DNA of 64,000 nucleotides from Thraustochytrium sp. TN22. Lineage: Eukaryota > Sar > Bigyra > Thraustochytrida > Thraustochytriidae. The first letter of the stretch is position 1, and each line of letters begins with the position of its first letter. The position numbers and the translations under genes were made by a program. Shown piece by piece: positions 1 to 64,000 of the stretch. The notes under the pieces were generated by a model. The model was not told the origin of the DNA, did not search any database, and saw only the letters and a list, made by a program, of their open reading frames with translations. The stretch spans positions 1 to 64,000 of the forward strand of contig JABLUY010000020.1 of assembly GCA_013306675.1 (NCBI GenBank), given 5' to 3'.

Positions 1-334
1 GGCGGCGGCGGCGGCGGCGGCGGCGGCGCGCGGGGCCGGCCCGGCCGCCGGCTGAGCGCGACCGGCGCGGCACCCGGGCGACGCGGCTCGGCTCGGCTCG
101 CTCGAGCTCGAGTTCGAGACAGCGAAAGCGAAAGCGAAAGCGAAAGCGAATTTGAAATCAATCGATCGGGTTCAAAGCAGACCTGCCTGCCTCAGGCGCC
201 TGCCGGCCGGCCTGCCTGCCGGGAGGGGCGCCGGCCTGCGCGCCGGCGCGGCGCGGCGCGGCGCGGTGCGGCGCAAGCACGCCCGCGCCGCGCAGGGCAG
301 CGGGAGCGCAGCCGCCCGCGACGCGCAGGCGAGC
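1..334. promoter_or_regulatory. GC-rich upstream/leader region of the myosin gene
   Basis: The first 28 bases are a GGC trinucleotide run. About five GAAAGC hexamers follow near 120-150. The myosin frame is open from a TTG at 152, but no ATG occurs before 335, so this is best read as promoter and 5' leader. I see no other gene here. Confidence 0.45.
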
Positions 335-3300
335 ATGATGGAGGCGAGCGCAAGGCCGGTGCGCAGGTCGCGCGGGGACCTGGAGACCGGCGAGGAGCAC
401 GCGGACACGCACGCGGGCAGGCTGTCGGCCGTGTCGACGGCGAGCTGGAGCATGAGCTCTGTCGGGTCGTCTGCCACCTCACAGCAGCAGCAACAGCAAC
501 AGCAACAACTGCAGCTCCAGCTGCAGCAGCAGCGAGAGCACGAAGAGCAGGTCCGGGTGAAGAAGCAGCAGCAAAGGCTAGAGCGGCAGCAGCGGCAGCA
601 AGAGCAGCAAGAGCAGTACGAGCATCAAATGCAGCAGCAGCAGACGCTACGTAGGCAGCCCAGCGCGGGGAGCCGTAGGGCGCCGCACGTGGACGCGGCG
701 CCAGCCGGACAGCTGCACATGCAGCTCTCGCCGCAGCGACAACGAGATCTCGTGGCACTACAGCAGCAGCAGCGACAGCAACAGCAGCAGCGGCAGCAGC
801 AGCAACAGCAGCAGCAAATAAACCAGCCTCATCGCGACCCGGAGCGCCGTGGGCAGGCGCCTCAGGAACCGCAGCAGCTGGGCAAGCTGAGAAGACGCTC
901 GTTTCTGACGGGCGCCATGTCGCGGCGCAAGACCATGCTATCCAAGGCCGCCGCGGCGGCCGCGGCGCACGAGGCTCAAGCCCTGCGCGTCTGGGTGCAC
1001 ACCGGCGCGGGCGGCGCGTACGAGCTCGCGGAGCTCGTGGGCCTGTCCAAGGCAGGCTATGAGGTGCTCCTGTCCGGGAGCGACGAGGTGCGCACCGTTT
1101 CGCGCAAGCAGATCTCGCGCGCCTGCGACGGCCAGGACCCGGCCCACGAGGACGATCTCACCAGGCTCGCGCACATCAGCGAGGCCACCGTGCTGTGGGC
1201 GCTGGAGACGCGCGCCGAGGCGGACTTGCCCTACTCGTACGCTGGCACGGTGCTCATCGCCGTCAACCCGCTGCGGCACCTGGACGACCCGGTCGGCGTG
1301 TCGCCCGGCGCGCGCGACATGCCGTCGGTGCCGCACCCGTACACGCTAGCGGACCGCATGGTGCAACAGCTCGAGTTCCGCCAGCTGCAGCGGCAACCCA
1401 AGTCACAAACCGTGGTCATTAACGGCGAGTCTGGCTCGGGTAAGACCGTGACGGCCAAGATGGTCCTGCAGCACGTCGTGCGCCGCTGCATTCTGCCCGT
1501 CTATGGCGCCGGCAAGGAGGACGGCGCACTGGACGAGCGCCTGCTGCAGACAAACCCGATCCTGGAAGCCTTTGGCAACGCCACGACCCTGCGCAACGAC
1601 AACTCCTCGCGCTTCGGCAAGTTCTTCAAACTATACTTTGACGCCGACAACTTTGTCTGCGGTGCTGCGCTCGAGACCTACCTGCTGGAGCGCAGCCGCG
1701 TGACGAGCCACCTGGAGGGCGAACGCACCTTTCATATCTTTTACGCTCTCCTGGCTGGCGCCGACGCCGCCGTGGCCGCGCGCCGCGACGCGGCGCGCAC
1801 CGTGGACGCCAGCGAGGAGGCGGACGTGGACGCCGAGGCCGAAGCCGAGGCCGCCGCCTGCAGCCTCGAGGTCGACCCGTTGCAGCTGCACGGGCGCGAC
1901 TTTGTGTACATGTTGCCACAGGGCTTCCAGGGCGCCCAGAATGCCGCGCCGACGCCCGCGGATGACGCCGTGGGAACTGCCGAGGAGCAGGGCCTGGCGC
2001 GCCGCGAGGCCGACCTGAACATGCTGGCGCAGGTGCGCGAGGCGCTCGCCAGCATTGGCGTCGACGAGGGCGAGCAGGCGGCGCTCTTCCAGGTTCTTGG
2101 CGGCGTGCTGCACCTGGGCAACGTGCGCTTCCGCGGCCACGCAGAGGGCTACTCGGGCGAGGCGGCGCGCACGCACCGCAGCGCAGACGCCCTCGAGGCT
2201 GTGGCGCGGCTCTGGGGGCTCGGGTCCCCCTCGGACGCCGCGCGGCTGCTGTGCGAGCGGACCATTACTGTGGGCCGCGAGCGTACGCGCGTCCCGCTCA
2301 CCGTGCAGCAGGCCGTCAAGGCGCGCGACGCTGTTGCCAAGGAGGTTTACGTGCGCGTCTTTGAGTGGATTTGCGCGCGCGTCAACGACGGCATCAGCGA
2401 GACTGAGAGCTTCGACGAGGTCGCCGACATGTACAGTGAGCTAGAGAGCGACGACGGCCGCGTGCGCGACAACCGCTTCGACGGCGGCGAGCGCCCCTTC
2501 TTGGGCGTCCTCGACATCTTCGGCTTCGAGGCATTTGCACGCAATGACCTCGAGCAGCTTCTCATCAACTACGCTAACGAGCGCATGCAGGCCTCCTTCA
2601 ACGCACACGTTCTGCACGCCGAGGCGGACCTCTACGTGCAGGAGGGCCTCTCGCTGCTGAGCCGCCCGCGCCTGGGCACCGAGACGCAGCGCACGCTGCG
2701 CACGCTGTCCACAGCCACGTCCCGTACGCAGCAGACGAGCGATCAGACGGCTGCGGCCGTTGAGAGCGTCCTGGAGATGCTCGAGGACGAAGCGCAGCGC
2801 ATCGAGGGCAGCGAAGCAGGCTTCAACAAGCGTGTACACGCGCGCCTCAGCGACGAGCACGGTGTCGTGCGCATGCCGCACGCCAGCCGCCGCAGCGAGC
2901 AGTTCATCATTGCGCATACCGCAGGCCGCGTCACGTACACGGTGGGCAACTTTCTCGAAAAGAACGACGACAGTCTGCCGGAGGAGACGGTCTACACGCT
3001 GTGCCGCGCCGGCAACGGCGTTCTGGTCGAGGCACTGGCCGCCCTGGAGGAACAGCAGCGCCAGCAGCAGGGCGAGCTCGTGCGCGGCCGCGAGTCCGTG
3101 GCCCGCGGCAAGCAGCGCCCACAGTCCGTCTCGAAGAAGTTTCTGATCCAGATGGACGGCCTCATCGCGGCGCTCGACGCCACCTCGTGTTCCTACATCC
3201 GCTGCATCAAACCGAACTCGCTCATGCGCCGGGACCCGCCCCCGACCACGCCTCGCAATTCGTCTGCCTCACGCGTCTCGCTCGCCTCGCGCGTCTCACC

Positions 3301-5944
3301 CGCCTCGCGCGGGTCGCTCGCCTCGCGCGTTTCGCGCCTCTCCCGCACCTCGGCGGACGACTCCAGCTCGGCAACCACGACGCAGGGCGCCGCCGTTGGA
3401 CCCGGCGGCGGCCGGCCCTTTGCCTGGTTCGACCGCCGCTATGTGACGGCGCAGCTACGTAGCCTGGGCGTCACGCAGGCCGTTGACACGCTGCGCGACG
3501 GCTTGCCGGTGCGGCTTCGCTTCAGCGAGCTCATGGCCATCTTCGAGCCGGCCATCTCCGGCAACCTCGAGCGCGTTTGCGCGCGCCATGGCAACGACCG
3601 CGTACAGCGCCTCGTGCCGGCGCTGCTGCGTGCCTCGGGCGTGGCCCCCGACTCGTATCGCATGGGCAAGACGCAGATCTTCTTCAAGACCGACCAGCTT
3701 GAGCGTCTCGAGATCATCATGCGTTGTGTCGAGACGTGGACGAGGGAAGGCGGGTTCTATGCGCCATCCTACCTCGAATGGTCCGACGCCGTCGCCCGCT
3801 CGCTCATCATGCAGCGCTGGCGCATCGCTGTCACCGCCGTGCGCTTCCACATCGCCATCATGCAACGCCTCGATGCACGCGCAGAGCGCATGCACGCCGC
3901 CACCATCTTGCAGCGCAACGTGCGCACCATGATTGCTCGCCGCCGATTTCTGCGCCTCCGTAGCGGCGCCCTCATGGGCCAGAAGCTCTTCCGCGGGGCC
4001 AAGGGCCGCGAGCTCGCGCTCGTGCTCATCCTCGAGGCCGAGGCTGAGGCCGAGCGCGAGCAGTTCCTGCGTGACCAAGGCCTCTACGAGGAGGAGGCCT
4101 ACACGCGCGAGCCAGCGGCCGCCGACGACGCCACGGGTGCTGCCATGTCGTGGCCTCTGGATGAATCGGCAACGTCTGGCGTTTATGAGGATGACGAAGG
4201 CGAGGGCGGCCAATACGATGATGAGGATGAGGTCACGCTCTACCCACGAGACGAGGACGACGCGGCGCGGCGCCTCGCGCTCGCTGTTGGTGAAGAAGAC
4301 GGGACGGGCGAGGACGAGGGCGACGTGGACGAGCTCAATGATGATGACCTTGAGGAGCAGAAGAGCCGGGCTTCATCGAGGATGTCTCGCGTCAGCTCGC
4401 ACGGGCTCTACCTGCCCGGAGGGTTTTCGCTGTCCGCAACTGCGTCATCCGCGCGCAAAGCACCTCCGGCGACGGCCGGATCTAGCACGGGTGCGTTGAC
4501 TCCGACGCGCCGCGCCTCGCGTCGGTCCTCGGCCGGCCGCACCACCAAGACGTCCAGGCGTTCGGAGCTGTCCCCACCCAAGCAGGAGAGTCGCCCGGAC
4601 CCCGCGCCCGCTCGGGCCTCCCGCGGCGCTGGCTTGTTGCAGCGCAAGTCGTCCTCGGCCGGTCCCGCGGCACGATCGACCCCGCCTCGGCCGGAGCAGC
4701 CGCCACAGCTGCCACAGCCGCCGCGCCGGGTAGCACAGCCTTCAGCGGCGCCTGCGGCGCCTGAACCTGTGCCGGCAAAGGCGTCGGCGGTCGTGCCGAA
4801 GCAGCGCGGCTCGCGAGCATGGAGCAAGCGATCCTCGGCGCCGAGCGTGTCTTTGGACAAGGTCGATGGGTCTTTGGGGGGCGTGCCACGCACTTTCGAG
4901 CGCGTGCGCAAACGGTCCATGGCCGCGGCGCACTTTGACGAGGAGGCCTTCAGCCGAGCCATGGAAGAGGTGGTTTCGCAGGAGACTCGACAGGAAGAGA
5001 AGGTTTCCAAGTCGTACGCCCACCCGTTCACGATGGACGCAGGCCGCCTCCGAAGCGCGCCGTTGCCGCGTGTGGAGCCTGTCGCTGGGCCAGCGTGCGT
5101 ATTGAGTGAGTGGCAGCGCACGCCGTGGAAGCGGCGCTTCGTGGAGCTGGAGCCCGGTAAGCGCAACGTGCGCATCTTTGGACTGAACAAGAAGAAGCAG
5201 ACGCGCAAGGGCAGCACGGCGCTGGACGTCTTCCACATCCACTTGCCTGATAGAAGCCCGCCGCCCGTGGTGACCGCGTCGCATGACAGCCATGGTGTGA
5301 TCGGCACTTTCAAGCATCCCCAGGCTCCGGCACTCAAGCTCGCGTGGACCAAGCCGGGTCGATTCATCCTGTGTCTTGAGGGCGGCCAGGCGGATAAGGA
5401 TCTGCACGGGGAACGTCGGACGCTGGTGCTGGCGTTTGACACGTTTGAAGAGATGGACGCGTGGCGCGAGCGGCTGGACCAGATCGTGCGTAGCGAGGTG
5501 GAGGACGCGTCCAGCAGAACACCGATGTCGCGCGGCGAATTGGAGCGCGCACTAGAGGATGAGGACCAGGAGGAGCCGCAGGACGACGGCGTCTCCGTTT
5601 ACCCGGAGTCGGTGGTCTTTGGCTCGCAGGTCCGCTGCAAGAACCCTGGTTGCAAGCAGACCAACAACACTCTGTATGGCCTCACCTGCAGCTCGTGTGG
5701 CTGGCGTCTGCCGCTGGACGAGTCGGAGGCGGCGGACAACCACGACGATTTTGACGACGGCCATACGATGGCCCCGAGTGAGATCTCGCCCGGGGCTGTG
5801 GCCGCTCCAAGTAGGCGTCAGAGTGCGCGTCGCCAGACGGACCTCGCCGGCCCCCGGCGGGCTGGCATGGCTCGTCGTGACGGGTACTCGGACGACGATC
5901 TCTACGATGAGGAGGACGACGACGAGGACCCATTCTTTGACTGA
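335..5944 (+). CDS. Unconventional myosin with IQ, PH and zinc-finger tail
   Basis: Actin-based ATP-driven motor of 1869 aa, read from the first ATG; the frame is open further upstream only from a TTG. A long glutamine-rich N-terminal extension (roughly residues 50-170) precedes the motor. The motor shows the P-loop GESGSGKT (364-371), switch I NDNSSRFGKF (from 421), switch II DIFGFEAF (from 727) and the actin-binding stretch ending SYIRCIKPN (about 937-965). A Ser/Arg-rich insert follows at about 970-1010. One or two IQ-type light-chain sites lie near 1188-1212. The tail has acidic runs and a basic, Ser/Pro-rich linker, then a PH-like domain (about 1586-1715) beginning LSEWQRTPWKRRFVEL. A Cys4 finger near 1768-1795 reads C-x4-C-x11-C-x2-C. 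The PH domain suggests membrane phosphoinositide binding. No long tail coiled coil is visible, so it is probably monomeric. The myosin class cannot be assigned by eye. Motor identity is certain; tail roles are inferred. Confidence 0.95.
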   Translation: MMEASARPVRRSRGDLETGEEHADTHAGRLSAVSTASWSMSSVGSSATSQQQQQQQQQLQLQLQQQREHEEQVRVKKQQQRLERQQRQQEQQEQYEHQMQQQQTLRRQPSAGSRRAPHVDAAPAGQLHMQLSPQRQRDLVALQQQQRQQQQQRQQQQQQQQINQPHRDPERRGQAPQEPQQLGKLRRRSFLTGAMSRRKTMLSKAAAAAAAHEAQALRVWVHTGAGGAYELAELVGLSKAGYEVLLSGSDEVRTVSRKQISRACDGQDPAHEDDLTRLAHISEATVLWALETRAEADLPYSYAGTVLIAVNPLRHLDDPVGVSPGARDMPSVPHPYTLADRMVQQLEFRQLQRQPKSQTVVINGESGSGKTVTAKMVLQHVVRRCILPVYGAGKEDGALDERLLQTNPILEAFGNATTLRNDNSSRFGKFFKLYFDADNFVCGAALETYLLERSRVTSHLEGERTFHIFYALLAGADAAVAARRDAARTVDASEEADVDAEAEAEAAACSLEVDPLQLHGRDFVYMLPQGFQGAQNAAPTPADDAVGTAEEQGLARREADLNMLAQVREALASIGVDEGEQAALFQVLGGVLHLGNVRFRGHAEGYSGEAARTHRSADALEAVARLWGLGSPSDAARLLCERTITVGRERTRVPLTVQQAVKARDAVAKEVYVRVFEWICARVNDGISETESFDEVADMYSELESDDGRVRDNRFDGGERPFLGVLDIFGFEAFARNDLEQLLINYANERMQASFNAHVLHAEADLYVQEGLSLLSRPRLGTETQRTLRTLSTATSRTQQTSDQTAAAVESVLEMLEDEAQRIEGSEAGFNKRVHARLSDEHGVVRMPHASRRSEQFIIAHTAGRVTYTVGNFLEKNDDSLPEETVYTLCRAGNGVLVEALAALEEQQRQQQGELVRGRESVARGKQRPQSVSKKFLIQMDGLIAALDATSCSYIRCIKPNSLMRRDPPPTTPRNSSASRVSLASRVSPASRGSLASRVSRLSRTSADDSSSATTTQGAAVGPGGGRPFAWFDRRYVTAQLRSLGVTQAVDTLRDGLPVRLRFSELMAIFEPAISGNLERVCARHGNDRVQRLVPALLRASGVAPDSYRMGKTQIFFKTDQLERLEIIMRCVETWTREGGFYAPSYLEWSDAVARSLIMQRWRIAVTAVRFHIAIMQRLDARAERMHAATILQRNVRTMIARRRFLRLRSGALMGQKLFRGAKGRELALVLILEAEAEAEREQFLRDQGLYEEEAYTREPAAADDATGAAMSWPLDESATSGVYEDDEGEGGQYDDEDEVTLYPRDEDDAARRLALAVGEEDGTGEDEGDVDELNDDDLEEQKSRASSRMSRVSSHGLYLPGGFSLSATASSARKAPPATAGSSTGALTPTRRASRRSSAGRTTKTSRRSELSPPKQESRPDPAPARASRGAGLLQRKSSSAGPAARSTPPRPEQPPQLPQPPRRVAQPSAAPAAPEPVPAKASAVVPKQRGSRAWSKRSSAPSVSLDKVDGSLGGVPRTFERVRKRSMAAAHFDEEAFSRAMEEVVSQETRQEEKVSKSYAHPFTMDAGRLRSAPLPRVEPVAGPACVLSEWQRTPWKRRFVELEPGKRNVRIFGLNKKKQTRKGSTALDVFHIHLPDRSPPPVVTASHDSHGVIGTFKHPQAPALKLAWTKPGRFILCLEGGQADKDLHGERRTLVLAFDTFEEMDAWRERLDQIVRSEVEDASSRTPMSRGELERALEDEDQEEPQDDGVSVYPESVVFGSQVRCKNPGCKQTNNTLYGLTCSSCGWRLPLDESEAADNHDDFDDGHTMAPSEISPGAVAAPSRRQSARRQTDLAGPRRAGMARRDGYSDDDLYDEEDDDEDPFFD

Positions 5945-6218
5945 TGTTTTCGATACCTGACACCCACCACTGCACTGCACATGCGGTATCGTACAGGCTC
6001 GCACGCACGCGTGCACGCACGTGTCTGTGTACGCACGTACGCTGCACACATACCATGCACGCACACACACATGCACATTCTATGTTTTTCTGTTTCTCTA
6101 CTCCTAAGCAGGCAGGCACCTTGAGCGATGAGGTGGCGCAGGGCAGCAGCGCCAGCGTTCTGCGCGAATTTACAAAATGGCGCGCGGCGCGGCGCGGCAC
6201 GGCGCGGCGGGTCCTTGG
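5945..6218. other. Intergenic gap between convergent genes
   Basis: This 274-bp gap separates the 3' ends of the myosin and TPR genes. It holds ACGC/CACG and CACA microsatellite sequence at about 6000-6080 and presumably both 3' untranslated regions. Nothing else is recognisable. Confidence 0.5.
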
Positions 6219-8186
6219 TCAAAAGTCAGAGTCGCTGCCGGAGTCGTTCATCTGCGAGTGATCCACGAGGTCGTGCTCCAGGGCGCGGCGCCGAGCCTGG
6301 AGCTTTTCCAAAAAGGCCCGCCGCTTCGCGTCTTGGTCTGCGTAGTAATGTAGCTTCTCCGCCGAGGTCATGTTGGCCGGACTAGAGGAGGGGCTGAGCG
6401 GGAGCGACTGGGTGCGCAGCATGGGCGGTTTACTGTTCGTACCGCTGCGTTCTGCCGGGGGCGTTGCCGAAGCGTGCGGTGCCACGGCGCTGGGTGCAAT
6501 GGCGGCCGTGGCTGCGTGCACCGCGTGCGCGGGTTGCGGTGTTTGTGCTGCGGCGCGCTGCTTGGCCTCTGCCCGGGCAGCGGCCTCGGCCTTGTCGAGC
6601 GCCTTGAGCATGCGCTGAGCCTCAGCGTGGTCCGGGTCGCGGCGCAAAACGTCCTGAAGGCAGACACGCTCGAGCTCGGCGACCTTGGCGGGCGAGGGTC
6701 GCGCCCAGCCGCGCGCTTCAGGCTGCTGTTGCCGCTGTTGTCCTTGCTGCTGTTGCTGTTGCTGTTGCTGCAGTGAGGTGGACAGGGAGTCGTCGCCGGG
6801 CATGGCGTCCTCCTGCATCTTGAGACGCACGCTACGCGCGAGGTGAGCGGTGAGCAGATGCATGCGAACGACGCGCGAGATGACCTCATGATCGGGCGGG
6901 TCGGCGTCGTCGTCGTCGAGGTCGTAGTTTACAAAGCGCGCGCTGTGCACTGCCGAGGCGCTGCGCGGGCGCGACTCGAAGACAGCCTCGTCGACCTCCT
7001 TGCGCGCGACGTTGAGCGAGTGCATGGCCTTGATGAGGCCGCCGTCCTTTAGCTCCATGGCGGCCAGCAGCACGCGCGCATGGTTGCGCGCCGAGCCCTG
7101 GCTGTGCGCCGCGGACATGATGGCGAGACGCGCGCCGGAGGCGTCGCCGCCGTTGAAGAGTGCGGCCGCCAGACAGAGCTGTAGGCGGCTCTTGATGCGG
7201 CCGCGGCCCTCGATGCGGATGCTCTCGCTGTACTGCGCGGCCGGCCCTGCTGGCGCGGCGGGCGTCGCAGCAGGCTGGGGCGCATCGAGCGAGGTGCGGC
7301 GGCGCGGCGAAGAGGGCGGCGAGGACGCGGAGAGGTCGAGGGCGTGCTGCAGGCGCGCGGCGGCGCGGCGGAAGCGGCCGCACTCAAACTCAAGCACACC
7401 GAGGTGGAAGTGCGGGCGCCAGTCGGCGTCGTCGACGCGGGAGGCGAGCAGCAGGCTGTGGCGCGCCAGGTCGAGGTGGCCGGCGTCGAGAAAGGCGGTA
7501 CCGAGGCGCAGCAGATTAGAGAAGGAGGACTCGACGGCGCAGGCGAGCTTGGCGAGCTCGAGATCGCGGCGCGGGTCGCCGGAGGCGGCGGCCGCGAAGG
7601 AGAGCGCGCGCGAGACCAGCGCGGTGAGCTCGTCATCGAGCACGCTGGGGTCGCGCAGCAGCGCGCGCGCCAGGCGCTCGGCAGGCGCGGCGGCGCGCGC
7701 CTCATCGCGGAGCTTGGCGCATGCGAGCAGCTGCAACTTGTCGAGCGTGAGGCGCGCCTTGGCGAGCGTGAGCAGCGGGTAGGCTGCCTGCGCGGCATGC
7801 ACGGCCGCCTCGTATTCGTTGGCCAGCAGGAGCGTGCGCACCAGGTTTACATGTGCCTGGTCCAGGTCGGGCGCGAACTCGCACGCCTTGCGGAAGGCCG
7901 CGATGGCCTGCTCGTACTCGCGCAGGCGCTTGTGCGCGCTGCCCTTTTTGAACCACGCGGGCGCGCTCGTGGGTTCCCGCTCCACCGCCTGGTCGAAGCA
8001 CTCGAGCCCCTCTTCCACGCGGTCGAGCCCCACCAGCGTCGCTCCGCGTTGCACCAGGTATCCCGCCTTGCGCTGCACGCGCGGCAAGGCCGCCGCCGCG
8101 CGCTCGTACAGCTCCAGCGCCTCGTCGAAGCGCCCATCGCTCCGCAGCGCGTTCGCCGCGTCCAGCGCGGCCTGCGCGGCCTCCAT
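6219..8186 (-). CDS. TPR-repeat protein
   Basis: A 655-aa protein read from the first ATG on this strand; the frame continues upstream to a TTG at 8333 but with low-complexity Ala/Gly/Arg codons. The N-terminal third is helical and TPR-like. Units such as SDGRFDEALELYERAAAALP and APAWFKKGSAHKRLREYEQA carry the typical small/large residue pattern. TPR solenoids act as protein-protein scaffolds. The middle is Ser/Pro-rich, a polyQ tract lies near residue 490, and another helix pair (PDHAEAQRMLKALDKAEAAA) follows. The C-terminus is a charged helix ending in an acidic DSGSDSDF tail. No catalytic domain is visible. It is transcribed away from the DUF4833-like gene across about 300 bp of GC-rich sequence. 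Partner and pathway are unknown. Confidence 0.85.
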   Translation of the reverse strand: MEAAQAALDAANALRSDGRFDEALELYERAAAALPRVQRKAGYLVQRGATLVGLDRVEEGLECFDQAVEREPTSAPAWFKKGSAHKRLREYEQAIAAFRKACEFAPDLDQAHVNLVRTLLLANEYEAAVHAAQAAYPLLTLAKARLTLDKLQLLACAKLRDEARAAAPAERLARALLRDPSVLDDELTALVSRALSFAAAASGDPRRDLELAKLACAVESSFSNLLRLGTAFLDAGHLDLARHSLLLASRVDDADWRPHFHLGVLEFECGRFRRAAARLQHALDLSASSPPSSPRRRTSLDAPQPAATPAAPAGPAAQYSESIRIEGRGRIKSRLQLCLAAALFNGGDASGARLAIMSAAHSQGSARNHARVLLAAMELKDGGLIKAMHSLNVARKEVDEAVFESRPRSASAVHSARFVNYDLDDDDADPPDHEVISRVVRMHLLTAHLARSVRLKMQEDAMPGDDSLSTSLQQQQQQQQQGQQRQQQPEARGWARPSPAKVAELERVCLQDVLRRDPDHAEAQRMLKALDKAEAAARAEAKQRAAAQTPQPAHAVHAATAAIAPSAVAPHASATPPAERSGTNSKPPMLRTQSLPLSPSSSPANMTSAEKLHYYADQDAKRRAFLEKLQARRRALEHDLVDHSQMNDSGSDSDF

Positions 8187-8391
8187 CGCCGCCAGCGCCG
8201 CCTCTGCTGCCGCTGCCGCCCCGCCGCCAGCGCCGCCAACGCCGCCAACGCCCGCCGCGCGCGCGCGGGTCTGCCGCGCGCGGGCGCCGCCGCGCGTGTT
8301 GTGCACGCGGCGGGATGGATTCAAATCGATCAATCAATCGCTTTTTGCTTTTTTTGGGGGGCTTTGGCGCGCGGCGCGCGGCAGTCCGGCA

Positions 8392-8425
<34 letters not shown>

Positions 8426-8494
8426 GTCGGCCAGCGGGCGGGCGGGCGGGCGGGAGCGAGGGCGGGCAGCGGGGCGAGGCGCGCGCGCGCCACC
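8187..8494. promoter_or_regulatory. Putative bidirectional promoter (TPR / DUF4833-like genes)
   Basis: This 308-bp interval lies between two divergent ATGs. It contains an ATCAATCAATCG stretch with a T-run near 8330-8355, flanked by CGG-trinucleotide runs at about 8393-8423. No TATA box is obvious. The ATG at 8495 sits in a CACCATGG context, a strong Kozak match. Confidence 0.4.
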
Positions 8495-9634
8495 ATGGGC
8501 AAGCGCGACGCCTGGGGCGTGGAGGACGTGCGTGTGATGCTGGGGCTGGGCGACGGCGTGGGCGTGCCGCTGCCGAGGCCGCACGCGGGCGCGCGCGCCG
8601 AGCAGGTGGCGGCGTTCCGCGAGGCCGTGGAGGCCGCCGCGGCGAGCCCGCAGACCTTTCTGGCGCCGCAGGCGCAGCGCGGGCCGTGGGAGGTGGACCT
8701 GCGCAGGCCGCAGGACCGCGAGGCCGCGGTCAGGCTCACGGCGCTGGTCAAGGGCGTGTCCAAGTGGAAGCCCGTGCTCGTGCCGAGCCGCACGAACGAG
8801 CTCACGTTCTACGCAAACTTCTTCAGTCACCTGGCCGAGATAGCCTGCGAGCACTTTAGCGACGAGCGGAACCTGGAGGCCTTTTACGAGGAGGATCTTG
8901 AGGCGGGCGCCGGCGCAGGCGCGGGCCGCCCGGCGGTAGAGATGGCAGAGATCAAGTCGCCGCCGCCGCCGCCGCCACCGCCGTCAGAGCCCAGCAACGG
9001 CGCCTCTGTCGCTGCGGCGGCCTCGGCGGCCGTGCACGCGGTCGTGCACGCCGCCGAGGAGGTGGCTGAGCAGGTTGCGGAGGGCGTGGCGGCCGCCTCC
9101 GGGGGAGGCGAAACGCCGCCGCTGGCGGCGCGCTTCTCGGCGGAGAACGCGCCACAGGGCGCACGCGCGTCCGAGGAGCAGCTGCGGGCATTCTTGAGCA
9201 AGAAGGTGCTCTTTTACGTGTCGAAGAGCGGCAACAACAATGTGGTGGTGTATGAGGCGAACCTGGCCGCGGACGGTTGCTCGCTGGACGCCGCCGACCC
9301 GGTCAAGGTGTACTGGATCCTGTATGCGCGCTCGCCCTGCGTGGAGGAGGGCCTCACGATGTTGGAGCGCAACACCGCGTATGGGTCGACCTGCGTGCCG
9401 ATCAAGGAGCGGCCGGGTCACTACCTCATGACTCTGGCAGCGGTCGAGTCGCGGCCGGTCGAGATTTGGGTTGACGAGAATGGCCAGCTGCACGCACAGG
9501 CCCAGCTAGACAACCGGCCGGATGAACTGCTCCACGTGGACGTTCAGTTCACCACAAACTGGCTCGGGGTGCCCAAGGTAGACTACATTGATTTGGCCGG
9601 CAGTGCTGCCGGCGAGCGTCTCGTGAATGCGTAG
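8495..9634 (+). CDS. DUF4833-like protein
   Basis: A 379-aa protein with a strong start context (CACCATGGGC). The N-terminal half has a helical segment (about residues 85-130, WKPVLVPSRTNELTFYANFF) and then a Pro/Ala-rich linker of low complexity. The C-terminal half (about 230-370) resembles the DUF4833 family, a predicted beta-sandwich found in bacteria and protists. It carries LFYVSKSGNNNVVVYEAN, VKVYWILYARSP and a closing VDYIDLAG. The function of that family is not known to me. There is no signal peptide or membrane segment, so it is probably cytosolic. The family match is from memory of its pattern and should be confirmed by a profile search. Confidence 0.7.
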   Translation: MGKRDAWGVEDVRVMLGLGDGVGVPLPRPHAGARAEQVAAFREAVEAAAASPQTFLAPQAQRGPWEVDLRRPQDREAAVRLTALVKGVSKWKPVLVPSRTNELTFYANFFSHLAEIACEHFSDERNLEAFYEEDLEAGAGAGAGRPAVEMAEIKSPPPPPPPPSEPSNGASVAAAASAAVHAVVHAAEEVAEQVAEGVAAASGGGETPPLAARFSAENAPQGARASEEQLRAFLSKKVLFYVSKSGNNNVVVYEANLAADGCSLDAADPVKVYWILYARSPCVEEGLTMLERNTAYGSTCVPIKERPGHYLMTLAAVESRPVEIWVDENGQLHAQAQLDNRPDELLHVDVQFTTNWLGVPKVDYIDLAGSAAGERLVNA

Positions 9635-9955
9635 TCGGTGGCGGTAGGACAAGGTCAGACACCTGGCTAGCTGGTCAAGGCTGGCATTCTCTTCGTATCG
9701 AGGATCATGACTCCTTTGAAGGGCTGTCTTTGATCTTGTTTTATGTTCGAGCTCTCTTTGCGCAGAGGCTGTCTCTGTCCTTCTCTCCACGTGCCCTCCC
9801 ATCGCCGACCATTTTCTAAACATACAAAGAAATCGAGGAGCATCTGCAGCATCCCCCTGGCGCCAGGCTCGTTTTTCTCATCATCATGGATCGTTTGTCG
9901 TCTTGATGCTGTTCGTGCGCGGCCATCTCGCCAAGGGGGCGGACGTCACGGAAGT
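9635..9955. other. Intergenic gap between convergent genes
   Basis: The 321 bp between the convergent DUF4833-like and RGS genes have a clearly lower GC content than the genes and contain several T-rich runs, as expected for 3' ends. No gene or structured element is recognised. Confidence 0.5.
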
Positions 9956-11007
9956 TTACATGACAAAGCAAGCCGAGGAGGACTGCTTGCCATTTCCCCG
10001 GGCGCGCTTCGCGGCAGCCTCGCGCATCACGAAGCTGAGGTCGGCCCAGCGGTCACTCTTGCGGAAGCTGTCGAAATCCTGCTGGCGGAGGAGCTGGCGG
10101 AGCTCGAGGTCGAGCTTGTCGAACATGGTCACGGGCGGCATCTTCTTGGCGATGTGACCTCCAATTTCGTGCCGCACATAGGACTCGACGGAGACCTCCT
10201 CGTTGCCGCCGGGCTGAAGGAAGGTGAAGTAGATGGCGAATGCGCGGTCCGAAGTTTCATTCGGGTTGTCGTCCGTGATACCGTGGCGCAGACGAAAGTC
10301 TTGAATCTGCATGACGCAGCGCAGATTCTCCCCGCAGTGCTGCTTCTCAAGGTACTCGAGGAAGACAGACGCTAGGTCACGGTCCTCGATGACGTCCTCG
10401 AAGGAAAACTCGTTTTGCTGAGCCGGGTCAAAGCCGCCCTCGCGGTCGAGTAGGCTAGGTCGGTCGATGTGCACCTCCTTGAGGTATGGTTTGATTGGGT
10501 TGGCCAGCTTCGCCTTCATATCTTTGAAGTGGTCGCTATTGCGGAAGCGCGGGAAGATATCGCGCTCCACCGTGAGGCGCGGGTTCTCTGTGTAAGGCAG
10601 GAACATGGTGGCCTGATAGAGGCTCGGGGTGTCCCGCAGCTTCATCGCGTGCGTGTACTCATCCGAGGTCAGACAGATCTGCAGCGTGGCCTTTGCCTCG
10701 TCAATAAATTCGTCGAATATCTTCAAGACTTGCTCGTGCACCGTGTTGGTGCGCTCGTAGGCGACGTAGTGCTCGCGAAAGTGGAGCTCCGCCTGGATGA
10801 AGGCCAGGCTCTCCGAACTGTACTGCGAGTCCGCGTAGGCGCGCAAGAAGCTTGTGAGGACTCGAGACTTGAGGATGGTCGCCAGCTTGAGCCGCGTCGC
10901 CTCTAGCTCTGCGTTGGTTGGGTTTTCACGCGCATGGCTGTCAGTCTTCCGGGGCTGTCTAGCTAGGCTAGCGAGGTCCGCCACACCACCTCACCTGCCC
11001 GAGCCAT
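9956..11007 (-). CDS. Tandem RGS-domain protein with CaaX box (two exons proposed)
   Basis: A regulator of heterotrimeric G-protein signalling; RGS domains speed GTP hydrolysis on G-alpha. Two RGS-like bundles are visible: one begins LTSFLRAYADSQYSSESLAF, the other LASVFLEYLEKQHCGENLRC and ends FDSFRKSDRW. The last four residues, CFVM, form a CaaX box with Met at the end, predicting farnesylation and membrane attachment. The open frame has no ATG at its 5' end (it starts at a GTG). A fitting gene model is exon 1 at 11007-10995 (ATGGCTCGGGCAG), an 86-nt intron at 10994-10909 with donor GTGAGG, a CTGAC branch-like site and acceptor CAG, and exon 2 at 10908-9956. That gives 321 aa beginning MARAELEATRLKL. 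RGS identity is strong. The splice model is inference but matches donor, branch and frame. Confidence 0.85.
10909..10994 (-). other. Proposed spliceosomal intron in the RGS gene
   Basis: Donor CAG|GTGAGG, a CTGAC branch-like site about 30 nt before the end, and acceptor GCAG. Removing it joins a 13-nt first exon in frame, giving a GAG codon across the junction, to the long RGS exon that otherwise lacks an ATG. The coding logic supports it; no transcript data are available. Confidence 0.6.
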
Positions 11008-14000
11008 ACGAGCGAGCGAGCAAGCGCGCTGGAGTATCAGAACCTACCAATGGGCGTCGTTCCCAGCACGAGCGACCCCATCCTCGCGCGGGCACGCCCG
11101 CGCGCGTGCAGTCGCGCGAGCCGCGTGCAGTCGCGCGAGCCGCGTGCAGTCGTGCGAGCACTCGACCACCCTGCGCTGCACGGCGCGCCGCAGCGATTTT
11201 GCACTCCACTTCGCCTCTCTGAGCGGGAGAACCTCCGCGCCGCACGAAGACCCGGAGAGAGCCCGAAGGTGAAGGAGTCAGGACGAAAATCAGAGGTCCT
11301 GGCGCGCCTCGCAGCGAGTCCAGGCATCTCGCGGCGCCGCGGGACGGCCAGACCAGTACCGGCCCGCGCCGCGCAAGGAAAAACAAATGCAAGCAAACGG
11401 GAGGAAAGTCAAGCAAAACGTACAGCAATCACCACTTGTGGCGGATTGATTGTTGGCTCTCGTCTAAAATCCGTTCACGCCCGTTCACATACTGTTTGGT
11501 GTTCGCCGCGGGGCCTCCGGCACCGCACTGGCACTGCAGCGCACTCATTGGGCAGACAGACAGTCTGCCTTTCAACTTCGCTAACGCCGGGAGCAACGCC
11601 AATGGACGCAACGCCCGCGCACCCGGGTGTGCAAAAGTAAACACTGTTGATGTGACACATGCCTCAGGCTGGGCCGAGGCGGGCCGAGCCGCTGAGTGCG
11701 TCCGTGCCACCGTGGCCGATGCCGAGTCGTGCAGTGGGGTGTTGCTCTGGCCTGAGTGAGTGCAGCGAGTGGTGACGATGGTCGGCGCCGCGCTTGCACT
11801 GGCCCCACACGTAGAGGGCCGGCCGGCAGTACTGGGCCGCCGGGCCGAGCTGAGCGCCCGGGCCGCCGACCGGTCTCTGGCGCGCGCTGACCGTGGCTTG
11901 GCCCCTGCACTGCAAAGCGGCGCAGTGAGGTAAGTAGACATGGATACTGGTACTCTCTCTTTCTCCAAGTAACGTTAACTAGGCCAAGTTCTCCTCAAGC
12001 GTGCGTGCTCTGATGAGATGATCAGCCACCACTGCTGGCCTTATCGTTGTCGTCGATCAGCCGCCAACCTCGGCGGCGGCGGCGGCGGCGGCCCGGCACG
12101 TTCGCTTGCCGTGCTTTCAAGCTGTCGGACAAGCGCCTTCCGACGGACCTTGCGCCACCGTCGACATGGACCCAAATGGCTCTGCACGCCAGACGACGTC
12201 GCGACTCGCGATCCAGAGGGAGGTCCGCTGGGAGCGTGCGACCATTGCGCCAAGATCAACTTCAAGTTCAGATGCAGGACCACCAAGCTCGGGCTTGCTC
12301 GCTTAAACTCGCTAGGTTGACTCGAAGCCGGGTGCATGCACCCGCCAGCCAGCTGGCCCGCCACCGGCTGGTTGGCCCGGCGCCAACTGCCGCCCGAGCC
12401 TCTGCGCCTCCTTACCAGGCTCAGGCTGCTGCCCGCCCTCCAGCGTCGCATTGACGCTGTCGCTGACTGCTGCAGCCTGGCCTGCCTGGTAGTACTGCCT
12501 CCGAGTCCAACTTTACAGCTTCGGCCAAGCAAAAGAGTTACCAGCTCAATGTCATCGCCGGCGAGGCCCGGCGAGGGTCAAAACGTCGTCCAAGGATCAT
12601 TCCGGGCTGCTGCCAGTGCCGCCCGCACACCACAGCTCTGCGCAGGGCCAGCACTGCAGTCGCGACCGTGGCCGCCGCCCGCGCACCTTGTCTTGCTGTT
12701 GCTGCCGCTTGGCGCTTGCGCCGCCCCACCCACTGCCAGTGGCAGATTGCCCAGTGGCAGGCTCCAGGTCGCGCCTGGCCGGCCGGGCTCGGCTCCGCTG
12801 CCAGCGGCTGGCCGCGGCCGCTCGACAGCCTGCAGGACAGAGCGCTCGCTTTGAGTGAGCCTCAGATCAGCCTTTGCCTGGCCAAACAAAGAAAGCTCGC
12901 GCGCGTCATCACCGCCAGCGCGAGATCCGCGCGACGATAGGACGGACGGCCGCGGGTCCCCGCGTTCCCGCGCGGGCGCGCCGCCTGCCTGCTGTTAGCC
13001 TGTTAGCAAGCACTGGCAGGCTGGTCCGCTCGGGATGACGTCAAGATTTGCGCAAAGCATTGCGAGCGGCGCCGACGGGCGCGCCGGCCGCCCCGCATGT
13101 CCCAGCCAGAAAGCGGCCTGCCCGGCCGGGCCCGCCGCGGCGGCTCGGGCTGGCCGCGTATGCTACCGCCGGCACAGCGCGTCCGCGCCTCGAGTGCCGT
13201 GGACTAACTGTCATGAAGATTTTTTCCGGCCTAACCACTGCTCCGGCCCGGGCCCGGCCCGGGTCGAGTCGGAGTCCAAGTCCAAGGCCCGACCATGATT
13301 AACTCATCGATCGATTTGATCAGAGCGGAGCGGCGCTCGCTCTCGCTCTGGCCGCCAGCGGAGACCCAGGCTGGCCGCGCACGCGAGCGGTAAGCCACTA
13401 GCTAGCTAGTTCGAGAGCGGGTCAGTCAAACCGCCTTTTCTTGTCCTCGCAGCCTGCCTGCCTGGCGCTGCAGGCTTGCGGCCGCAGGCGACGACGGAAT
13501 CGAGCCGAGGCTGGCGGCAGCGGGCGTGGACGTGCGGGCCGCGACACGAGGTGAGGCGAGGGGAGGCGAGGGGTCCCGACGGCCTGCTCAATCAGCCTGC
13601 TGCGCCGCGACGTGAGCGGCAAGACAAGGTGGCTTCCTTGCGTCTACTACCAACCAGCGCGAGCAAGCAAAGCAGGCCAGCAACCACTGCGGCAAGGACT
13701 CCGAGTCGGCGGAAGCGCGCTCGGCGTCGTGGCGGCCTGGCTGCCACTGCAGGCGTGAGAGCGCGGCGCGGCAAGCACGCACGCACTCCACTCACGCGCC
13801 CGCATCGTGGATCGGGAGCGTTGCGGGCGGGCTGCGCAGGCTTGCTTGCTGTCATCTCAGAGGCTTTGCGTCAGGCTTGCTCGCTTGCTGCCGCTGCGCT
13901 CTATCGTTCTTTGCTTCTTTCCTACTTTCCTCGCCCGTCCCAGCGCGCCCACGGCACGCCACGGCGGGCCTCGCCTCCGACGAGACGAAACCCGCTCGAG

Positions 14001-14446
14001 CCTGCCGCAGGCCAGGCAGGTCTTCGCACCCGGCCGCGCGCCCGCCCGCCCGCCCATTCCATTCGCTCCGCCAAACCAAACTTGCCCGCGGCCTGCCCGC
14101 CTGCCTCCTTCCTCCCGTACGCCGCCTCCGCCTCGCGCTGCGCGGACCTGCGCAGCCCGCCCCGCGCGCCGCCCCGGCAGCCAGCCGTACAGCCCGGCCG
14201 GCCTCGCCGCCGCTCGCCCTCGCCGCCGCCGGCCGCGCGGCCGCGCCGCCCGCCGCCGCGCGAGCCGCGCTGCCGCGCGCGCCGCCGCCGCCGCCGCGCC
14301 CGCCGCGCCGCGCCGCGCGGAGACGAGGAGCGGCAAGGCCGGAAGGTCGAGGGCAACCACCTAGTAGCTAGGCGAGGGCGGCGGAGAGGCGGAGAGAGGA
14401 GGGAGGGCGGCAGAGCTGGTCGGCGGCGCGGCGGCGGACTGCGCGC
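11008..14446. other. Gene-poor 3.4-kb interval
   Basis: Open frames here are low-complexity Ala/Arg/Pro translations with no domain, no codon-position pattern I can see and overlapping frames on both strands. I call no gene. Visible contents are three copies of a 19-bp tandem repeat at 11103-11159, CGG runs near 12071-12091, AGCTAGCTAG motifs near 13399-13410, and the CpG-rich leader of the downstream gene from about 13900. No tRNA-like TpsiC box was found by eye. Confidence 0.5.
11103..11159. repeat. 19-bp tandem repeat, three copies
   Basis: Units at 11103-11121, 11122-11140 and 11141-11159, beginning CGCGTGCAGTCG. Copies 1 and 2 are identical; copy 3 has one difference. The array lies just upstream of the RGS gene on the side of its promoter. 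Confidence 0.9.
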
Positions 14447-16468
14447 ATGAAGCGCGCGCGCGACGCGGGCATGGGCGGCAGCGGCGCGGCGGCGCGCGTG
14501 GCGCGGCTGGTGGCGGGGTTCCCGCGGCGCGGGCGCTGGGTGCGGCTGGGCGCGCTGCGGCCGGCCGGCGAGATGGTGGCGGGCGCGGACTGGGAGCGCG
14601 CCGTGGCGCTCGTGCGCGGCGCCGCAGGGAGCGCCGGCGCCGCGGGCTTCTTCATGGACGCCAAGGAGGTCGGCCAGGACTGCGTGCTGCTCACGCCGCA
14701 CGACGCGCACGCTGCCGCGGACGCGCAGCCAGCAGGCGCCGGCGAGGCCTTGGCGCACGCAGGGGCTAACGTCGGTCCGGCACCGCATGGACAGGGCCAG
14801 GCAGGCCAGCCGGGCCCGGCCGGGCCCGCAGCGGGCAGCGCGGCCGGCGCCCTGGTCGTGCTGCGCAGCTTCGGGGGCAAGGGCGGCGAGAGCGACCTCT
14901 CGGCCGCGGCGGAGGGAACGCTGTTCTACGCGACGGCCTCCTGGTCCGAGTCCCAGCACGAGGCCATGATGGCCAAGCTCGACGCGCCTGACTTCGAGGC
15001 CAAGCTGGCCGGCGACGAGGACGTGCGCCGCGCCGTGGCCGAATTCAGCAGCATGCTGGCCGCGGCCTGCTCGGCCGCAGTTCTGGAGGACATGGCCTGC
15101 CAGCCCGTGGAGGGCTGGGTGGGCCTCCTCGACGACGAGCACCGCGAGCTCGTCTTTCTGCGCATGAACAAACTGCTGGAGCTGCCTCGCGGCGAGGCCT
15201 TCCAGGACGTCAGCGTCGTGGTCAACCTCGACTTGCGCTCCGTCGAGCTGCGCCGCTTCGGCCGCAAGGTGGAGCCGCCTCCCAGCATGGCGCGCGAGGT
15301 GCGCACGCGCGAGGATCTCGTGGAGGTGCTCAGTCGCACCGACCAGCTCATGATTTGCAACGGTGACGCCTTTTCACACCCGCTCTACGCAACCAAAAAG
15401 GCCGAGACCTTTGAAGAGATGTCCGCGGAGCACCAGAACAAGCTGCGCGACCTCACCTGCGGCCAGCGCTTCGTCGTGGGCGGCGGCTTCACGGGCAACA
15501 CCGTCTCCCGCGCCGTCGAGATGGGCATCAACCCGGATACACGCGCCAGCGGCCATCTCGTGCGCTCGCGCAATTGCCAGCTCGCCTTTGAGCCCGGCTC
15601 CAAGCGCGCGCGCCGCTGCGGGCCCTGCCAGAAGATGCTGAAGAAGCTCTCGGTCGACGAGAAGTCGCTCTCCGAGACGGCCAGCTCAGGCAAGGTCAGC
15701 AAGTTTACGCCGGTCAACTCCATGTCGCGCTCAGAGCTCAAGATGCGCGTCCTCGAACTTTCCGGAGAGAAAAAAGTCATGCAGCGCAAGCGACCCAAGT
15801 ACGGCAACAACTCCAACCCCGATGTGTCTATACACATGGGTGGCCACGACGACGACGATGACGGAGTCAACGGCAACCCCGGTGATGATGACGGCTCCAA
15901 GTCGCACATGGGCCCGGCTGAACCGCTGCATCTTGCCGCCGCCGCGCAGGCAGCCCACGACAACCTCGCAAGTCATCACCACCCCACCCTACACGCGCAG
16001 CACTCTATGCATCACCACGCGCCGCCGCCGCCCCAGCAGCAGCAGCAACAGCAACAGCAACAACAACCACAGCAGCACCATGCTCCGCTACATCACCAGG
16101 AGCACCACCCGCAGATGCATGTGCTGCAACACTCGCTCCACCACGGCTCCAACTCGCACGAACACATGCAGCCCGCCGAGCACGCCTTACCTCCTCAGCT
16201 TCTCGAGCGCTACCCGCACTCGCATCTCGATTTGGTGCAGCAACAGCGCCAGCAGTCGCAGTCGCGGCAGCTTGGCCTCGGTGCCGGTGGGGGGTCCGCC
16301 GGCGCCTTGGCGGCCGTCGACGCATCCATGAGCGCAGCCTCACAGCAGGCTCGCGATGTACATCACCAAAATCACCAGCAGCAGCAGCAGGGCCGCCGCC
16401 GTGTGCATCAGCAGGAACAGGAGCGCCGCCAACAGATGCGCCGCGATCCATCCCAGGGCTACATGTAG
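14447..16468 (+). CDS. Q/H-rich protein with a transposon-type Cys motif
   Basis: A 673-aa protein of unknown function. The N-terminal 300 residues are globular-looking and unmatched by me. At about residues 365-400 there is a basic Cys cluster: GHLVRSRNCQLAF, then RRCGPCQKMLKKL. About 40 residues later comes SMSRSELKMRVLELSGEKK. This order (RSxxC, RCxxC, then a charged helix) resembles the stretch that precedes the catalytic core of THAP9/Kolobok-like transposon proteins. Here no THAP domain or DDE core follows. Instead there is an acidic DDDDD patch and a C-terminal third rich in His and Gln, including a polyQ run. The composition suggests a nuclear, perhaps transcription-linked protein; that is inference. 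Start chosen at the first ATG after a long GC-rich leader; a second ATG follows at codon 10. Confidence 0.75.
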   Translation: MKRARDAGMGGSGAAARVARLVAGFPRRGRWVRLGALRPAGEMVAGADWERAVALVRGAAGSAGAAGFFMDAKEVGQDCVLLTPHDAHAAADAQPAGAGEALAHAGANVGPAPHGQGQAGQPGPAGPAAGSAAGALVVLRSFGGKGGESDLSAAAEGTLFYATASWSESQHEAMMAKLDAPDFEAKLAGDEDVRRAVAEFSSMLAAACSAAVLEDMACQPVEGWVGLLDDEHRELVFLRMNKLLELPRGEAFQDVSVVVNLDLRSVELRRFGRKVEPPPSMAREVRTREDLVEVLSRTDQLMICNGDAFSHPLYATKKAETFEEMSAEHQNKLRDLTCGQRFVVGGGFTGNTVSRAVEMGINPDTRASGHLVRSRNCQLAFEPGSKRARRCGPCQKMLKKLSVDEKSLSETASSGKVSKFTPVNSMSRSELKMRVLELSGEKKVMQRKRPKYGNNSNPDVSIHMGGHDDDDDGVNGNPGDDDGSKSHMGPAEPLHLAAAAQAAHDNLASHHHPTLHAQHSMHHHAPPPPQQQQQQQQQQQPQQHHAPLHHQEHHPQMHVLQHSLHHGSNSHEHMQPAEHALPPQLLERYPHSHLDLVQQQRQQSQSRQLGLGAGGGSAGALAAVDASMSAASQQARDVHHQNHQQQQQGRRRVHQQEQERRQQMRRDPSQGYM

Positions 16469-17011
16469 TAGTTCTGTGCCACGGAAGAGCTGGGCCCATC
16501 CATGGAAGCGTCGTGCACGCGTTTGTCGTGGCGCGCACGACCTTGGGCGGCCTGTCATGCCATTGTGTCTGTGTCAAAACTCGGAAACAGCAGCAACAGC
16601 TAGTTACTTCATCGACAACGAACGAAACATTGCATTTTGACCTTGAGAAGACTTTCATGCCGTTTGCCTGCGTAGAAGTTTCGGAAACAACAGCATCATC
16701 ATCATCATCATCATCAACAACAACAACAACAACCAACGAATCATTGCACATGTGCCTTTTCCAAAATCACGCTGGGACAGGATCGACGGGTTGGTCAAGG
16801 AGAAGCCACGCGCCTCGGCTTTTGGACGAGCGCTCACGATGCCATCTCATGCTGGCCAAGGTCGCTCCCAGGCAGCCTGCGCACGACACCGCGCACGACA
16901 CCGCGCTCGACACCGCGCACGGCACGACACTGTGTTAAGTTAAAAACATCTCTTCCTACGTGACCATCCCATCATATTCAAAGCTTGACCGAGGTGACCA
17001 TCCCATCATAT
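16469..17011. other. Repeat-bearing gap between convergent genes
   Basis: No gene is seen in these 543 bp. They contain a degenerate duplication (each half has TCGGAAACA...CAGCA...CGAA...CATTGCA, near 16577-16633 and 16679-16748), an ATC then AAC trinucleotide run at about 16693-16733, and four near-copies of a 12-bp GCGCACGACACC unit at about 16878-16922. The 34-bp duplication listed separately begins at 16960. Confidence 0.6.
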
Positions 17012-17027
17012 TCAAAGCTTGGCCGAG
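16960..17027. repeat. 34-bp tandem duplication spanning the stop codon of the isomerase gene
   Basis: Copy 1 is 16960-16993 and copy 2 is 16994-17027, beginning GTGACCATCCCATC, with a single mismatch (16988 versus 17022). The right copy contains the last codons (AKL) and stop of the enoyl-CoA isomerase gene. The left copy would read SVKL-stop in the matching frame but lies downstream of the real stop. Confidence 0.95.
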
Positions 17028-17761
17028 GCAGGAAAGGCGCCAGGGCCCTGGAGCGCCTCGACGGCGTCGCAGTAGAGGTCGCGCTTGAGCCAGGCCAAGA
17101 CCTTGGACTTGGCCTTGGGCGCGGCCTGCTCAGCGATTGCCATGGCCTTCTGCAAAAAGTCGGCAGTGGACCCGGTGGCGTTGACCATGCCGTTCTCAAG
17201 CATCTCGGGCGCCGTGAAGCGGTGGCCCTCCAGCATCATCTTGGAGGCAAGCTGGCGCGAGATCTTCTCCTTCACGAGGGCGTTGAAGCCGGGGGTCATG
17301 CGGGGCTTGCCCGGCATGTCAACCTCCGGCATGCAGACGAAGCCACGATCAGTGTTCATGACGCGATAGTCGCAGGCAAGCGCGAGCTGGCAGCCGGCGC
17401 CAAAGGCATGGCCGTTAATGGCCGCCACCGTGGGCACCTCGAAGGTGAGCACGCGGCACAGCAACAGCTGCACCTTTTCCAGATAGTCGAGGCGCTCCCG
17501 GTCGGTGCTGGCATTGGCAGTGAGCCAGTCAAGGTCCAGTCCGTTCGAGAAGAGCTTGCCCTCGGACGTGAAGACGAGCGCGCAGGGCCCGTTCGGGTCG
17601 CGCTTCGCCGCAACCTCGTCCAGCGCCGCGTGCACGTCGTCCATGAAAGTCGGGTTGAACCTGTTCTCGTAGAACCGCTTCGCGCCCTCCCCGGTCGCGC
17701 CGGACCGCATCGTCAGCACAAAGACCTCGCCCTCGCGCCGCAGCTCCACCACCGGCGCCAT
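17012..17761 (-). CDS. Peroxisomal enoyl-CoA isomerase/hydratase (ECI-like)
   Basis: A 249-aa crotonase-fold enzyme from a clear ATG. The family signature is visible: the oxyanion-hole stretch SNGLDLDWL, then AAINGHAFGAGCQLALACDYRVM, read here as two shorter blocks AAINGHAFGAGCQ and ALACDYRVM, and CMPEVDMPGKP with the likely catalytic Glu. The overall layout resembles plant and fungal delta3,delta2-enoyl-CoA isomerases, which move a double bond so that unsaturated fatty acids can enter beta-oxidation. The protein ends in AKL, a PTS1-type peroxisome targeting tail, which fits that role. No mitochondrial presequence is visible. The stop codon lies inside a 34-bp tandem duplication. Isomerase versus hydratase cannot be settled by eye. 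Confidence 0.88.
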   Translation of the reverse strand: MAPVVELRREGEVFVLTMRSGATGEGAKRFYENRFNPTFMDDVHAALDEVAAKRDPNGPCALVFTSEGKLFSNGLDLDWLTANASTDRERLDYLEKVQLLLCRVLTFEVPTVAAINGHAFGAGCQLALACDYRVMNTDRGFVCMPEVDMPGKPRMTPGFNALVKEKISRQLASKMMLEGHRFTAPEMLENGMVNATGSTADFLQKAMAIAEQAAPKAKSKVLAWLKRDLYCDAVEALQGPGAFPASAKL

Positions 17762-17822
17762 CTCGCCACGAAAAAGACGACCTCCGACAAGACGCTACGA
17801 ACAACAACGGCGGCGGCGGCGG

Positions 17823-17873
<51 letters not shown>

Positions 17874-18210
17874 AGCGACCTGACGAGCGAGCAGCAAACG
17901 CCGAACGCGGGCGAGCGGGTGGCGCGGCCGGGCAGCGGCGGCAGGGGCGGCGGCGGCGGGGGCGAGGGCAAGGGCGAGGGAGGCGGGCTGCGCGCGCTCG
18001 TGCTCTGCCGGCGGAGGCAGCGGGTCGCCGGGCCGCCCCCTTGGGGCGGACTCGCGTCGCTCTAGCGCAGCAAGTGTGGCGGACCGCCGCGGGGCAGCTG
18101 AGAGGCGGGCACACGCTTCCTCGCTCGCTCACCCGCTCGCTCGCTCGCTCGCTCGGGTCACGGTTGGCCCGCCACTGCACTGGCGGCTCGCCTGCCTGCG
18201 GTTCGCGAGC
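17762..18210. promoter_or_regulatory. Putative bidirectional promoter (isomerase / Mpv17-like genes)
   Basis: A 449-bp divergent interval. It contains a GAC trinucleotide tract (about 17824-17873) close to the isomerase start and a GCTC/CTCG tetranucleotide tract at 18119-18156 close to the Mpv17-like start. No TATA box is obvious. Confidence 0.45.
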
Positions 18211-18780
18211 ATGGCGCTCGTGCGGCGCGCCTTCGCGGCGTACGACGGCTGGCTGCGGCGGCGGCCGGTGCTGGTCAAGTGCGTGACCTCGGGCTGCATC
18301 GCGGGCGCCGGCGACCTGGCGGCACAGACGCTTGTGGAGCGCCAGGAACGCGTCGACCTGGGCCGCTTCGCGCGCTTCCTGGCGCTCGGTGGCCTACTTA
18401 CGGGCCCCACGCTGCACGTCTGGTATGGCCTTCTCGGCACGCGCATCGCGGGCGTCTCCATGGCCGCCACCGCCAAGCGCGTGCTACTTGACCAGCTCGT
18501 CTTCACGCCCGCCTTTTTGCCCGTCTTCATGCTCTCCGTTGGCGCGCTTGAGAGCAAGCCGTGGCGAGACAATCTCGCTGCCGTGCGCTCCATCTGGGCG
18601 CCCACCGTCGTCATGAACTGGGCCTGGTGGACGCCTGTGCAGATTGTGAACTTTGGCTTTGTGCCTGGCCCTTACCAGGTGCTCGTGTCCAATTGCGCAG
18701 GCGTGGTTTGGAGCTCCTACCTCTCGTACACCAACCACCGTGTACGCGACGTTCGCGCTGACGAGGAACGCAAGCAGTGA
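18211..18780 (+). CDS. Mpv17/PMP22-family membrane protein
   Basis: A 189-aa integral membrane protein of the Mpv17/PMP22/Sym1 family, which sits in inner mitochondrial or peroxisomal membranes and is linked to small-solute permeability. Family features are the N-terminal YDGWLRRRPVLVKCVTSGCI with GAGDLAAQ, a middle LTGPTLHVWYGLL and LDQLVFTPAFLPVF. The C-terminal signature block contains IWAPTVVMNWAWWTPVQIVNF, seen as WAPTVVMNWAWW then PVQIVNF, and YLSYTNHR. About four membrane helices are apparent. The start is placed at the ATG before ALVRRAF, matching the usual family length of 170-200 aa; the frame is open further upstream. Mitochondrial versus peroxisomal location cannot be decided here. 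Confidence 0.92.
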   Translation: MALVRRAFAAYDGWLRRRPVLVKCVTSGCIAGAGDLAAQTLVERQERVDLGRFARFLALGGLLTGPTLHVWYGLLGTRIAGVSMAATAKRVLLDQLVFTPAFLPVFMLSVGALESKPWRDNLAAVRSIWAPTVVMNWAWWTPVQIVNFGFVPGPYQVLVSNCAGVVWSSYLSYTNHRVRDVRADEERKQ

Positions 18781-18872
18781 TGAGAATGCGTGGTGCTGCC
18801 GTCTGACGTGACATGACCACCATGAACCAATGGACAAGGGAGGTATCGGCGTGGGCATTGGAGAAGAGGCGC

Positions 18873-18932
18873 TCTCGCACTCGTGTGACCCACATCTATT
18901 TGTCTCGCACTCGTGTGACCCACATCTATTTG
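18873..18932. repeat. Exact 30-bp tandem duplication
   Basis: Copies at 18873-18902 and 18903-18932 are identical, beginning TCTCGCACTCGTGTGACC. They lie about 90 bp after the stop of the Mpv17-like gene, in its likely 3' region. Perfect identity suggests a recent duplication. Confidence 0.95.
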
Positions 18933-19091
18933 GCTGGGAGCCAGGCGTGCGCTGCACTCACGCCGCGTTGTCCCGCGCTGTGCACCGAATGTATAGGTTT
19001 GCCTCTTGGAGAGAGCAGACCTGCTCTGCATGCCGCTACATAGGATGTGCTTGGTACCAACTCTTAGCTCCAGCTAGCTAGCTAGCTAGAG

Positions 19092-19120
19092 AGACGCACA
19101 CGCAAGGAGGTGCGTCTTTT
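19092..19120 (+). other. Short hairpin followed by a T-tract
   Basis: An 8-bp stem (AGACGCAC at 19092-19099 pairing with GTGCGTCT at 19110-19117) with a 10-nt loop runs into TTTTT. It resembles the 3' end of a small Pol III transcript or a chance fold. No A/B box or tRNA body is visible upstream. Confidence 0.3.
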
Positions 19121-19330
19121 TGTGAGGCACGAACACCACACAAAGCAATAGCGGAAGTGAGGAGGCGAGGATGGATGCGTCTCCCTTCAAAACAATTATG
19201 GGGTATTCCATTCACGTTGGTTTTGCTGGATGAATGCCCTGCCCTTTTCGGCTCCATGTACGTGGTGGGTGAAGGACACCGAGACAGCGCATTGACCACG
19301 GTTAGCTACTAGCTAGGTTAGGTTAGATAT

Positions 19331-19337
19331 CCCAATC
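19331..19337 (+). repeat. Left terminal inverted repeat of the transposon
   Basis: CCCAATC, matched in inverse at 21661-21667, with ATAT immediately outside on both sides. Pairing beyond 7 bp inside the element is not convincing. Confidence 0.6.
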
Positions 19338-19536
19338 CCATCGCCCTAGACGGAGTTTAATCAGGATAGCCATATTATCCCTAGTAAATCGGCTCTCCTG
19401 CTTGCGCTCGACTGACCTGTTGCTATCATGATTCTAATCATTTTTGGAACTTTCAACTACTGGGTTTGTATGGAAGCGTAAAGTGTTGGTCACTTCCGAC
19501 TGGCCTGTGCGGATGCTGAGGCCAACTTGGGCTGCA

Positions 19537-20590
19537 TCAAGGGCACGATGGACTCGTGCTGAGGCTGCTGCGAGAGGATCTTGAACTATGGCTTGATGGG
19601 GTGTCGGTGTAGCTGGCTTGGGCTACGTGGTCGTTCCTGCTCTGCGCTGTAGGGGTACCGGACGAGGCACTGGCGCTGCTCGAATCGACATGATCGAGGC
19701 AAATGGGCGAAGGTGTTCCGTTGACGTTTGTCTTGCGCTTCTTGAAGCCTTCGTGAGGCTCGACGCGCACGCGCGTGTGCCACTTGGAAAAGCAGGTTGT
19801 GCGTTCATTCTTTCTCATGAACACGTGCAGAGGCACACCGCAGATGGTGCAACGACGGTGCGTTTGCTTGCCGCAGATGACGCAGAGCCGCTTGGCGGGA
19901 ATCCTCTTGTTGTTGGCGTTGAAGGATGCCTTTCCCGCTGCCTCTGAGTCATGTTGCAGTGCGGCATCGAGGCGGATGTCGCGGGCTTGGCCGTGGTTGA
20001 AGAACTTCTGCAACTCGGGGGTTCGCTTGCGCTTACCGGCGGTCACGAGGTCCCTCGCCGCTTCCCTGGTGAGCCCAGTGGGCTTGGGCATGCTTGGCTG
20101 CATGTTGAACTCCACCTGCGCCGTATCGAGCTGCCTGCTCCTGTAGACGTGACGGACCATGTCGACAGTGAGGCGGAACGAGACAGTGCTGAGCGCTTCA
20201 GAGCGGTTCACCTTGTCGCGGAGGGCCTTTAGCCCGTCGCTGTCTTCGAGGTTGCTCTTCCTCGCAGCCTGTAAGTAGCGGTAGACCACGATGGCGTTGA
20301 CAACGAGCTGCTTGTACGTGCGCAACGCGATGTTCTGGTCGCAGCTCAGATTCATGCACTGCGTGTTGGTGATCTGCTCCACGTACTGTGTGCTTCCGTC
20401 GACGCCGCCCTTTGCGACGTTGTATAGCTCCTGCGGTAAGCACTTGATGACATGCACGGGCCGCATGGGCCCCTTCAGAGCGACAAGCTTGCGCATGGCG
20501 CGCCACAGCCGGAAGTGCGAGCTCAGCACCGCCCCCTCCTCCTCGCCGAAGATGGCAGGTGGCTTGGGCGGCGCACCCGCTGTCGATGCT
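19537..20590 (-). pseudogene. piggyBac-type transposase C-terminal segment with zinc ribbon
   Basis: Frame ending in TGA at 19537, with no ATG at its start; it is entered from another frame near 20575-20590. The N-terminal part reads MRPVHVIKCLPQELYN, then KGGVDGSTQYVEQ, then VVNAIVVYRYL. This matches the 'YN..KGGVD..tq...vNa.i.Y' layout near the C-terminal end of piggyBac (DDE_Tnp_1_7) transposases. A zinc ribbon follows: CVICGKQTHRRCTICGVPLH ... TCFSKWHT. The tail is Ser-rich. A basic KRKRTPELQKFF patch may act in DNA or nuclear binding. The catalytic core expected ahead of this region is not present. Confidence 0.65.
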
Positions 20591-21211
20591 CTGGTGCGCC
20601 CATGTCGTGAGCTTGTCCGCCCACGGTTTCAGAGCGCGCTCCATGGCGAGCCGGGCGTCCGGAGGCACTTCAACGAGGCAGGCGTACAAACACGAACTCG
20701 TGCTGGCAGCAACGTAGAGCACGTGATCGATTTGGAGGACCACAGCTTGGTGCAAGACTTGCGCGCGGTGCTCGGCAGGTATGGCCTTCCACCAAGTCTC
20801 GTCCCCCACGTGTTCATCTGGGTGCTCACGATACGTGCGTCTACCGCGCCTCCAGGCGCGACGCGCGTCTTGATCTCGACGCTGCATAGTACTGACGATG
20901 CGTCGCACTCCGCGCCTGGAAGCCGGACGCGAGCGACTCCATCCGGCGAGACTGCGAGCCCCGGAACGGTCTTGTGCTGAATGAGGCCGACCTCGAACAT
21001 GCACTCGCACCACGCGTCGGTGCGTCGACCAACGCAAGTATGTCTTCGAAGTCTTGCTGCGCAGCGGCCTCAGCACGAGCATCCTCGTCGCCAAGCTCCT
21101 CTCCTTCTTCGTCTTCGTCCCCTGTGTCCCGCTTGTCCAGGGGCACGAACTCGCTGTCGCTGTCGCTGTCGCTGTCGTCCTCCACGCGGTGGTTAGGCCT
21201 CGCCGATGCCA
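20591..21211 (-). pseudogene. Acidic N-terminus and YqaJ-like nuclease segment of the transposon
   Basis: Read in two successive frames. The first (from an ATG at about 21211, MASARPNHRVEDDSDSDSDS) is an acidic leader typical of transposase N-termini, continuing to DILALVDAPT. The second holds EVGLIQHKT, GLAVSPDGVARV and SVEIKTRVA. The next frame holds HRAQVLHQAVVLQIDHVLYV. The order 'gxSPDGxx ... EIKxx ... qxxxqxxv' matches the YqaJ/lambda-exonuclease-type fold, with the Asp of SPDG and the Glu and Lys of EIK as expected metal-site residues. Frame changes mean this copy is unlikely to make an intact protein. Confidence 0.5.
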
Positions 21212-21680
21212 TGATGTCGCAGTGCGGGCCCGACTCCACGTCCAAGCGCTGCGGCAGGGGCGTGCGAGCTGAGAGCAGGCACAAGGCACCCGCCAGGGCC
21301 GCCTGCAGCCGCGCGCCGCAGCGCCTGCGGCTCCAGCGCGCTCCGCGACGAAGTCGCGCGCGAGCTCCCCCCAAAGCCGCTCTGGGCGAACTGCCGAGCT
21401 CATCTCATCCTAACCACCACGCCTTCGGCCAAAATGAATAGGGGGCAGGAGCCTTGGGTCGCTTCGAGTGGGCCTCTTCAAGCTCGGCCCCATCGCTGCG
21501 TTTTTGATCGAATGCGGAACTAACTTCGCCAGACTCTAGGCCACTTTTTTGGAGCAAATCGGGAGTAAAGTACCCTCTTAATACGCTTTAGTGCCCCCTG
21601 TGCCGGGCGTCACCGAGGGACCCCCGCGTGGTAGGCGGATACGAGTAAGCATAGAGGTGTGATTGGGATATCAATCCTCC

Positions 21681-23183
21681 TCACGAGGCATAGGACGCCT
21701 CCGCATAAGCGTACGCCGGGGCACTGGCGAGATTGTAGCCGCCGTCATAGGCGGTCGCGTAGGCACTTGCGCCGCCGCCGCCGCCGCCGCCGCCCATGAC
21801 GGAGGCGCGCACCGAAGCGAAGATGGATGCGCGCTCTTCGTCGCGCTGGCTGGAGAGCACCTGCAGCTGCGCCTGCATCTTGTCGGTGTCAATCTTGATG
21901 GTGTTGCGCAAGGCAATCACGAGCGCGAGCTGCTGGTCCACGATCTGCACGCAGCGCTGCACAATGCCAAGGTTCTCGTTGATCTTGCCCGTGGCCATAC
22001 CATTGTTGATGGCGTCGCCAATGTCGCCAAAGACAAAGCCCGCAGCGAGCGTGTTGCCGAAGTTCGCCGAGCGTAGCTTGGGCAGTGGCACGGCGCCAAT
22101 TTGACTCGTCATGCCCGGGTAACGGCGGCGCACCTCGTCCGGGAACATTTGCCAGGCCCTCGACACGAGCATGTAGGCTTCGTTGGCCGGGCGCTGGCTC
22201 TCATTGATGAGACGGTCCCGCTGGAACTGGTTCGCCGTCTCGTAAAACTCGAGGCCGCCGTTGCCGCGGCCGGCGCCCAGAATATTGGTGAACTGCGCCG
22301 TGTTGTTCATGCGCGCCGCCTCGGACAGCATCTGCATGGACCGAGCGTACAGCTGCTGCGCCTGCTGCACGACGGACAGCACCTCGTTCACCTGCGCCAG
22401 CAGCGCCTGCTCCATCCCAAGCGCCTGCGCCTGCGCCGAGCTGTTATACTCGATCTGCTGCAGCCGAGACGTGGGCGCCGTGCTCGCCACGACCCGGTCG
22501 AAGAGAGTCTGGCGCTCGTTTTCCAGCTGGTCGCGCTGTGCGCTCAGGCCGCGCAGCCGCGAGAGCTCCTGCTGCGCGCCGCCTAGCTCGCGCTCCGCCA
22601 CCTGCTTCTCGCCCTCCCAGCGCTCCTGCGAGCTCTTGATGTTGTCCACCAGGGTCCCTAGCCGCTTCACCTTGTCCTCGCGGTTCAGCTGCATGTAGTG
22701 CAGGAACCTCGGGTGCGCGTTGCGCTCCAGCCGCGCCTCCGCCTTGGGCAGGTCCTTGTCTGCCTTGCGCAGCTTGCGCTGCAGCTTATCAATACTGTCC
22801 TTGCTCTTCTCAATCGTCCCTTTCGTGTCCCGCAGGCACTGGTCCACGTCGCGCAGGCTCTCCACCTCGCGGCCCGCCTCGTCGTAGCGCTCAAAGAGCG
22901 CCGCCGACACGCCGCCGCCCACGCTGCCGACCGGCCTCGTCGCAGCCGGCACGCCCGGCGCCACCGCCTGCGCGGTCGGCGCGGCCGTCGCCCACGCTTC
23001 GTCCGCGGTCACGGCCTGCACTATCGGCGCGCTCGGGTCGTACGCCACGGCGCTCGCCACGGGCCCGGCCTCGGCGCCGCGGTTACCGCCCCAGCCGGGC
23101 GCCGTGGCGCCTCCGTAGGCCGCATCCTCCGCGTACGCCTTGCGCAGCAGCGCGCGCCCCGACCCCGACTGCCCTGCGGCCAT
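21681..23183 (-). CDS. Conserved-type coiled-coil protein of unknown function
   Basis: A 500-aa protein from an ATG in a good context (CGATGGCC); the frame is open upstream to a GTG only. The first 100 residues are Ala/Gly/Pro-rich and disordered. A long coiled coil follows (about 100-270) starting at ALFERYDEAGREVESLRDVDQ, with HPRFLHYMQLNREDKVKRLG inside it. A more globular helical part comes next (about 270-460: QMLSEAARMNNTAQFTNIL, LPKLRSANFGNTLAAGFVFG). The C-terminus is a Gly run and an Ala/Tyr-rich tail. The HPRFxHYxxxNRExKVxxL stretch reminds me of an uncharacterised coiled-coil family in fungi and protists. I first considered a BRO1/ALIX relation and dropped it. A DNA transposon begins 9 bp past the stop codon, so this gene's 3' region is transposon sequence. 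Confidence 0.85.
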   Translation of the reverse strand: MAAGQSGSGRALLRKAYAEDAAYGGATAPGWGGNRGAEAGPVASAVAYDPSAPIVQAVTADEAWATAAPTAQAVAPGVPAATRPVGSVGGGVSAALFERYDEAGREVESLRDVDQCLRDTKGTIEKSKDSIDKLQRKLRKADKDLPKAEARLERNAHPRFLHYMQLNREDKVKRLGTLVDNIKSSQERWEGEKQVAERELGGAQQELSRLRGLSAQRDQLENERQTLFDRVVASTAPTSRLQQIEYNSSAQAQALGMEQALLAQVNEVLSVVQQAQQLYARSMQMLSEAARMNNTAQFTNILGAGRGNGGLEFYETANQFQRDRLINESQRPANEAYMLVSRAWQMFPDEVRRRYPGMTSQIGAVPLPKLRSANFGNTLAAGFVFGDIGDAINNGMATGKINENLGIVQRCVQIVDQQLALVIALRNTIKIDTDKMQAQLQVLSSQRDEERASIFASVRASVMGGGGGGGGASAYATAYDGGYNLASAPAYAYAEASYAS

Positions 23184-24174
23184 CGCGCCCGCGCCGCGAG
23201 CGACCTGCGCTCTGCCGCCGCGCTGCACGCACGAGCTGCGAGGGACTTGACTCGACTCGGACTGCGGCTGGAGTCCAAGCCTTGCACGACGCGACTCACC
23301 GTCAGGCTACGAGCGGCTTGGCGGAGCGAGGAAGTTACCAAGCGGCGTGCGGCCTCAGGCGGCCTCTCGGCTCGCCCGCGGGCGCCCGCTCGCTGCCGCC
23401 GCGCTCGCCGCCGCCCGCCTGGCCCCTTCGCGCCGCCCCGCCCGGCCCTTGCAGGTTTGAACGCGCCGCGCCGCGCCCCGTGCTGCGCCGCTGCCGCGTT
23501 TGAATTCAAATTTGCCAGCCGGGTTTCCGTGCCTTTCGTTCATTCAAACTCGCAATGCCAGTGCCCGCCCGCCTGCCTGCCTGCCTGGCCGGTGATGATG
23601 AGGTCTCACAGCCCAGGCAGCAGCAGCGCCGCGCCTCTCAGGTCGCTGGCTAACAGAATGGCTTGCGAGCCGGCGGGCCCGGCTCAGCGCGAGCTCGCTC
23701 AGCTCGCTCAGCTCGCTCGCTCGCCCGCTCGCTCGCTAGCTAGGTAGCACCGTAGCACTGCCGGCCGTCGGCCCTGGGTTCGTCGCGGCCGACGGCCGAT
23801 GCAAGCTCGCGGCGCGCGGCGCGCGGGTTCAACAGGCGGCACAAGTTCGAGCGGGACGGGAGTCGGCGTCCGAGTCGAGTCGGGTCTCGTGGACGGTGCG
23901 CCGGAATCGGCTGGGTTGGCCGTGAGATGCACGAGACGCAGCTCAGGCTGGCGCAGGCTGGTTGCGAGCGTCGCCTGCAAGCTCAGCTGGAGAAGATGAC
24001 CCGGGCTGAGCAGCTGGCAGGCGCACAAGACTGCCGGCCATTGCAGGCCGGCGGCGCGGCGGTGGCGATCGCCATGGTCGATTGTGAATGCTTTGCCTGC
24101 GAGTCCGACTCGGAGTCGAGGTCGTGCGCGCTCTCTTGCAAGCAAGCAAGCTGAGCAAAAGCAGTATCAACGGG
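23184..24174. promoter_or_regulatory. Divergent intergenic region (coiled-coil / PfkB genes)
   Basis: Nearly 1 kb between two divergent starts. It is CpG-rich near 23350-23470 and carries a GCTCGCTC tract with AGCTAGGTAG at about 23698-23746, which is intergenic to both. An alternative in-frame ATG for the PfkB gene lies at 24088. I see no additional gene. Confidence 0.45.
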
Positions 24175-25413
24175 ATGATGCTGCGGGCGCGGTCTGCGCG
24201 CGCGGCGGCGGGACTGACGGCGGTGCTGGCAGCGGAGGCGGGGCGGCGCGAGCGTAGAGCGTGCGCGGCGGCGTCGACGTTGGCGGCAGCCGCGCCGCGA
24301 CGCGGGCTTGTGGCAGTGGGCAATGCGGTGGTGGACCACGCCGTGCACTCCGACGCGTGGCGAGGGCGCGCCCTGCGCGTGGGCGAACACGAGAGCGGCT
24401 GGAGCGCGGAGGACAAGCGCGCAGCCGTGCGCGCGGCGCGGGAGTCGCCCGGCGTCGTGAGCAAGGTGGGCGGGTCGGCGCTCAATACGGCACGAGTGGC
24501 CAAGGCCGCCGACGTGGGCGACAGCCTCGAGATCGCTTTCGTGGGCGCCGTGGGCGAGGACGAGGCCGCATCGCGCGTGGAGGCGGCCTGCCGAGCCTCC
24601 GGGGTGGCCCCACTGCTGGTTCGCGCCCCGGGTCAGGAGACGGGCCAGTGCGCCGTCATCGTTGACGCTCTCTCGCGCGACCGCAGCATCGTGTGCGACC
24701 GCGGCGCGGCCGGCGCGCTCGACGCGCGCAACGCGCTGCAAGTGGACCTGCCATGGCGCCGCGGCGTTGAAACCATCCTCTTCGCCACTTCCTTCAACTT
24801 CACCACGCCGTCGCGGCGCGAGGCGGTCCTGGCGCTCGCGACGGACAACGGGGAGACCGCGCAAGAGAAAGAAAGCACGCTTTCATCATCAAAGCCGACG
24901 CTGGCCCTCTCGCTGTCTAGTGCGAGCTTGCTGGCACGCTCCGAGGAGGTGCTGGCGCATGTGCACCTGCTGCTGCCGCGCACCAGCCTCGTCTTCGGCA
25001 ACGGCGCGGAACTCCAGGCTCTGGCAGAGGCGAGCGGGTGGGCCGGGCCTGACGCTGCGAGCCACGCGCGTGAGCTTGCTCGACGGCTCGCGCCATCGGG
25101 TCTGGTTCTCATCACCAATGGTGCGGAGCCCACCCTGGTGGCGAGTGCCGACCGCGTCGTGACCTACCCGGTGCCGCCCGTTCGCTCTATCCCAGGCGAC
25201 ACCACTGGCGCCGGCGACAGTTTTGCAGGAGGTGTGCTCACCAGTCTGCTAGTTCGCCATGAGGTTGACCTGCCATTACGTGAGGCGCTCCAAATGCTGC
25301 GACCTGATAGCCCAGCTCTGGTTATTGCCGTTGCTGCAGGAACGCGGCTCGCCGCAGATTGCCTCCGCGTGCACGGCATCGCGGAGCCTGCGGCACAACC
25401 GATTTCATCATAG
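24175..25413 (+). CDS. PfkB-family carbohydrate/nucleoside kinase
   Basis: A ribokinase/adenosine-kinase-fold enzyme that phosphorylates a sugar or nucleoside with ATP. PfkB signatures are visible: an N-terminal strand GLVAVGNAVVDHAV, GGSALNTARVAK (about residue 100), and GDTTGAGDSFAGG near residue 342 with the catalytic Asp and anion hole. I chose the ATG-ATG pair at 24175 because the next 45 residues (RARSARAAAGLTAVLAAEAG) look like a basic, amphipathic mitochondrial or plastid presequence. The frame also holds an ATG at 24088, which would add 29 residues. The substrate is uncertain; the opening 'GNAVVDH' resembles the adenosine-kinase/sugar-kinase branch. Its stop is only 48 bp from the stop of the next, convergent gene. 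Confidence 0.9.
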   Translation: MMLRARSARAAAGLTAVLAAEAGRRERRACAAASTLAAAAPRRGLVAVGNAVVDHAVHSDAWRGRALRVGEHESGWSAEDKRAAVRAARESPGVVSKVGGSALNTARVAKAADVGDSLEIAFVGAVGEDEAASRVEAACRASGVAPLLVRAPGQETGQCAVIVDALSRDRSIVCDRGAAGALDARNALQVDLPWRRGVETILFATSFNFTTPSRREAVLALATDNGETAQEKESTLSSSKPTLALSLSSASLLARSEEVLAHVHLLLPRTSLVFGNGAELQALAEASGWAGPDAASHARELARRLAPSGLVLITNGAEPTLVASADRVVTYPVPPVRSIPGDTTGAGDSFAGGVLTSLLVRHEVDLPLREALQMLRPDSPALVIAVAAGTRLAADCLRVHGIAEPAAQPISS

Positions 25414-25461
25414 CGCGTCTTTGCTGCCTTTGCTGCTGCTGCCTGTGATGCTGTTCCTTCG

Positions 25462-26838
25462 CTACGCCGCGTCGTGCTGCTGAGCCCATTCTCGCGCCAG
25501 GTTCTTGAGAGCCGTCACGTCGGCGGCAGCCACCCCGACCAAGCGCGCCACGCGCGGCTCTTCGACATCCTCGAGCCCCTGCAACACGCGCAGACCCCAA
25601 GATCGCAGGTCGGACCCGGTATTGCCCTGGTTCTTCCAAAAGCCCGCCGTGGTCACTGTGAAGGACACGTAAAAGAGCACGATGACCAACAGGTGGGCGT
25701 GATCCGCGAGCGCCTCCACGGACGGCGCCGCGAGCTTGCTGCGCCGCTGCCGCAGCTCTGCGTCCAGCGCCGCACGATACGCGCCAAAGAGCCGCGCGTG
25801 GTGCTCGCGCCGCGCCGCCGGTGAGAGCCCCAGCACGGTAGCGTACGTAAAGTCCCAGGCCGCCGGCGCCACATTGACCGCCTCAAAGTCGCTAAAGATT
25901 ACGTCCGCGGCGCGCGGCGCGCCCTCGAAAATCATGTTGCCCGGACGGCAGTCGCCATGCACGACAGTCAGAGGCTGCTCCGCAAAGTACGTATCGATCG
26001 CCTGAAACACGCGCTCCAGCGCAGGCGTGCGCGCCTTGGCGCGTGGCGGCATCAGCGAGAGCGCCCACCCGGCGAACTCCACGCCGCGCCGCGCAGGCAA
26101 CCACCGCGACGCCTCGTGCTCCGCCGCGCGACCCCAGAAAACGGCATGCATCGCGGCCACCTTCTCAAGCATCAGCTGCATGTCCTCCACGCAGCGGAAC
26201 GCGTGGTCCGGCACCACGCGCAGCACGCGCGGGTTCTGAGGCGACGCCGCCTCCGCGCCCGACTTCACGTCCGCCTCGTCCACGATCAGCTGCAGGTGCT
26301 CCAACGCGATGCACACGCGGTTCGCCAGCGGCCGCTTGCCGGCGAAGAGCACCTTGGCCGTGCGAAGCGCAGCGGCCGGCCGCAGCTCCTTGTAAAAGTC
26401 CACCTCGCGAGCCACGCCGGGCTCCACGGCCTGCCGCACCGCCTGTAGCCACAGCGGCATCCCGCGCCCCGACTGGAACTTGACGAAGACGTCCAGCGAG
26501 CTCGCGCGGCCGACTTCCTCGTCCTCGTACCTGAAGCGCACGGCCGCCGTCGTCGCCTGCTTGTCCGGCTCCGCCTGCACCCCGGCCAGCGGCTCCGCGC
26601 CGACCATGCGGGCGCGGGCCGGCACGGCGCCCTGCGCACGCAGGAGCCTGAACAGCCGCCGCGGCTCAAGCCACAGCTCGTGCGCGTCGCGCGGAAACAC
26701 CGGCCGCGGCAGCCATCCCGCGCCATCCAGCCGCAGCATGATCAGCGCCGCCACGAACCGCGCGGCGGCCACCACGCCACGCCGCCCCGCCACGGCCGCC
26801 ACCGCCACGGCCGCCACAGCCGCCCATGCGACCCACAT
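25462..26838 (-). CDS. Membrane-anchored APH/CHK-type small-molecule kinase
   Basis: A 458-aa protein from the first ATG; the frame reaches back to a GTG at 26937. The N-terminus MWVAWAAVAAVAVAAVAG is a signal anchor. The body is a protein-kinase-like fold of the aminoglycoside phosphotransferase/EcKinase (CHK) type. The catalytic loop is VVHGDCRPGNMIF (about residue 293: H-G-D, R and N) and the metal motif is FSDFEAV (about 317). An N-lobe stretch DVFVKFQSGRG carries a possible ATP-binding Lys. A second hydrophobic segment, LLVIVLFYVSFTV, lies near the C-terminus. Members phosphorylate alcohols on small molecules such as choline, steroids or drugs; the substrate here cannot be told. Confidence 0.85.
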   Translation of the reverse strand: MWVAWAAVAAVAVAAVAGRRGVVAAARFVAALIMLRLDGAGWLPRPVFPRDAHELWLEPRRLFRLLRAQGAVPARARMVGAEPLAGVQAEPDKQATTAAVRFRYEDEEVGRASSLDVFVKFQSGRGMPLWLQAVRQAVEPGVAREVDFYKELRPAAALRTAKVLFAGKRPLANRVCIALEHLQLIVDEADVKSGAEAASPQNPRVLRVVPDHAFRCVEDMQLMLEKVAAMHAVFWGRAAEHEASRWLPARRGVEFAGWALSLMPPRAKARTPALERVFQAIDTYFAEQPLTVVHGDCRPGNMIFEGAPRAADVIFSDFEAVNVAPAAWDFTYATVLGLSPAARREHHARLFGAYRAALDAELRQRRSKLAAPSVEALADHAHLLVIVLFYVSFTVTTAGFWKNQGNTGSDLRSWGLRVLQGLEDVEEPRVARLVGVAAADVTALKNLAREWAQQHDAA

Positions 26839-27260
26839 CCCGCGCGAGCTAGCCCGGGTTGAGGATTGACGCTTTGGTGCCGGGACAACATCATCTTGAT
26901 CATGATGCTGAACTCTACTCTGATCATCATGACTCACTTTGGCACTGTCAAGTCAGCTGACCAGTCAGACGATGATTGCCGGCATCCTAGCTGGCCATGC
27001 GTAAGTTGTTGCCTGAAGCAATGCTTCGCATACTGGTATCATTGCCGCCAGGCGTAAGCTTTGTGGTGACGCAAAAACCGGAATCTCCTGATGGTCATTC
27101 GTCGCATTCATGACGTGCCATGTACTTGATTCAGACTGCTGCTCACGTCCCATTGTGTCGCAGCGGCAAACGAGCCACGCTCTTCGTCGTTTAGCTAGCC
27201 ATTTCAAGTCACAGCTCGGGCGCAGTTCTTCAATGTCGTGGAACTGGAGTCTCTCTCTCA
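26839..27260. other. Intergenic gap
   Basis: These 422 bp lie between the 5' end of the APH-like kinase and the 3' end of the LRR/EF-hand gene, both on the minus strand. GC is lower than in the genes. An ATCATGATG/CATCAT-rich palindromic stretch lies near 26889-26932. No gene is recognised. Confidence 0.5.
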
Positions 27261-30200
27261 TTACTCGTCCGTGTCGTCACTACGAGTACTTCCACTGCCG
27301 TCACTGCTGTCGTCATCCTCGTCGCTGTCGGCCTCGTCGGGCTGCGCGCCACGGACTGGCGGCAAGCGCAGGCGCGGTTTGTTGCCCTTCTTGTCACGGG
27401 CCGCCTGCTGCTTTTGCAGCCTCGCGCGAGCCTTGGCGTAGCGCGTGAGCTTGGCGGTCCACCAGCTCGTGCCGAAGACTTTCGCCCGCATCGCGTCGCG
27501 GATCTGCAGCGCCGGGAAGAGCGTCTTGGGGAAGCGGCGATTCATTTCGAGGAATTCTTCGACGCCGATCTGCGCCTTGTTGTCGGCGGAGTTGCGCACC
27601 CAGGTGGCCGCGGACCGCAGCAGAGGAATCTCTTGCACGTCGACTCCGTGCGCCTGGCCAAGGAAGCTCTCCACGGCGAGCGCTGGCACGCGACCCTCAG
27701 GACCTGGGCCCAGCAGCGTGAAACACATTCGCGCGACCTCGTTGTTGCCGAACATGCAAAAGGTTGAGAGAATGTGCATGAACTCAGGGAAGTCAACCGA
27801 GCCGTCGTGATTGTCGTCCAGGAAGTGAAAGATGCGCTTTGCAATGTCTGTGGACTCCACGCCCAGGAACGCGATGAACTCATCTTCCGACACCTCGCCC
27901 GAACCGTCCAGGTCCATGCTCGCAAAGATGCGTACGAGCCTCTTGAGCTCGCGCTTGGTGAGCGCGAGGAACTCTGTGGCACGCTCCACCATCTCTCGAT
28001 GCTGCTTGTCTTGCAATCTGGCCAGCTTGTCCAGCTTGGCGTCGATGTCGATCAGCATCTTCTGCAGCAGACCGGCCTGCTGCGGCGCCTTGGCGAGCTG
28101 CGCCGTGATGGCCGCGCGCTTGCCTTCCAGGTCTTCTTTGTCCAGCTGCTCGCGCTCCTCCGACTCCGTTAGCGCCTTGGCGCCGCCATCGCTCGGCGAC
28201 GCACGCAGCACCCACACGAAGGCGTCCGGGACGAGGAAGTACTCGCGCAGGTTTGCACTAATGCGCTCAAAGCCCTCGGCCTCATACGCTTCCTCTTCGT
28301 CGGCGCTCGTGCTCACGCGCAGCGCCTTGACGAAGCTCGCCTCGCTCGGTACGCTCTCGTCGCTCGCACGGAACATGAGCTGCAGCGACGGCATGCGTGG
28401 CAGGCCGTCCATGCGCGGATGCTCGATGCGCCGCCAGCCCGTGGCGTCCGGCTCGTGGAGGCGGGAACCGGGTGACGCGTGTGAGATTTTCAAGTCCAGC
28501 ACCATCTCATCTGTCATGATGGTGTTGCGGATCCACAGGTAGATGGGCTCGTCCGCACCCAGGTTCTTCGAATATCGGGTCAGCTCCGGAAGGCCCTGCT
28601 CGCGCCGCATCTCCTGTTCTCTCTTCATTTCCTCCGCCTCCGCGCCTCCCACGGTGATGGCAAACTCCGCGGCCAGCGCCTGAAAAATCTGCGAGGTTGT
28701 CTTTTGATGCCGCAGCACGCTTTGCTCCACGGCCTTGGCCTCGTCGCGCCCTTGGTACCACCAGTTGCGCACGCGCCGGAAGATGGTCGCGTCGGAGCGG
28801 GCGCGATTCCGCGCCTCGCTCAGGACCTCGGCTGCCACGCCCTTGGGCACATCCTCCTCTTGCACGCCCCGAATTTCGCCGTCGTTCTCGCTTCCGGAAC
28901 CCTCGTCCTCGCTATCGCTCTCCGCGGCGCCCTTCTCGACCGCCTCGCGCCTCGCGTTGAGTGTGGCTTGGATGCGGGCCTGCAGCGAGCGGTCCGCGTC
29001 AAGGGCGCTCGTGTCCGCGAAGAACCGCCCGGGCAGCAGCGCGGTCCACGCCGCATTTTCCATCTCGCGCCGCAGGCCCGAGACGGTCACCTTGTGCCGC
29101 ACCGAGCACTTGTCCGGCAGCGTCACCGTGAAGCCATCAGAGCCATTCTGCCTCGGGAAGACCAGCCCGGTCATGTGCCGCTCCCACGCACTCAAGTCGC
29201 TGCCCAGCTCCAGCGCCGGCTGCTTGAGCTCCAGGTGGAGTCGCAGCAGCCGATTGCGGATTGCCGTCTCCTGCTTGGCGAGCCGCAGCGATGCGTCACG
29301 CTCGCCCGCGTGGTCCAGACGCGCGCGCCGAAGCGCCATGTCCCGCGCCTCATCCAGGAACGACAGCAGGTACGCATGCAGAGGGAGCAGCTTGCGCAGG
29401 TGGGCCCGCCGCTTCTCCTCAATCGCCGCTAAGGTCCGAACGAAGGACGTCGCAAACTCCATCGTCTGCTTGAGCTCAAGCCAATACCGGTCCACCTCCG
29501 CAGGGATGCACTCGTCGCTCCTCGCCGCCAGGGCGCCGCGGTCCACCGTTCTTGCGACCTTCTGCGGACCGCGTTGCTGCGCGAGGAGGCCCTCCTCGAT
29601 GCGCCGCTCCGCCATCACCTCCGCCACAGAGCGTTCCCCAAGTTTGATGGAAATCCAGTCCACCTCGTGTCTCGCCGCGATCTCCTTCTTGACCCGCGGC
29701 AGCCGCCGCAGTTTGGCATCCTTGTAGACGTCGAAGACGTCCTCGACGTCGGGTCGGTCGCCCAGACGGTCCACGAGCACCTCGCGCCGCCTCCGCAGCT
29801 CCGCGCGCACATCCTCGAACTTTTCGATGCGCGCGAGAATGACTCGCGCCTTGCGCTCGCACGCCTCGTACACCACGCGCGCCTTGGTCCACCGCTGCGC
29901 CTCCGGCTCGCCCAAGTTTGCCTGCAGCATCTCCAGCAGCCGCTCGAGCACCCGCGACGTCTGCTTCGCGTGATCCTGCATCGCCGCGGATATTTGCGCT
30001 GTCAGGCGCGAGCGCTGCGCCTCTTCGCCACCGGGGGCCGCTGATGGCTCTTCTTGGGTATGGCCGTCTTCGTGTTCGGCCGATTGACTGTCCTGCTCCT
30101 GCCGTTGCTGCACGTGGAGCGACCGGGAGAGCGCCTCTCGCGCGCGCCCATAGCGGACCTTCGTGCGCTGGAGCTCCGGCTCCAGCAGCACGGCGCGGAT

Positions 30201-33200
30201 CGTGTCGCTGCCCTCCACGAGCATCTTCATCTCCTCCGCAACCTTGTCGCGCATTGCCAATGCCGCGTAACGCACCAGCTTGCGGTTGAGCGGGTGGTAG
30301 AGCGCCTCCACGGCACTCTGTCTCTTGATGGGGTCCACCGTGTCGGCGAGCGGGCCAGCGACACACGCCCTCCACACCCTGCGCGGCGCGATACCCCGGA
30401 CCCAGGCTTGCAAGCGTTTTGCGGCGCCCGCCTGAAATGCCTTTGCGGCGGCCTCGCGCGCCTTGGCCGCCTCGCGCGCAACCTGAACCACGTCGAGGCC
30501 CGCGCGCTTGCGCCGAAAGTGCTTTTGCACGAAGATGGCAGCCGCCTCGCGTCGCTCCCGGCGCTCCCGGCGCTCCTGGGCCAGGCGCTCCTGCTCCGCA
30601 GTGCGCATCACCGCGAACCGCTGCCGCAGTTCCTGCAGCACCAGCTCGCGATGCTGCATGAAAGAGCGCGCTTCGGCTAACGCGCTGTGCGCTTCGGCCA
30701 GCGCCTGGCGCGCAACGCTCAGACGCAGCATGCAATTTTCCTCGCCATTGTCGTCGTTCTCAGCAGCGTTTTCCACCACGGGCTGGAAGAGGTCCACTGG
30801 GTTGTGCGGGTCCAGGACGGCCCGCACGTGCGAGGCGTGCGCTGGTGCGGTCCATGCGCATGCGCGACACAGCGTGTACCTGCACAAGGCGCACCAGAGC
30901 ACGGCGCGCAAGCTCTTGCACACGGCGCAGATGAGCTTTCCGCGCGTCGCGGGCTGCGCGACCGGCGCCGCAAGGCCCATCCATGGGCTCGTGTGAAGCA
31001 TCGTGGCGCTCAGTACGCTGCGCGTCCGCGCCAACTCGGACGCCTCGGCGTAGACCAGCGCGAAGGCGGCGCGCCACGCCTTGGTCTGTCGTCGCCAACG
31101 CAGCTCCTCGCGGGCCTGGCGCTCCAGCTCCTGGTGCCACAGCCCGTCCGGCGAGCGGGACCACAAAAAGTGCCGGTACCACTTTTGCAGGCGGCTGCTG
31201 GCGAAGTACTCGCGCTTGATCTTGGCCGCCAGCTCCTCGCGCCGCTGCTTGCCCAGCTTGTCCTGCACCATGACGCGTACACGCCTGCGGAAGAGCCGCA
31301 CGCGGAGAAGCCTCTGCAGCACGCAAATGGCCCAAAGCCGGTGCAGCGCGCGCAGCATGTCAGCCACGAGTCGCCGGTGCCGCCACAGCCTCTGAATGCG
31401 CACCGCGTACTTTTCCATGCGCGGCCCATTTCGCAGGATCAGATACTCCAGGGTCACGGCAGCCGCCCAGTAGCTGCGAAAGCGCCGCTGGATGATGACC
31501 ACGGACCTCTGCTCTGCTGCGTGTCGCCGCCGCCATGCCCCGGACACCAGCTCGGCGCGTAGCCTCGGCGTGTCCACGAAAAAGCCGAAGCTGGGCTTCT
31601 CGCCGATGATCATGTCCTCACGACACGCGGCGCGCATCATGCTCATGGACAGCTGCGGGCAGTGTGCCAACGATAAGGAGCGCAGCGCAGAGAAGGTGGA
31701 CATAAGGCGTACCAGCCCGCCACTGGTCATGCCTGTGCAGCCCTCCAGGTCGAGCGACTCAAGCGCGAACAATGCGGCGGCAGGGCTTTGCCGAGTCGCG
31801 CGCTGCAGCTGCTGGTCGCCGAGCTCGAAGCAGAAGAGCGTCTGATATCGCGCGCGCACGGTCCGCAGCCGGGCGCTCGCCAGAAGCAGGTCCGTGAGCG
31901 CCTCATCAGTGAGAGCGGGTGGCTCGGTCTCGTCAGGCCCGCGCGAGACATCCAGATGGATCAGCGAGTCGCCGGCCAGATCTCGCACGATACGAAGCGC
32001 CGCGTCCCCGAGCCCTGCGCAGCGCGCGATGTCCAGGCTCGAGAGCCGCGGACACACTGCGAGTATTGTGCGAAGATGCTCGGGCCGCAGACGTTCCAAG
32101 CCGGCCACAGAGAGCTCCACAAGCGCGTCGCCGGACGCGATGCAGACTGCGACGAGGCGGTCAGGCGCAAAGAGAGCGTGGTTTGCAATACGCAGAACCG
32201 TCAAGCAAGGTGCCACCGGTTGGGAGGCGGGCCCGGCACCGAATCTGTCCGATACATCGCCCTTGCACTCCTCCGCCTCTGCCCTTAGAGGAACCCACAG
32301 TCCTTGGCGCGTCTGCTTGAGCTCGGCGAGCTTGCGCACTTGCAGCATGGCCTTCTGCTCTTCTTTGGAGTATGAAAGCCGGGCGAGGGATCCAGTGCTG
32401 GACGCCAGCAGTTTGGCATTCTTGACCGCATTCACTGGTCTCGGCATGCCGGCGTCGACCACACGAAGGCTGTGCGCGAAGGCCTCAGCCAGACCGGAGA
32501 GGCCCACGTCGGTGACCTGTGTACCTGAGACCTCCACATTCTCGAGGCTCCCAATGCCACCGGTCGTCAGAGCGAGAATGCCGTCGTCTGTGACGAGATG
32601 GCACTCCTTCACCGAAATCTCGCGCAGCCGCGGCACGTATGGGCACACGAGGGCAAGCGTCGCGTCGTCCACAGTGCCGCAACCGCCGAGCTTAAGCACG
32701 TGAAGGTCTGCGCCTGCGCTCCGTGCAAGTTCTACCACGCCTGCGCCTTCAAGGGCGCCGCAGCCGCGGAGGTCACACTCGCAGAGACTACTAACGCCGA
32801 GCTCGACGCGGCCTTCCAGGCCTGGGACCAGATTCCAGCGTCCACGAACGCGTGCACAGCGCGCGGCTCGCAACGTCCTAAGCGGCTTTCTTGCCCTTAC
32901 CAGAGTAGGGTGGATGGCCGCTGCCAAACCCTCGTCTGTGACACGAGGGCAGTCACTTACGTCAAGCAGCGCGAGGATCTCGCAGCGCTTCCCGAGCGCT
33001 GCGAGTCCCACATCAGAGACCGCCGTGGCGCAGAGCTCGAGCGACGTGAGCGAAAATTCGGCGCACGCGGCGAGTACTGCCACGCCTGCGTCCACCTCGC
33101 GCTCCGAGGCGGCCCAGCCGCTGAGGTCGACGTGGGTAAGTGCGCATGGTGCGTGTGTGCTTTTGATCCCGGTCACCAAGGCCACCAGACCCTGGACGTG

Positions 33201-33725
33201 GAGGCCATCGCACTCTGCGAAGCTGACGACGCGAGGATTGGCGCACCCGAGGCTCCTCAGCATGGGCACGTCCACGGCCCAGTCTGTCAGACAAGCGGCG
33301 CGGCGCGGCTTCCCCATGGGCACCTCCGGCGATGGGACGACTTTGAACGGTGCCTTGAGCGTGCTGACCTCGTACGAGACGGAAAGGAGCTCAAGTGGAA
33401 ACACGCAGAGCGGGGGAGAAGGTTTCGCCACGAGACCAGTCCCAGCGTTTGAAGAGGCCGTGCTCGCAGCCGTGCCTCTCAAGGTGAGGTCTGGCTGGTC
33501 GCCAAAGCTGCTGACGAGCTCGCTGCCGAGCTTGGCGACATCGAGGCCATGGTTTCGCTTAGATTGTCGCTGTCGCTGCTGGGCTCGCCCGCGGCCCCGA
33601 CCCTGGCGGGACGAGGCTGCAGGCTCGGCGCATCCGTCCGCGGTGGACGGCCTGCGCGTCTCTGCAGCGCGCCTCCTGTCCCTGCCACGCGACGTCGCGG
33701 CCCGCGCGCCGCCGACGGGCTCCAT
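27261..33725 (-). CDS. Giant LRR / IQ / B-box / EF-hand protein
   Basis: A single uninterrupted 2154-aa frame from ATG to TAA. In order: a basic disordered N-terminus, then Cys-type leucine-rich repeats (about 130-760) of the AMN1/F-box-LRR kind (LTSLELCATAVSDVGLAALG, LRVVDAGM..., LSSLDIARCAGLGDAALRIV). IQ-type helices follow (VVIIQRRFRSYW, YAVRIQRLWRHRRL, ICVLQRLLRVRLFRRR). A B-box-like zinc finger lies near 927-975 (CAVCKSLRAVLWCALC, then CRAC and HASH). More IQ sites appear (IFVQKHFRRKRAG, KRLQAWVRGIAPRR), then long charged helices. Two EF-hands close the conserved part: DLDGSGEVSEDEF (about 1938) and DDNHDGSVDFPEF (about 1969), both with complete Ca-ligand positions. It is probably a Ca2+/calmodulin-responsive cytoskeletal or flagellar scaffold; that role is inference. 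No F-box was identified. Confidence 0.92.
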   Translation of the reverse strand: MEPVGGARAATSRGRDRRRAAETRRPSTADGCAEPAASSRQGRGRGRAQQRQRQSKRNHGLDVAKLGSELVSSFGDQPDLTLRGTAASTASSNAGTGLVAKPSPPLCVFPLELLSVSYEVSTLKAPFKVVPSPEVPMGKPRRAACLTDWAVDVPMLRSLGCANPRVVSFAECDGLHVQGLVALVTGIKSTHAPCALTHVDLSGWAASEREVDAGVAVLAACAEFSLTSLELCATAVSDVGLAALGKRCEILALLDVSDCPRVTDEGLAAAIHPTLVRARKPLRTLRAARCARVRGRWNLVPGLEGRVELGVSSLCECDLRGCGALEGAGVVELARSAGADLHVLKLGGCGTVDDATLALVCPYVPRLREISVKECHLVTDDGILALTTGGIGSLENVEVSGTQVTDVGLSGLAEAFAHSLRVVDAGMPRPVNAVKNAKLLASSTGSLARLSYSKEEQKAMLQVRKLAELKQTRQGLWVPLRAEAEECKGDVSDRFGAGPASQPVAPCLTVLRIANHALFAPDRLVAVCIASGDALVELSVAGLERLRPEHLRTILAVCPRLSSLDIARCAGLGDAALRIVRDLAGDSLIHLDVSRGPDETEPPALTDEALTDLLLASARLRTVRARYQTLFCFELGDQQLQRATRQSPAAALFALESLDLEGCTGMTSGGLVRLMSTFSALRSLSLAHCPQLSMSMMRAACREDMIIGEKPSFGFFVDTPRLRAELVSGAWRRRHAAEQRSVVIIQRRFRSYWAAAVTLEYLILRNGPRMEKYAVRIQRLWRHRRLVADMLRALHRLWAICVLQRLLRVRLFRRRVRVMVQDKLGKQRREELAAKIKREYFASSRLQKWYRHFLWSRSPDGLWHQELERQAREELRWRRQTKAWRAAFALVYAEASELARTRSVLSATMLHTSPWMGLAAPVAQPATRGKLICAVCKSLRAVLWCALCRYTLCRACAWTAPAHASHVRAVLDPHNPVDLFQPVVENAAENDDNGEENCMLRLSVARQALAEAHSALAEARSFMQHRELVLQELRQRFAVMRTAEQERLAQERRERRERREAAAIFVQKHFRRKRAGLDVVQVAREAAKAREAAAKAFQAGAAKRLQAWVRGIAPRRVWRACVAGPLADTVDPIKRQSAVEALYHPLNRKLVRYAALAMRDKVAEEMKMLVEGSDTIRAVLLEPELQRTKVRYGRAREALSRSLHVQQRQEQDSQSAEHEDGHTQEEPSAAPGGEEAQRSRLTAQISAAMQDHAKQTSRVLERLLEMLQANLGEPEAQRWTKARVVYEACERKARVILARIEKFEDVRAELRRRREVLVDRLGDRPDVEDVFDVYKDAKLRRLPRVKKEIAARHEVDWISIKLGERSVAEVMAERRIEEGLLAQQRGPQKVARTVDRGALAARSDECIPAEVDRYWLELKQTMEFATSFVRTLAAIEEKRRAHLRKLLPLHAYLLSFLDEARDMALRRARLDHAGERDASLRLAKQETAIRNRLLRLHLELKQPALELGSDLSAWERHMTGLVFPRQNGSDGFTVTLPDKCSVRHKVTVSGLRREMENAAWTALLPGRFFADTSALDADRSLQARIQATLNARREAVEKGAAESDSEDEGSGSENDGEIRGVQEEDVPKGVAAEVLSEARNRARSDATIFRRVRNWWYQGRDEAKAVEQSVLRHQKTTSQIFQALAAEFAITVGGAEAEEMKREQEMRREQGLPELTRYSKNLGADEPIYLWIRNTIMTDEMVLDLKISHASPGSRLHEPDATGWRRIEHPRMDGLPRMPSLQLMFRASDESVPSEASFVKALRVSTSADEEEAYEAEGFERISANLREYFLVPDAFVWVLRASPSDGGAKALTESEEREQLDKEDLEGKRAAITAQLAKAPQQAGLLQKMLIDIDAKLDKLARLQDKQHREMVERATEFLALTKRELKRLVRIFASMDLDGSGEVSEDEFIAFLGVESTDIAKRIFHFLDDNHDGSVDFPEFMHILSTFCMFGNNEVARMCFTLLGPGPEGRVPALAVESFLGQAHGVDVQEIPLLRSAATWVRNSADNKAQIGVEEFLEMNRRFPKTLFPALQIRDAMRAKVFGTSWWTAKLTRYAKARARLQKQQAARDKKGNKPRLRLPPVRGAQPDEADSDEDDDSSDGSGSTRSDDTDE

Positions 33726-34560
33726 GCCCGCCGCGAGCGCGCAGCGCCTACGATTTTGCGCCCGGCAGGCCGAGGCTTGGGCCGCGCGGCGAAACGTCGG
33801 CCCATTTCAATCAAGCAAGTCCATGGTGCGTGCGACCGATGTGCGATAAAATGCAACGCGCACGTCCATACTACGGCGTTGCTTATTGAATGGTCCGCTT
33901 TTGGAGCGTGAAAGATGAGCCTAGGAGCGACGACGAGAGGCAGAGAAACGGAGAAACTGAGACCTTGTCCACTGCCAGTATAAGCCTTCAAGGCCTGGGG
34001 TTGCGATCGATTTTCTCCTGTTCTACCGCTACCGAAAGAGCCGTTTTAGCGGCTCGGATGCGACGTTCTCCGAGCAGTGTTTTCAAAGTTTGCTCCACTG
34101 CGTGATCACTCCGGGGCGCCAGCCGCTCGGGCTCCGACTCCGAGTCAAGCACAGCCTGAGACCGGCTAGGGAAGCAACGGATTGGACTTTGCAGGCAGGG
34201 TCATCACGACCGGGAGCGGGCGCCTGGTGTGTGACGACGCTAGCTAGCCAGGCTGCGTGCTCCTTCCCTGAACAGAGTGGCCGTCCGAAGGTGGGGCGCA
34301 GCGCTCGCAGTCGCCCATTCTCCAGCGTGCGCGCGTGCGTGTGCGCGTTCGTGCGCGCGCGCGTGCGTGCGAGCGTGCGAGCGAGCACGCGCTCACGCTC
34401 ACGCTCACGCCCCGGTTGCGTGCGAGCGTGCGAGCGAGCACGCGCTCACGCTCACGCTCACGCCCCGGTGGAGCGAGGGAGTTGTCTCGTTAGGGGCAAC
34501 GCACGGTTGCGCGTGATCTCGTCCACGTACGAGCTGCACGACGAGGTCACGATCGAAGCG
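33726..34560. promoter_or_regulatory. Divergent promoter region (LRR/EF-hand and SH3/IQ genes)
   Basis: An 835-bp interval between two ATGs. It includes a 53-bp tandem duplication (34365-34470), a GCTAGCTAG motif near 34239, and an AT-richer core around 33850-34080 that is a plausible promoter. The downstream frame is open through the second half without an ATG-initiated domain. Confidence 0.45.
34365..34470. repeat. 53-bp tandem duplication in a 5' leader
   Basis: Copies at 34365-34417 and 34418-34470, beginning GCGTGCGAGCG and each holding three GCTCAC hexamers, differ at only the last base. They lie 90-200 bp before the ATG of the SH3/IQ gene. Confidence 0.9.
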
Positions 34561-34722
34561 ATGGCGAAGAAGAGCAAAGCACCAGGTCAGCACGTCCAGC
34601 AGGGCAAGATGGGCACGGCTCGCGGGGCTGCGTCTTGCAAGGAATCCTCAAAGCCAGAGCAACGGCACAAGGAGGAGCAACCGAGTGGCAAGTCTCGACG
34701 CGCGGGCAAGGTGGAACCGTAT

Positions 34723-34764
<42 letters not shown>

Positions 34765-37638
34765 GTTCTGCCGCGCGTCAAGGAGGTTGACCCCTACGGT
34801 AGCTTTTCCAAAGACTCCATGGACGCCATGGCCGTCACGGTGGAGGCGGCGGCTTCAAAGAGACGAGTCCAGGAACTACATGCAGGACGTGTCGCTGCAG
34901 AGGCCAAGCAGCGAGCTGATGAGCGCCTCTCGCTGCTTTTGGGGGAGAGTGAGGGCTGCACCGGCGCCGACCGTGAGGCAACGTCGGGGAGGAGTGGCGT
35001 CGCCGAGGAGCCGCGGCTCTATAAGGACGAGGTCGCCCAAGGGCGGGCGCCCCGGCCGCGTGAGTCGCCCTTGCGCAGGCGGCAGCTTCGACAGGGAGGC
35101 GACGAGGTGGGCAGCCACTCGGAAGGGGCTTCCAGCTCTTTTCGAAGTATAACTTCTAAGTCCTCGAGGACGAGCTCAAAGAGGGAGACTGCAGATGAGC
35201 TGCTTCGTGTGGACACCTCCCGTAAGGAGCAGCACCTTTCCTACTTCGAGTGTCTCCACGTCTTCGAGGCGCAAGAGGCCACCGACCTGACACTTGCCGC
35301 GGGCGACATTCTGCGTGTCCGGCACGAAGACATGCACGAGGACGGCTGGTGGTATGGCTGCAACACGCGGGATGGGGCATTTGGCACATTCCCGGCGAAC
35401 TTTGTGCGCGCACGACCAAGACCGCGTGATGGGCGCACCGGTCCAAGCACGTATGTGCAGAGCCCGCCTCTGAGCCCCGGACGCAAGTCTCCCGAGCTCC
35501 CAGACCATCTGTTGTTGCAGGCTGTCTCGCTGGATAGAGCGCAGGCGGCCGTCGACGATCGTGTGAAAGCAGCCATCATGCTCCAGAGCTTTACACGAGC
35601 GCGCAGTGCGCGACAGATGCTGCAGCAGCATCGAGGTGCGGCGATGCGCATTCAGAAATGCTTCCGGCGGATGCACACGTCTCCGACTCTGCACGCGCAT
35701 CCAGATGACCATTCGAATGCCTCCAGCGAGCTCTCTTACGAGACTTTTTTGGCCAATGATTCTGGAGAAAACGACGAGCACGAGGCGGCAGTGCGAATTC
35801 AACAAGCACTGCGACGTAGCGCCCAAGCCCGTGAACTCAAGGAGCAGTCCAATGCGGCGGCTGTGATCCAGCGCAAGTTGCGCAAACGTTTCCAGCAAGA
35901 GGCTGATGCACGCACAACACGCAGCGACGCGGCGTCTGCAATCCAACGCGAAGAGCGCAAGCAAGAGCAAGCGCAGGATACCTCGCGCGACAATGCAGCC
36001 TCTGCGATCCAGCGAAAGGTGCGAGAGCGCCTGGAGCGGGAGCGCCTGGAGCGTGAGAAGCGAGAGCACCCGGAGCAAGACTCTGTGCAGGCCCGCGATT
36101 CTCAAGATAGTGATGTGGCGAGACTTCAGCGCGAGATGCGCGAGATACGCGAGCAAATGCGTCCTGCTTCGATGAAGCGGGTAGGTTCTGGCCGCGTCAT
36201 GATCCCAGATGCAGCCAAACCCCTGCGACGAAGGCCGTCTGGCTCCTTCGCTTCGATTGCCTCGCACGGATCACACGGCTCACTGGGCTCCATACACAGC
36301 GTGTCAAGTCTGCACCTTAATGCGCACCTGCGCGAGAGGTCGTTCGTGATCCGCCTGCTCAGCAATCGAGTTGCGTCAGACGCGTGCATCGCGGCCATGT
36401 CCGCATGCGTCCCGCTTCAGGAGTCTCCTGAGTTCGGCTGCGTGACGCTTCGCAGTATTTCGAATCTTCTTCAAGGCAATGGTCGGTCAGTCGCTTTGGC
36501 GCTTCGACTCATGCGCCACCTCCAGGCCACTGACGCGGTTCCGCATGATATTCTCCCCATCGCCACGGCACGATTGGTCCCAGACCTCGTCGACGTTGTT
36601 GTGGACTTGCAGCGTGAAGGATTGACCACTCCGTTTCGGTGCGAAGCGGCTGTGGTTGCCGGCAACATGCTCGCAACGCACCCAAACCCGCAGATTTCCG
36701 TCCCGCGATCGATGCTCTGCAAGCTTGGCCACATGGTGGACGACTGCGATCAGGATGACCTGCGTAGCGCGGCAGTCCATCTGATTGGGAATCTGGCGAG
36801 CCAGAGCTCGCGCACGCGTAACGCTGTGCTGCGCACCAAGTGCATCCGCCGCGCCCTCGAAACGGTTCTTCGCGAGAGCGACTACTTTTCCAGGGCATTT
36901 GCGGGCGCCGTCTGGGCAGCAGGGAGTTTATACCGTGACTCGTTCCCCATTGCGGAGCATTGCCTGGATGCGACTACAATCCGCGATCTGGCGCAAGCGC
37001 TCGCCCCACTCAAGTCGGAGAAGCTGGTGCTCTTGGACCTGGTGTGGACCATCAGCTTCCTCCTGGAGACGCCGGAGATGTCAGCGGTCTTTGCTGCGGA
37101 AGGTCTCGTCACGGATCTCCTGGTGACCTTGGAGCAGAACTTGGACTTCTCGAGCGAGACCGACCTCATCCTGCTCATTGGAGTCCTTCGAGCGCTGGGC
37201 AATCTCACGTGCGCGCACGGGGCGAGCTTTGACGTGAGCAATTTGGACGACGTGCTCGAGCATCTGCTCCTCGTCGCCGACCTAGCCCATCCACAGACCG
37301 ACAGGGAGGTCTTGTGGGCGCTCGACAACCTTTTGGCTGTCTGCCAGGATTCTATCTTCAGCCTTGGTGAAGTCGAGGGCCTGTGGCTGCTTCTAAAGCG
37401 CGTCATCACTCAGGCGGATCCGTGGAATATATGCGAGGCCAGCGTTCTGTTGCGCCGCCTCTCAGACAGTCAATCAGCCAAGGTCATGCTTCGTCTAAGC
37501 ACGCTAAGGCCCTACTTGCAGATGATGTGGAGTGGGAGCCGCAATTTGAACGTGGGTGCAAAGCAGGCCTGCAAGGAGATCGGCAGCATCATTGCGAGGG
37601 CCAAGGAAGCCTCTCGAGCGTCGGGAGAAGGCATATAG
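34561..37638 (+). CDS. SH3, IQ-motif and armadillo-repeat protein
   Basis: A 1025-aa protein; the ATG at 34561 (MAKKSKAPGQ) is preferred over the upstream open frame, which encodes a repeat-derived Arg/Ala/His stretch. A polyQ tract lies near residues 57-70. An SH3 domain spans about 226-283 (FEAQEATDLTLAAGD ... GWWYGC ... FPANFVRAR) with the ALYDY-like and WW landmarks. IQ-type calmodulin sites follow between about 338 and 497 (IMLQSFTRARSARQML, MRIQKCFRRM, VRIQQALRR, AVIQRKLRKRF, SAIQRKVRERL). A charged coiled coil (about 490-540) leads into importin-alpha-like armadillo repeats over about 590-1013 (HLIGNLASQSS, ALGNLTCAHG, LWALDNLLAV). It is likely a Ca2+-regulated adaptor. Full NLS-binding Trp/Asn arrays are not evident, so import-receptor function is unlikely. 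Confidence 0.88.
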
Positions 37639-37729
37639 ACGACGCAGGCGAATGCGGCTTCCAAAAGAGCAGGTTAGAGCCAACAAGAAACGCCTATTTT
37701 TCTAGTAGATACAGTCGGCCCCAAGTTGA
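37639..37729. other. 91-bp convergent gap
   Basis: Shared 3' region of the SH3/IQ and SHPRH-like genes, AT-richer than the coding sequence and with a CTATTTTTCTAG stretch. Nothing further is recognised. Confidence 0.4.
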
Positions 37730-38678
37730 TCACGCGAAAAGTTCCTGGAGCTCAAGCTCCGAGATGTGCTCCCGCTCACGGGAAAGCACGTCGACCGTCT
37801 GGTATTCCTGGTCAACGTGCTCATTGGTCTGTTCGCTGGCGCCTGCCGCGGCGTCCTGCATTGCGGATGGGGCCGTGTCCTCTTGCAGCGCCTCGAGCCG
37901 CTTTCGGCGCACGAGCTTATGTATGCGCTCCTCGACGGTGTTGCGCACGATGAAGCGGTGCACATGCGTGTCTCGCGCCTGGCCCATGCGGTGAATGCGG
38001 CCGATGGCCTGCGCCTCGATGGCTGGATTCATGATGGGCTCCACCAAAAACACGTGCGAGGCTTCGGTCACATTCAAGCCGCGCGAGCCGAAGCTGAGAT
38101 TCATAAGCATAACGCGCACCGATGGGTCGCGCCGGAAGATGGCCAGGCGCTCGTCGTACTTGACACGACCCTTGATGCGAACGTGAGAGATGTCGTTGGC
38201 GCGCAGCGCATGCTCCAAAATACCGAGCACCTCGTCCCATTGAGAGAAGACCAGACACTTGACCTCGGGCGAGCTGGTCTCAACGCGCAGAATCTCCTCG
38301 ACAACCGCGTCGAGCTTGGTACCGTAGCCCTTCTTCTTTAAACGAGACACCGCCGGCACCGACTCCGCGGGTGGGATGGGCGCTTGCGGCTCGGGTGTTT
38401 CGGCAGTGGCGATTGCAGGGGCGGTGGGTGCTTCTGGGGCGAGGCATCGGCGCGTGACGTAGCGAACGTCCCCGCGCCGGTACTTGGCGCGGCAACTCGG
38501 ACACTTGTTCGAGAAACGGAAGAGCTTCTCCACGCAGACCTTGCAGAGTGTGTGACCGCACGGCATCATAGCAAAGGACTCGCCGAAGGCGTCGTGGCAG
38601 ATGGGGCAGCACTCGTTGTCGGCACCGCCATCGGCGCGTGTGCTGGTGGTCGTCATCGCTCCATTTGCTTGCGAGGAA

Positions 38679-38709
<31 letters not shown>

Positions 38710-41700
38710 TGCCGGTCTCGCCTAAACGTTGCCCCGCCCCGGCGGCGCCGTCTTCGCCGACACCGGTGCCGCCGGCGCCGGCCTTGATGCTATCCAGGTA
38801 GCGCAGCTGAGAGATGCACTGCTTGAGTTGAGCGCGGTAGCGCGCACACTCAAGCTCGTAGCCCTGCAAGCGCACCTCGAGCTCTTCCGGACGGACCTTC
38901 CACTGCTCCTCGTCCTCCTCAATAGCCTCGCCGGGCAGCTGCAGGCGCATCCGCAGGGTGGCCATCTCGAGCTCGTCAAAGGCCTTGAGCCACTGGTCGC
39001 GCTTCTTCCAAACGTCCCAGGCCGCGGCGAGCTCCGTGGTGAGCGACTCAAGCTGGCCGAGATGGGCGTCCGCATCCTGGAGAATACCGGCTAGGCCCGG
39101 CGCGTGGCGCAGCGCCTTGGCGGCTGTCTTGAGGATGCGCAAAATGAGCACGAGCTCGCTGGAGTGACGGTACTGGTAGTTCGAGGCGTCGCCTTCCTCG
39201 GCGCTGTCTGCGTTGTTGTCCTTGCGCCGCTGAAAGTGGAACAGGAGGTTCTCGAAGGCGAGGATATCCTTCTTGATGCGGCAGTGCTTGCACATGGGGC
39301 CCTTTTTGGAAAAGTAGAAGCGACACACGGAGCACTCCGCAGACTCGTGGATCTCCTGAAGGGTTGGTGTCTCGCCCATTCGGGCAATGGCGACCTCTAC
39401 CTCGCCTTGGCGGTCTTGAAGCTTTTTCAGCTCGCGCTGCAGTACCATGCGCAGACCATAGAGGTTGCCGAACTGCCAGACGAGGCTCTCCTGCCGGTTG
39501 GAGGACTGAAGCGCGCCGCCGCTGTTTTTGTCCATACGAATGCGGTCCACGAGCATGGACCCTCGAGAGGCGGCGTCGTCCGCGGCCTGGATGCCGTCGA
39601 TGGCGCGGATCCACCATGAACCGCAGCCTCGCGGCGCGGCGGCCGCCGCCCGTCTTTTGACTACGAACTGCTCCAGACCGGATTTGACGTCTACTTCGTA
39701 CCGCAGCATGAAGCGGTCGCGGATGGTCTTGATCTCCTTGTCCATGCGTGCCACGTGAAGCCCCCGCGTGAGCTGATTCCCGGCCTGAAGGGCGGCGCCC
39801 GGCGCGCCGATGTCCTTCTCCCCTTCCTCCTCCGTCTCTGCAGCGGCGCGACTGACGGAAATGTGGCGCAGCGCCTCCAGTGTGTGGAGACGCTGCAACG
39901 AGTCAGTTTTACAGACAGCCTCCTTTTCGTGCTTGTTCATGAGCGCCAGTGCGCCCTGGTACGTCTCCCGCGCCTTCTTGACGTCGTCCTTGATGAGGTA
40001 AAGCGCGGCCGTGGCATTGGTGTTCATGAGCAGCAAGCGCTGGGACTCTTCAGTCTCAAGCTTGGCCTTGTTGACCAGCTGCTGGTAGATCTCCGCCATG
40101 GTCATGGGCGCGTCCGCAGACCGTCCGCGCTCTATGAGCCCGTCCCCTGCGCCTGGGCTGGAATTCGCCCCGCCCGTGAGCTCGTGGCGACGCGCACGCT
40201 TTCGACGGCCTTGCTGCGCGTCGCGCAGACCGAAACTGCCGATCTGCGGATGGCAGCAGGCCTGGCGAAGACGTAGAAGATGCGGCATGGCGGTCTCCAA
40301 GGCGCTCTTGCCGCTGCGGCGGCGCTTGAGGCCAACCTCGGCCTGGACGGAGGTGGTGGCCGCGGCGGTGGCGGCGGCGGCGGCGGCGGCAGTCGCAGAG
40401 GTGTTTGTAGGCGCCGACTCGCTGGCCAGACGCGCCACCGCCAGGTGCTGACTTCGGTAGAAGTGGTCCTCGATGGCCGTGAATGTGATGCGATGTATGT
40501 GCTCCGTGAGCGGGGGCAGGCGCAGCTCGGCCTGCACGTCAAGCTTGGTGTTCCGCCAGAGCAGGCCAGAAAAGGCGGCCTTGAGGCGCGCGAAGGCGCC
40601 CTTGCGCTTGTGCACGAGCGGCTGGACCACCGCGGCGCTCCACCAAGAGCGCACGCCAAAGAGTGGCACGCGCAAGAAAAGAAGCAGGCCAAAGAGGTCC
40701 TCGAGGCCGTGATTTCCGACAGGCGTTCCGGTGACGCACCAGCGGAAGTGCGAGCGAAGGTTGAGCGCCATCTCGGCAGCCGCCGCGGCAGAGGACTCGA
40801 CCTCCTGCGCCTCGTCAAGGCAGACGCGGTACCACGTAACGGCGGTGAGCGGCGAGGGCGGCGCCTGGTAGCGCTTCTGCCGGCGCAGCGCGAACCGGTC
40901 GGCGCCGCGTTGATGGTCGGCAGTTTGGATGTGGTGCACCTCGGAGCGCAGCACACTGTACGTGGTGATGACAACGTCAAAAGCGGCCACGTGTTGCGGC
41001 CAAAGCGGTGCGATGGACTCGGTGTAGTCGCGCATTGCGGCCTGCAGGTCCTGCTCGAGCTGCGCGAGCGCTCCATTGTCTGCTTGGGTGGAGCTGGCGG
41101 CAGTGCGCGCCCTCTGGCCTTTATGGAGGCGCGCCTGCGCTCGGGTGACACCGGCCAGGGCCTTTCTTGCCGCGGTCGTGGCGGCCCGCACACCCTCGTA
41201 CATGAGCACACGGAGGGTGCCAGCGTTGACGTGCTTGTCAATCTCGGAGGCCCACTGCGTCGCGATGGATGAGGGGCAAACGATCAGGGTGCCGCGGATG
41301 GCCGGGTGTCCGTCGTTGCGCGTCGCTCGGCACGCCAGGCAGACGTGCACATGTCGCTGCAGGCCGGAAAGGTCCTGGTCGTGCAGTAGGCTGCAAAGCG
41401 CGTGTTGCCAGGTCCCGCACAGGTGGCACTGTACGAGGCCGCCAGGCAGATCCAGCGTTGGCTCGTTGCAAACGCAGCGCGTGTCGGCGCATTCCGGCCG
41501 CGCTGGGGGCGTGTCAAGCTCTGCGAAAGGGTCGACGGCGACCGCGATCCGCGACTGGGGCCCTCCCGCCCGGTTCGCCAGGACAAGGCTGAGCACCTCG
41601 ACAGTCTTGCCCAGGCCCATTTCGTCGGCGAGAATGCCGCCCAAGAAGTGGTCTGTGAGAGCCTCCCCATCCCGGTCCCCCGTGTCCTTGGCAGCGACTT

Positions 41701-43075
41701 GCTTTGCGCCGTCTCCGTCTCCGTCTCCGTCGCCGTCGCCTGTGTTGACCCCGTCGCTGCTCGTGCTGCCCGAGCCGTTCAAAAGGCGATTTTCGTCCGA
41801 GACTCCGTTCGAACTCTTGGTGCTGGTGGTGCTGCTGTGAGAGGACTGCATGGCCGCGTCGTCCTCTGGGCACACGACGACGGCGCCATTGAAAGGACAG
41901 ACTTGAAAGGGCGTTCCGTCGGCAGCCATGTAGGTGCCGAAGAATAGGGGGGCGGTCGTGCGTGGAATGGCGTCCAACGCATCGACGCGAAGCGCGCCCT
42001 CTTGCTCCAGCATCCAGCGCACGGCGCGGCGCTGGTACGGCCGAAGCGTGGCGGTGAGGTCCTGCGGCGTGAAGTCCGCCTCCAGCATCTTGCGGGTTTG
42101 CTTGGGGCGGATCGCGGCAAAGAGCCGCGCCGCATCCGGGAGAGAGTTGGTGTCAGAGGCCTGGCGCGGCGCCTGGGCGCCAGGTCCTGCATCGAAGGTG
42201 AGAAGGGCCTGCGGGTGCGCGACGGCGGAGGAGATGGAGCCAGGAAAGAGCCACTCGAGGAGGATGAGCTTGTGGCGCACCCACCAGAGGCGCTGCGCGC
42301 TGGGCTCGCGAATATACAACGCCTTGGCGAGCGACGGCTGCAGCGCCCTCGCAGTCATGCCGATGCGGTATTGCAGCATGGAACGCGGCGCCGAGGGCGC
42401 TCGCTGCACGAGCGCCACGTCGACGCGGACGAGGCCGCCCTCCACGAGCGATGCGAGGGCATCAAGCTCGTCCTCGGAGGCGCCCATCCAGAAGGACGCG
42501 GGCCCAGCCAGGACGCAGTGCTTGAGGCCCGTGCGGCCTAGGACGAGCTCGAACTGCGTCGCCATGGCGGGCCGCACGAGCCACATGGACAGCGCGCCCT
42601 CCTCGTCGGTGCCAAAGTTTACACCGTCATTGCCATCTGCCCTGAAGCTCCGCACCACGCTGGAGCGCAGGCGGTCGCCGTTGAAGTCGAGCTCCACGAC
42701 TGCCAAGGGCAGCGCGGCGGGGTCCTGACCGTTTGGGTTTAGCCGCACGGAGCGTTTCCGCTTCAGTGCCAGCTCCACCGGGCCTGGGCGTCTCTCCTCC
42801 TCGGCCTGCGCGCCGTTCACAGCGGCCACGCCCGCCGTGGCCTCGCCCGCCTCGTCGTCCACCTCCTCCGCCTCGTCATCTGGCACGATCCAGGGGTCGC
42901 GAGGGCGCGCGCCTCCGCGACGCCACGCCGCGTCGGCCACCGCATCCTCCTGTCCAAACGGGCCGTACGTTGCGCCAGCCTGCGAGGAGAGACGCACCTC
43001 AAAGGCGGCCAGCGCCACGCCCGCGTCCCTGCTCGCAGGCAGCCGCCCGGGCCTGCTCGCCTTGCGTCGGCCCAT
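37730..43075 (-). CDS. SHPRH: SHPRH-like SNF2 helicase / RING E3 ubiquitin ligase
   Basis: A single-exon 1781-aa protein with the interrupted SNF2 layout of SHPRH (human about 1680 aa). SHPRH helps attach K63-linked ubiquitin to PCNA for DNA-damage tolerance. Visible parts: Walker A ILADEMGLGKTVEV (about 485-497), a PHD finger directly after it (about 532-580, CVCNEPTLDLPGG ... CHLCGTWQHALC ... CLAC), then the DExx box as DEAQ in VCLDEAQEVES (about 752). DEAQ instead of DEAH is usual in this subfamily. Further on come a second Cys cluster (ECSVCRFYFSKKGPMCKHC), a RING finger (about 1487-1526, CPICHDAFGE ... CGHTLCKVC ... CPSC) and the helicase C lobe (about 1590-1710) with LMNLSFGSRGLNVTEA and QAIGRIHRMGQ. 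It acts in the nucleus. Identity is strong; a linker-histone domain was not checked. Confidence 0.93.
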
Positions 43076-43344
43076 GCCGGCCTCTCGCAGCCTTCAGTCC
43101 TGCAGCCTTATCTTGACCACAACCACGCAGCTTTCGATCTCGCAACCTTCGATCTCCAGTCGCTCCCGGCTTGCGGCCCCCGCGCTCGTACAACGCAGCC
43201 GCCCCCCCGTCCTCTTGAACGCGAGAGTTGGGCTCCCAGGCTCTCTCTCCTCTCTCTCCCCGCTGCCGCTGCCCAGTAGCGGCCGCCCTCGCCGCAGCGC
43301 CCGCGGCGCCGCCGCCGGCAGGATTTCCCGCGCCGGGCCGCCGG

Positions 43345-43375
<31 letters not shown>

Positions 43376-43378
43376 GCA

Positions 43379-43410
<32 letters not shown>

Positions 43411-45729
43411 GACAGGGTTCTGCGCGCGGCTGGCGCGCTCTCCGGCGCCGTCTTCGGCAGCGCGCGGTGCAGCTGAGTGGCTGCTAACCGCGCACCGGTG
43501 TGCGAAGATGTGCGACGTTGTGCACCCGTCCCCGGGGACCGGGCTGGCGCCTGCCTCCTCAGGCTGTGACGCGAGACGTGCCGAATCTCGCCGGCCCGGC
43601 CCGGGGACGGACGACGACGTGCAGGGCGCCATGCCGCCGATGCGTGCTTCGAGTGCCAGCTGCCGGATGCCACGCGCGCTCGCGGCTGCAGAAACGCGCG
43701 CGACCACGGCTCCGCTCGCCAGTTGCCAGTGCCCTTGAGGCCGAGGAGCTTCCCTTCCGCCGACGGTCGTTATCGGTGGCGGCGGGGCAGAGGCCCCAGA
43801 GTTGAGAGCTGCGCACGATCGCAGGCCGCTCGCCGCTATTAATAACACCGCCCTGGTCGCCCGCCGAAGCGGGCCGCCGCAAGCCTGCAGCGCGCGCTCG
43901 AGAGGACCGTCAGCGGCCTCGCTCTGGAGGGGAGGTCGCTGGCGCGCAGCAAGAGCCCGAAGGTCGCGACTCACGAATGTGCTCTCACAGTCAGTCTTCG
44001 ATTTCATGAGCGCGCAGCGGAGCCCAGATCCGCTGACCACCTGGCACCGCTCGCAGCCAGCAACAACCAGCCTTGCCGCTTGCGCCTGCGGGCTGGATGG
44101 AGGGCGGCTGGCCGGGCTGGGGGCTGGAGCCGCCAAGGCAAGGGGGGCAAGGCGCGGCAAGCTGCCAGCGACCTCGTGACGGTAGCCGCCAGGCCGCGCT
44201 TCCGCTGGTGCGCCGGCTCGCGCGGGCCCTCGGGAAGTCGCGCGCTTCCGGCGTGCCTGGACGCTGCCTCCACCGCGTCTGCTCGGCAGCTCGGGCCTGC
44301 TCGGCGGTATCGTCGCTGCCAGCCATCTCCGTCCCGCCCGCCGAACCCCTCCTGGGATGCGCCGCGATGCGCCTTGATTCCTCGAGCGCCGCGAGCCAAC
44401 ACGACTGACAAGAGCGACCGTGACCCTGTCGTAGCGAGGCTTCATTAGCCTCACGCTATCGCCACCACCAATCTCGCCCGGCTGCTGCTTCGACCGACTG
44501 GCTGTGAGGCGACTCTCGCTCGCTCCAAGTAGGCCGCTGCCGCCGCGGCCGAGCCGTCGGCCTCGGCAGCCGCCCGGCCCGGGCGCGTGGCGTGGACGCT
44601 GACGCAGGCTGCCGCACGCGACCGCGCCGCGCCGCGCCGCGTGCAGTGATTAGCGCCAGCCTCGCGAGGCGCGCCACCAGTCTTGCGCCGCGCGCGGATC
44701 TCACAGTGTCAGTGCCCCCGGTCCAGCCAAAAGCGGGTCGCCACATCGCTGCGGGCTGCGGTCTCCTTCGTCGCCTACCACAGCACCGCCCCACGGTCCC
44801 CGCAGCCGGTGCGCGCCGCGCTAGCGGACGGCCCGGCACGCGCTCCACCTCCAGCCTCGCTCTCGCCGCTCCCCGCCTGGGCCGCCTCGCCGCGGCCGCA
44901 GCGCACCCGATCCCGGCACGCGTGGCCGCGCCACGCTCGCCCTGCGCCGCTCCCACCGTGCCTAACCTCCCTCGCCGCCTCGCCTGCCGTGGCGCGCGTT
45001 GCGCCTCGCTTCGCGTTCCATCCAGCGCCGTGCAAGACGGGACATCTTCCCTTCGCAGCCTCAGCTCCGTGCTCACTGCTCACCAAACGCAGTGTCCTTG
45101 CCATCCAGCTGCGCGCTGCCGCTCTTCGCTAAAGATTCGCATTCAATCCGCGCACTCGATCGTGGCCGGCCAGCCCGCGCGCGGGCTGCGACGAGGTCGC
45201 GCGCGAGCCCTCGCCGCGCCGCTGCCAGCGCCTGGCTGGCCGCGCAAGGCTGCGCCTAGCTCGATCAATCAATCACCGTGACGCCGCGCCGTTCACGGTG
45301 GCGGCCCGTCCAGTCGCGCGGCGCGTGCCCGCCGGCCTCTCCAAGTTCCAAGCCTAGTCGGCGTGGCCGCGGCGTCTCCTCGGTACGCCGTCGCCGCGGC
45401 GCTTGACGCTGGCGGCGCTTGCGCTTGACGGCAGCCAGGCCTGCCGGGAACACCGCGCCTCGCCTCGAGCAGCCAAGCAAAGCGCGACGGGCAGGCAGGC
45501 AGGCAGGCGGCAAACCACCTCGCGAGCAGCGCGGCGCGGCGGCGGCCGCTCGCTCGCTCGCTCGCGCGCTCGCTCGCGCGCTCGCTCGCGCGCTCGCGGG
45601 GGCTCCGGCGGCACCGGTGCGGCGGGCTGCTGCTCGCGCGGCTCTGCCCTGCTCTGCTCTGCTCGGCTGGACTGGGCTGGGCTGGGCGGCGCGAGGCGCG
45701 GGACGACGGGGAGCGCGGGGCGCGGCGCC
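43076..45729. other. Gene-poor 2.65-kb divergent interval
   Basis: Lies between the 5' ends of the SHPRH-like gene and the TIR-like/TPR gene. Both strands carry long open frames, but all are Ala/Arg/Pro low complexity caused by high GC, with no domain and no consistent start. CGC runs sit near 43346-43410, and a GCTCGCTC tract at 45547-45598 lies in the leader of the right-hand gene. I see no RNA gene. Confidence 0.5.
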
Positions 45730-48700
45730 ATGTCGCTGGTGAAGCGAAAGACGGGCAAGCGCGGCGGCGCGAGCGGCGCGGACGGCGGCGCGGCCACGCC
45801 GAGGCTGTCGCTGGCGGCGCGCATCAGCTTCAGACGGCGGAGCCTGCTCCCGAGCAAGCGGCGGCTGTCCATACTGCGCAGGACCAATTTTGGCGGCGGT
45901 GAGGACCTGCAGGGCGGCCTGGGCCGCGAGGGCGGCACCGGCACTGCTGGGCGCCACAACGGCGTGCGCGACGCTGAGACGTGCGGCGGTCTCGTCGACC
46001 ATCGGCCCGTAAGCCTGCAGTTCTTGGAGACCTTCTGGGAGGCGCTGCAGGCTGGCGAGGTGGCCGAGGGCGTCGAGCTGCGCGTGCTCGTCCACGAAGT
46101 GCACGCGGAGGTGCGCGGCGAGGACATCACCGTGCCGGCCGGCACGACCGTGGTGGTCCGGGAGGCGGTCGGGCGCGATCACTTGGCCGTCCTGGTGGAG
46201 AACGTGGGCACGGTGCGCGTGAGCGAAACGGCGCTGCAGCTCAAGGAGCGCGCCGACTGGACGGCCGAGGATGTGGCCACCTATGTGGTGCGCACGCACC
46301 CGCATGTGCACGGCTACAACGTGCCGTACACGCAGGTGCTGGAGAAGGAGGACGCCAGCGTGCTGGGAAAGTCGCACCTGGGTATTGTGGTCTCGTACGA
46401 GCGCACCATGCGCTTTCAGGATCTGCTGGACTCGCTACTGCACCACTACCAGGGCCGCAGCAAGCGGAGGACCTTCTTGTGGCTCGACCTCTTCTGCGCG
46501 AGCCAGTCGCTGCCGGCGCCCGAGGACGCCTCGCTGCGCGAGGCGCTTGGCCGCGACCGCCTCAAGGCCAGTCGCAGGGCCATGGTCGAGGTCGGCGTGG
46601 ACCGCCTCGTGCGCGCGCTCGGCGAGGTCGTCCTCGTGCTGCCGTCCTGGGACGCGCCGCGCGCGCTGCAGCGCCGCTGGTGCCTGTGGGAGCTCTTCTT
46701 CGCCGCCAAGCACGAGGCGCGCTTCAGTATCGCGACGCTGCCGTTTGAGGCAACGCACCTGGCAGATCGTCTCGTGTCGAGCTTCGATGAGATGTGCTCC
46801 ATCATTGAGCACGTCGACTTTGAGGCCTCCGCGTGCACCCGTGAGGACGACCTCGTCTACATCGAAAGCGGCTGCGCGCGGCGCGAGCTCGGCACGGGCG
46901 CCGTGCTCGACGACCGCGTGCGCGGCCTGCTGCGGAACTGGGCGGTGAACGCCCTGGTCCGCGAGGCCGTGCGCCGCCAGCGCAACCTGCGCTCCGACGA
47001 GGACCGCCTCGAGGTGGCCCTCCTCCTCGAGAATGCCGCGCAGGTTCTGCTCTCGCAGGCTGGCAAGCGAGACCAGGCCGCCGAGCGCCTGCGCGAGGCG
47101 CTCGCGCTCGCCGAGGCCTGCGCCGGCGGCCGCAACCAGCGCGCACAGGACCTGCGCTTGGCTGTCGACGCGCTCGAGCACGAGGGCGAAGACGCGGCGC
47201 TCAACGTCCTGCGCGACTGGGCCCGCCAGTCGAAGCCGACTGGCCATGGCGCAGCAGGCGGCAGCGCCGGCAGCGCCGGCGACGACGTCGGAAGCATCCT
47301 CAGCGGCGGCAGCAGTAGCGCCAGCACCGGTATTTCGCTTGTCTCGGGCCGGAGCTCGTTCCAGACGGGTCGCGGCAACCGCGGCGGCTTCTACAGCGCG
47401 GCCAGCCTCGTGCCGGGCAGCGCCAGCGGCGCCGCGGGCCGGGCCGGTGCCGGAGGGCGCCCAGGTGCAGCCGCGGGTCGCCGCCGCACGTCCCGCGAGC
47501 GCCGCCAGGACGCCAGCGCGCGCCGCGACTCGGCGCGCGCCGTGAGTCGCTTGCACGACGAAGGCGTGCGCTTGGCGCGCGAGGGCAAGACCGAGCAAGC
47601 CTACGAGAAGCTCGTGGCGGCGCTGCGGCTCTTTCGCAGCATGCCGGCCAGCGAGCGCGACGATCTCGTGGCGGCACGCATCCTCATGAGTGTCGCCAGC
47701 ATCCACGATGAGCAGGGCGACTTCAAGCTGGCGCTCCAGCGCTCGCGCGAGGCCCTCGACATCAACCGCTCCCGCCTCGGCGATATCTCCGTGCCCGTGG
47801 CGCGCTCGCTCACTACGATCGGCCAGATCCTTCTGCATATGGGCGAGAACGAGGAGGCGCTCGAGGTGCTCAACAGCTCACTCTCCGTATCGCGCGCCGC
47901 TGAGAACTCCGAGGACAACCTCGACGTCACCATCGACACGCTGCGCGCTCTGGGCGACGCCTACTCCGCTCGCGGCTATCCGGACGACGCCATTGAAAGC
48001 CTCGACGAGGCCATCCTGATCGTGCGCGACTACACCGATTCCAACACCTCGTATCCGGTATCCACCGCTGAGGCTACCATTGCGACCATTTTGAATCACG
48101 CCGCCATCGTGCTCTCCTCGCATGGCGATCACCTGGCTGCCATTGAGCGCTTCGAGCAGGCACGTATGCTCTTCGAGAATGCGTTCGGCGCGCAGCACTT
48201 CAAGGTGGCCGACTGCATCAACAACATTGCCGTGCTCTACGACGAGCAGGGCATGCCACTCGAGGCGCTCGGCGCCTACAAGCAGGCGCTCGAGCTCTTC
48301 CTGGCGTCGCTCGGGGAAACCCACGCTCGCGTCGCCGACACCTACTACAATATGGGCGCCGTGCTCATCCAGCTCAAGCGGTACCCGGAGGCCCTCCTCA
48401 CCTACGACGAGGCGCTGCGCATCTACTTGCCCATGAACCATCCCAACGCGGCGCTCACCTACACCAACATTGCCGTCACGCAAGAGCTCATGGGCCACAT
48501 GGACGAGGCCTTTCTCGCTGGCCGCAACGCCCTGGCGCACTTTGAGCAGACGCTCGGCCCGGACCACCCGCAGACGGAGCGCGCGCGCGACAAGCTGCAG
48601 CGCCTGCAGCGCCGCCGGAACCGCGGCTACCTTCGCGTCGGCGCCGACTCTGGCCCTCAGGACTACGAACATGAGACTGAGGCCTACACGGATATTCTCG

Positions 48701-48897
48701 CGCCGCGGCCTTCCGGCCGCAAGTCCCGCAAGCCGCGCAAGTCGCGCAAGGCCGGCGCCGAAGACCAGGAGCAGCAGCAGCTGCCGAAGCCCGCCCCCAG
48801 GGTCGACGAGGATGAGATCGCCGCCGCCGCCGCACGCGAAGACGAGCGTCGCATGCGGCTCTACCTCGCCAAGGGCGGTGTTCCCAAGGATGAATGA
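45730..48897 (+). CDS. TIR-like domain plus TPR-repeat protein
   Basis: A 1055-aa protein starting at ATGTCGCTGG after a GC leader. The basic N-terminus is followed by a Rossmann-like segment at about 250-330: RTFLWLDLFCASQ ... GEVVLVLPSWDAPRALQRRWCLWELFFA. This layout (W-x-D-x-F-x-x-x-Q, then a hydrophobic strand, then R-x-W-C-x-W-E) is common in diatom and other protist proteins and looks like a divergent TIR/flavodoxin-type fold. From about 605 to 963 there are kinesin-light-chain-type TPRs with repeat centres such as DCINNIAVLYDEQGMPLEALGAY (seen as NNIAVLYDEQG) and YTNIAVTQELMGHMDEAF. The C-terminus is Lys/Arg-rich (KSRKPRKSRKAG), possibly a nuclear signal, and ends acidic. A receptor or scaffold role is possible; nothing shows catalysis. 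Confidence 0.85.
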   Translation: MSLVKRKTGKRGGASGADGGAATPRLSLAARISFRRRSLLPSKRRLSILRRTNFGGGEDLQGGLGREGGTGTAGRHNGVRDAETCGGLVDHRPVSLQFLETFWEALQAGEVAEGVELRVLVHEVHAEVRGEDITVPAGTTVVVREAVGRDHLAVLVENVGTVRVSETALQLKERADWTAEDVATYVVRTHPHVHGYNVPYTQVLEKEDASVLGKSHLGIVVSYERTMRFQDLLDSLLHHYQGRSKRRTFLWLDLFCASQSLPAPEDASLREALGRDRLKASRRAMVEVGVDRLVRALGEVVLVLPSWDAPRALQRRWCLWELFFAAKHEARFSIATLPFEATHLADRLVSSFDEMCSIIEHVDFEASACTREDDLVYIESGCARRELGTGAVLDDRVRGLLRNWAVNALVREAVRRQRNLRSDEDRLEVALLLENAAQVLLSQAGKRDQAAERLREALALAEACAGGRNQRAQDLRLAVDALEHEGEDAALNVLRDWARQSKPTGHGAAGGSAGSAGDDVGSILSGGSSSASTGISLVSGRSSFQTGRGNRGGFYSAASLVPGSASGAAGRAGAGGRPGAAAGRRRTSRERRQDASARRDSARAVSRLHDEGVRLAREGKTEQAYEKLVAALRLFRSMPASERDDLVAARILMSVASIHDEQGDFKLALQRSREALDINRSRLGDISVPVARSLTTIGQILLHMGENEEALEVLNSSLSVSRAAENSEDNLDVTIDTLRALGDAYSARGYPDDAIESLDEAILIVRDYTDSNTSYPVSTAEATIATILNHAAIVLSSHGDHLAAIERFEQARMLFENAFGAQHFKVADCINNIAVLYDEQGMPLEALGAYKQALELFLASLGETHARVADTYYNMGAVLIQLKRYPEALLTYDEALRIYLPMNHPNAALTYTNIAVTQELMGHMDEAFLAGRNALAHFEQTLGPDHPQTERARDKLQRLQRRRNRGYLRVGADSGPQDYEHETEAYTDILAPRPSGRKSRKPRKSRKAGAEDQEQQQLPKPAPRVDEDEIAAAAAREDERRMRLYLAKGGVPKDE

Positions 48898-49012
48898 ATC
48901 GGAAGCAGCAGCGGCCAGCCTGCCAGACTCGGACAGTGAGGGGGTAATTCAAGTGGGTCGCCCTTTCGGGCGCAACAGCGCCTCCTACAGCCCCCCACCC
49001 ACCAATCTCAAC

Positions 49013-49043
<31 letters not shown>

Positions 49044-49280
49044 CATTTTCGGAGCGAGCGGGTGAGAGTCTGCCAGCAACCAGCCAGCCAGCTCTAGCCA
49101 GCTAGCTAGCTAGGACTCGGAGGGTATGTTGTCATCCACTCCACCACTCGCCATGCCGCATGTTTGATTTGAAGAATGTGAACAATCGATTTTTGTATGG
49201 TAAGTTAGTGTGATGTCAGCTTCAATGGAGAGCGCGGCGCTGCTCTGCGCTGCAGGTCGTGCTACGTGGCGCTAGGTCGC
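48898..49280. other. Gap between convergent genes with CT tract
   Basis: A 383-bp gap with a CT dinucleotide run at about 49016-49043 and AGCTAGCTAGCTAGGA near 49098-49113. GC falls toward 49150-49220. No gene is recognised. Confidence 0.5.
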
Positions 49281-49709
49281 TCAGTTCACCGTGATGCGGT
49301 GCACCTTCTTGTCTTCCTTCTCGGCGACCTTGGGGATGGTGATCTCAAGCACACCGTCCTTCTGCGCGGCCGCGATGGCCTGCACATCCACCGCGTCCGG
49401 CAGCTTGATGCTGCGCGACACATGCCCGCTCGACCGCTCCACCCAGTGCACCTTGTCGCCCTCATCCTTCTTGACCGTCTCGCGCTTGTAGTCCGCCGAC
49501 ACCGTCAGGATGCCGTCCTCCACGCTCAGGTGCACGTCCTCCTTCGGCACGCCCGGCACGTCCACATGGGCCACGAAGGCGTCCTTCTTCTCCACCATGT
49601 CCATCTGCAGGCCGGACTTCATCGCCGGCCAGTCCGAGCTGCTCATGCGCGCCAGGGGCATGGCGTCGAAGAACCCATCAAAGAAGCCGCCCGGCCGCGA
49701 CAGCGCCAT
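49281..49709 (-). CDS. HSP20: Small heat-shock protein (Hsp20 family)
   Basis: A 142-aa ATP-independent chaperone that holds unfolding proteins. The start is the ATG of MALSRPGGFFDGFF, after a repetitive leader. The alpha-crystallin domain spans about residues 32-132. It has the plant-class-I-like features VDVPGVPKEDVHLSVEDGIL (seen as VDVPGVPKEDV and VEDGILTVSA), WVERSSGHVSRSIKLP and KDGVLEITIPK. The C-terminal ITV matches the I-x-I/V tail motif that docks subunits into oligomers. It has no targeting signal and is probably cytosolic. A perfect three-unit heat-shock element lies 343 bp upstream of the ATG, so HSF control is likely. Confidence 0.95.
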   Translation of the reverse strand: MALSRPGGFFDGFFDAMPLARMSSSDWPAMKSGLQMDMVEKKDAFVAHVDVPGVPKEDVHLSVEDGILTVSADYKRETVKKDEGDKVHWVERSSGHVSRSIKLPDAVDVQAIAAAQKDGVLEITIPKVAEKEDKKVHRITVN

Positions 49710-49747
49710 CCTGCTCGCCTGGTTTATTGCTGCTTGCCGCTTGCTTT

Positions 49748-49769
49748 TCGCTCGCTCGCTCGCTCGCTC
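49748..49769. repeat. GCTC tetranucleotide repeat in the Hsp20 leader
   Basis: About five units of CGCT/GCTC, 40-60 bp upstream of the Hsp20 ATG. Similar tracts precede three other genes in this window. Confidence 0.8.
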
Positions 49770-50051
49770 TGGTTGTTGCGGGTCTGCTGCCTCGCCGCTC
49801 GCTCGCCTCTCGGCGCTCCGAGTCCTGCTCTCCCGCCCGTCCTTCGCGAGGCTCCTGGCGATACCGGCGCGGCCGCCGCGGCGGTCCTTTTGCCGCCCTT
49901 CCGGCCGCAAACCGCCGCGTCCGGGACGGGAGGGACGCGCTCCGTCCCCGGAGCGCAGCTGGAGGGGGGCGACCTCGGTCGAAGTGGCTGCTCCGCGCCG
50001 CGCGAGTGCCCTCTCGGCGCCGCGCAGTCGCCAAGACCGATGCGTGAGTCG

Positions 50052-50066
50052 AGAACCTTCGCGAAC
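50052..50066 (-). promoter_or_regulatory. Heat-shock element
   Basis: The sequence AGAACCTTCGCGAAC has GAA at 50053-50055, TTC at 50058-50060 and GAA at 50063-50065. That is a perfect nGAAnnTTCnnGAAn trimer, the binding site of heat-shock factor. It lies 343 bp upstream of the Hsp20 start. Confidence 0.7.
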
Positions 50067-50984
50067 GTGCAGCAGGGGGGGGAGTTTCCCCGCGGCGCCC
50101 GCAGAAGCTGCGCGAAAAGATACAATCGATCGATGACGAAAACAACGTGAAGGCCGCAGGCGGCCCGGTTCGGGTCACGGGACGGCCTGGCAGCCTGGTA
50201 GCCAGCTTGACTCGTGGACGAAAATCCAAGAGCGTCGGGACGGTCGAGAGGAGAGAGTCCAGCGCCGCCGCGGACGAGCCCAGACGCGACCGTCCGCCGA
50301 CGGGTCGTCGTCAAGGGACGCTTGCGCCGACCTCTCGTTACAGTCATCACGCTTGGACCAGGCTTGCTTCAAGCAGTCGAGAAGATAGCCCCGTCACCGT
50401 GAGCGATGAGGAAGTCCCTAAGGATAGCCTAGACGCGGCCGTGATCGATTGCAGTCGCCGACATCCAGAGAGACGACCACCGTCGACCACCGTCGACACG
50501 TGGTTGCTGCTTCGTTGAGAGGTCACCGATGAGGAGCAGGCTGCAGTGTTGCTGCCAGTGCTGCTTTGGCCCTGGCCTGGCCTGGCCTGGCCTGGCCTTT
50601 CCTGTCCCTCTCGAAAGTGGCAACCATCCACAGAAGAAGAGCCACCACCAACTATGGCACGTGCGATGCGGCAGATCCGCCACCGGCAGATCCGGCAGAC
50701 GCTCGGCTGACGAGCGGCCTCCCGGACCGTTCGCGTTCTCTCGCTCGTCACGCGACCTAAGGCTGCGAACTGGCGGGCACTAGCCTGAGTCTGCCTTGCA
50801 CCCAGTACAAGCAGCACAATGCTACAATTGCAACCCGGGCAGCATTGTGGCAATCAAGCACGCGTGGTCGCTCTCGCGCTGTATGAATGGCGTCAGGATC
50901 TGCGACCATGACGGACGCAGCCCCTTTTCAAAATTGCCGGGCGCCGTTCACTGCATTGCTCTCCAGTAGCCGGACCCTGATTTC

Positions 50985-51265
50985 CTTTTTGTCGTCTTCG
51001 TCGTCTTCGTCGTCTTCATCGTCTTCGTTGTCTTCGTCATCTTCGTCATCTTCGTCGTCTTCGTCGTCTTCATCGTATTCGTTGTCTTCGTCATCTTCGT
51101 CATCTTCGTCGTCTTCGTCGTCTTCATCGTCTTCATCGTCTTCGTCGTCTTCATCGTCTTCATCGTCGTCGTCGTCTTCGTCGTCCTCGTTCTCGTTCTC
51201 GTTCTCATCCTCGTTCTCATCCTCGTCCTCGTCATCGTCCTCGTGCTCGTGCTCGTCCTCGTGCT
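50985..51265. repeat. TCT/TCG trinucleotide-hexanucleotide microsatellite
   Basis: Some 280 bp of imperfect TCNTCN units (mainly TCTTCG, TCATCT, TCGTCG). It reads as polySer on the plus strand, continuous with the receptor frame, and as polyAsp/Glu on the minus strand. It is best taken as simple sequence in the receptor's 5' region. Confidence 0.9.
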
Positions 51266-51423
51266 TGTCGGTGAAGGCCACCGTTGGTGCCCCAAGGTCC
51301 GCAACAAGTCCGCCCTGGCCACGCCTTGCTGAGCAACGAGGGGTTCTCGTGGTCCCGTTCAGACCAAGCAAGCCATCGCGAGCGCAGCCGGCGACGGCGG
51401 GCGGCAGGGTGGCGGGCGGCAGG

Positions 51424-54264
51424 ATGGCGGGCCGTGCGCGGCTCGCTGCCGGGCGCGAGATGGCCATGGCGGCGGCCGCGCTCGTCGTGACGCTACTGTC
51501 CGTGGGCGCCGCGGCCGCCGTCGCCTCGGAGGCGCTGCACGTTCACGTGAGCCTGGTGGGCGTGCGGGATAGCGCGGGCGGCGCGGTGGACATGGACTGC
51601 GTGGAGGCCGAGTGGTCGCCGGCGTTCCCGCTGCAGGCGGTGAGCGGGAGTTGGGCTCTTGTGGACCCGTGCGCCGGCCAGGCCGCGGGTGCCTTCGACG
51701 AGGACGCCTTCGTGGAGCACCTGGGCACCCTGCGCAGCGACTTCGTGGTGGTGCCTGCGCGATGCGTGCGCGTGCTGCAGCGCGTGGTGGCCGTCACGGC
51801 TGCGCAGCCCCGGTTTCGCGCCGTCGTGGTGGCCAGCTGGATGGACGCCGAAGACTCCACCTCGCCGCTGCACGAATGGAGCGACCAAGTGCGCTACCCG
51901 GCCAGCCCGACGTGCAGCGTGAGCCGCAACGACATGCTCAAGCTGCTCGAGCAGATCGAGCAAGAGAAGCCCGGCCGGACGCGGCCCGACCTGCTGGTGC
52001 TCAACAGGCAGCTTAACGAGATCTCCATAGCCTGCGAGGGATGTACCGTGGACAGTCTCTACGTGGACGGCATGCGGGTCGCACCGTCCCGGAGTGGTGG
52101 CGGCGCCGCTGGCGTCCAGAACCTCACAACGACTGTGCGGTCAAGCTTTCGCACGATCGTACTACGTCTGCGATCCAACGCCACGCAGCCCGGCGGCTTC
52201 TCGGCGGCCATGGCCTTCACGAGCGGCCGGGCGGAGATGGATGCAGGCTGGCTGTGCACGCGACCCTCCACACACGATGTGGTGACCCGCGACTCACACT
52301 GGCACTGGGACCAGGCGGATTACTATGCGGAGTTCGACACACAGCACTCGAACTTGCTTGGCGCGCCTTCGCGAACCGCAGTCGGCGGCCTGTGGCGGGA
52401 ACGCGAGGGCGAGGCGCCGACAGACAGCCCGGCCGAGTTTACCACTTGCTTTTGGTCGCGGCACGCCGTAAGCGCCGAGCGCTACGGCTTCCGGTACCAG
52501 TGGGTGCGCGGGCCGGCGAGCTTTGCCGACGCTGCAGACCACTGCAAGCGGCAGCTCAACGGCACGGTGGTATCTGTGCACAGCAAGGCAGAGGCGGACC
52601 TGGTGAGCACGCTCTTCCCGCGCAAGTTCGCCATGAAGGCCTTTATCGGCCTGCGCGCCTCCTTCGGCCGCGAGTCCGGCGCGCACCTCGCCTGGGAGGA
52701 TCGGTCCATGTTGGACTACGTCGCCAGTGGCCTGCGCGACGCCGTGCCCACCATGAACCCGCAGCGTGCCTGTGTGGTGCTGTCTGAGGACGAGGGCGTC
52801 GTCGTCCTGTGGACGGCGGCCGACTGCGCGGCGCAGCACAGCTTCATCTGCAAGAGCCCGATCCCGAACGACGTGCACGACGACCGCTCCGACACCTCGG
52901 AGAGCACCTGCTTCGTGTACGGAGACACGACAGGCAACCTTCTCGGCGCGCCACCACGCCCGCTCGTCGGGCTCAAGTCTGGCCTGTGCCAGTACAACAC
53001 ACATATGTCGTGCTGCTCCGCGGAGCTCATTGACGCCGCACTCGTGCCCTTTCTGGAGTCAGTACGAAGCAAGATGCATTTCGGCGATGCCTGCATGCAG
53101 AGCATCACCGACATGAGCTGCGCCGTCTGCCTGCCGGCAGCGCATCGCTTCATGTTCGCGGACGAGCACCACGCGGGCATGCGCTGGTGCCGCGACACCT
53201 GCACGTCCATCTTCGAGGCCTGCAAGGATGAGCCCTCGATCCGGGCCGACGTGGAGGGCTTCGCGGCCTTCGAGGCGGATCCGTGCAGGGAGCTGCAGGA
53301 GGCTTTTGCCGGCGGCGGCGGTCGCGACCCCGACCACGGCTTGCCTCCCTTCGAGATCGAGGTCGTTGACGGCCACTCCGAGACCTGCCTCCGCATCGAC
53401 GGCGTGGCTCCCCGCCTCGTGAATGCGTCGCTCCCGGTGAACGGGTCCACGCAGATCCGCCTCGTCTTCAGCGAGCAGGTCGAGTTCCGATCCGGCGCTG
53501 TCGACGTCTTTCGCGCCGACGGGGATGCCCTTCCGCACCTCGCGCTGCACTTCCCGTTGCTCTTCGGCGAGGGGATCCGCGCCAACCTCATGCCGCTCTA
53601 CTGGGCCGGCCTGGACACTACGCGCGTTGTCAACGACACGGTGGTCGTCGACATGCGCACCGCCCTGCGCCGCGTTGATCCGGGCGACTACTTCGTGTCC
53701 GTCTCGGACTTTGCCATTTTCGACATGGCTGGAAACATGTACCCGGGCACGTCCAACGCCGCGGCAACGGCCGGCGCGCCCTCGCTGCGATTCAGCGTCG
53801 CGGAGGGCGACCACGGGCCGGGCGGGGCCGGCCCGCTCCCGCCCTCAGGGCCGGGCACCGGCGCTGGCGCCGCTACGGATGAAGGCTCCGCCGCCGCCGC
53901 GGCGGCGCTCGTTGTGCTACTCCTCCTCGGCGCATTGGGCGGAGGTTTCTTTGTGGTTTGGCGCAGGAGACGGAGCAGCGGCCACGGCGGCGCCTTCTTC
54001 GACTCGATCGGCGACTCCGTTGGCAGCGCCCTCGGCTCGCTCGGCGACTCGCTTGGCTCTCTACGCAGCCGCGCCTCTCGCGCGCAAGCGTCCTTCGCCC
54101 CTTTTGGCTACTCCGCGCAGGACCACGACGCCGCCCACCTCGACCTGCAGCTCGAGACCGAGCTTGCGCCTTCTTCTTCGACGGGCTCGTCCAGCTCCTC
54201 GGCGCTCCTGCAGCACCCCGGCGACCTGCCCAGCGACCTGCCCAGCGATCTGCAGCCCACGTAG
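51424..54264 (+). CDS. Type I membrane receptor with C-type lectin and folate-receptor-like domains
   Basis: A 946-aa surface protein. I chose the ATG at 51424 because the following 35 residues form a signal peptide (MAMAAAALVVTLLSVGAAAA core). The frame also opens from an ATG at 50887 but through a simple-sequence polySer run. After an unmatched ectodomain there is a C-type lectin-like domain (about 339-478: WVRGPASFADAADHC, VVSVHSKAEADLV, FIGLRASFG, TAADCAAQHSFICK). A Cys-rich block at about 517-622 (CQYNTHMSCC ... CAVCLPAAHRF ... WCRDTCTSIFEAC) resembles folate-receptor-like domains. A beta-sandwich with a 'Big_5/SbsA'-like start follows (SLPVNGSTQIRLVFSEQV). A transmembrane helix (ALVVLLLLGALGGGFFVVW, about 825-845) is followed by a stop-transfer RRRRSS and a Ser-rich tail. 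It probably binds glycans or environmental ligands at the cell surface. Confidence 0.85.
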   Translation: MAGRARLAAGREMAMAAAALVVTLLSVGAAAAVASEALHVHVSLVGVRDSAGGAVDMDCVEAEWSPAFPLQAVSGSWALVDPCAGQAAGAFDEDAFVEHLGTLRSDFVVVPARCVRVLQRVVAVTAAQPRFRAVVVASWMDAEDSTSPLHEWSDQVRYPASPTCSVSRNDMLKLLEQIEQEKPGRTRPDLLVLNRQLNEISIACEGCTVDSLYVDGMRVAPSRSGGGAAGVQNLTTTVRSSFRTIVLRLRSNATQPGGFSAAMAFTSGRAEMDAGWLCTRPSTHDVVTRDSHWHWDQADYYAEFDTQHSNLLGAPSRTAVGGLWREREGEAPTDSPAEFTTCFWSRHAVSAERYGFRYQWVRGPASFADAADHCKRQLNGTVVSVHSKAEADLVSTLFPRKFAMKAFIGLRASFGRESGAHLAWEDRSMLDYVASGLRDAVPTMNPQRACVVLSEDEGVVVLWTAADCAAQHSFICKSPIPNDVHDDRSDTSESTCFVYGDTTGNLLGAPPRPLVGLKSGLCQYNTHMSCCSAELIDAALVPFLESVRSKMHFGDACMQSITDMSCAVCLPAAHRFMFADEHHAGMRWCRDTCTSIFEACKDEPSIRADVEGFAAFEADPCRELQEAFAGGGGRDPDHGLPPFEIEVVDGHSETCLRIDGVAPRLVNASLPVNGSTQIRLVFSEQVEFRSGAVDVFRADGDALPHLALHFPLLFGEGIRANLMPLYWAGLDTTRVVNDTVVVDMRTALRRVDPGDYFVSVSDFAIFDMAGNMYPGTSNAAATAGAPSLRFSVAEGDHGPGGAGPLPPSGPGTGAGAATDEGSAAAAAALVVLLLLGALGGGFFVVWRRRRSSGHGGAFFDSIGDSVGSALGSLGDSLGSLRSRASRAQASFAPFGYSAQDHDAAHLDLQLETELAPSSSTGSSSSSALLQHPGDLPSDLPSDLQPT

Positions 54265-54939
54265 TAGGTATGACAGCCTCCTCGAAGACACAAGCAGTGT
54301 TCAACTTTGCCGCCGCCGCCGCGTGCCTCCTCTCAGTCAGGCTGGCATCTTCAGTCTCGCGCGTTGTCTCTCCGAGTCCGCGTCCAAGAGGTCCTCCTCC
54401 ACCTTCGGGTTCCGGGCGGCGCGCAGGAGAGCCGCCTCCCGCCTCGCTTGGCCTCGCCTTGCCTCGAAAAGGCTCGCCTCGACCAAGCTCGCCTCGACGA
54501 GGCAAAGCGCTCTCGAGCGTCCGACGCCGCTGCGCGCTGGCTGCGCAGCCTGTGCTGGCTGCGCAGCCTGAGCCGCAGTCGCAGTCAGGCTGGCGTGGCG
54601 CGGCGTGGCGCCTCGGAGGCGAGCGTAGAAGTGTGCGCGCCACGCGCTGTGCACGCGCGGCCTCGCCTGTCCTAGACCTTGCCACCTCAGCTTGTCCTTG
54701 CGGCGGCGCGCGGGCGGCGGGCGAGCAAACCGCAGTCGGGCAGGCCGGCCTCCCGCGCTCGCGGCGGCGGCGGCCAGGCCAGGCCAGGCCAGGCCGAGGC
54801 GGCGGTCGCCGCGCCCGCTGCGCCCGGGGCGCCCGCTCCGGCCGGCTGCCGCGCATCATCCGTCCATCGATCCACCCGAGGGCGACGCGACAGACGCCAA
54901 GCGAGGCGAGGCGAGGCGAGGCAGGAGGCGAGCAGCGAG
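54265..54939. other. Intergenic gap between two plus-strand genes
   Basis: Carries several short direct repeats: GCCTCGC/GCCTCGA units at about 54446-54505, GGCTGCGCAGCCTG palindromes near 54539-54570, CCAGG/GCCAG pentamers near 54774-54796 and GCGAG units at about 54899-54922. These explain the long spurious frames here. No gene is called. Confidence 0.5.
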
Positions 54940-56214
54940 ATGGGCAACAAGCACGGGCACCCGGGGGACGAGGAGGGCGACGTGGATGACGTGGCGTTCC
55001 TGCTGAGGGAGGAGTCGTCGATGGCGTCGCGCAAGACGCGGGGCACGCTGTGGAAGGGCAGGTCGAGGGCGTCGTCGAGGAGGACAGGCGCGGAGTCCTT
55101 CGAGGTGGACGCCTCCATGGTCTGGGCGAGCAGGGATGGGTCCACGCGCGGGAGGCCGAGCTTCCTGCGCAAGAAGAACGTCACCGCCTCGCTGGCCAAG
55201 TGGACGCGTGAAGAGGTCATCGAGGCGCTGGACGCGGACGAGCTCACCACGGCCGTGGCGGCCAGCGCCGGCACCTTCGAGGTGCTGGAGGCCAGGGGCG
55301 CGCCGCCCGAAGGCGTGCGTACCTTCATCACCAACGGCTTCGGCCACCGGCTGGAGATTTGTTTTCGCGTGATCGACCGCCGCAGCGACGACATTACCAT
55401 CCGCGGCCTGCACCGCCTGGCCAAGGCCATGGCGCGTCTCGCGGACGAACTGGGCACGGGGTCCATCGCCGGCTACAAACTCGTGCAGTGCGACCTGTTT
55501 CCGTGGGACCCCGAGGTGCTCATCGACCAGGGCAAGGAGCACGGCTTGGTGCTCTTCCCGGACGCCATGCTCGAGACGCTCAACACGCCCAAGCGTACCT
55601 TCCTCACCTGTCTGGCACTTCAACCCGAGGAGTGGCAGCTCGCCAAGACCGTCCCGACCATCCCGCTGCACGCCTTCATCTGCAAATCCGACGGCGCGCA
55701 CAACCCACTCATGGTCAACAGCGCGAACCGTCCAAGTCTCCTCGACCTCGGCGCGCGCGAGGGCCTCGCGGCCTACGCGCCGGTCCTCAGCGTCAATGAG
55801 CGAAACCAAGTCATGGGCGACGTCCGCTTCGGGGTCAAGCTGGACGACGAGCGAATCGAGCTGCAGCTCCTCGGCGACCAGACCACCAGCGTGCTCTCGC
55901 TTCTCGAGTCGCAGCTCTTTGGCGATGTATTCGGCCTGCGCAGCGTGCGCCTCGAGTCGCCCGATGCCAACGTCAAGGCGCTGGTCTTCCGGAATCGCCG
56001 CAAGGAGTGCAGCGTCGACGACTCGAACCCGTCCCGCACCGTGATTGACGCCGGCGATAAGTTTTATGGCTGCCTCATGAGCGAGGTCTGGCCGGTGCTC
56101 AAGGGCGAAGTCGACGCCGAGGACGGCTCGCACCTCCGCTTCGCCGACCTCTCCACGGAGTTTTCTGGTGCACGCAGCTTTTTCATCAAGGTCGTCGACA
56201 CCCTCGACGGATGA
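54940..56214 (+). CDS. MGNK-start protein, possibly SUFU-like
   Basis: A 424-aa protein. Start at MGNKHGHPGD; the penultimate Gly could be N-myristoylated, although position 6 is not Ser/Thr. The first 90 residues are charged and disordered. From about 125 to 260 the order FITNGFGHRLEICFRVID, then LHRLAKAMARLADEL, then KLVQCDLFPWDPEVL and RTFLTCLALQPEEW recalls Suppressor-of-Fused (SUFU) domains, which read 'GFGxELTFRL ... LARYV ... TFLQxVG'. The second half has two or three more beta-rich segments that I do not recognise. If SUFU-like, it might be a cytosolic or membrane-tethered binding protein; the match is weak and from memory. Otherwise it is a protein of unknown function. Confidence 0.75.
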   Translation: MGNKHGHPGDEEGDVDDVAFLLREESSMASRKTRGTLWKGRSRASSRRTGAESFEVDASMVWASRDGSTRGRPSFLRKKNVTASLAKWTREEVIEALDADELTTAVAASAGTFEVLEARGAPPEGVRTFITNGFGHRLEICFRVIDRRSDDITIRGLHRLAKAMARLADELGTGSIAGYKLVQCDLFPWDPEVLIDQGKEHGLVLFPDAMLETLNTPKRTFLTCLALQPEEWQLAKTVPTIPLHAFICKSDGAHNPLMVNSANRPSLLDLGAREGLAAYAPVLSVNERNQVMGDVRFGVKLDDERIELQLLGDQTTSVLSLLESQLFGDVFGLRSVRLESPDANVKALVFRNRRKECSVDDSNPSRTVIDAGDKFYGCLMSEVWPVLKGEVDAEDGSHLRFADLSTEFSGARSFFIKVVDTLDG

Positions 56215-56336
56215 TCGACAGACAATTACCCTATCGTCCACATACAAGCATCCTGTTCATCTTTTGTGTTTCGGGAGACGTCGGCGCGGCGGCGTGCAGA
56301 GGCCTCCTCTCGCAGGCTGGCGAGAGCCGCCCATGC
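56215..56336. other. 122-bp convergent gap
   Basis: Lies between the SUFU-like and aldo-keto reductase stops. An AT-rich core sits near 56218-56275 and presumably holds both 3' ends. Nothing else is seen. Confidence 0.4.
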
Positions 56337-57550
56337 TCAGTCTTGGCCCAGCTCGAGGTCGTCGATTCGAGCTAGCTGCTCCTTCGACAGGAGGTCGCCC
56401 GCGCGGAGCCAGAGTAGCCGCGCGTTCGCAGAAATGTGCTCGCGGCTCGTGGAGCGCGGCAGCACCACCGCGTTGCGCTGCAGAGCCCAAAGCAGCGTCA
56501 CCTCTTGCACGGACTTGCCCGTCTCCGCAGCGATTGTGCGCAGGGCCTCGCTGCTTGAGACCAGGTTGCGCCGGTACGCGGGGCGGTACTCCCATTGGCC
56601 GCCCAGCGTGCTGTACGAGGTGTAGGCGATCTGGTGCTGCTCGCACTCGGCACGGACGGCCGCGTCGCCGTGGAAAGGGTCCATCCAGTTTTGCACCACG
56701 TGCGGGCGCACGCGACCTGCGCTCATGGCCTGCGTGATCTCGTAGCGGTTCACGTTGGACAGGCCAATGGCGCGCACGACGCCCTCCGCGTACAGCTGGC
56801 CCAGGGCGTCCCAGGCGTCCAGCCAGTCGCCCTCCGGCTCCAGTCCGCGGCACGCCTCGATCCCGTCGTGACACCGCGGGTAGTGCAGCAGAACCAGGTC
56901 CAGGTAGTCCGTCTGCAGCTTGTCCAGCATGCCCAGCACCGCCGCCCGCGTGCGCTCGCGACCCAGGTTCTTCGGGTGCACCTTGCTCGTCAAAAAGAGG
57001 TCTTCGCGGTACACCATGGGCGTCGTCTCCAGGTACGCCCGCACCGCGCGGCCTACCGCAGCATCGTCGTACCACTCGGTGGCCTCGGCGCCGTCGATGA
57101 GCCTGAACCCGGCCTCGAGCGCCATTCGCACGGCCTTTTCCGTCGTCGCGCCGCGCTGCACCGCGTCACGTCACGTCGCGTCGCGTCGCGTCGCGTCGCG
57201 TCGCATCGCGTCGCGTCGCGTCGCGTCGCGACACGTCACCTCACCTCACGTCAGTCAATCCTTCCTATTGATCTCCTCCTCGCCGCCGCCGTCGTCATGT
57301 GCGCGGCACGCACCATCGCTGCCGTCCCGAAGCCCACGCGGGGCATCTTGACGCCATTCCACAGTTCAATCTCGCGCAGCACGAAGTCCTCCTTCTTGCA
57401 CGCGTCCGCGTTATGGTCCCCCGAGCCCAAGCCCGCGTCGCACTCGGGCTCCAGCTCTTCGTCCGCAGCGCCGAGTGCCGGGCTGCCCTGCCAGTGCAGG
57501 ACGACCACGGTTACCGCCGCCGCCAGGAGAACAGCGCCGCGCGCCCGCAT
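56337..57550 (-). CDS. Secretory aldo-keto reductase (two exons)
   Basis: An NAD(P)H-dependent oxidoreductase with a TIM barrel. Proposed model: exon 1 57550-57314, intron 57313-57156, exon 2 57155-56337, giving 351 aa. Exon 1 encodes a signal peptide or anchor (MRARGAVLLAAAVTVVVLHW) and the first barrel strand LWNGVKMPRVGFGTAAM. Exon 2 continues RGATTEKAVRMALEAGFRLID. The catalytic tetrad is visible: Asp in FRLIDGAEA, Tyr in EWYDD (three residues further from the Asp than is usual), Lys in LFLTSKVHP and His in LVLLHYP. GLSNVNRYEI and PRSTSREHI (cofactor binding) are also typical. An ER/secretory location is unusual for this family, which is normally cytosolic. The substrate is unknown. The junction is phase 0 and restores the family's expected sequence exactly. 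Confidence 0.88.
57156..57313 (-). other. Intron of the aldo-keto reductase gene, built largely of a pentanucleotide repeat
   Basis: Donor ATG|GTGCGT and acceptor GTGCAG|CGC. About half the 158 nt are GTCGC units (plus strand, about 57164-57232) with CATCG and CACGT variants. Removal keeps frame and joins conserved beta1 and helix-1 sequence of the reductase. Confidence 0.75.
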
Positions 57551-57742
57551 CGCGCCGCCGCCACGCCGCCCGGGCTCCGACCTGGGGTCGGCTTGCCCGC
57601 TTACGGTTTTGCCCGCGGCGCGCCTGCCGTCCTCCTCGTCCTCCAGGTCCGCCACGGCGAGCCTCGTCAGCGTCGCCGCCGCGCGCTGTAAAACCGCCTC
57701 GCTGCGCGGCGGCGGTCAGCGGGCGGGGCGGGTGGGCGGGCG

Positions 57743-57799
<57 letters not shown>

Positions 57800-57809
57800 G
57801 CGAACGAGC
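57551..57809. promoter_or_regulatory. Bidirectional promoter with an 18-copy CTG run
   Basis: A 259-bp divergent interval between the reductase and the polyQ protein. A pure CTG run of 18 units (57745-57798) ends 11 bp before the ATG of the plus-strand gene and is not in its reading frame. Confidence 0.55.
57745..57798 (+). repeat. (CTG)18 microsatellite
   Basis: Eighteen uninterrupted CTG units, probably transcribed in the 5' leader of the downstream polyQ-protein gene. Purity suggests active length change. Confidence 0.95.
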
Positions 57810-58538
57810 ATGGAGCTGCCCGCCGAGGCGGCGGTGGTGGCCGAGCCCGTGCCTGCAACGGGCCCGGTGCCCATGCACGTGCCCGTGCCCGTGCCCGAAT
57901 CCTCCTCGCAGGTGCAGGTGCCGGAGGCGGCGGTTGAGCCCACGGCGCAGGAGCTCGCGCGCCGCGAGCAAGAGGCGCTGTACAAACAGCTCTTCGCCAC
58001 GGCGCTGCGGGTCGCCAACGAGACGCTCAACAGCGCCAAGCGCAAGCGGCCAGACGACGAGGAGGAAGAGCAGCAGCAGCAACAGCAACAGCGGCAGCAG
58101 CAGCCAGAGGAACCGCCCGAAGCTGCAGCACAGACAGATGCGGGAGAGGGCGAAGAACAGTCGCCTGCGCAGCCGCAGCGCAACGAGGACGACAACAAGA
58201 GCGAAACGGCCATGTTGGACCACGACGACACGGATGAAAGCGCCCAACTCACTTTGACAGCAGCGCCAAGCATTGAGGACATGGACAGCCAGGCCCTCTT
58301 TCGGGAGCTTCGTGAGACCATCACCGACCCTGAGGAGGCCCTGAGTCCTAGCCTTGACGCGCTTGCTGCGGCCGTGCGCGGTCTCGGCGACGCCTGCCCA
58401 GCCGTGATGCGCTCTTCCTTCGTGGCGCATGAGGACGCCGTGAACGACCTGTCGGAGGCTTTCCGCTTCCGAAAGCGTCGACGAGAGCAAGTTATCGAGC
58501 GTCTCGAAGCCCTCCTCATGGAGCGTCTCGAGACATGA
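57810..58538 (+). CDS. Small polyQ / helical protein, unknown function
   Basis: A 242-aa protein from ATGGAGCTGC. The first part is Pro/Val/Glu-rich (VPMHVPVPVPES). A helix follows (LARREQEALYKQLFATALRV), then a basic KRKRP patch that could be a nuclear signal, a polyQ run and an acidic linker. The C-terminal 90 residues are helical: MDSQALFRELRETITDPEEA, then FVAHEDAVNDLSEAFRFRKRRREQVIERL. I do not recognise the family. A nuclear role is possible from composition only. It shares a short promoter with the reductase and converges with the SKL-tailed gene. Confidence 0.75.
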   Translation: MELPAEAAVVAEPVPATGPVPMHVPVPVPESSSQVQVPEAAVEPTAQELARREQEALYKQLFATALRVANETLNSAKRKRPDDEEEEQQQQQQQRQQQPEEPPEAAAQTDAGEGEEQSPAQPQRNEDDNKSETAMLDHDDTDESAQLTLTAAPSIEDMDSQALFRELRETITDPEEALSPSLDALAAAVRGLGDACPAVMRSSFVAHEDAVNDLSEAFRFRKRRREQVIERLEALLMERLET

Positions 58539-58706
58539 GTTGGATACTGCTACGTGAACACATACACACAAACGGGGGGCGGGGCGCCAGGGCGGCGCTG
58601 CCCGGATAATGAATGATTTTTAGACTCTTGAGCGAAGGCGGATCCGTGACACGACAGACAAGGCCGCAGGCTTGCCGCTCCCTCCCTCCGAGTCGCGCGC
58701 ACTTGA
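58539..58706. other. 168-bp convergent gap
   Basis: Carries a GGGGGGCGGGGCG run near 58575 and an AT-rich TGAATGATTTTTAG stretch near 58609, probably 3' end signals. Nothing else is seen. Confidence 0.4.
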
Positions 58707-60119
58707 TCACAGCTTGGATACTACAGGCTTTGGGCCCGGCACCAGGTTGGCATCGTCGCCAGCCTCGGCCTTCTCGCCCTCGCGCGGCACCGGGCGCATC
58801 TTGCGGCGGTACACCTCGTCAAGCGCGCCGTAGGCGATGCCGTAGACGCCCACGGAGGTCTGCGCGTGCGCGTAGAGGCGGCCTGTCTCCGGCACGAGAA
58901 TGCCACACTTGGCGAGCAGCTCTGCGGCCGTCCATGCCGAGGCGGCGGGCTGGCCGCGGTCGCCGTCGCGATGAAAGGGCTCAAGCTCGAGCGTGCGGAA
59001 GTCGTTGTCGGCGCACTCCGCCGTAAGGGCCCGCATGACGCGCTGCATGAGGTCCAGGCGCGGGCGCGGCGCGATGCGGTCCGCAGGGAGCATCATGCGT
59101 TTGAAGAAGGTCTCAGCCGACCATATGAACTGCTGCATGCTGCTCACGATCCACACCGCACTCTCGCCCTCGTAGCCAAAGCGGTGGCGCGCCAGATGCC
59201 GGCAGACGCGGTCCACCATGACGGCCGCCAGCGTCTTCTGGCCGTTTTTGGATAGCTTGGACACGTGGTTGATGTGACGCAGCGCAAGCCGCTCCGCCAC
59301 GTCGCGCACGATGCGCTCGTTCTCGAGCTCGTCCTCGCCCGTCTCTTCGAAGGCGAGCAGCACGTTCAGGCAGCGCTCCAGCTCGCCAGCGCGCATCTTG
59401 AGGTCGGCCAGGCGCAGTCCCGTGACGCCCGCGATCACCAAGCCCACGCGCCAGCCAGTGAGCAGCTTCTGGTACATGGACGACATAAAGGCCGCCGAGG
59501 CGCCCACGGCCAGGAGCCGCGTCACGGCGCCGCCCGGGAGGACGAGCGACACCACCTCGCCCGCCTGCCGTAGGCCGCCCAGGCCGGAGGCCAGCGCGCC
59601 AGAGGTGAGCCCCGAGAGACCGCCGGCGCCGGCGCCGGCGCCAGCCGCCGCCGGTGCGGCACTGCGTCCGGCGCCGAATCCCGCCCCAAAGTCCGTCATG
59701 CGCGCGTCCGAGGCCTCCCAGTGCACGCTATGCACGCCGTCCGGCACGAAGATGCGCCCTCCATCCTGCTCAATGCTTGCCCACAGCTGCTGCGCCGCGA
59801 ACTTGTACTGGAACAGCCGGTTGCGCAGCTTGATCTTGAGGATCTCGCTGAACTGGACCAGCTGTCGCTGCACGATCTCTGCCTTGGCGCGCTCCGTCAC
59901 CTGGAACCCGCGCACCGCGTCGCTCAGCATCATGTCAAACGTCGTGCGGACCAGCGCACCCTCGCCGCGGCCCGCCTGCTGCGCGCGTCTCGCCACCGCT
60001 GTCGTCGCCGCCTCGTTGGGCTGCTCGTTGTCCTCCTCCTTTTCCTCCTCCTCCTCCTCCTCCTTCAAGTGCACGACGCCGCCGCGCAACGCGCGCCGCG
60101 CCTCCTCGCCCCGCGCCAT
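58707..60119 (-). CDS. Protein with C-terminal SKL, likely peroxisomal, unknown function
   Basis: A 470-aa protein from the first ATG; the frame is open upstream to a GTG. After an acidic run (KEEEEEEEKEEDNEQ) comes a helical segment, VRTTFDMMLSDAVRGFQVTE, seen as FDMMLSDAVRGF, then QRQLVQFSEILKIKLRNRLF and FAAQQLWASIEQDGG. A Gly/Ala-rich hydrophobic middle (about 185-275) includes EVVSLVLPGGAVTRLLAVG and GWRVGLVIAGVTGLRL, which could be membrane-associated. The C-terminal half is helical (WIVSSMQQFIWSAETFFKRM). The last residues VVSKL end in a canonical PTS1, predicting import into peroxisomes. I do not recognise the family. Peroxisomal location is inferred only from the tail. Confidence 0.8.
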   Translation of the reverse strand: MARGEEARRALRGGVVHLKEEEEEEEKEEDNEQPNEAATTAVARRAQQAGRGEGALVRTTFDMMLSDAVRGFQVTERAKAEIVQRQLVQFSEILKIKLRNRLFQYKFAAQQLWASIEQDGGRIFVPDGVHSVHWEASDARMTDFGAGFGAGRSAAPAAAGAGAGAGGLSGLTSGALASGLGGLRQAGEVVSLVLPGGAVTRLLAVGASAAFMSSMYQKLLTGWRVGLVIAGVTGLRLADLKMRAGELERCLNVLLAFEETGEDELENERIVRDVAERLALRHINHVSKLSKNGQKTLAAVMVDRVCRHLARHRFGYEGESAVWIVSSMQQFIWSAETFFKRMMLPADRIAPRPRLDLMQRVMRALTAECADNDFRTLELEPFHRDGDRGQPAASAWTAAELLAKCGILVPETGRLYAHAQTSVGVYGIAYGALDEVYRRKMRPVPREGEKAEAGDDANLVPGPKPVVSKL

Positions 60120-60675
60120 GGCGCCAGTCGCGCTGCGCCGCGCCGCGCTGGGGCGGGCCGGGAGGGCCTGCGGGTTGCGCGCGCGTCGCTTCACGCGCGC
60201 GCGCTCCCGCGCGCCGCTCCTGCGCGCGGACGTCCAGAGTTGCGGTTGTGCAGTCCGCTCGTGGCAGGGGGTGGTACTGGTCCACGACTAGGGAACCCTG
60301 GACCTGGACCTGGACCTTGCCTGTGAAAATTTCAAGACCTGGAGAGAGACCTTCAACGTTTGAGAGCTCGAGCGAGCTTGATAGAGATCGAGAGCTCGAG
60401 AGACCTAGAGACCTCCAGAGACGTAGAGACGTATAGACCTAAGTAGCAAGGGACCTCGAGACCTCGAGACCTCGGCACCTCGGCACCTCGACACCTCGAC
60501 ACCTCGGCTCGGCCCTTCTGGCCGCCAGACATGGCCGCCTTCAGCCACTCGCGTCGCTCCCTTGCTTGCCATTTTAAGAAGCATGCTCAGACCGACGCGA
60601 CACCCGGCTCGTCTCGACAGCCAGGTTTGCGCACTCGTGGCGGTCAAGGTCGATCGAAGCACGATCTTTCACTAC
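60120..60675. other. Intergenic repeat-rich stretch
   Basis: Consists largely of short units: CTGGAC hexamers (60297-60317), then GAGACCT/GAGAGCT variants and ACCTCGAG or ACCTCGGC octamers up to about 60510. No coding signal is seen. Confidence 0.5.
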
Positions 60676-61210
60676 TCACACCTTCGCCAAAGGTGCTGCA
60701 TGTCCACCCCAACGCCAGCGACGAGCTCCGCATTGCGGTGGCGCGTTACATCCTTCCGCATAGCCGAAGAAGACGCCGCTTGCCCGCCGCTTGCCCTGAA
60801 AGGAGAGCCGCCGCCCGTCCACAGCGCCGCCGACCATTTCGAGGCACGGGCGCCGGCGCGACCTCGGGCAACGAGCTGGTGCCGAGAGCGAGGTCGCTCC
60901 CGAGCTTGGCGACCAGGTCGCGCTGGTCCTTGAGCACCTCAGGCGCTGCTCGGTCTCCTTAAGCATGCGGTTTTCCGCGCGCTGCTCCTCAAGCGCCAGC
61001 TTCAGTGTCCTTACCTCCTCCTTGAGCTGCTGCTGGAGGCTGTCGGGAGCGTCAGTCGAAGCGGCGCCGCTCTCCGCATCCATGTCGTCGCCGCTACTGC
61101 CATGGCCGCCAGGCCCTTCCTCGCCGCCATCCTCGTGCACATTGTACAATTCGCGCTGGGTGAAAACGCCGCCATCCTCGTGCAGGTTGTACAATCCGCG
61201 CTGAATGAAA
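60676..61210 (-). pseudogene. Orphan coiled-coil fragment with a 15-residue tandem repeat
   Basis: The minus-strand frame has no ATG. It contains two tandem in-frame 45-bp units (about 61122-61211) encoding GDFIQRGLYNLHEDG and GVFTQRELYNVHEDG, and then a short coiled coil, SLQQQLKEEVRTLKLALEEQ ... ENRMLKETEQRL. At about 60937 a second frame takes up the same heptad pattern (VLKDQRDLVAKLGSDLALG), so the reading frame appears broken or spliced there. Conservative differences between the repeat units suggest former or present coding use. It may be a gene remnant, or terminal exons of a gene whose start I cannot find. Confidence 0.35.
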
Positions 61211-61362
61211 TCGCCAGGCGGCTGCGGAGGCGCTCGTAGCCGTCGCGCGGCACAGCGGCGCCCGACTCGGAAGGTTGGCTCTCTGGTTTGTTCACTCGCT
61301 CGCGTTTGCGAGCGTCCTGGCTTGCTCGCTGCGTTGCGAGCCTCGCGTGGGCGGCGCCTTGC

Positions 61363-62676
61363 TCAGGCTCGGTCGACGCTGCGCCGGTGGAGCTTGAGCA
61401 CAATGTCCTCGTCGCGAAAGCCTTCGCTGAGGGTCCCGAAGGGGACGAGGTCCACAGCGTCGAGGCCCGCCTGCTCGGCGAGGGCCTGTGAGAAGAGCTG
61501 CTCCTGCACGCTAGAAGAGCTGGCTGCGGCGACCGTCCCGGGTACCTGCGCGGCAACGTCCGCTGCGCTGGCAGGGACAAATCGGACCTCAAAGCAAGAC
61601 ATGACCAGAGCATGCGGGCTGTCGCGGACCAGCGACGCAATCGTGGAGACGAGCGCGCGCGTCGTGGCGGCATCGCCCGCGTAGATGAGGTCGGAGCACA
61701 GCACGACGTCAAAGGGCCCGCTGGCTGCGATGTTCTCCGGCAACGCACAGTCCCACTCAATGCTGACGGCACGCGCCGCGCGCACGGCCTCGCCGTTGAG
61801 CTCAATCTGTTGGTTGATCCAGTCGAGCGCAGATGGCCTCTCCGAGAGCACCACCTCTCGTGCACCGACCGCAGCCGCAACGAGGCCCGGCAGCCCGAGT
61901 GCGCACCCGAGCTCCACGACGCGTCGACCCCGAACCAGGTCTGCGCGGTCGCTAATGAAGCGCGCGAGCACGCCAGCACAGTCCCAGAGCATGCGGTTCT
62001 GTTCGCCCGGCACCTCGAGCACACGCAGCGCGACACCAGACGAGATCTGCAGGCCGTCCTCCGGAATGCGTCGCAGACGCCGTCGGTTCTGCAGCGAACG
62101 CTCACGCTTCGCGAGCGCCGCCTCTCTGCGCTCCGTCTGTGCCGGCGACTCGGTGAAGAGACCCTGGACGGTGGCAGCACGGCTGCTGCTGCTGCTGCAG
62201 AGGTTGCCGCCGGCGCCCACCTCGTCGTCGCTGTCCACGCCGCCCAAGCGCGACAGCCAGGCCTCCCCTTCGTCGCTGCTGGAGCTGGCCGCATCATCCT
62301 CGTCCCCTCCGGGATCCGCGGCCGCAGCGACGTCGATATGAGCCCTCTGCGCCTCGACGGCCTCGACGGCGCCGTGCTCGTGCATCACCTTTTCGTGCGC
62401 CATGTGGCACGTCCCCGTTCGTACGCTCCGCAGGCTCTGCTGGCGAGCGCTCGCGGCTTCCACGGGCGCGCAGGTGCGGCGTGCACGAGCCTGCCTCTGC
62501 GTGCGCCCTCGGCCTCTGTGCTGCGCCTGGGACCTCGCGGCGCGCTCGCGTCCGGGTGCTTGCTTGGTGGTCTGTCTGTCTGTCTGGCTGTGACTGGCAG
62601 AGGAGAGCGCGAGCCAAGACGAGCCTCTGACGGGGAGGGCGCGCCGGGCGCAGGGCGGGGCGATGCGCCGCAACAT
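61363..62676 (-). CDS. METTL21-like (Methyltransf_16) protein methyltransferase
   Basis: A 437-aa SAM-dependent methyltransferase from an ATG. The N-terminal 35 residues (MLRRIAPPCARRALPVRGSS) look like a mitochondrial presequence. A second ATG at 62403 (MAHEKVMHEH) would remove it and give 346 aa. After an acidic, Ser-rich linker, the catalytic part starts near residue 215: ISSGVALRVLEVPGEQ, NRMLWDCAGVLARF, then SAM motif I VVELGCALGLPGLVAAAVG (about 250-268). A VLSERP acidic strand follows, and FDVVLCSDLIYAGD (about 318-330) corresponds to the 'DxxY' post-motif of lysine methyltransferases. Family members methylate lysines on chaperones, elongation factors or metabolic enzymes. The target here is unknown. 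Confidence 0.85.
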   Translation of the reverse strand: MLRRIAPPCARRALPVRGSSWLALSSASHSQTDRQTTKQAPGRERAARSQAQHRGRGRTQRQARARRTCAPVEAASARQQSLRSVRTGTCHMAHEKVMHEHGAVEAVEAQRAHIDVAAAADPGGDEDDAASSSSDEGEAWLSRLGGVDSDDEVGAGGNLCSSSSSRAATVQGLFTESPAQTERREAALAKRERSLQNRRRLRRIPEDGLQISSGVALRVLEVPGEQNRMLWDCAGVLARFISDRADLVRGRRVVELGCALGLPGLVAAAVGAREVVLSERPSALDWINQQIELNGEAVRAARAVSIEWDCALPENIAASGPFDVVLCSDLIYAGDAATTRALVSTIASLVRDSPHALVMSCFEVRFVPASAADVAAQVPGTVAAASSSSVQEQLFSQALAEQAGLDAVDLVPFGTLSEGFRDEDIVLKLHRRSVDRA

Positions 62677-62955
62677 TCATCCCCATGGCAGGCTTTGTGG
62701 AGAGGCTTCAAGGCTCTCAAAATCACAAAAAGGGCTTCAAAATACGGCCTTTCGAGAGTGCGTGCGTGCGTACGTGGCAGGGTACATGGCGAGGTGCAGT
62801 GATGTTGGCTGCGTATGCGCATGCGCATGCGCATGCGCGGGGAGGCTGCGAGCTCGCTGTTGCGTGGCATCGTGTGTATGTTTCTTGGCGACCGCAGTCT
62901 GCTAGAATGAGCAGCTCAAGAGGCCAGGCTTGGGCGGCCCGCTCGAGCTGGGCTG
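62677..62955. other. Gap with an alternating ATGCGC tract
   Basis: 279 bp between two minus-strand genes. Contains four ATGCGC units (62815-62838) inside GCGT...GCGCG, a long alternating purine-pyrimidine stretch. No gene is seen. Confidence 0.5.
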
Positions 62956-64000
62956 CTAAGGCTGAGGCGAGAGGTTGGAGAGCTGCTTGCGCAGGCGCGA
63001 GGGGCCTGGCGAGGGGCTCTGCGTGGGCGGGGAGTACGGCTGCGGCGAGCGCTCCAGCGCCGCGTTCTTGTCCGGGACCGGGAGGTCGTCGGCATCCATG
63101 CCGCGGAAGTAGTCGGCCGAGTCAAAGCGATGAACGCGAGGCGACTGGGGCGACTGCAAAATCTTGCGTGCCGCGGCCGTGGCTGCACCCTGGTCGGCGC
63201 GAAAGGTGACGGCTTTGGCGCCCAGCGAGCTGGCGGCGGACGGCGGGGCAACGTCCTCGTTGGTTTTGGACTCGATGGATGAGGTGCGTGCCACCATGGC
63301 CGAGGCGCGCGCCTTGAGTTTGGCGGCAGAGGCCTCCTGCTTGCGTTGCATGCGCTGGTGCAGCAAGTGCTGGGCAATGCTTGCGCCGGGCTCCGCGTGC
63401 GCCTGCGCGGGTGGCTCGTCCACGCTCTGGCGCGCCTCAGGTTCACGGGCCGCGGCGAAGGCGGCGTCCATCGCAGCGGCGCCTGCAGCCAGACCGGGCG
63501 TCGCAGTCTTGGCCTGCGCCTGGGCTACAACGTCCTCTTCGGCGGTGAGGCCAGCGAAGAAATCGGCGCTGTCGAACCGGCGCTGCTGGCGGATTGAGCG
63601 GCCCACCACGACACGGCGCGCCTCGTCCTTGATGAGCTGCGCCGCGGCGCGCGGCGAGGCGCCCTTGACGTCTGCCAGCGCCTCAGAATCGGACTTGACG
63701 CCGCGGAAGAAGTCTGCGCTGTCGAAGCGCGTGCCCCGCTTCAGCGGCGAGGTGGTGTTTGCCACGGCCTCTTCCTCCTCCTCCTCCGCCGCCGCCGCCG
63801 CCAAGCTCGCTGCCGCAGTCGCTGCCGGCCTCGCGGCCGCAGGGGAGCTCTGAAGCAAAGGCACGTCGGCCTTGACCAGCTGCTGCGCCTCGGGCTCGGG
63901 CGACCCAAGTTCTACAGCATTTTCGCCCTCCGAGCGCATAGAGTTGTTGCGCACGAGACGCGGCACCTCGGGACTCAAGCCGGCGATAACCTGGCGCGAG
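62956..64000 (-). CDS. Triple endosulfine-motif protein (partial, runs off the window)
   Basis: Open from the right edge to a TAG at 62956; the start codon lies beyond 64000. Otherwise low-complexity (Ala/Ser/Pro/Glu), it carries three copies of a conserved block: RFDSADFFRG (F codon at 63726), RFDSADFFAG (63576) and RFDSADYFRG (63126). FDSxDY/F is the core of endosulfine/ARPP19/Igo proteins, where Greatwall-type kinase phosphorylates the Ser and the protein then inhibits PP2A-B55. Known members carry one copy. Basic residues precede each block (LKRGTR, RQQRR, RVHR), as around the known site. Between them are helical segments (IAQHLLHQRMQRKQEASAAKL, seen as LLHQRMQRKQEA) and Ser-Pro sites (SPQSP, SPSPGPS) that could be CDK/MAPK targets. 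Motif assignment is strong by eye; the function of three copies is inference. Confidence 0.7.
   Translation of the reverse strand, partial: SRQVIAGLSPEVPRLVRNNSMRSEGENAVELGSPEPEAQQLVKADVPLLQSSPAAARPAATAAASLAAAAAEEEEEEAVANTTSPLKRGTRFDSADFFRGVKSDSEALADVKGASPRAAAQLIKDEARRVVVGRSIRQQRRFDSADFFAGLTAEEDVVAQAQAKTATPGLAAGAAAMDAAFAAAREPEARQSVDEPPAQAHAEPGASIAQHLLHQRMQRKQEASAAKLKARASAMVARTSSIESKTNEDVAPPSAASSLGAKAVTFRADQGAATAAARKILQSPQSPRVHRFDSADYFRGMDADDLPVPDKNAALERSPQPYSPPTQSPSPGPSRLRKQLSNLSPQP

Follow-up and report, generated by a model that had tools for sequence, protein, structure and literature searches.

A single predicted protein of 661 residues encoded by Thraustochytrium sp. TN22 carries five F-D-S-[A/G]-[D/E]-[F/Y]-F blocks, that is, five copies of the FDS[G/A][D/E][Y/F] phosphosite core of the endosulfines (ENSA/ARPP19/Igo). 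Three of these lie within the window, the 64-kb stretch of DNA that was analysed (C122:1-64000, from a genome of 37.9 Mb in 453 contigs). On the sequence evidence we lean towards an endosulfine-like protein that inhibits PP2A-B55 competitively and has five phosphosites instead of one. Endosulfines are described, in those parts of the literature that were available, as small proteins in which Greatwall phosphorylates one conserved site, the slow dephosphorylation of that site setting the release of PP2A-B55.

The gene and its five blocks

The window cuts the gene and the contig was therefore read onward, which gave a minus-strand frame at C122:62956-64941 encoding 661 aa, with its stop codon at 62956-62958 and its ATG at C122:64941. 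No ATG lies upstream of this one in the stop-to-stop frame, which has 964 codons, and the bases before it are GGCGCC. The coding frame and the blocks are listed below.

62956..64000, minus strand: part of the coding frame within the window; holds blocks 3-5, with blocks 1-2 beyond the window
C122:64705-64725, minus strand: block 1, FDSGEYF (HFDSGEYF), Ser75, preceded by ELLDHRLFEMRH
C122:64303-64323, minus strand: block 2, FDSADFF, Ser209, preceded by ILLEYSLRRARR
63706..63726, minus strand: block 3, FDSADFF, Ser408, preceded by SPLKRGTR
63556..63576, minus strand: block 4, FDSADFF, Ser458, preceded by VVVGRSIRQQRR
63106..63126, minus strand: block 5, FDSADYF, Ser608, preceded by SPQSPRVHR

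The blocks start at residues 73, 207, 406, 456 and 606 of 661, with spacings of 134, 199, 50 and 150 residues. An earlier note on this DNA had reported three motifs, spaced by about 50 and 150 residues; these correspond exactly to blocks 3 to 5, and the count of three rises to five in the whole frame, the two additional blocks lying beyond the window on the same contig. The basic upstream flanks and SP sites that it described were also found, the residue before the core phenylalanine being arginine in four of the five blocks and histidine in the remaining one, and the SP/TP dipeptides of the protein numbering 19 against 7.9 expected from composition. Its disordered scaffold was not borne out by the charge-hydropathy measure, which fell slightly on the ordered side of the boundary (0.438 vs 0.415); our guess is that the alanine content is the reason for this value.

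A PDB search with the 661-residue protein returned five weak, unrelated matches only (best E 0.053), and when a 182-residue part of it was used for a six-frame paralog search, its own gene was returned along with four matches that were weak (E 0.05 to 1.1). The downstream neighbour, at 61363-62676 of the window (minus strand), encodes a protein of the lysine methyltransferase type (PF10294, E 2.4e-17), and a 495-aa frame at 58707-60194 (minus strand) had no Pfam match at E 0.001. The divergent neighbour at L001:1908-7268 (plus strand) is a very long single frame with TPR repeats and glycosyl transferase family 41 similarity (O-GlcNAc-transferase-like). A neighbouring TCP-1/cpn60 chaperonin gene is split over the adjacent frames L001:7489-8385 and 8461-9330 (minus strand), which span profile positions 1-208 and 206-486, respectively, and this arrangement suggests a short intron.

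Relationship of the blocks to the endosulfine family

A scan of the full protein against Pfam, as proposed in the earlier note, aligned residues 59-102 (block 1) with positions 22-61 of the Endosulfine profile (PF04667, length 80) at 16.1 bits (E 0.012), a weak match below the curated cut-off of 29.8 bits and nearly equalled by the unrelated T6SS-SciN (15.0 bits, E 0.021). Block 1 alone scored 12.9 bits against PF04667, while none of blocks 2-5 (0/4) gave a Pfam match when scanned singly and the window part of the protein by itself gave no Pfam endosulfine match. A 58-residue fragment comprising block 1 with its true flanks matched Endosulfine at 13.0 bits (E 0.11), with the unrelated DUF5750 scoring higher at 13.8 bits. 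The endosulfine match was absent from all eight flank-shuffled copies of this fragment and from the one core-masked copy, a result to be read with the knowledge that HMMER drops most matches above E of about 0.1 and that the unmatched shuffles may score only slightly below the true fragment. The similarity beyond the six-residue core on which the earlier proposal had been made to depend was found weakly for block 1, below the Pfam cut-off, and not for blocks 2-5. We consider that block 1 weakly resembles the endosulfine family beyond the core, and class the protein as probably endosulfine-like in working principle and not as a member of PF04667.

In ARPP19, helix alpha3 (SDFLRKRLQK) docks on B55 with F48, L49, R52 and L53 being important, and phospho-Ser62 enters the PP2A active site aided by D61 and D64 (PMC10765524, available in part). 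Block 1 has the segment ELLDHRL ahead of its core (ELLDHRLFEMRHFDSGEY), in which L, L, two residues, R and L are placed as F48, L49, R52 and L53 are in ARPP19, at a distance shorter by one residue. Yeast Igo1 seems to share this one-residue-shorter spacing. The positions -11, -10 and -6 relative to the core phenylalanine are hydrophobic in blocks 1, 2 and 4 (3/5), a spacing that recurs at 2 of 645 other positions in the protein; since the rule was derived from block 1, the fair test comprises blocks 2-5 only, where two of the four conform. Blocks 3 and 5 lack this spacing and have prolines (of S-P sites) there instead. Inspection of the 661-residue protein by eye revealed no counterpart of the ARPP19 C-terminal crossover and tail.

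Taken with ENSA/ARPP19/Igo, block 1 is alike in its F-D-S-G-[D/E]-Y core, its basic upstream flank, the short hydrophobic segment ahead of it and the partial profile match. The protein is unlike them in that four of its five cores read FDSAD[FY]F and in that its score falls under the family cut-off, and it is neither small nor single-site, having 661 residues and five cores where ARPP19 has 112 residues and one core. A hexamer held in common with ARPP19, AKLKAR (at residue 540, in the stretch separating blocks 4 and 5), was set aside as weak because some hexamer was shared with ARPP19 in 310 of 20,000 composition shuffles. Two further readings were rejected: an FFAT motif, for which the acidic upstream tract is missing and the flanks are basic, and a beta-TrCP degron, for which DSG is present in block 1 only.

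These differences among the blocks bear on another reading, which we consider rather unlikely, in which block 1 alone is a working endosulfine module and blocks 2-5 serve the kinase as docking or decoy phosphosites, or are weak substrates of B55, and would tune the phosphorylation of block 1 without themselves inhibiting the phosphatase. Block 1 is alone in matching the endosulfine profile and alone among the five in having a glycine after the serine, as in ARPP19, and the upstream hydrophobic spacing is missing from blocks 3 and 5, all of which would fit such a division of labour. However, the core is maintained no less tightly in blocks 2-5, these four have in common a glycine two residues after the core which block 1 does not have, and the upstream spacing is present in blocks 2 and 4. 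The multisite inhibitor is our preferred reading.

No canonical endosulfine was identified when the genome was searched in six frames with PF04667, at thresholds of E 0.001 and E 10, or with an ARPP19 query. Block 1 of the present gene likewise escaped these searches, which were run with no family-positive genome as control, so that absence of a canonical endosulfine is not proven by them; they would also overlook a core interrupted by an intron, and the neighbouring chaperonin gene lies in two frames. The five-block protein is possibly the sole endosulfine-like PP2A-B55 inhibitor here. No multi-core endosulfine was found in the literature covered, most subscription papers lying outside that coverage. 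At a reach limited to close relatives, 194 stretches of viral contigs (IMG/VR) matched one of six peptide patterns and 589 stretches of prokaryotic GTDB contigs matched the peptide patterns, with none confirmed as a relative in either set.

Pathway partners and the origin of the blocks

The earlier note had proposed looking for B55 and a Greatwall/MASTL-like kinase, and the same genome encodes a B55 and a kinase of the Greatwall/MAST group. A B55 fragment used as query matched once on contig C424 (67% identity) and at two places on contig C37. The C424 protein scored 469 bits against human B55alpha and is identical to it at 11 of 12 contact residues, the exception being D340, which is replaced by E; the 12 are those named for ARPP19, FAM122A or substrate helices (PMC10765524, PMC11446282, both available in part), and of the nine contacts named for ARPP19 eight are kept. 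The two places on C37 (L047, C37:36500-41000; L048, C37:59500-64500) each match the B55 query at 56% identity and share 4,481 bases that are 100% identical in inverted orientation, which may have arisen by recent inverted duplication or as an artefact of the assembly.

With a Greatwall N-lobe as the query, 150 of 279 candidates were scored and yielded 151 kinase matches, the best of which, a kinase on contig C62, was ahead by 16 bits. Among its best 60 of 588 PDB matches the C62 kinase is an AGC kinase closest to Greatwall (5loh, 251.9 bits; next kinase CBK1, 239.4) and has an activation-segment insert. The two halves of its kinase domain match at 593-758 and 854-1000, and the 95-residue gap between them contains six S/T-P sites, counted by eye. 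By its sequence the C62 protein may be assigned to the Greatwall/MAST group, and may be Greatwall proper or of MAST, Rim15 or plant-IRE type. MAST kinases have been contrasted with the long insert of Greatwall, and the recombinant kinase domain of a worm MAST kinase is reported to phosphorylate ENSA (PMC11961639, available in part), so the exact type of the C62 kinase need not decide the matter. The blocks fit in part a possible MASTL sequence preference (PMC9217955, available in part), with a hydrophobic residue at -2 and R or H at -3 in all five, and a basic residue at -6 in three and at +5 in two.

The presence of both partners also bears on the reading that the blocks form an array of some other short linear motif, with sites for another domain, which came to resemble the endosulfine core by convergence. 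We judge this improbable. Blocks 2-5 are alike over about 10 residues only, their consensus (R-F-D-S-A-D-[FY]-F-x-G) exceeds the endosulfine core, and the Pfam match, besides falling below the cut-off, is barely above unrelated families, all as such an array would have it. It accounts less readily for a genome encoding B55 and a Greatwall/MAST-group kinase, for the flanking profile positions common to block 1 and endosulfines (matched by none of the eight copies with shuffled flanks), or for a core whose serine and preceding aspartate are PP2A-contacting residues in ARPP19 (PMC10765524, available in part).

By composition the motif is expected 2.5e-6 times in the protein, and not one of 20,000 shuffles held even a single copy. 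A degenerate DNA pattern wider than the motif matched the genome five times, each time in this gene, with no match in the reversed control. A looser pattern gave 14 genome matches, namely the same five and nine others, compared with seven in the reversed control. When the nine additional frames were read by eye none looked endosulfine-like: four lack a codon for the serine (a dynein-like frame among them), and the five that have one include a DEAD-box-helicase-like FDSGEF, a glycosyltransferase-like FDSAEW and an FDSGDF in a Tim8/13-like frame of 148 residues whose beginning is rich in Ser and Gly.

The seven-codon cores have one to three synonymous codon differences in all ten block pairs, the serine being encoded by TCG or AGC, while the flanks agree between copies at 6-10 of 60 residues. 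DNA around the cores is 61-73% identical to the reference copy over 41 nt, and blocks 2 and 4 are 75% identical over 56 nt. The silent codon divergence together with the dissimilar flanks argues for selection on the protein core and not for recent copying, and points to protein-level constraint on the cores. Recent tandem duplication of the blocks was rejected on the 61-73% DNA identity and the few agreeing flank residues, which fit old divergence or convergence. It is scarcely credible that the blocks arose by chance or as a low-complexity artefact in a GC-rich, non-genic open frame, for although the frame is 71% GC, has many Ala/Ser runs and is overlapped by other long frames, the shuffles held no motif, all five genome pattern matches fall within this one frame and the codons of the cores diverge synonymously.

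Proposed mode of action and significance

We infer phosphorylation of the five-block protein, its binding to B55, inhibition of PP2A-B55 and multivalency, as follows. The C62 Greatwall/MAST-group kinase would phosphorylate the serine of every F-D-S-[A/G]-[D/E]-[F/Y]-F core, and the phosphorylated blocks would then act as competing substrates, occupying the active site of PP2A and being processed there very slowly, in the manner of endosulfine, a substrate that inhibits through tight binding and slow dephosphorylation (PMC3949306, available in part). Blocks 1, 2 and perhaps 4 would dock on the B55 platform via the short upstream hydrophobic segment, like helix alpha3 of ARPP19. Several sites on one chain may give a higher local concentration and occupancy; alternatively, several dephosphorylations may be needed before inhibition ends, which would make release graded or delayed. 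With five sites on the chain, higher occupancy or longer inhibition would be expected. The stronger proposal is that in this lineage the endosulfine switch has been recast as a single long protein with five phosphosites, the only endosulfine of the cell, so that PP2A-B55 would be inhibited in a multivalent or counted (multi-step) manner and not by a one-site switch; it is tentative and we regard it as doubtful.

Among other inhibitors, FAM122A and other helical B55 binders likewise place a short helix on the B55 platform; FAM122A differs, by description, in that its second helix blocks the active site, seemingly constitutively and with no phosphoserine (PMC10765524, PMC11446282, both available in part). 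PP1 competitors of the CPI-17 and Inhibitor-1 type would act on a similar principle, in which a competing substrate is dephosphorylated slowly (PMC5441869, PMC3949306, both available in part), although they act on a different phosphatase and are likened here by principle, not by sequence.

A natural five-site version of an endosulfine would directly test whether the number of sites sets the sharpness or the delay of PP2A-B55 release. It would also supply a compact natural set of core variants (FDSGEYF, FDSADFF and FDSADYF), and would show the extent to which the endosulfine pathway can be remodelled.
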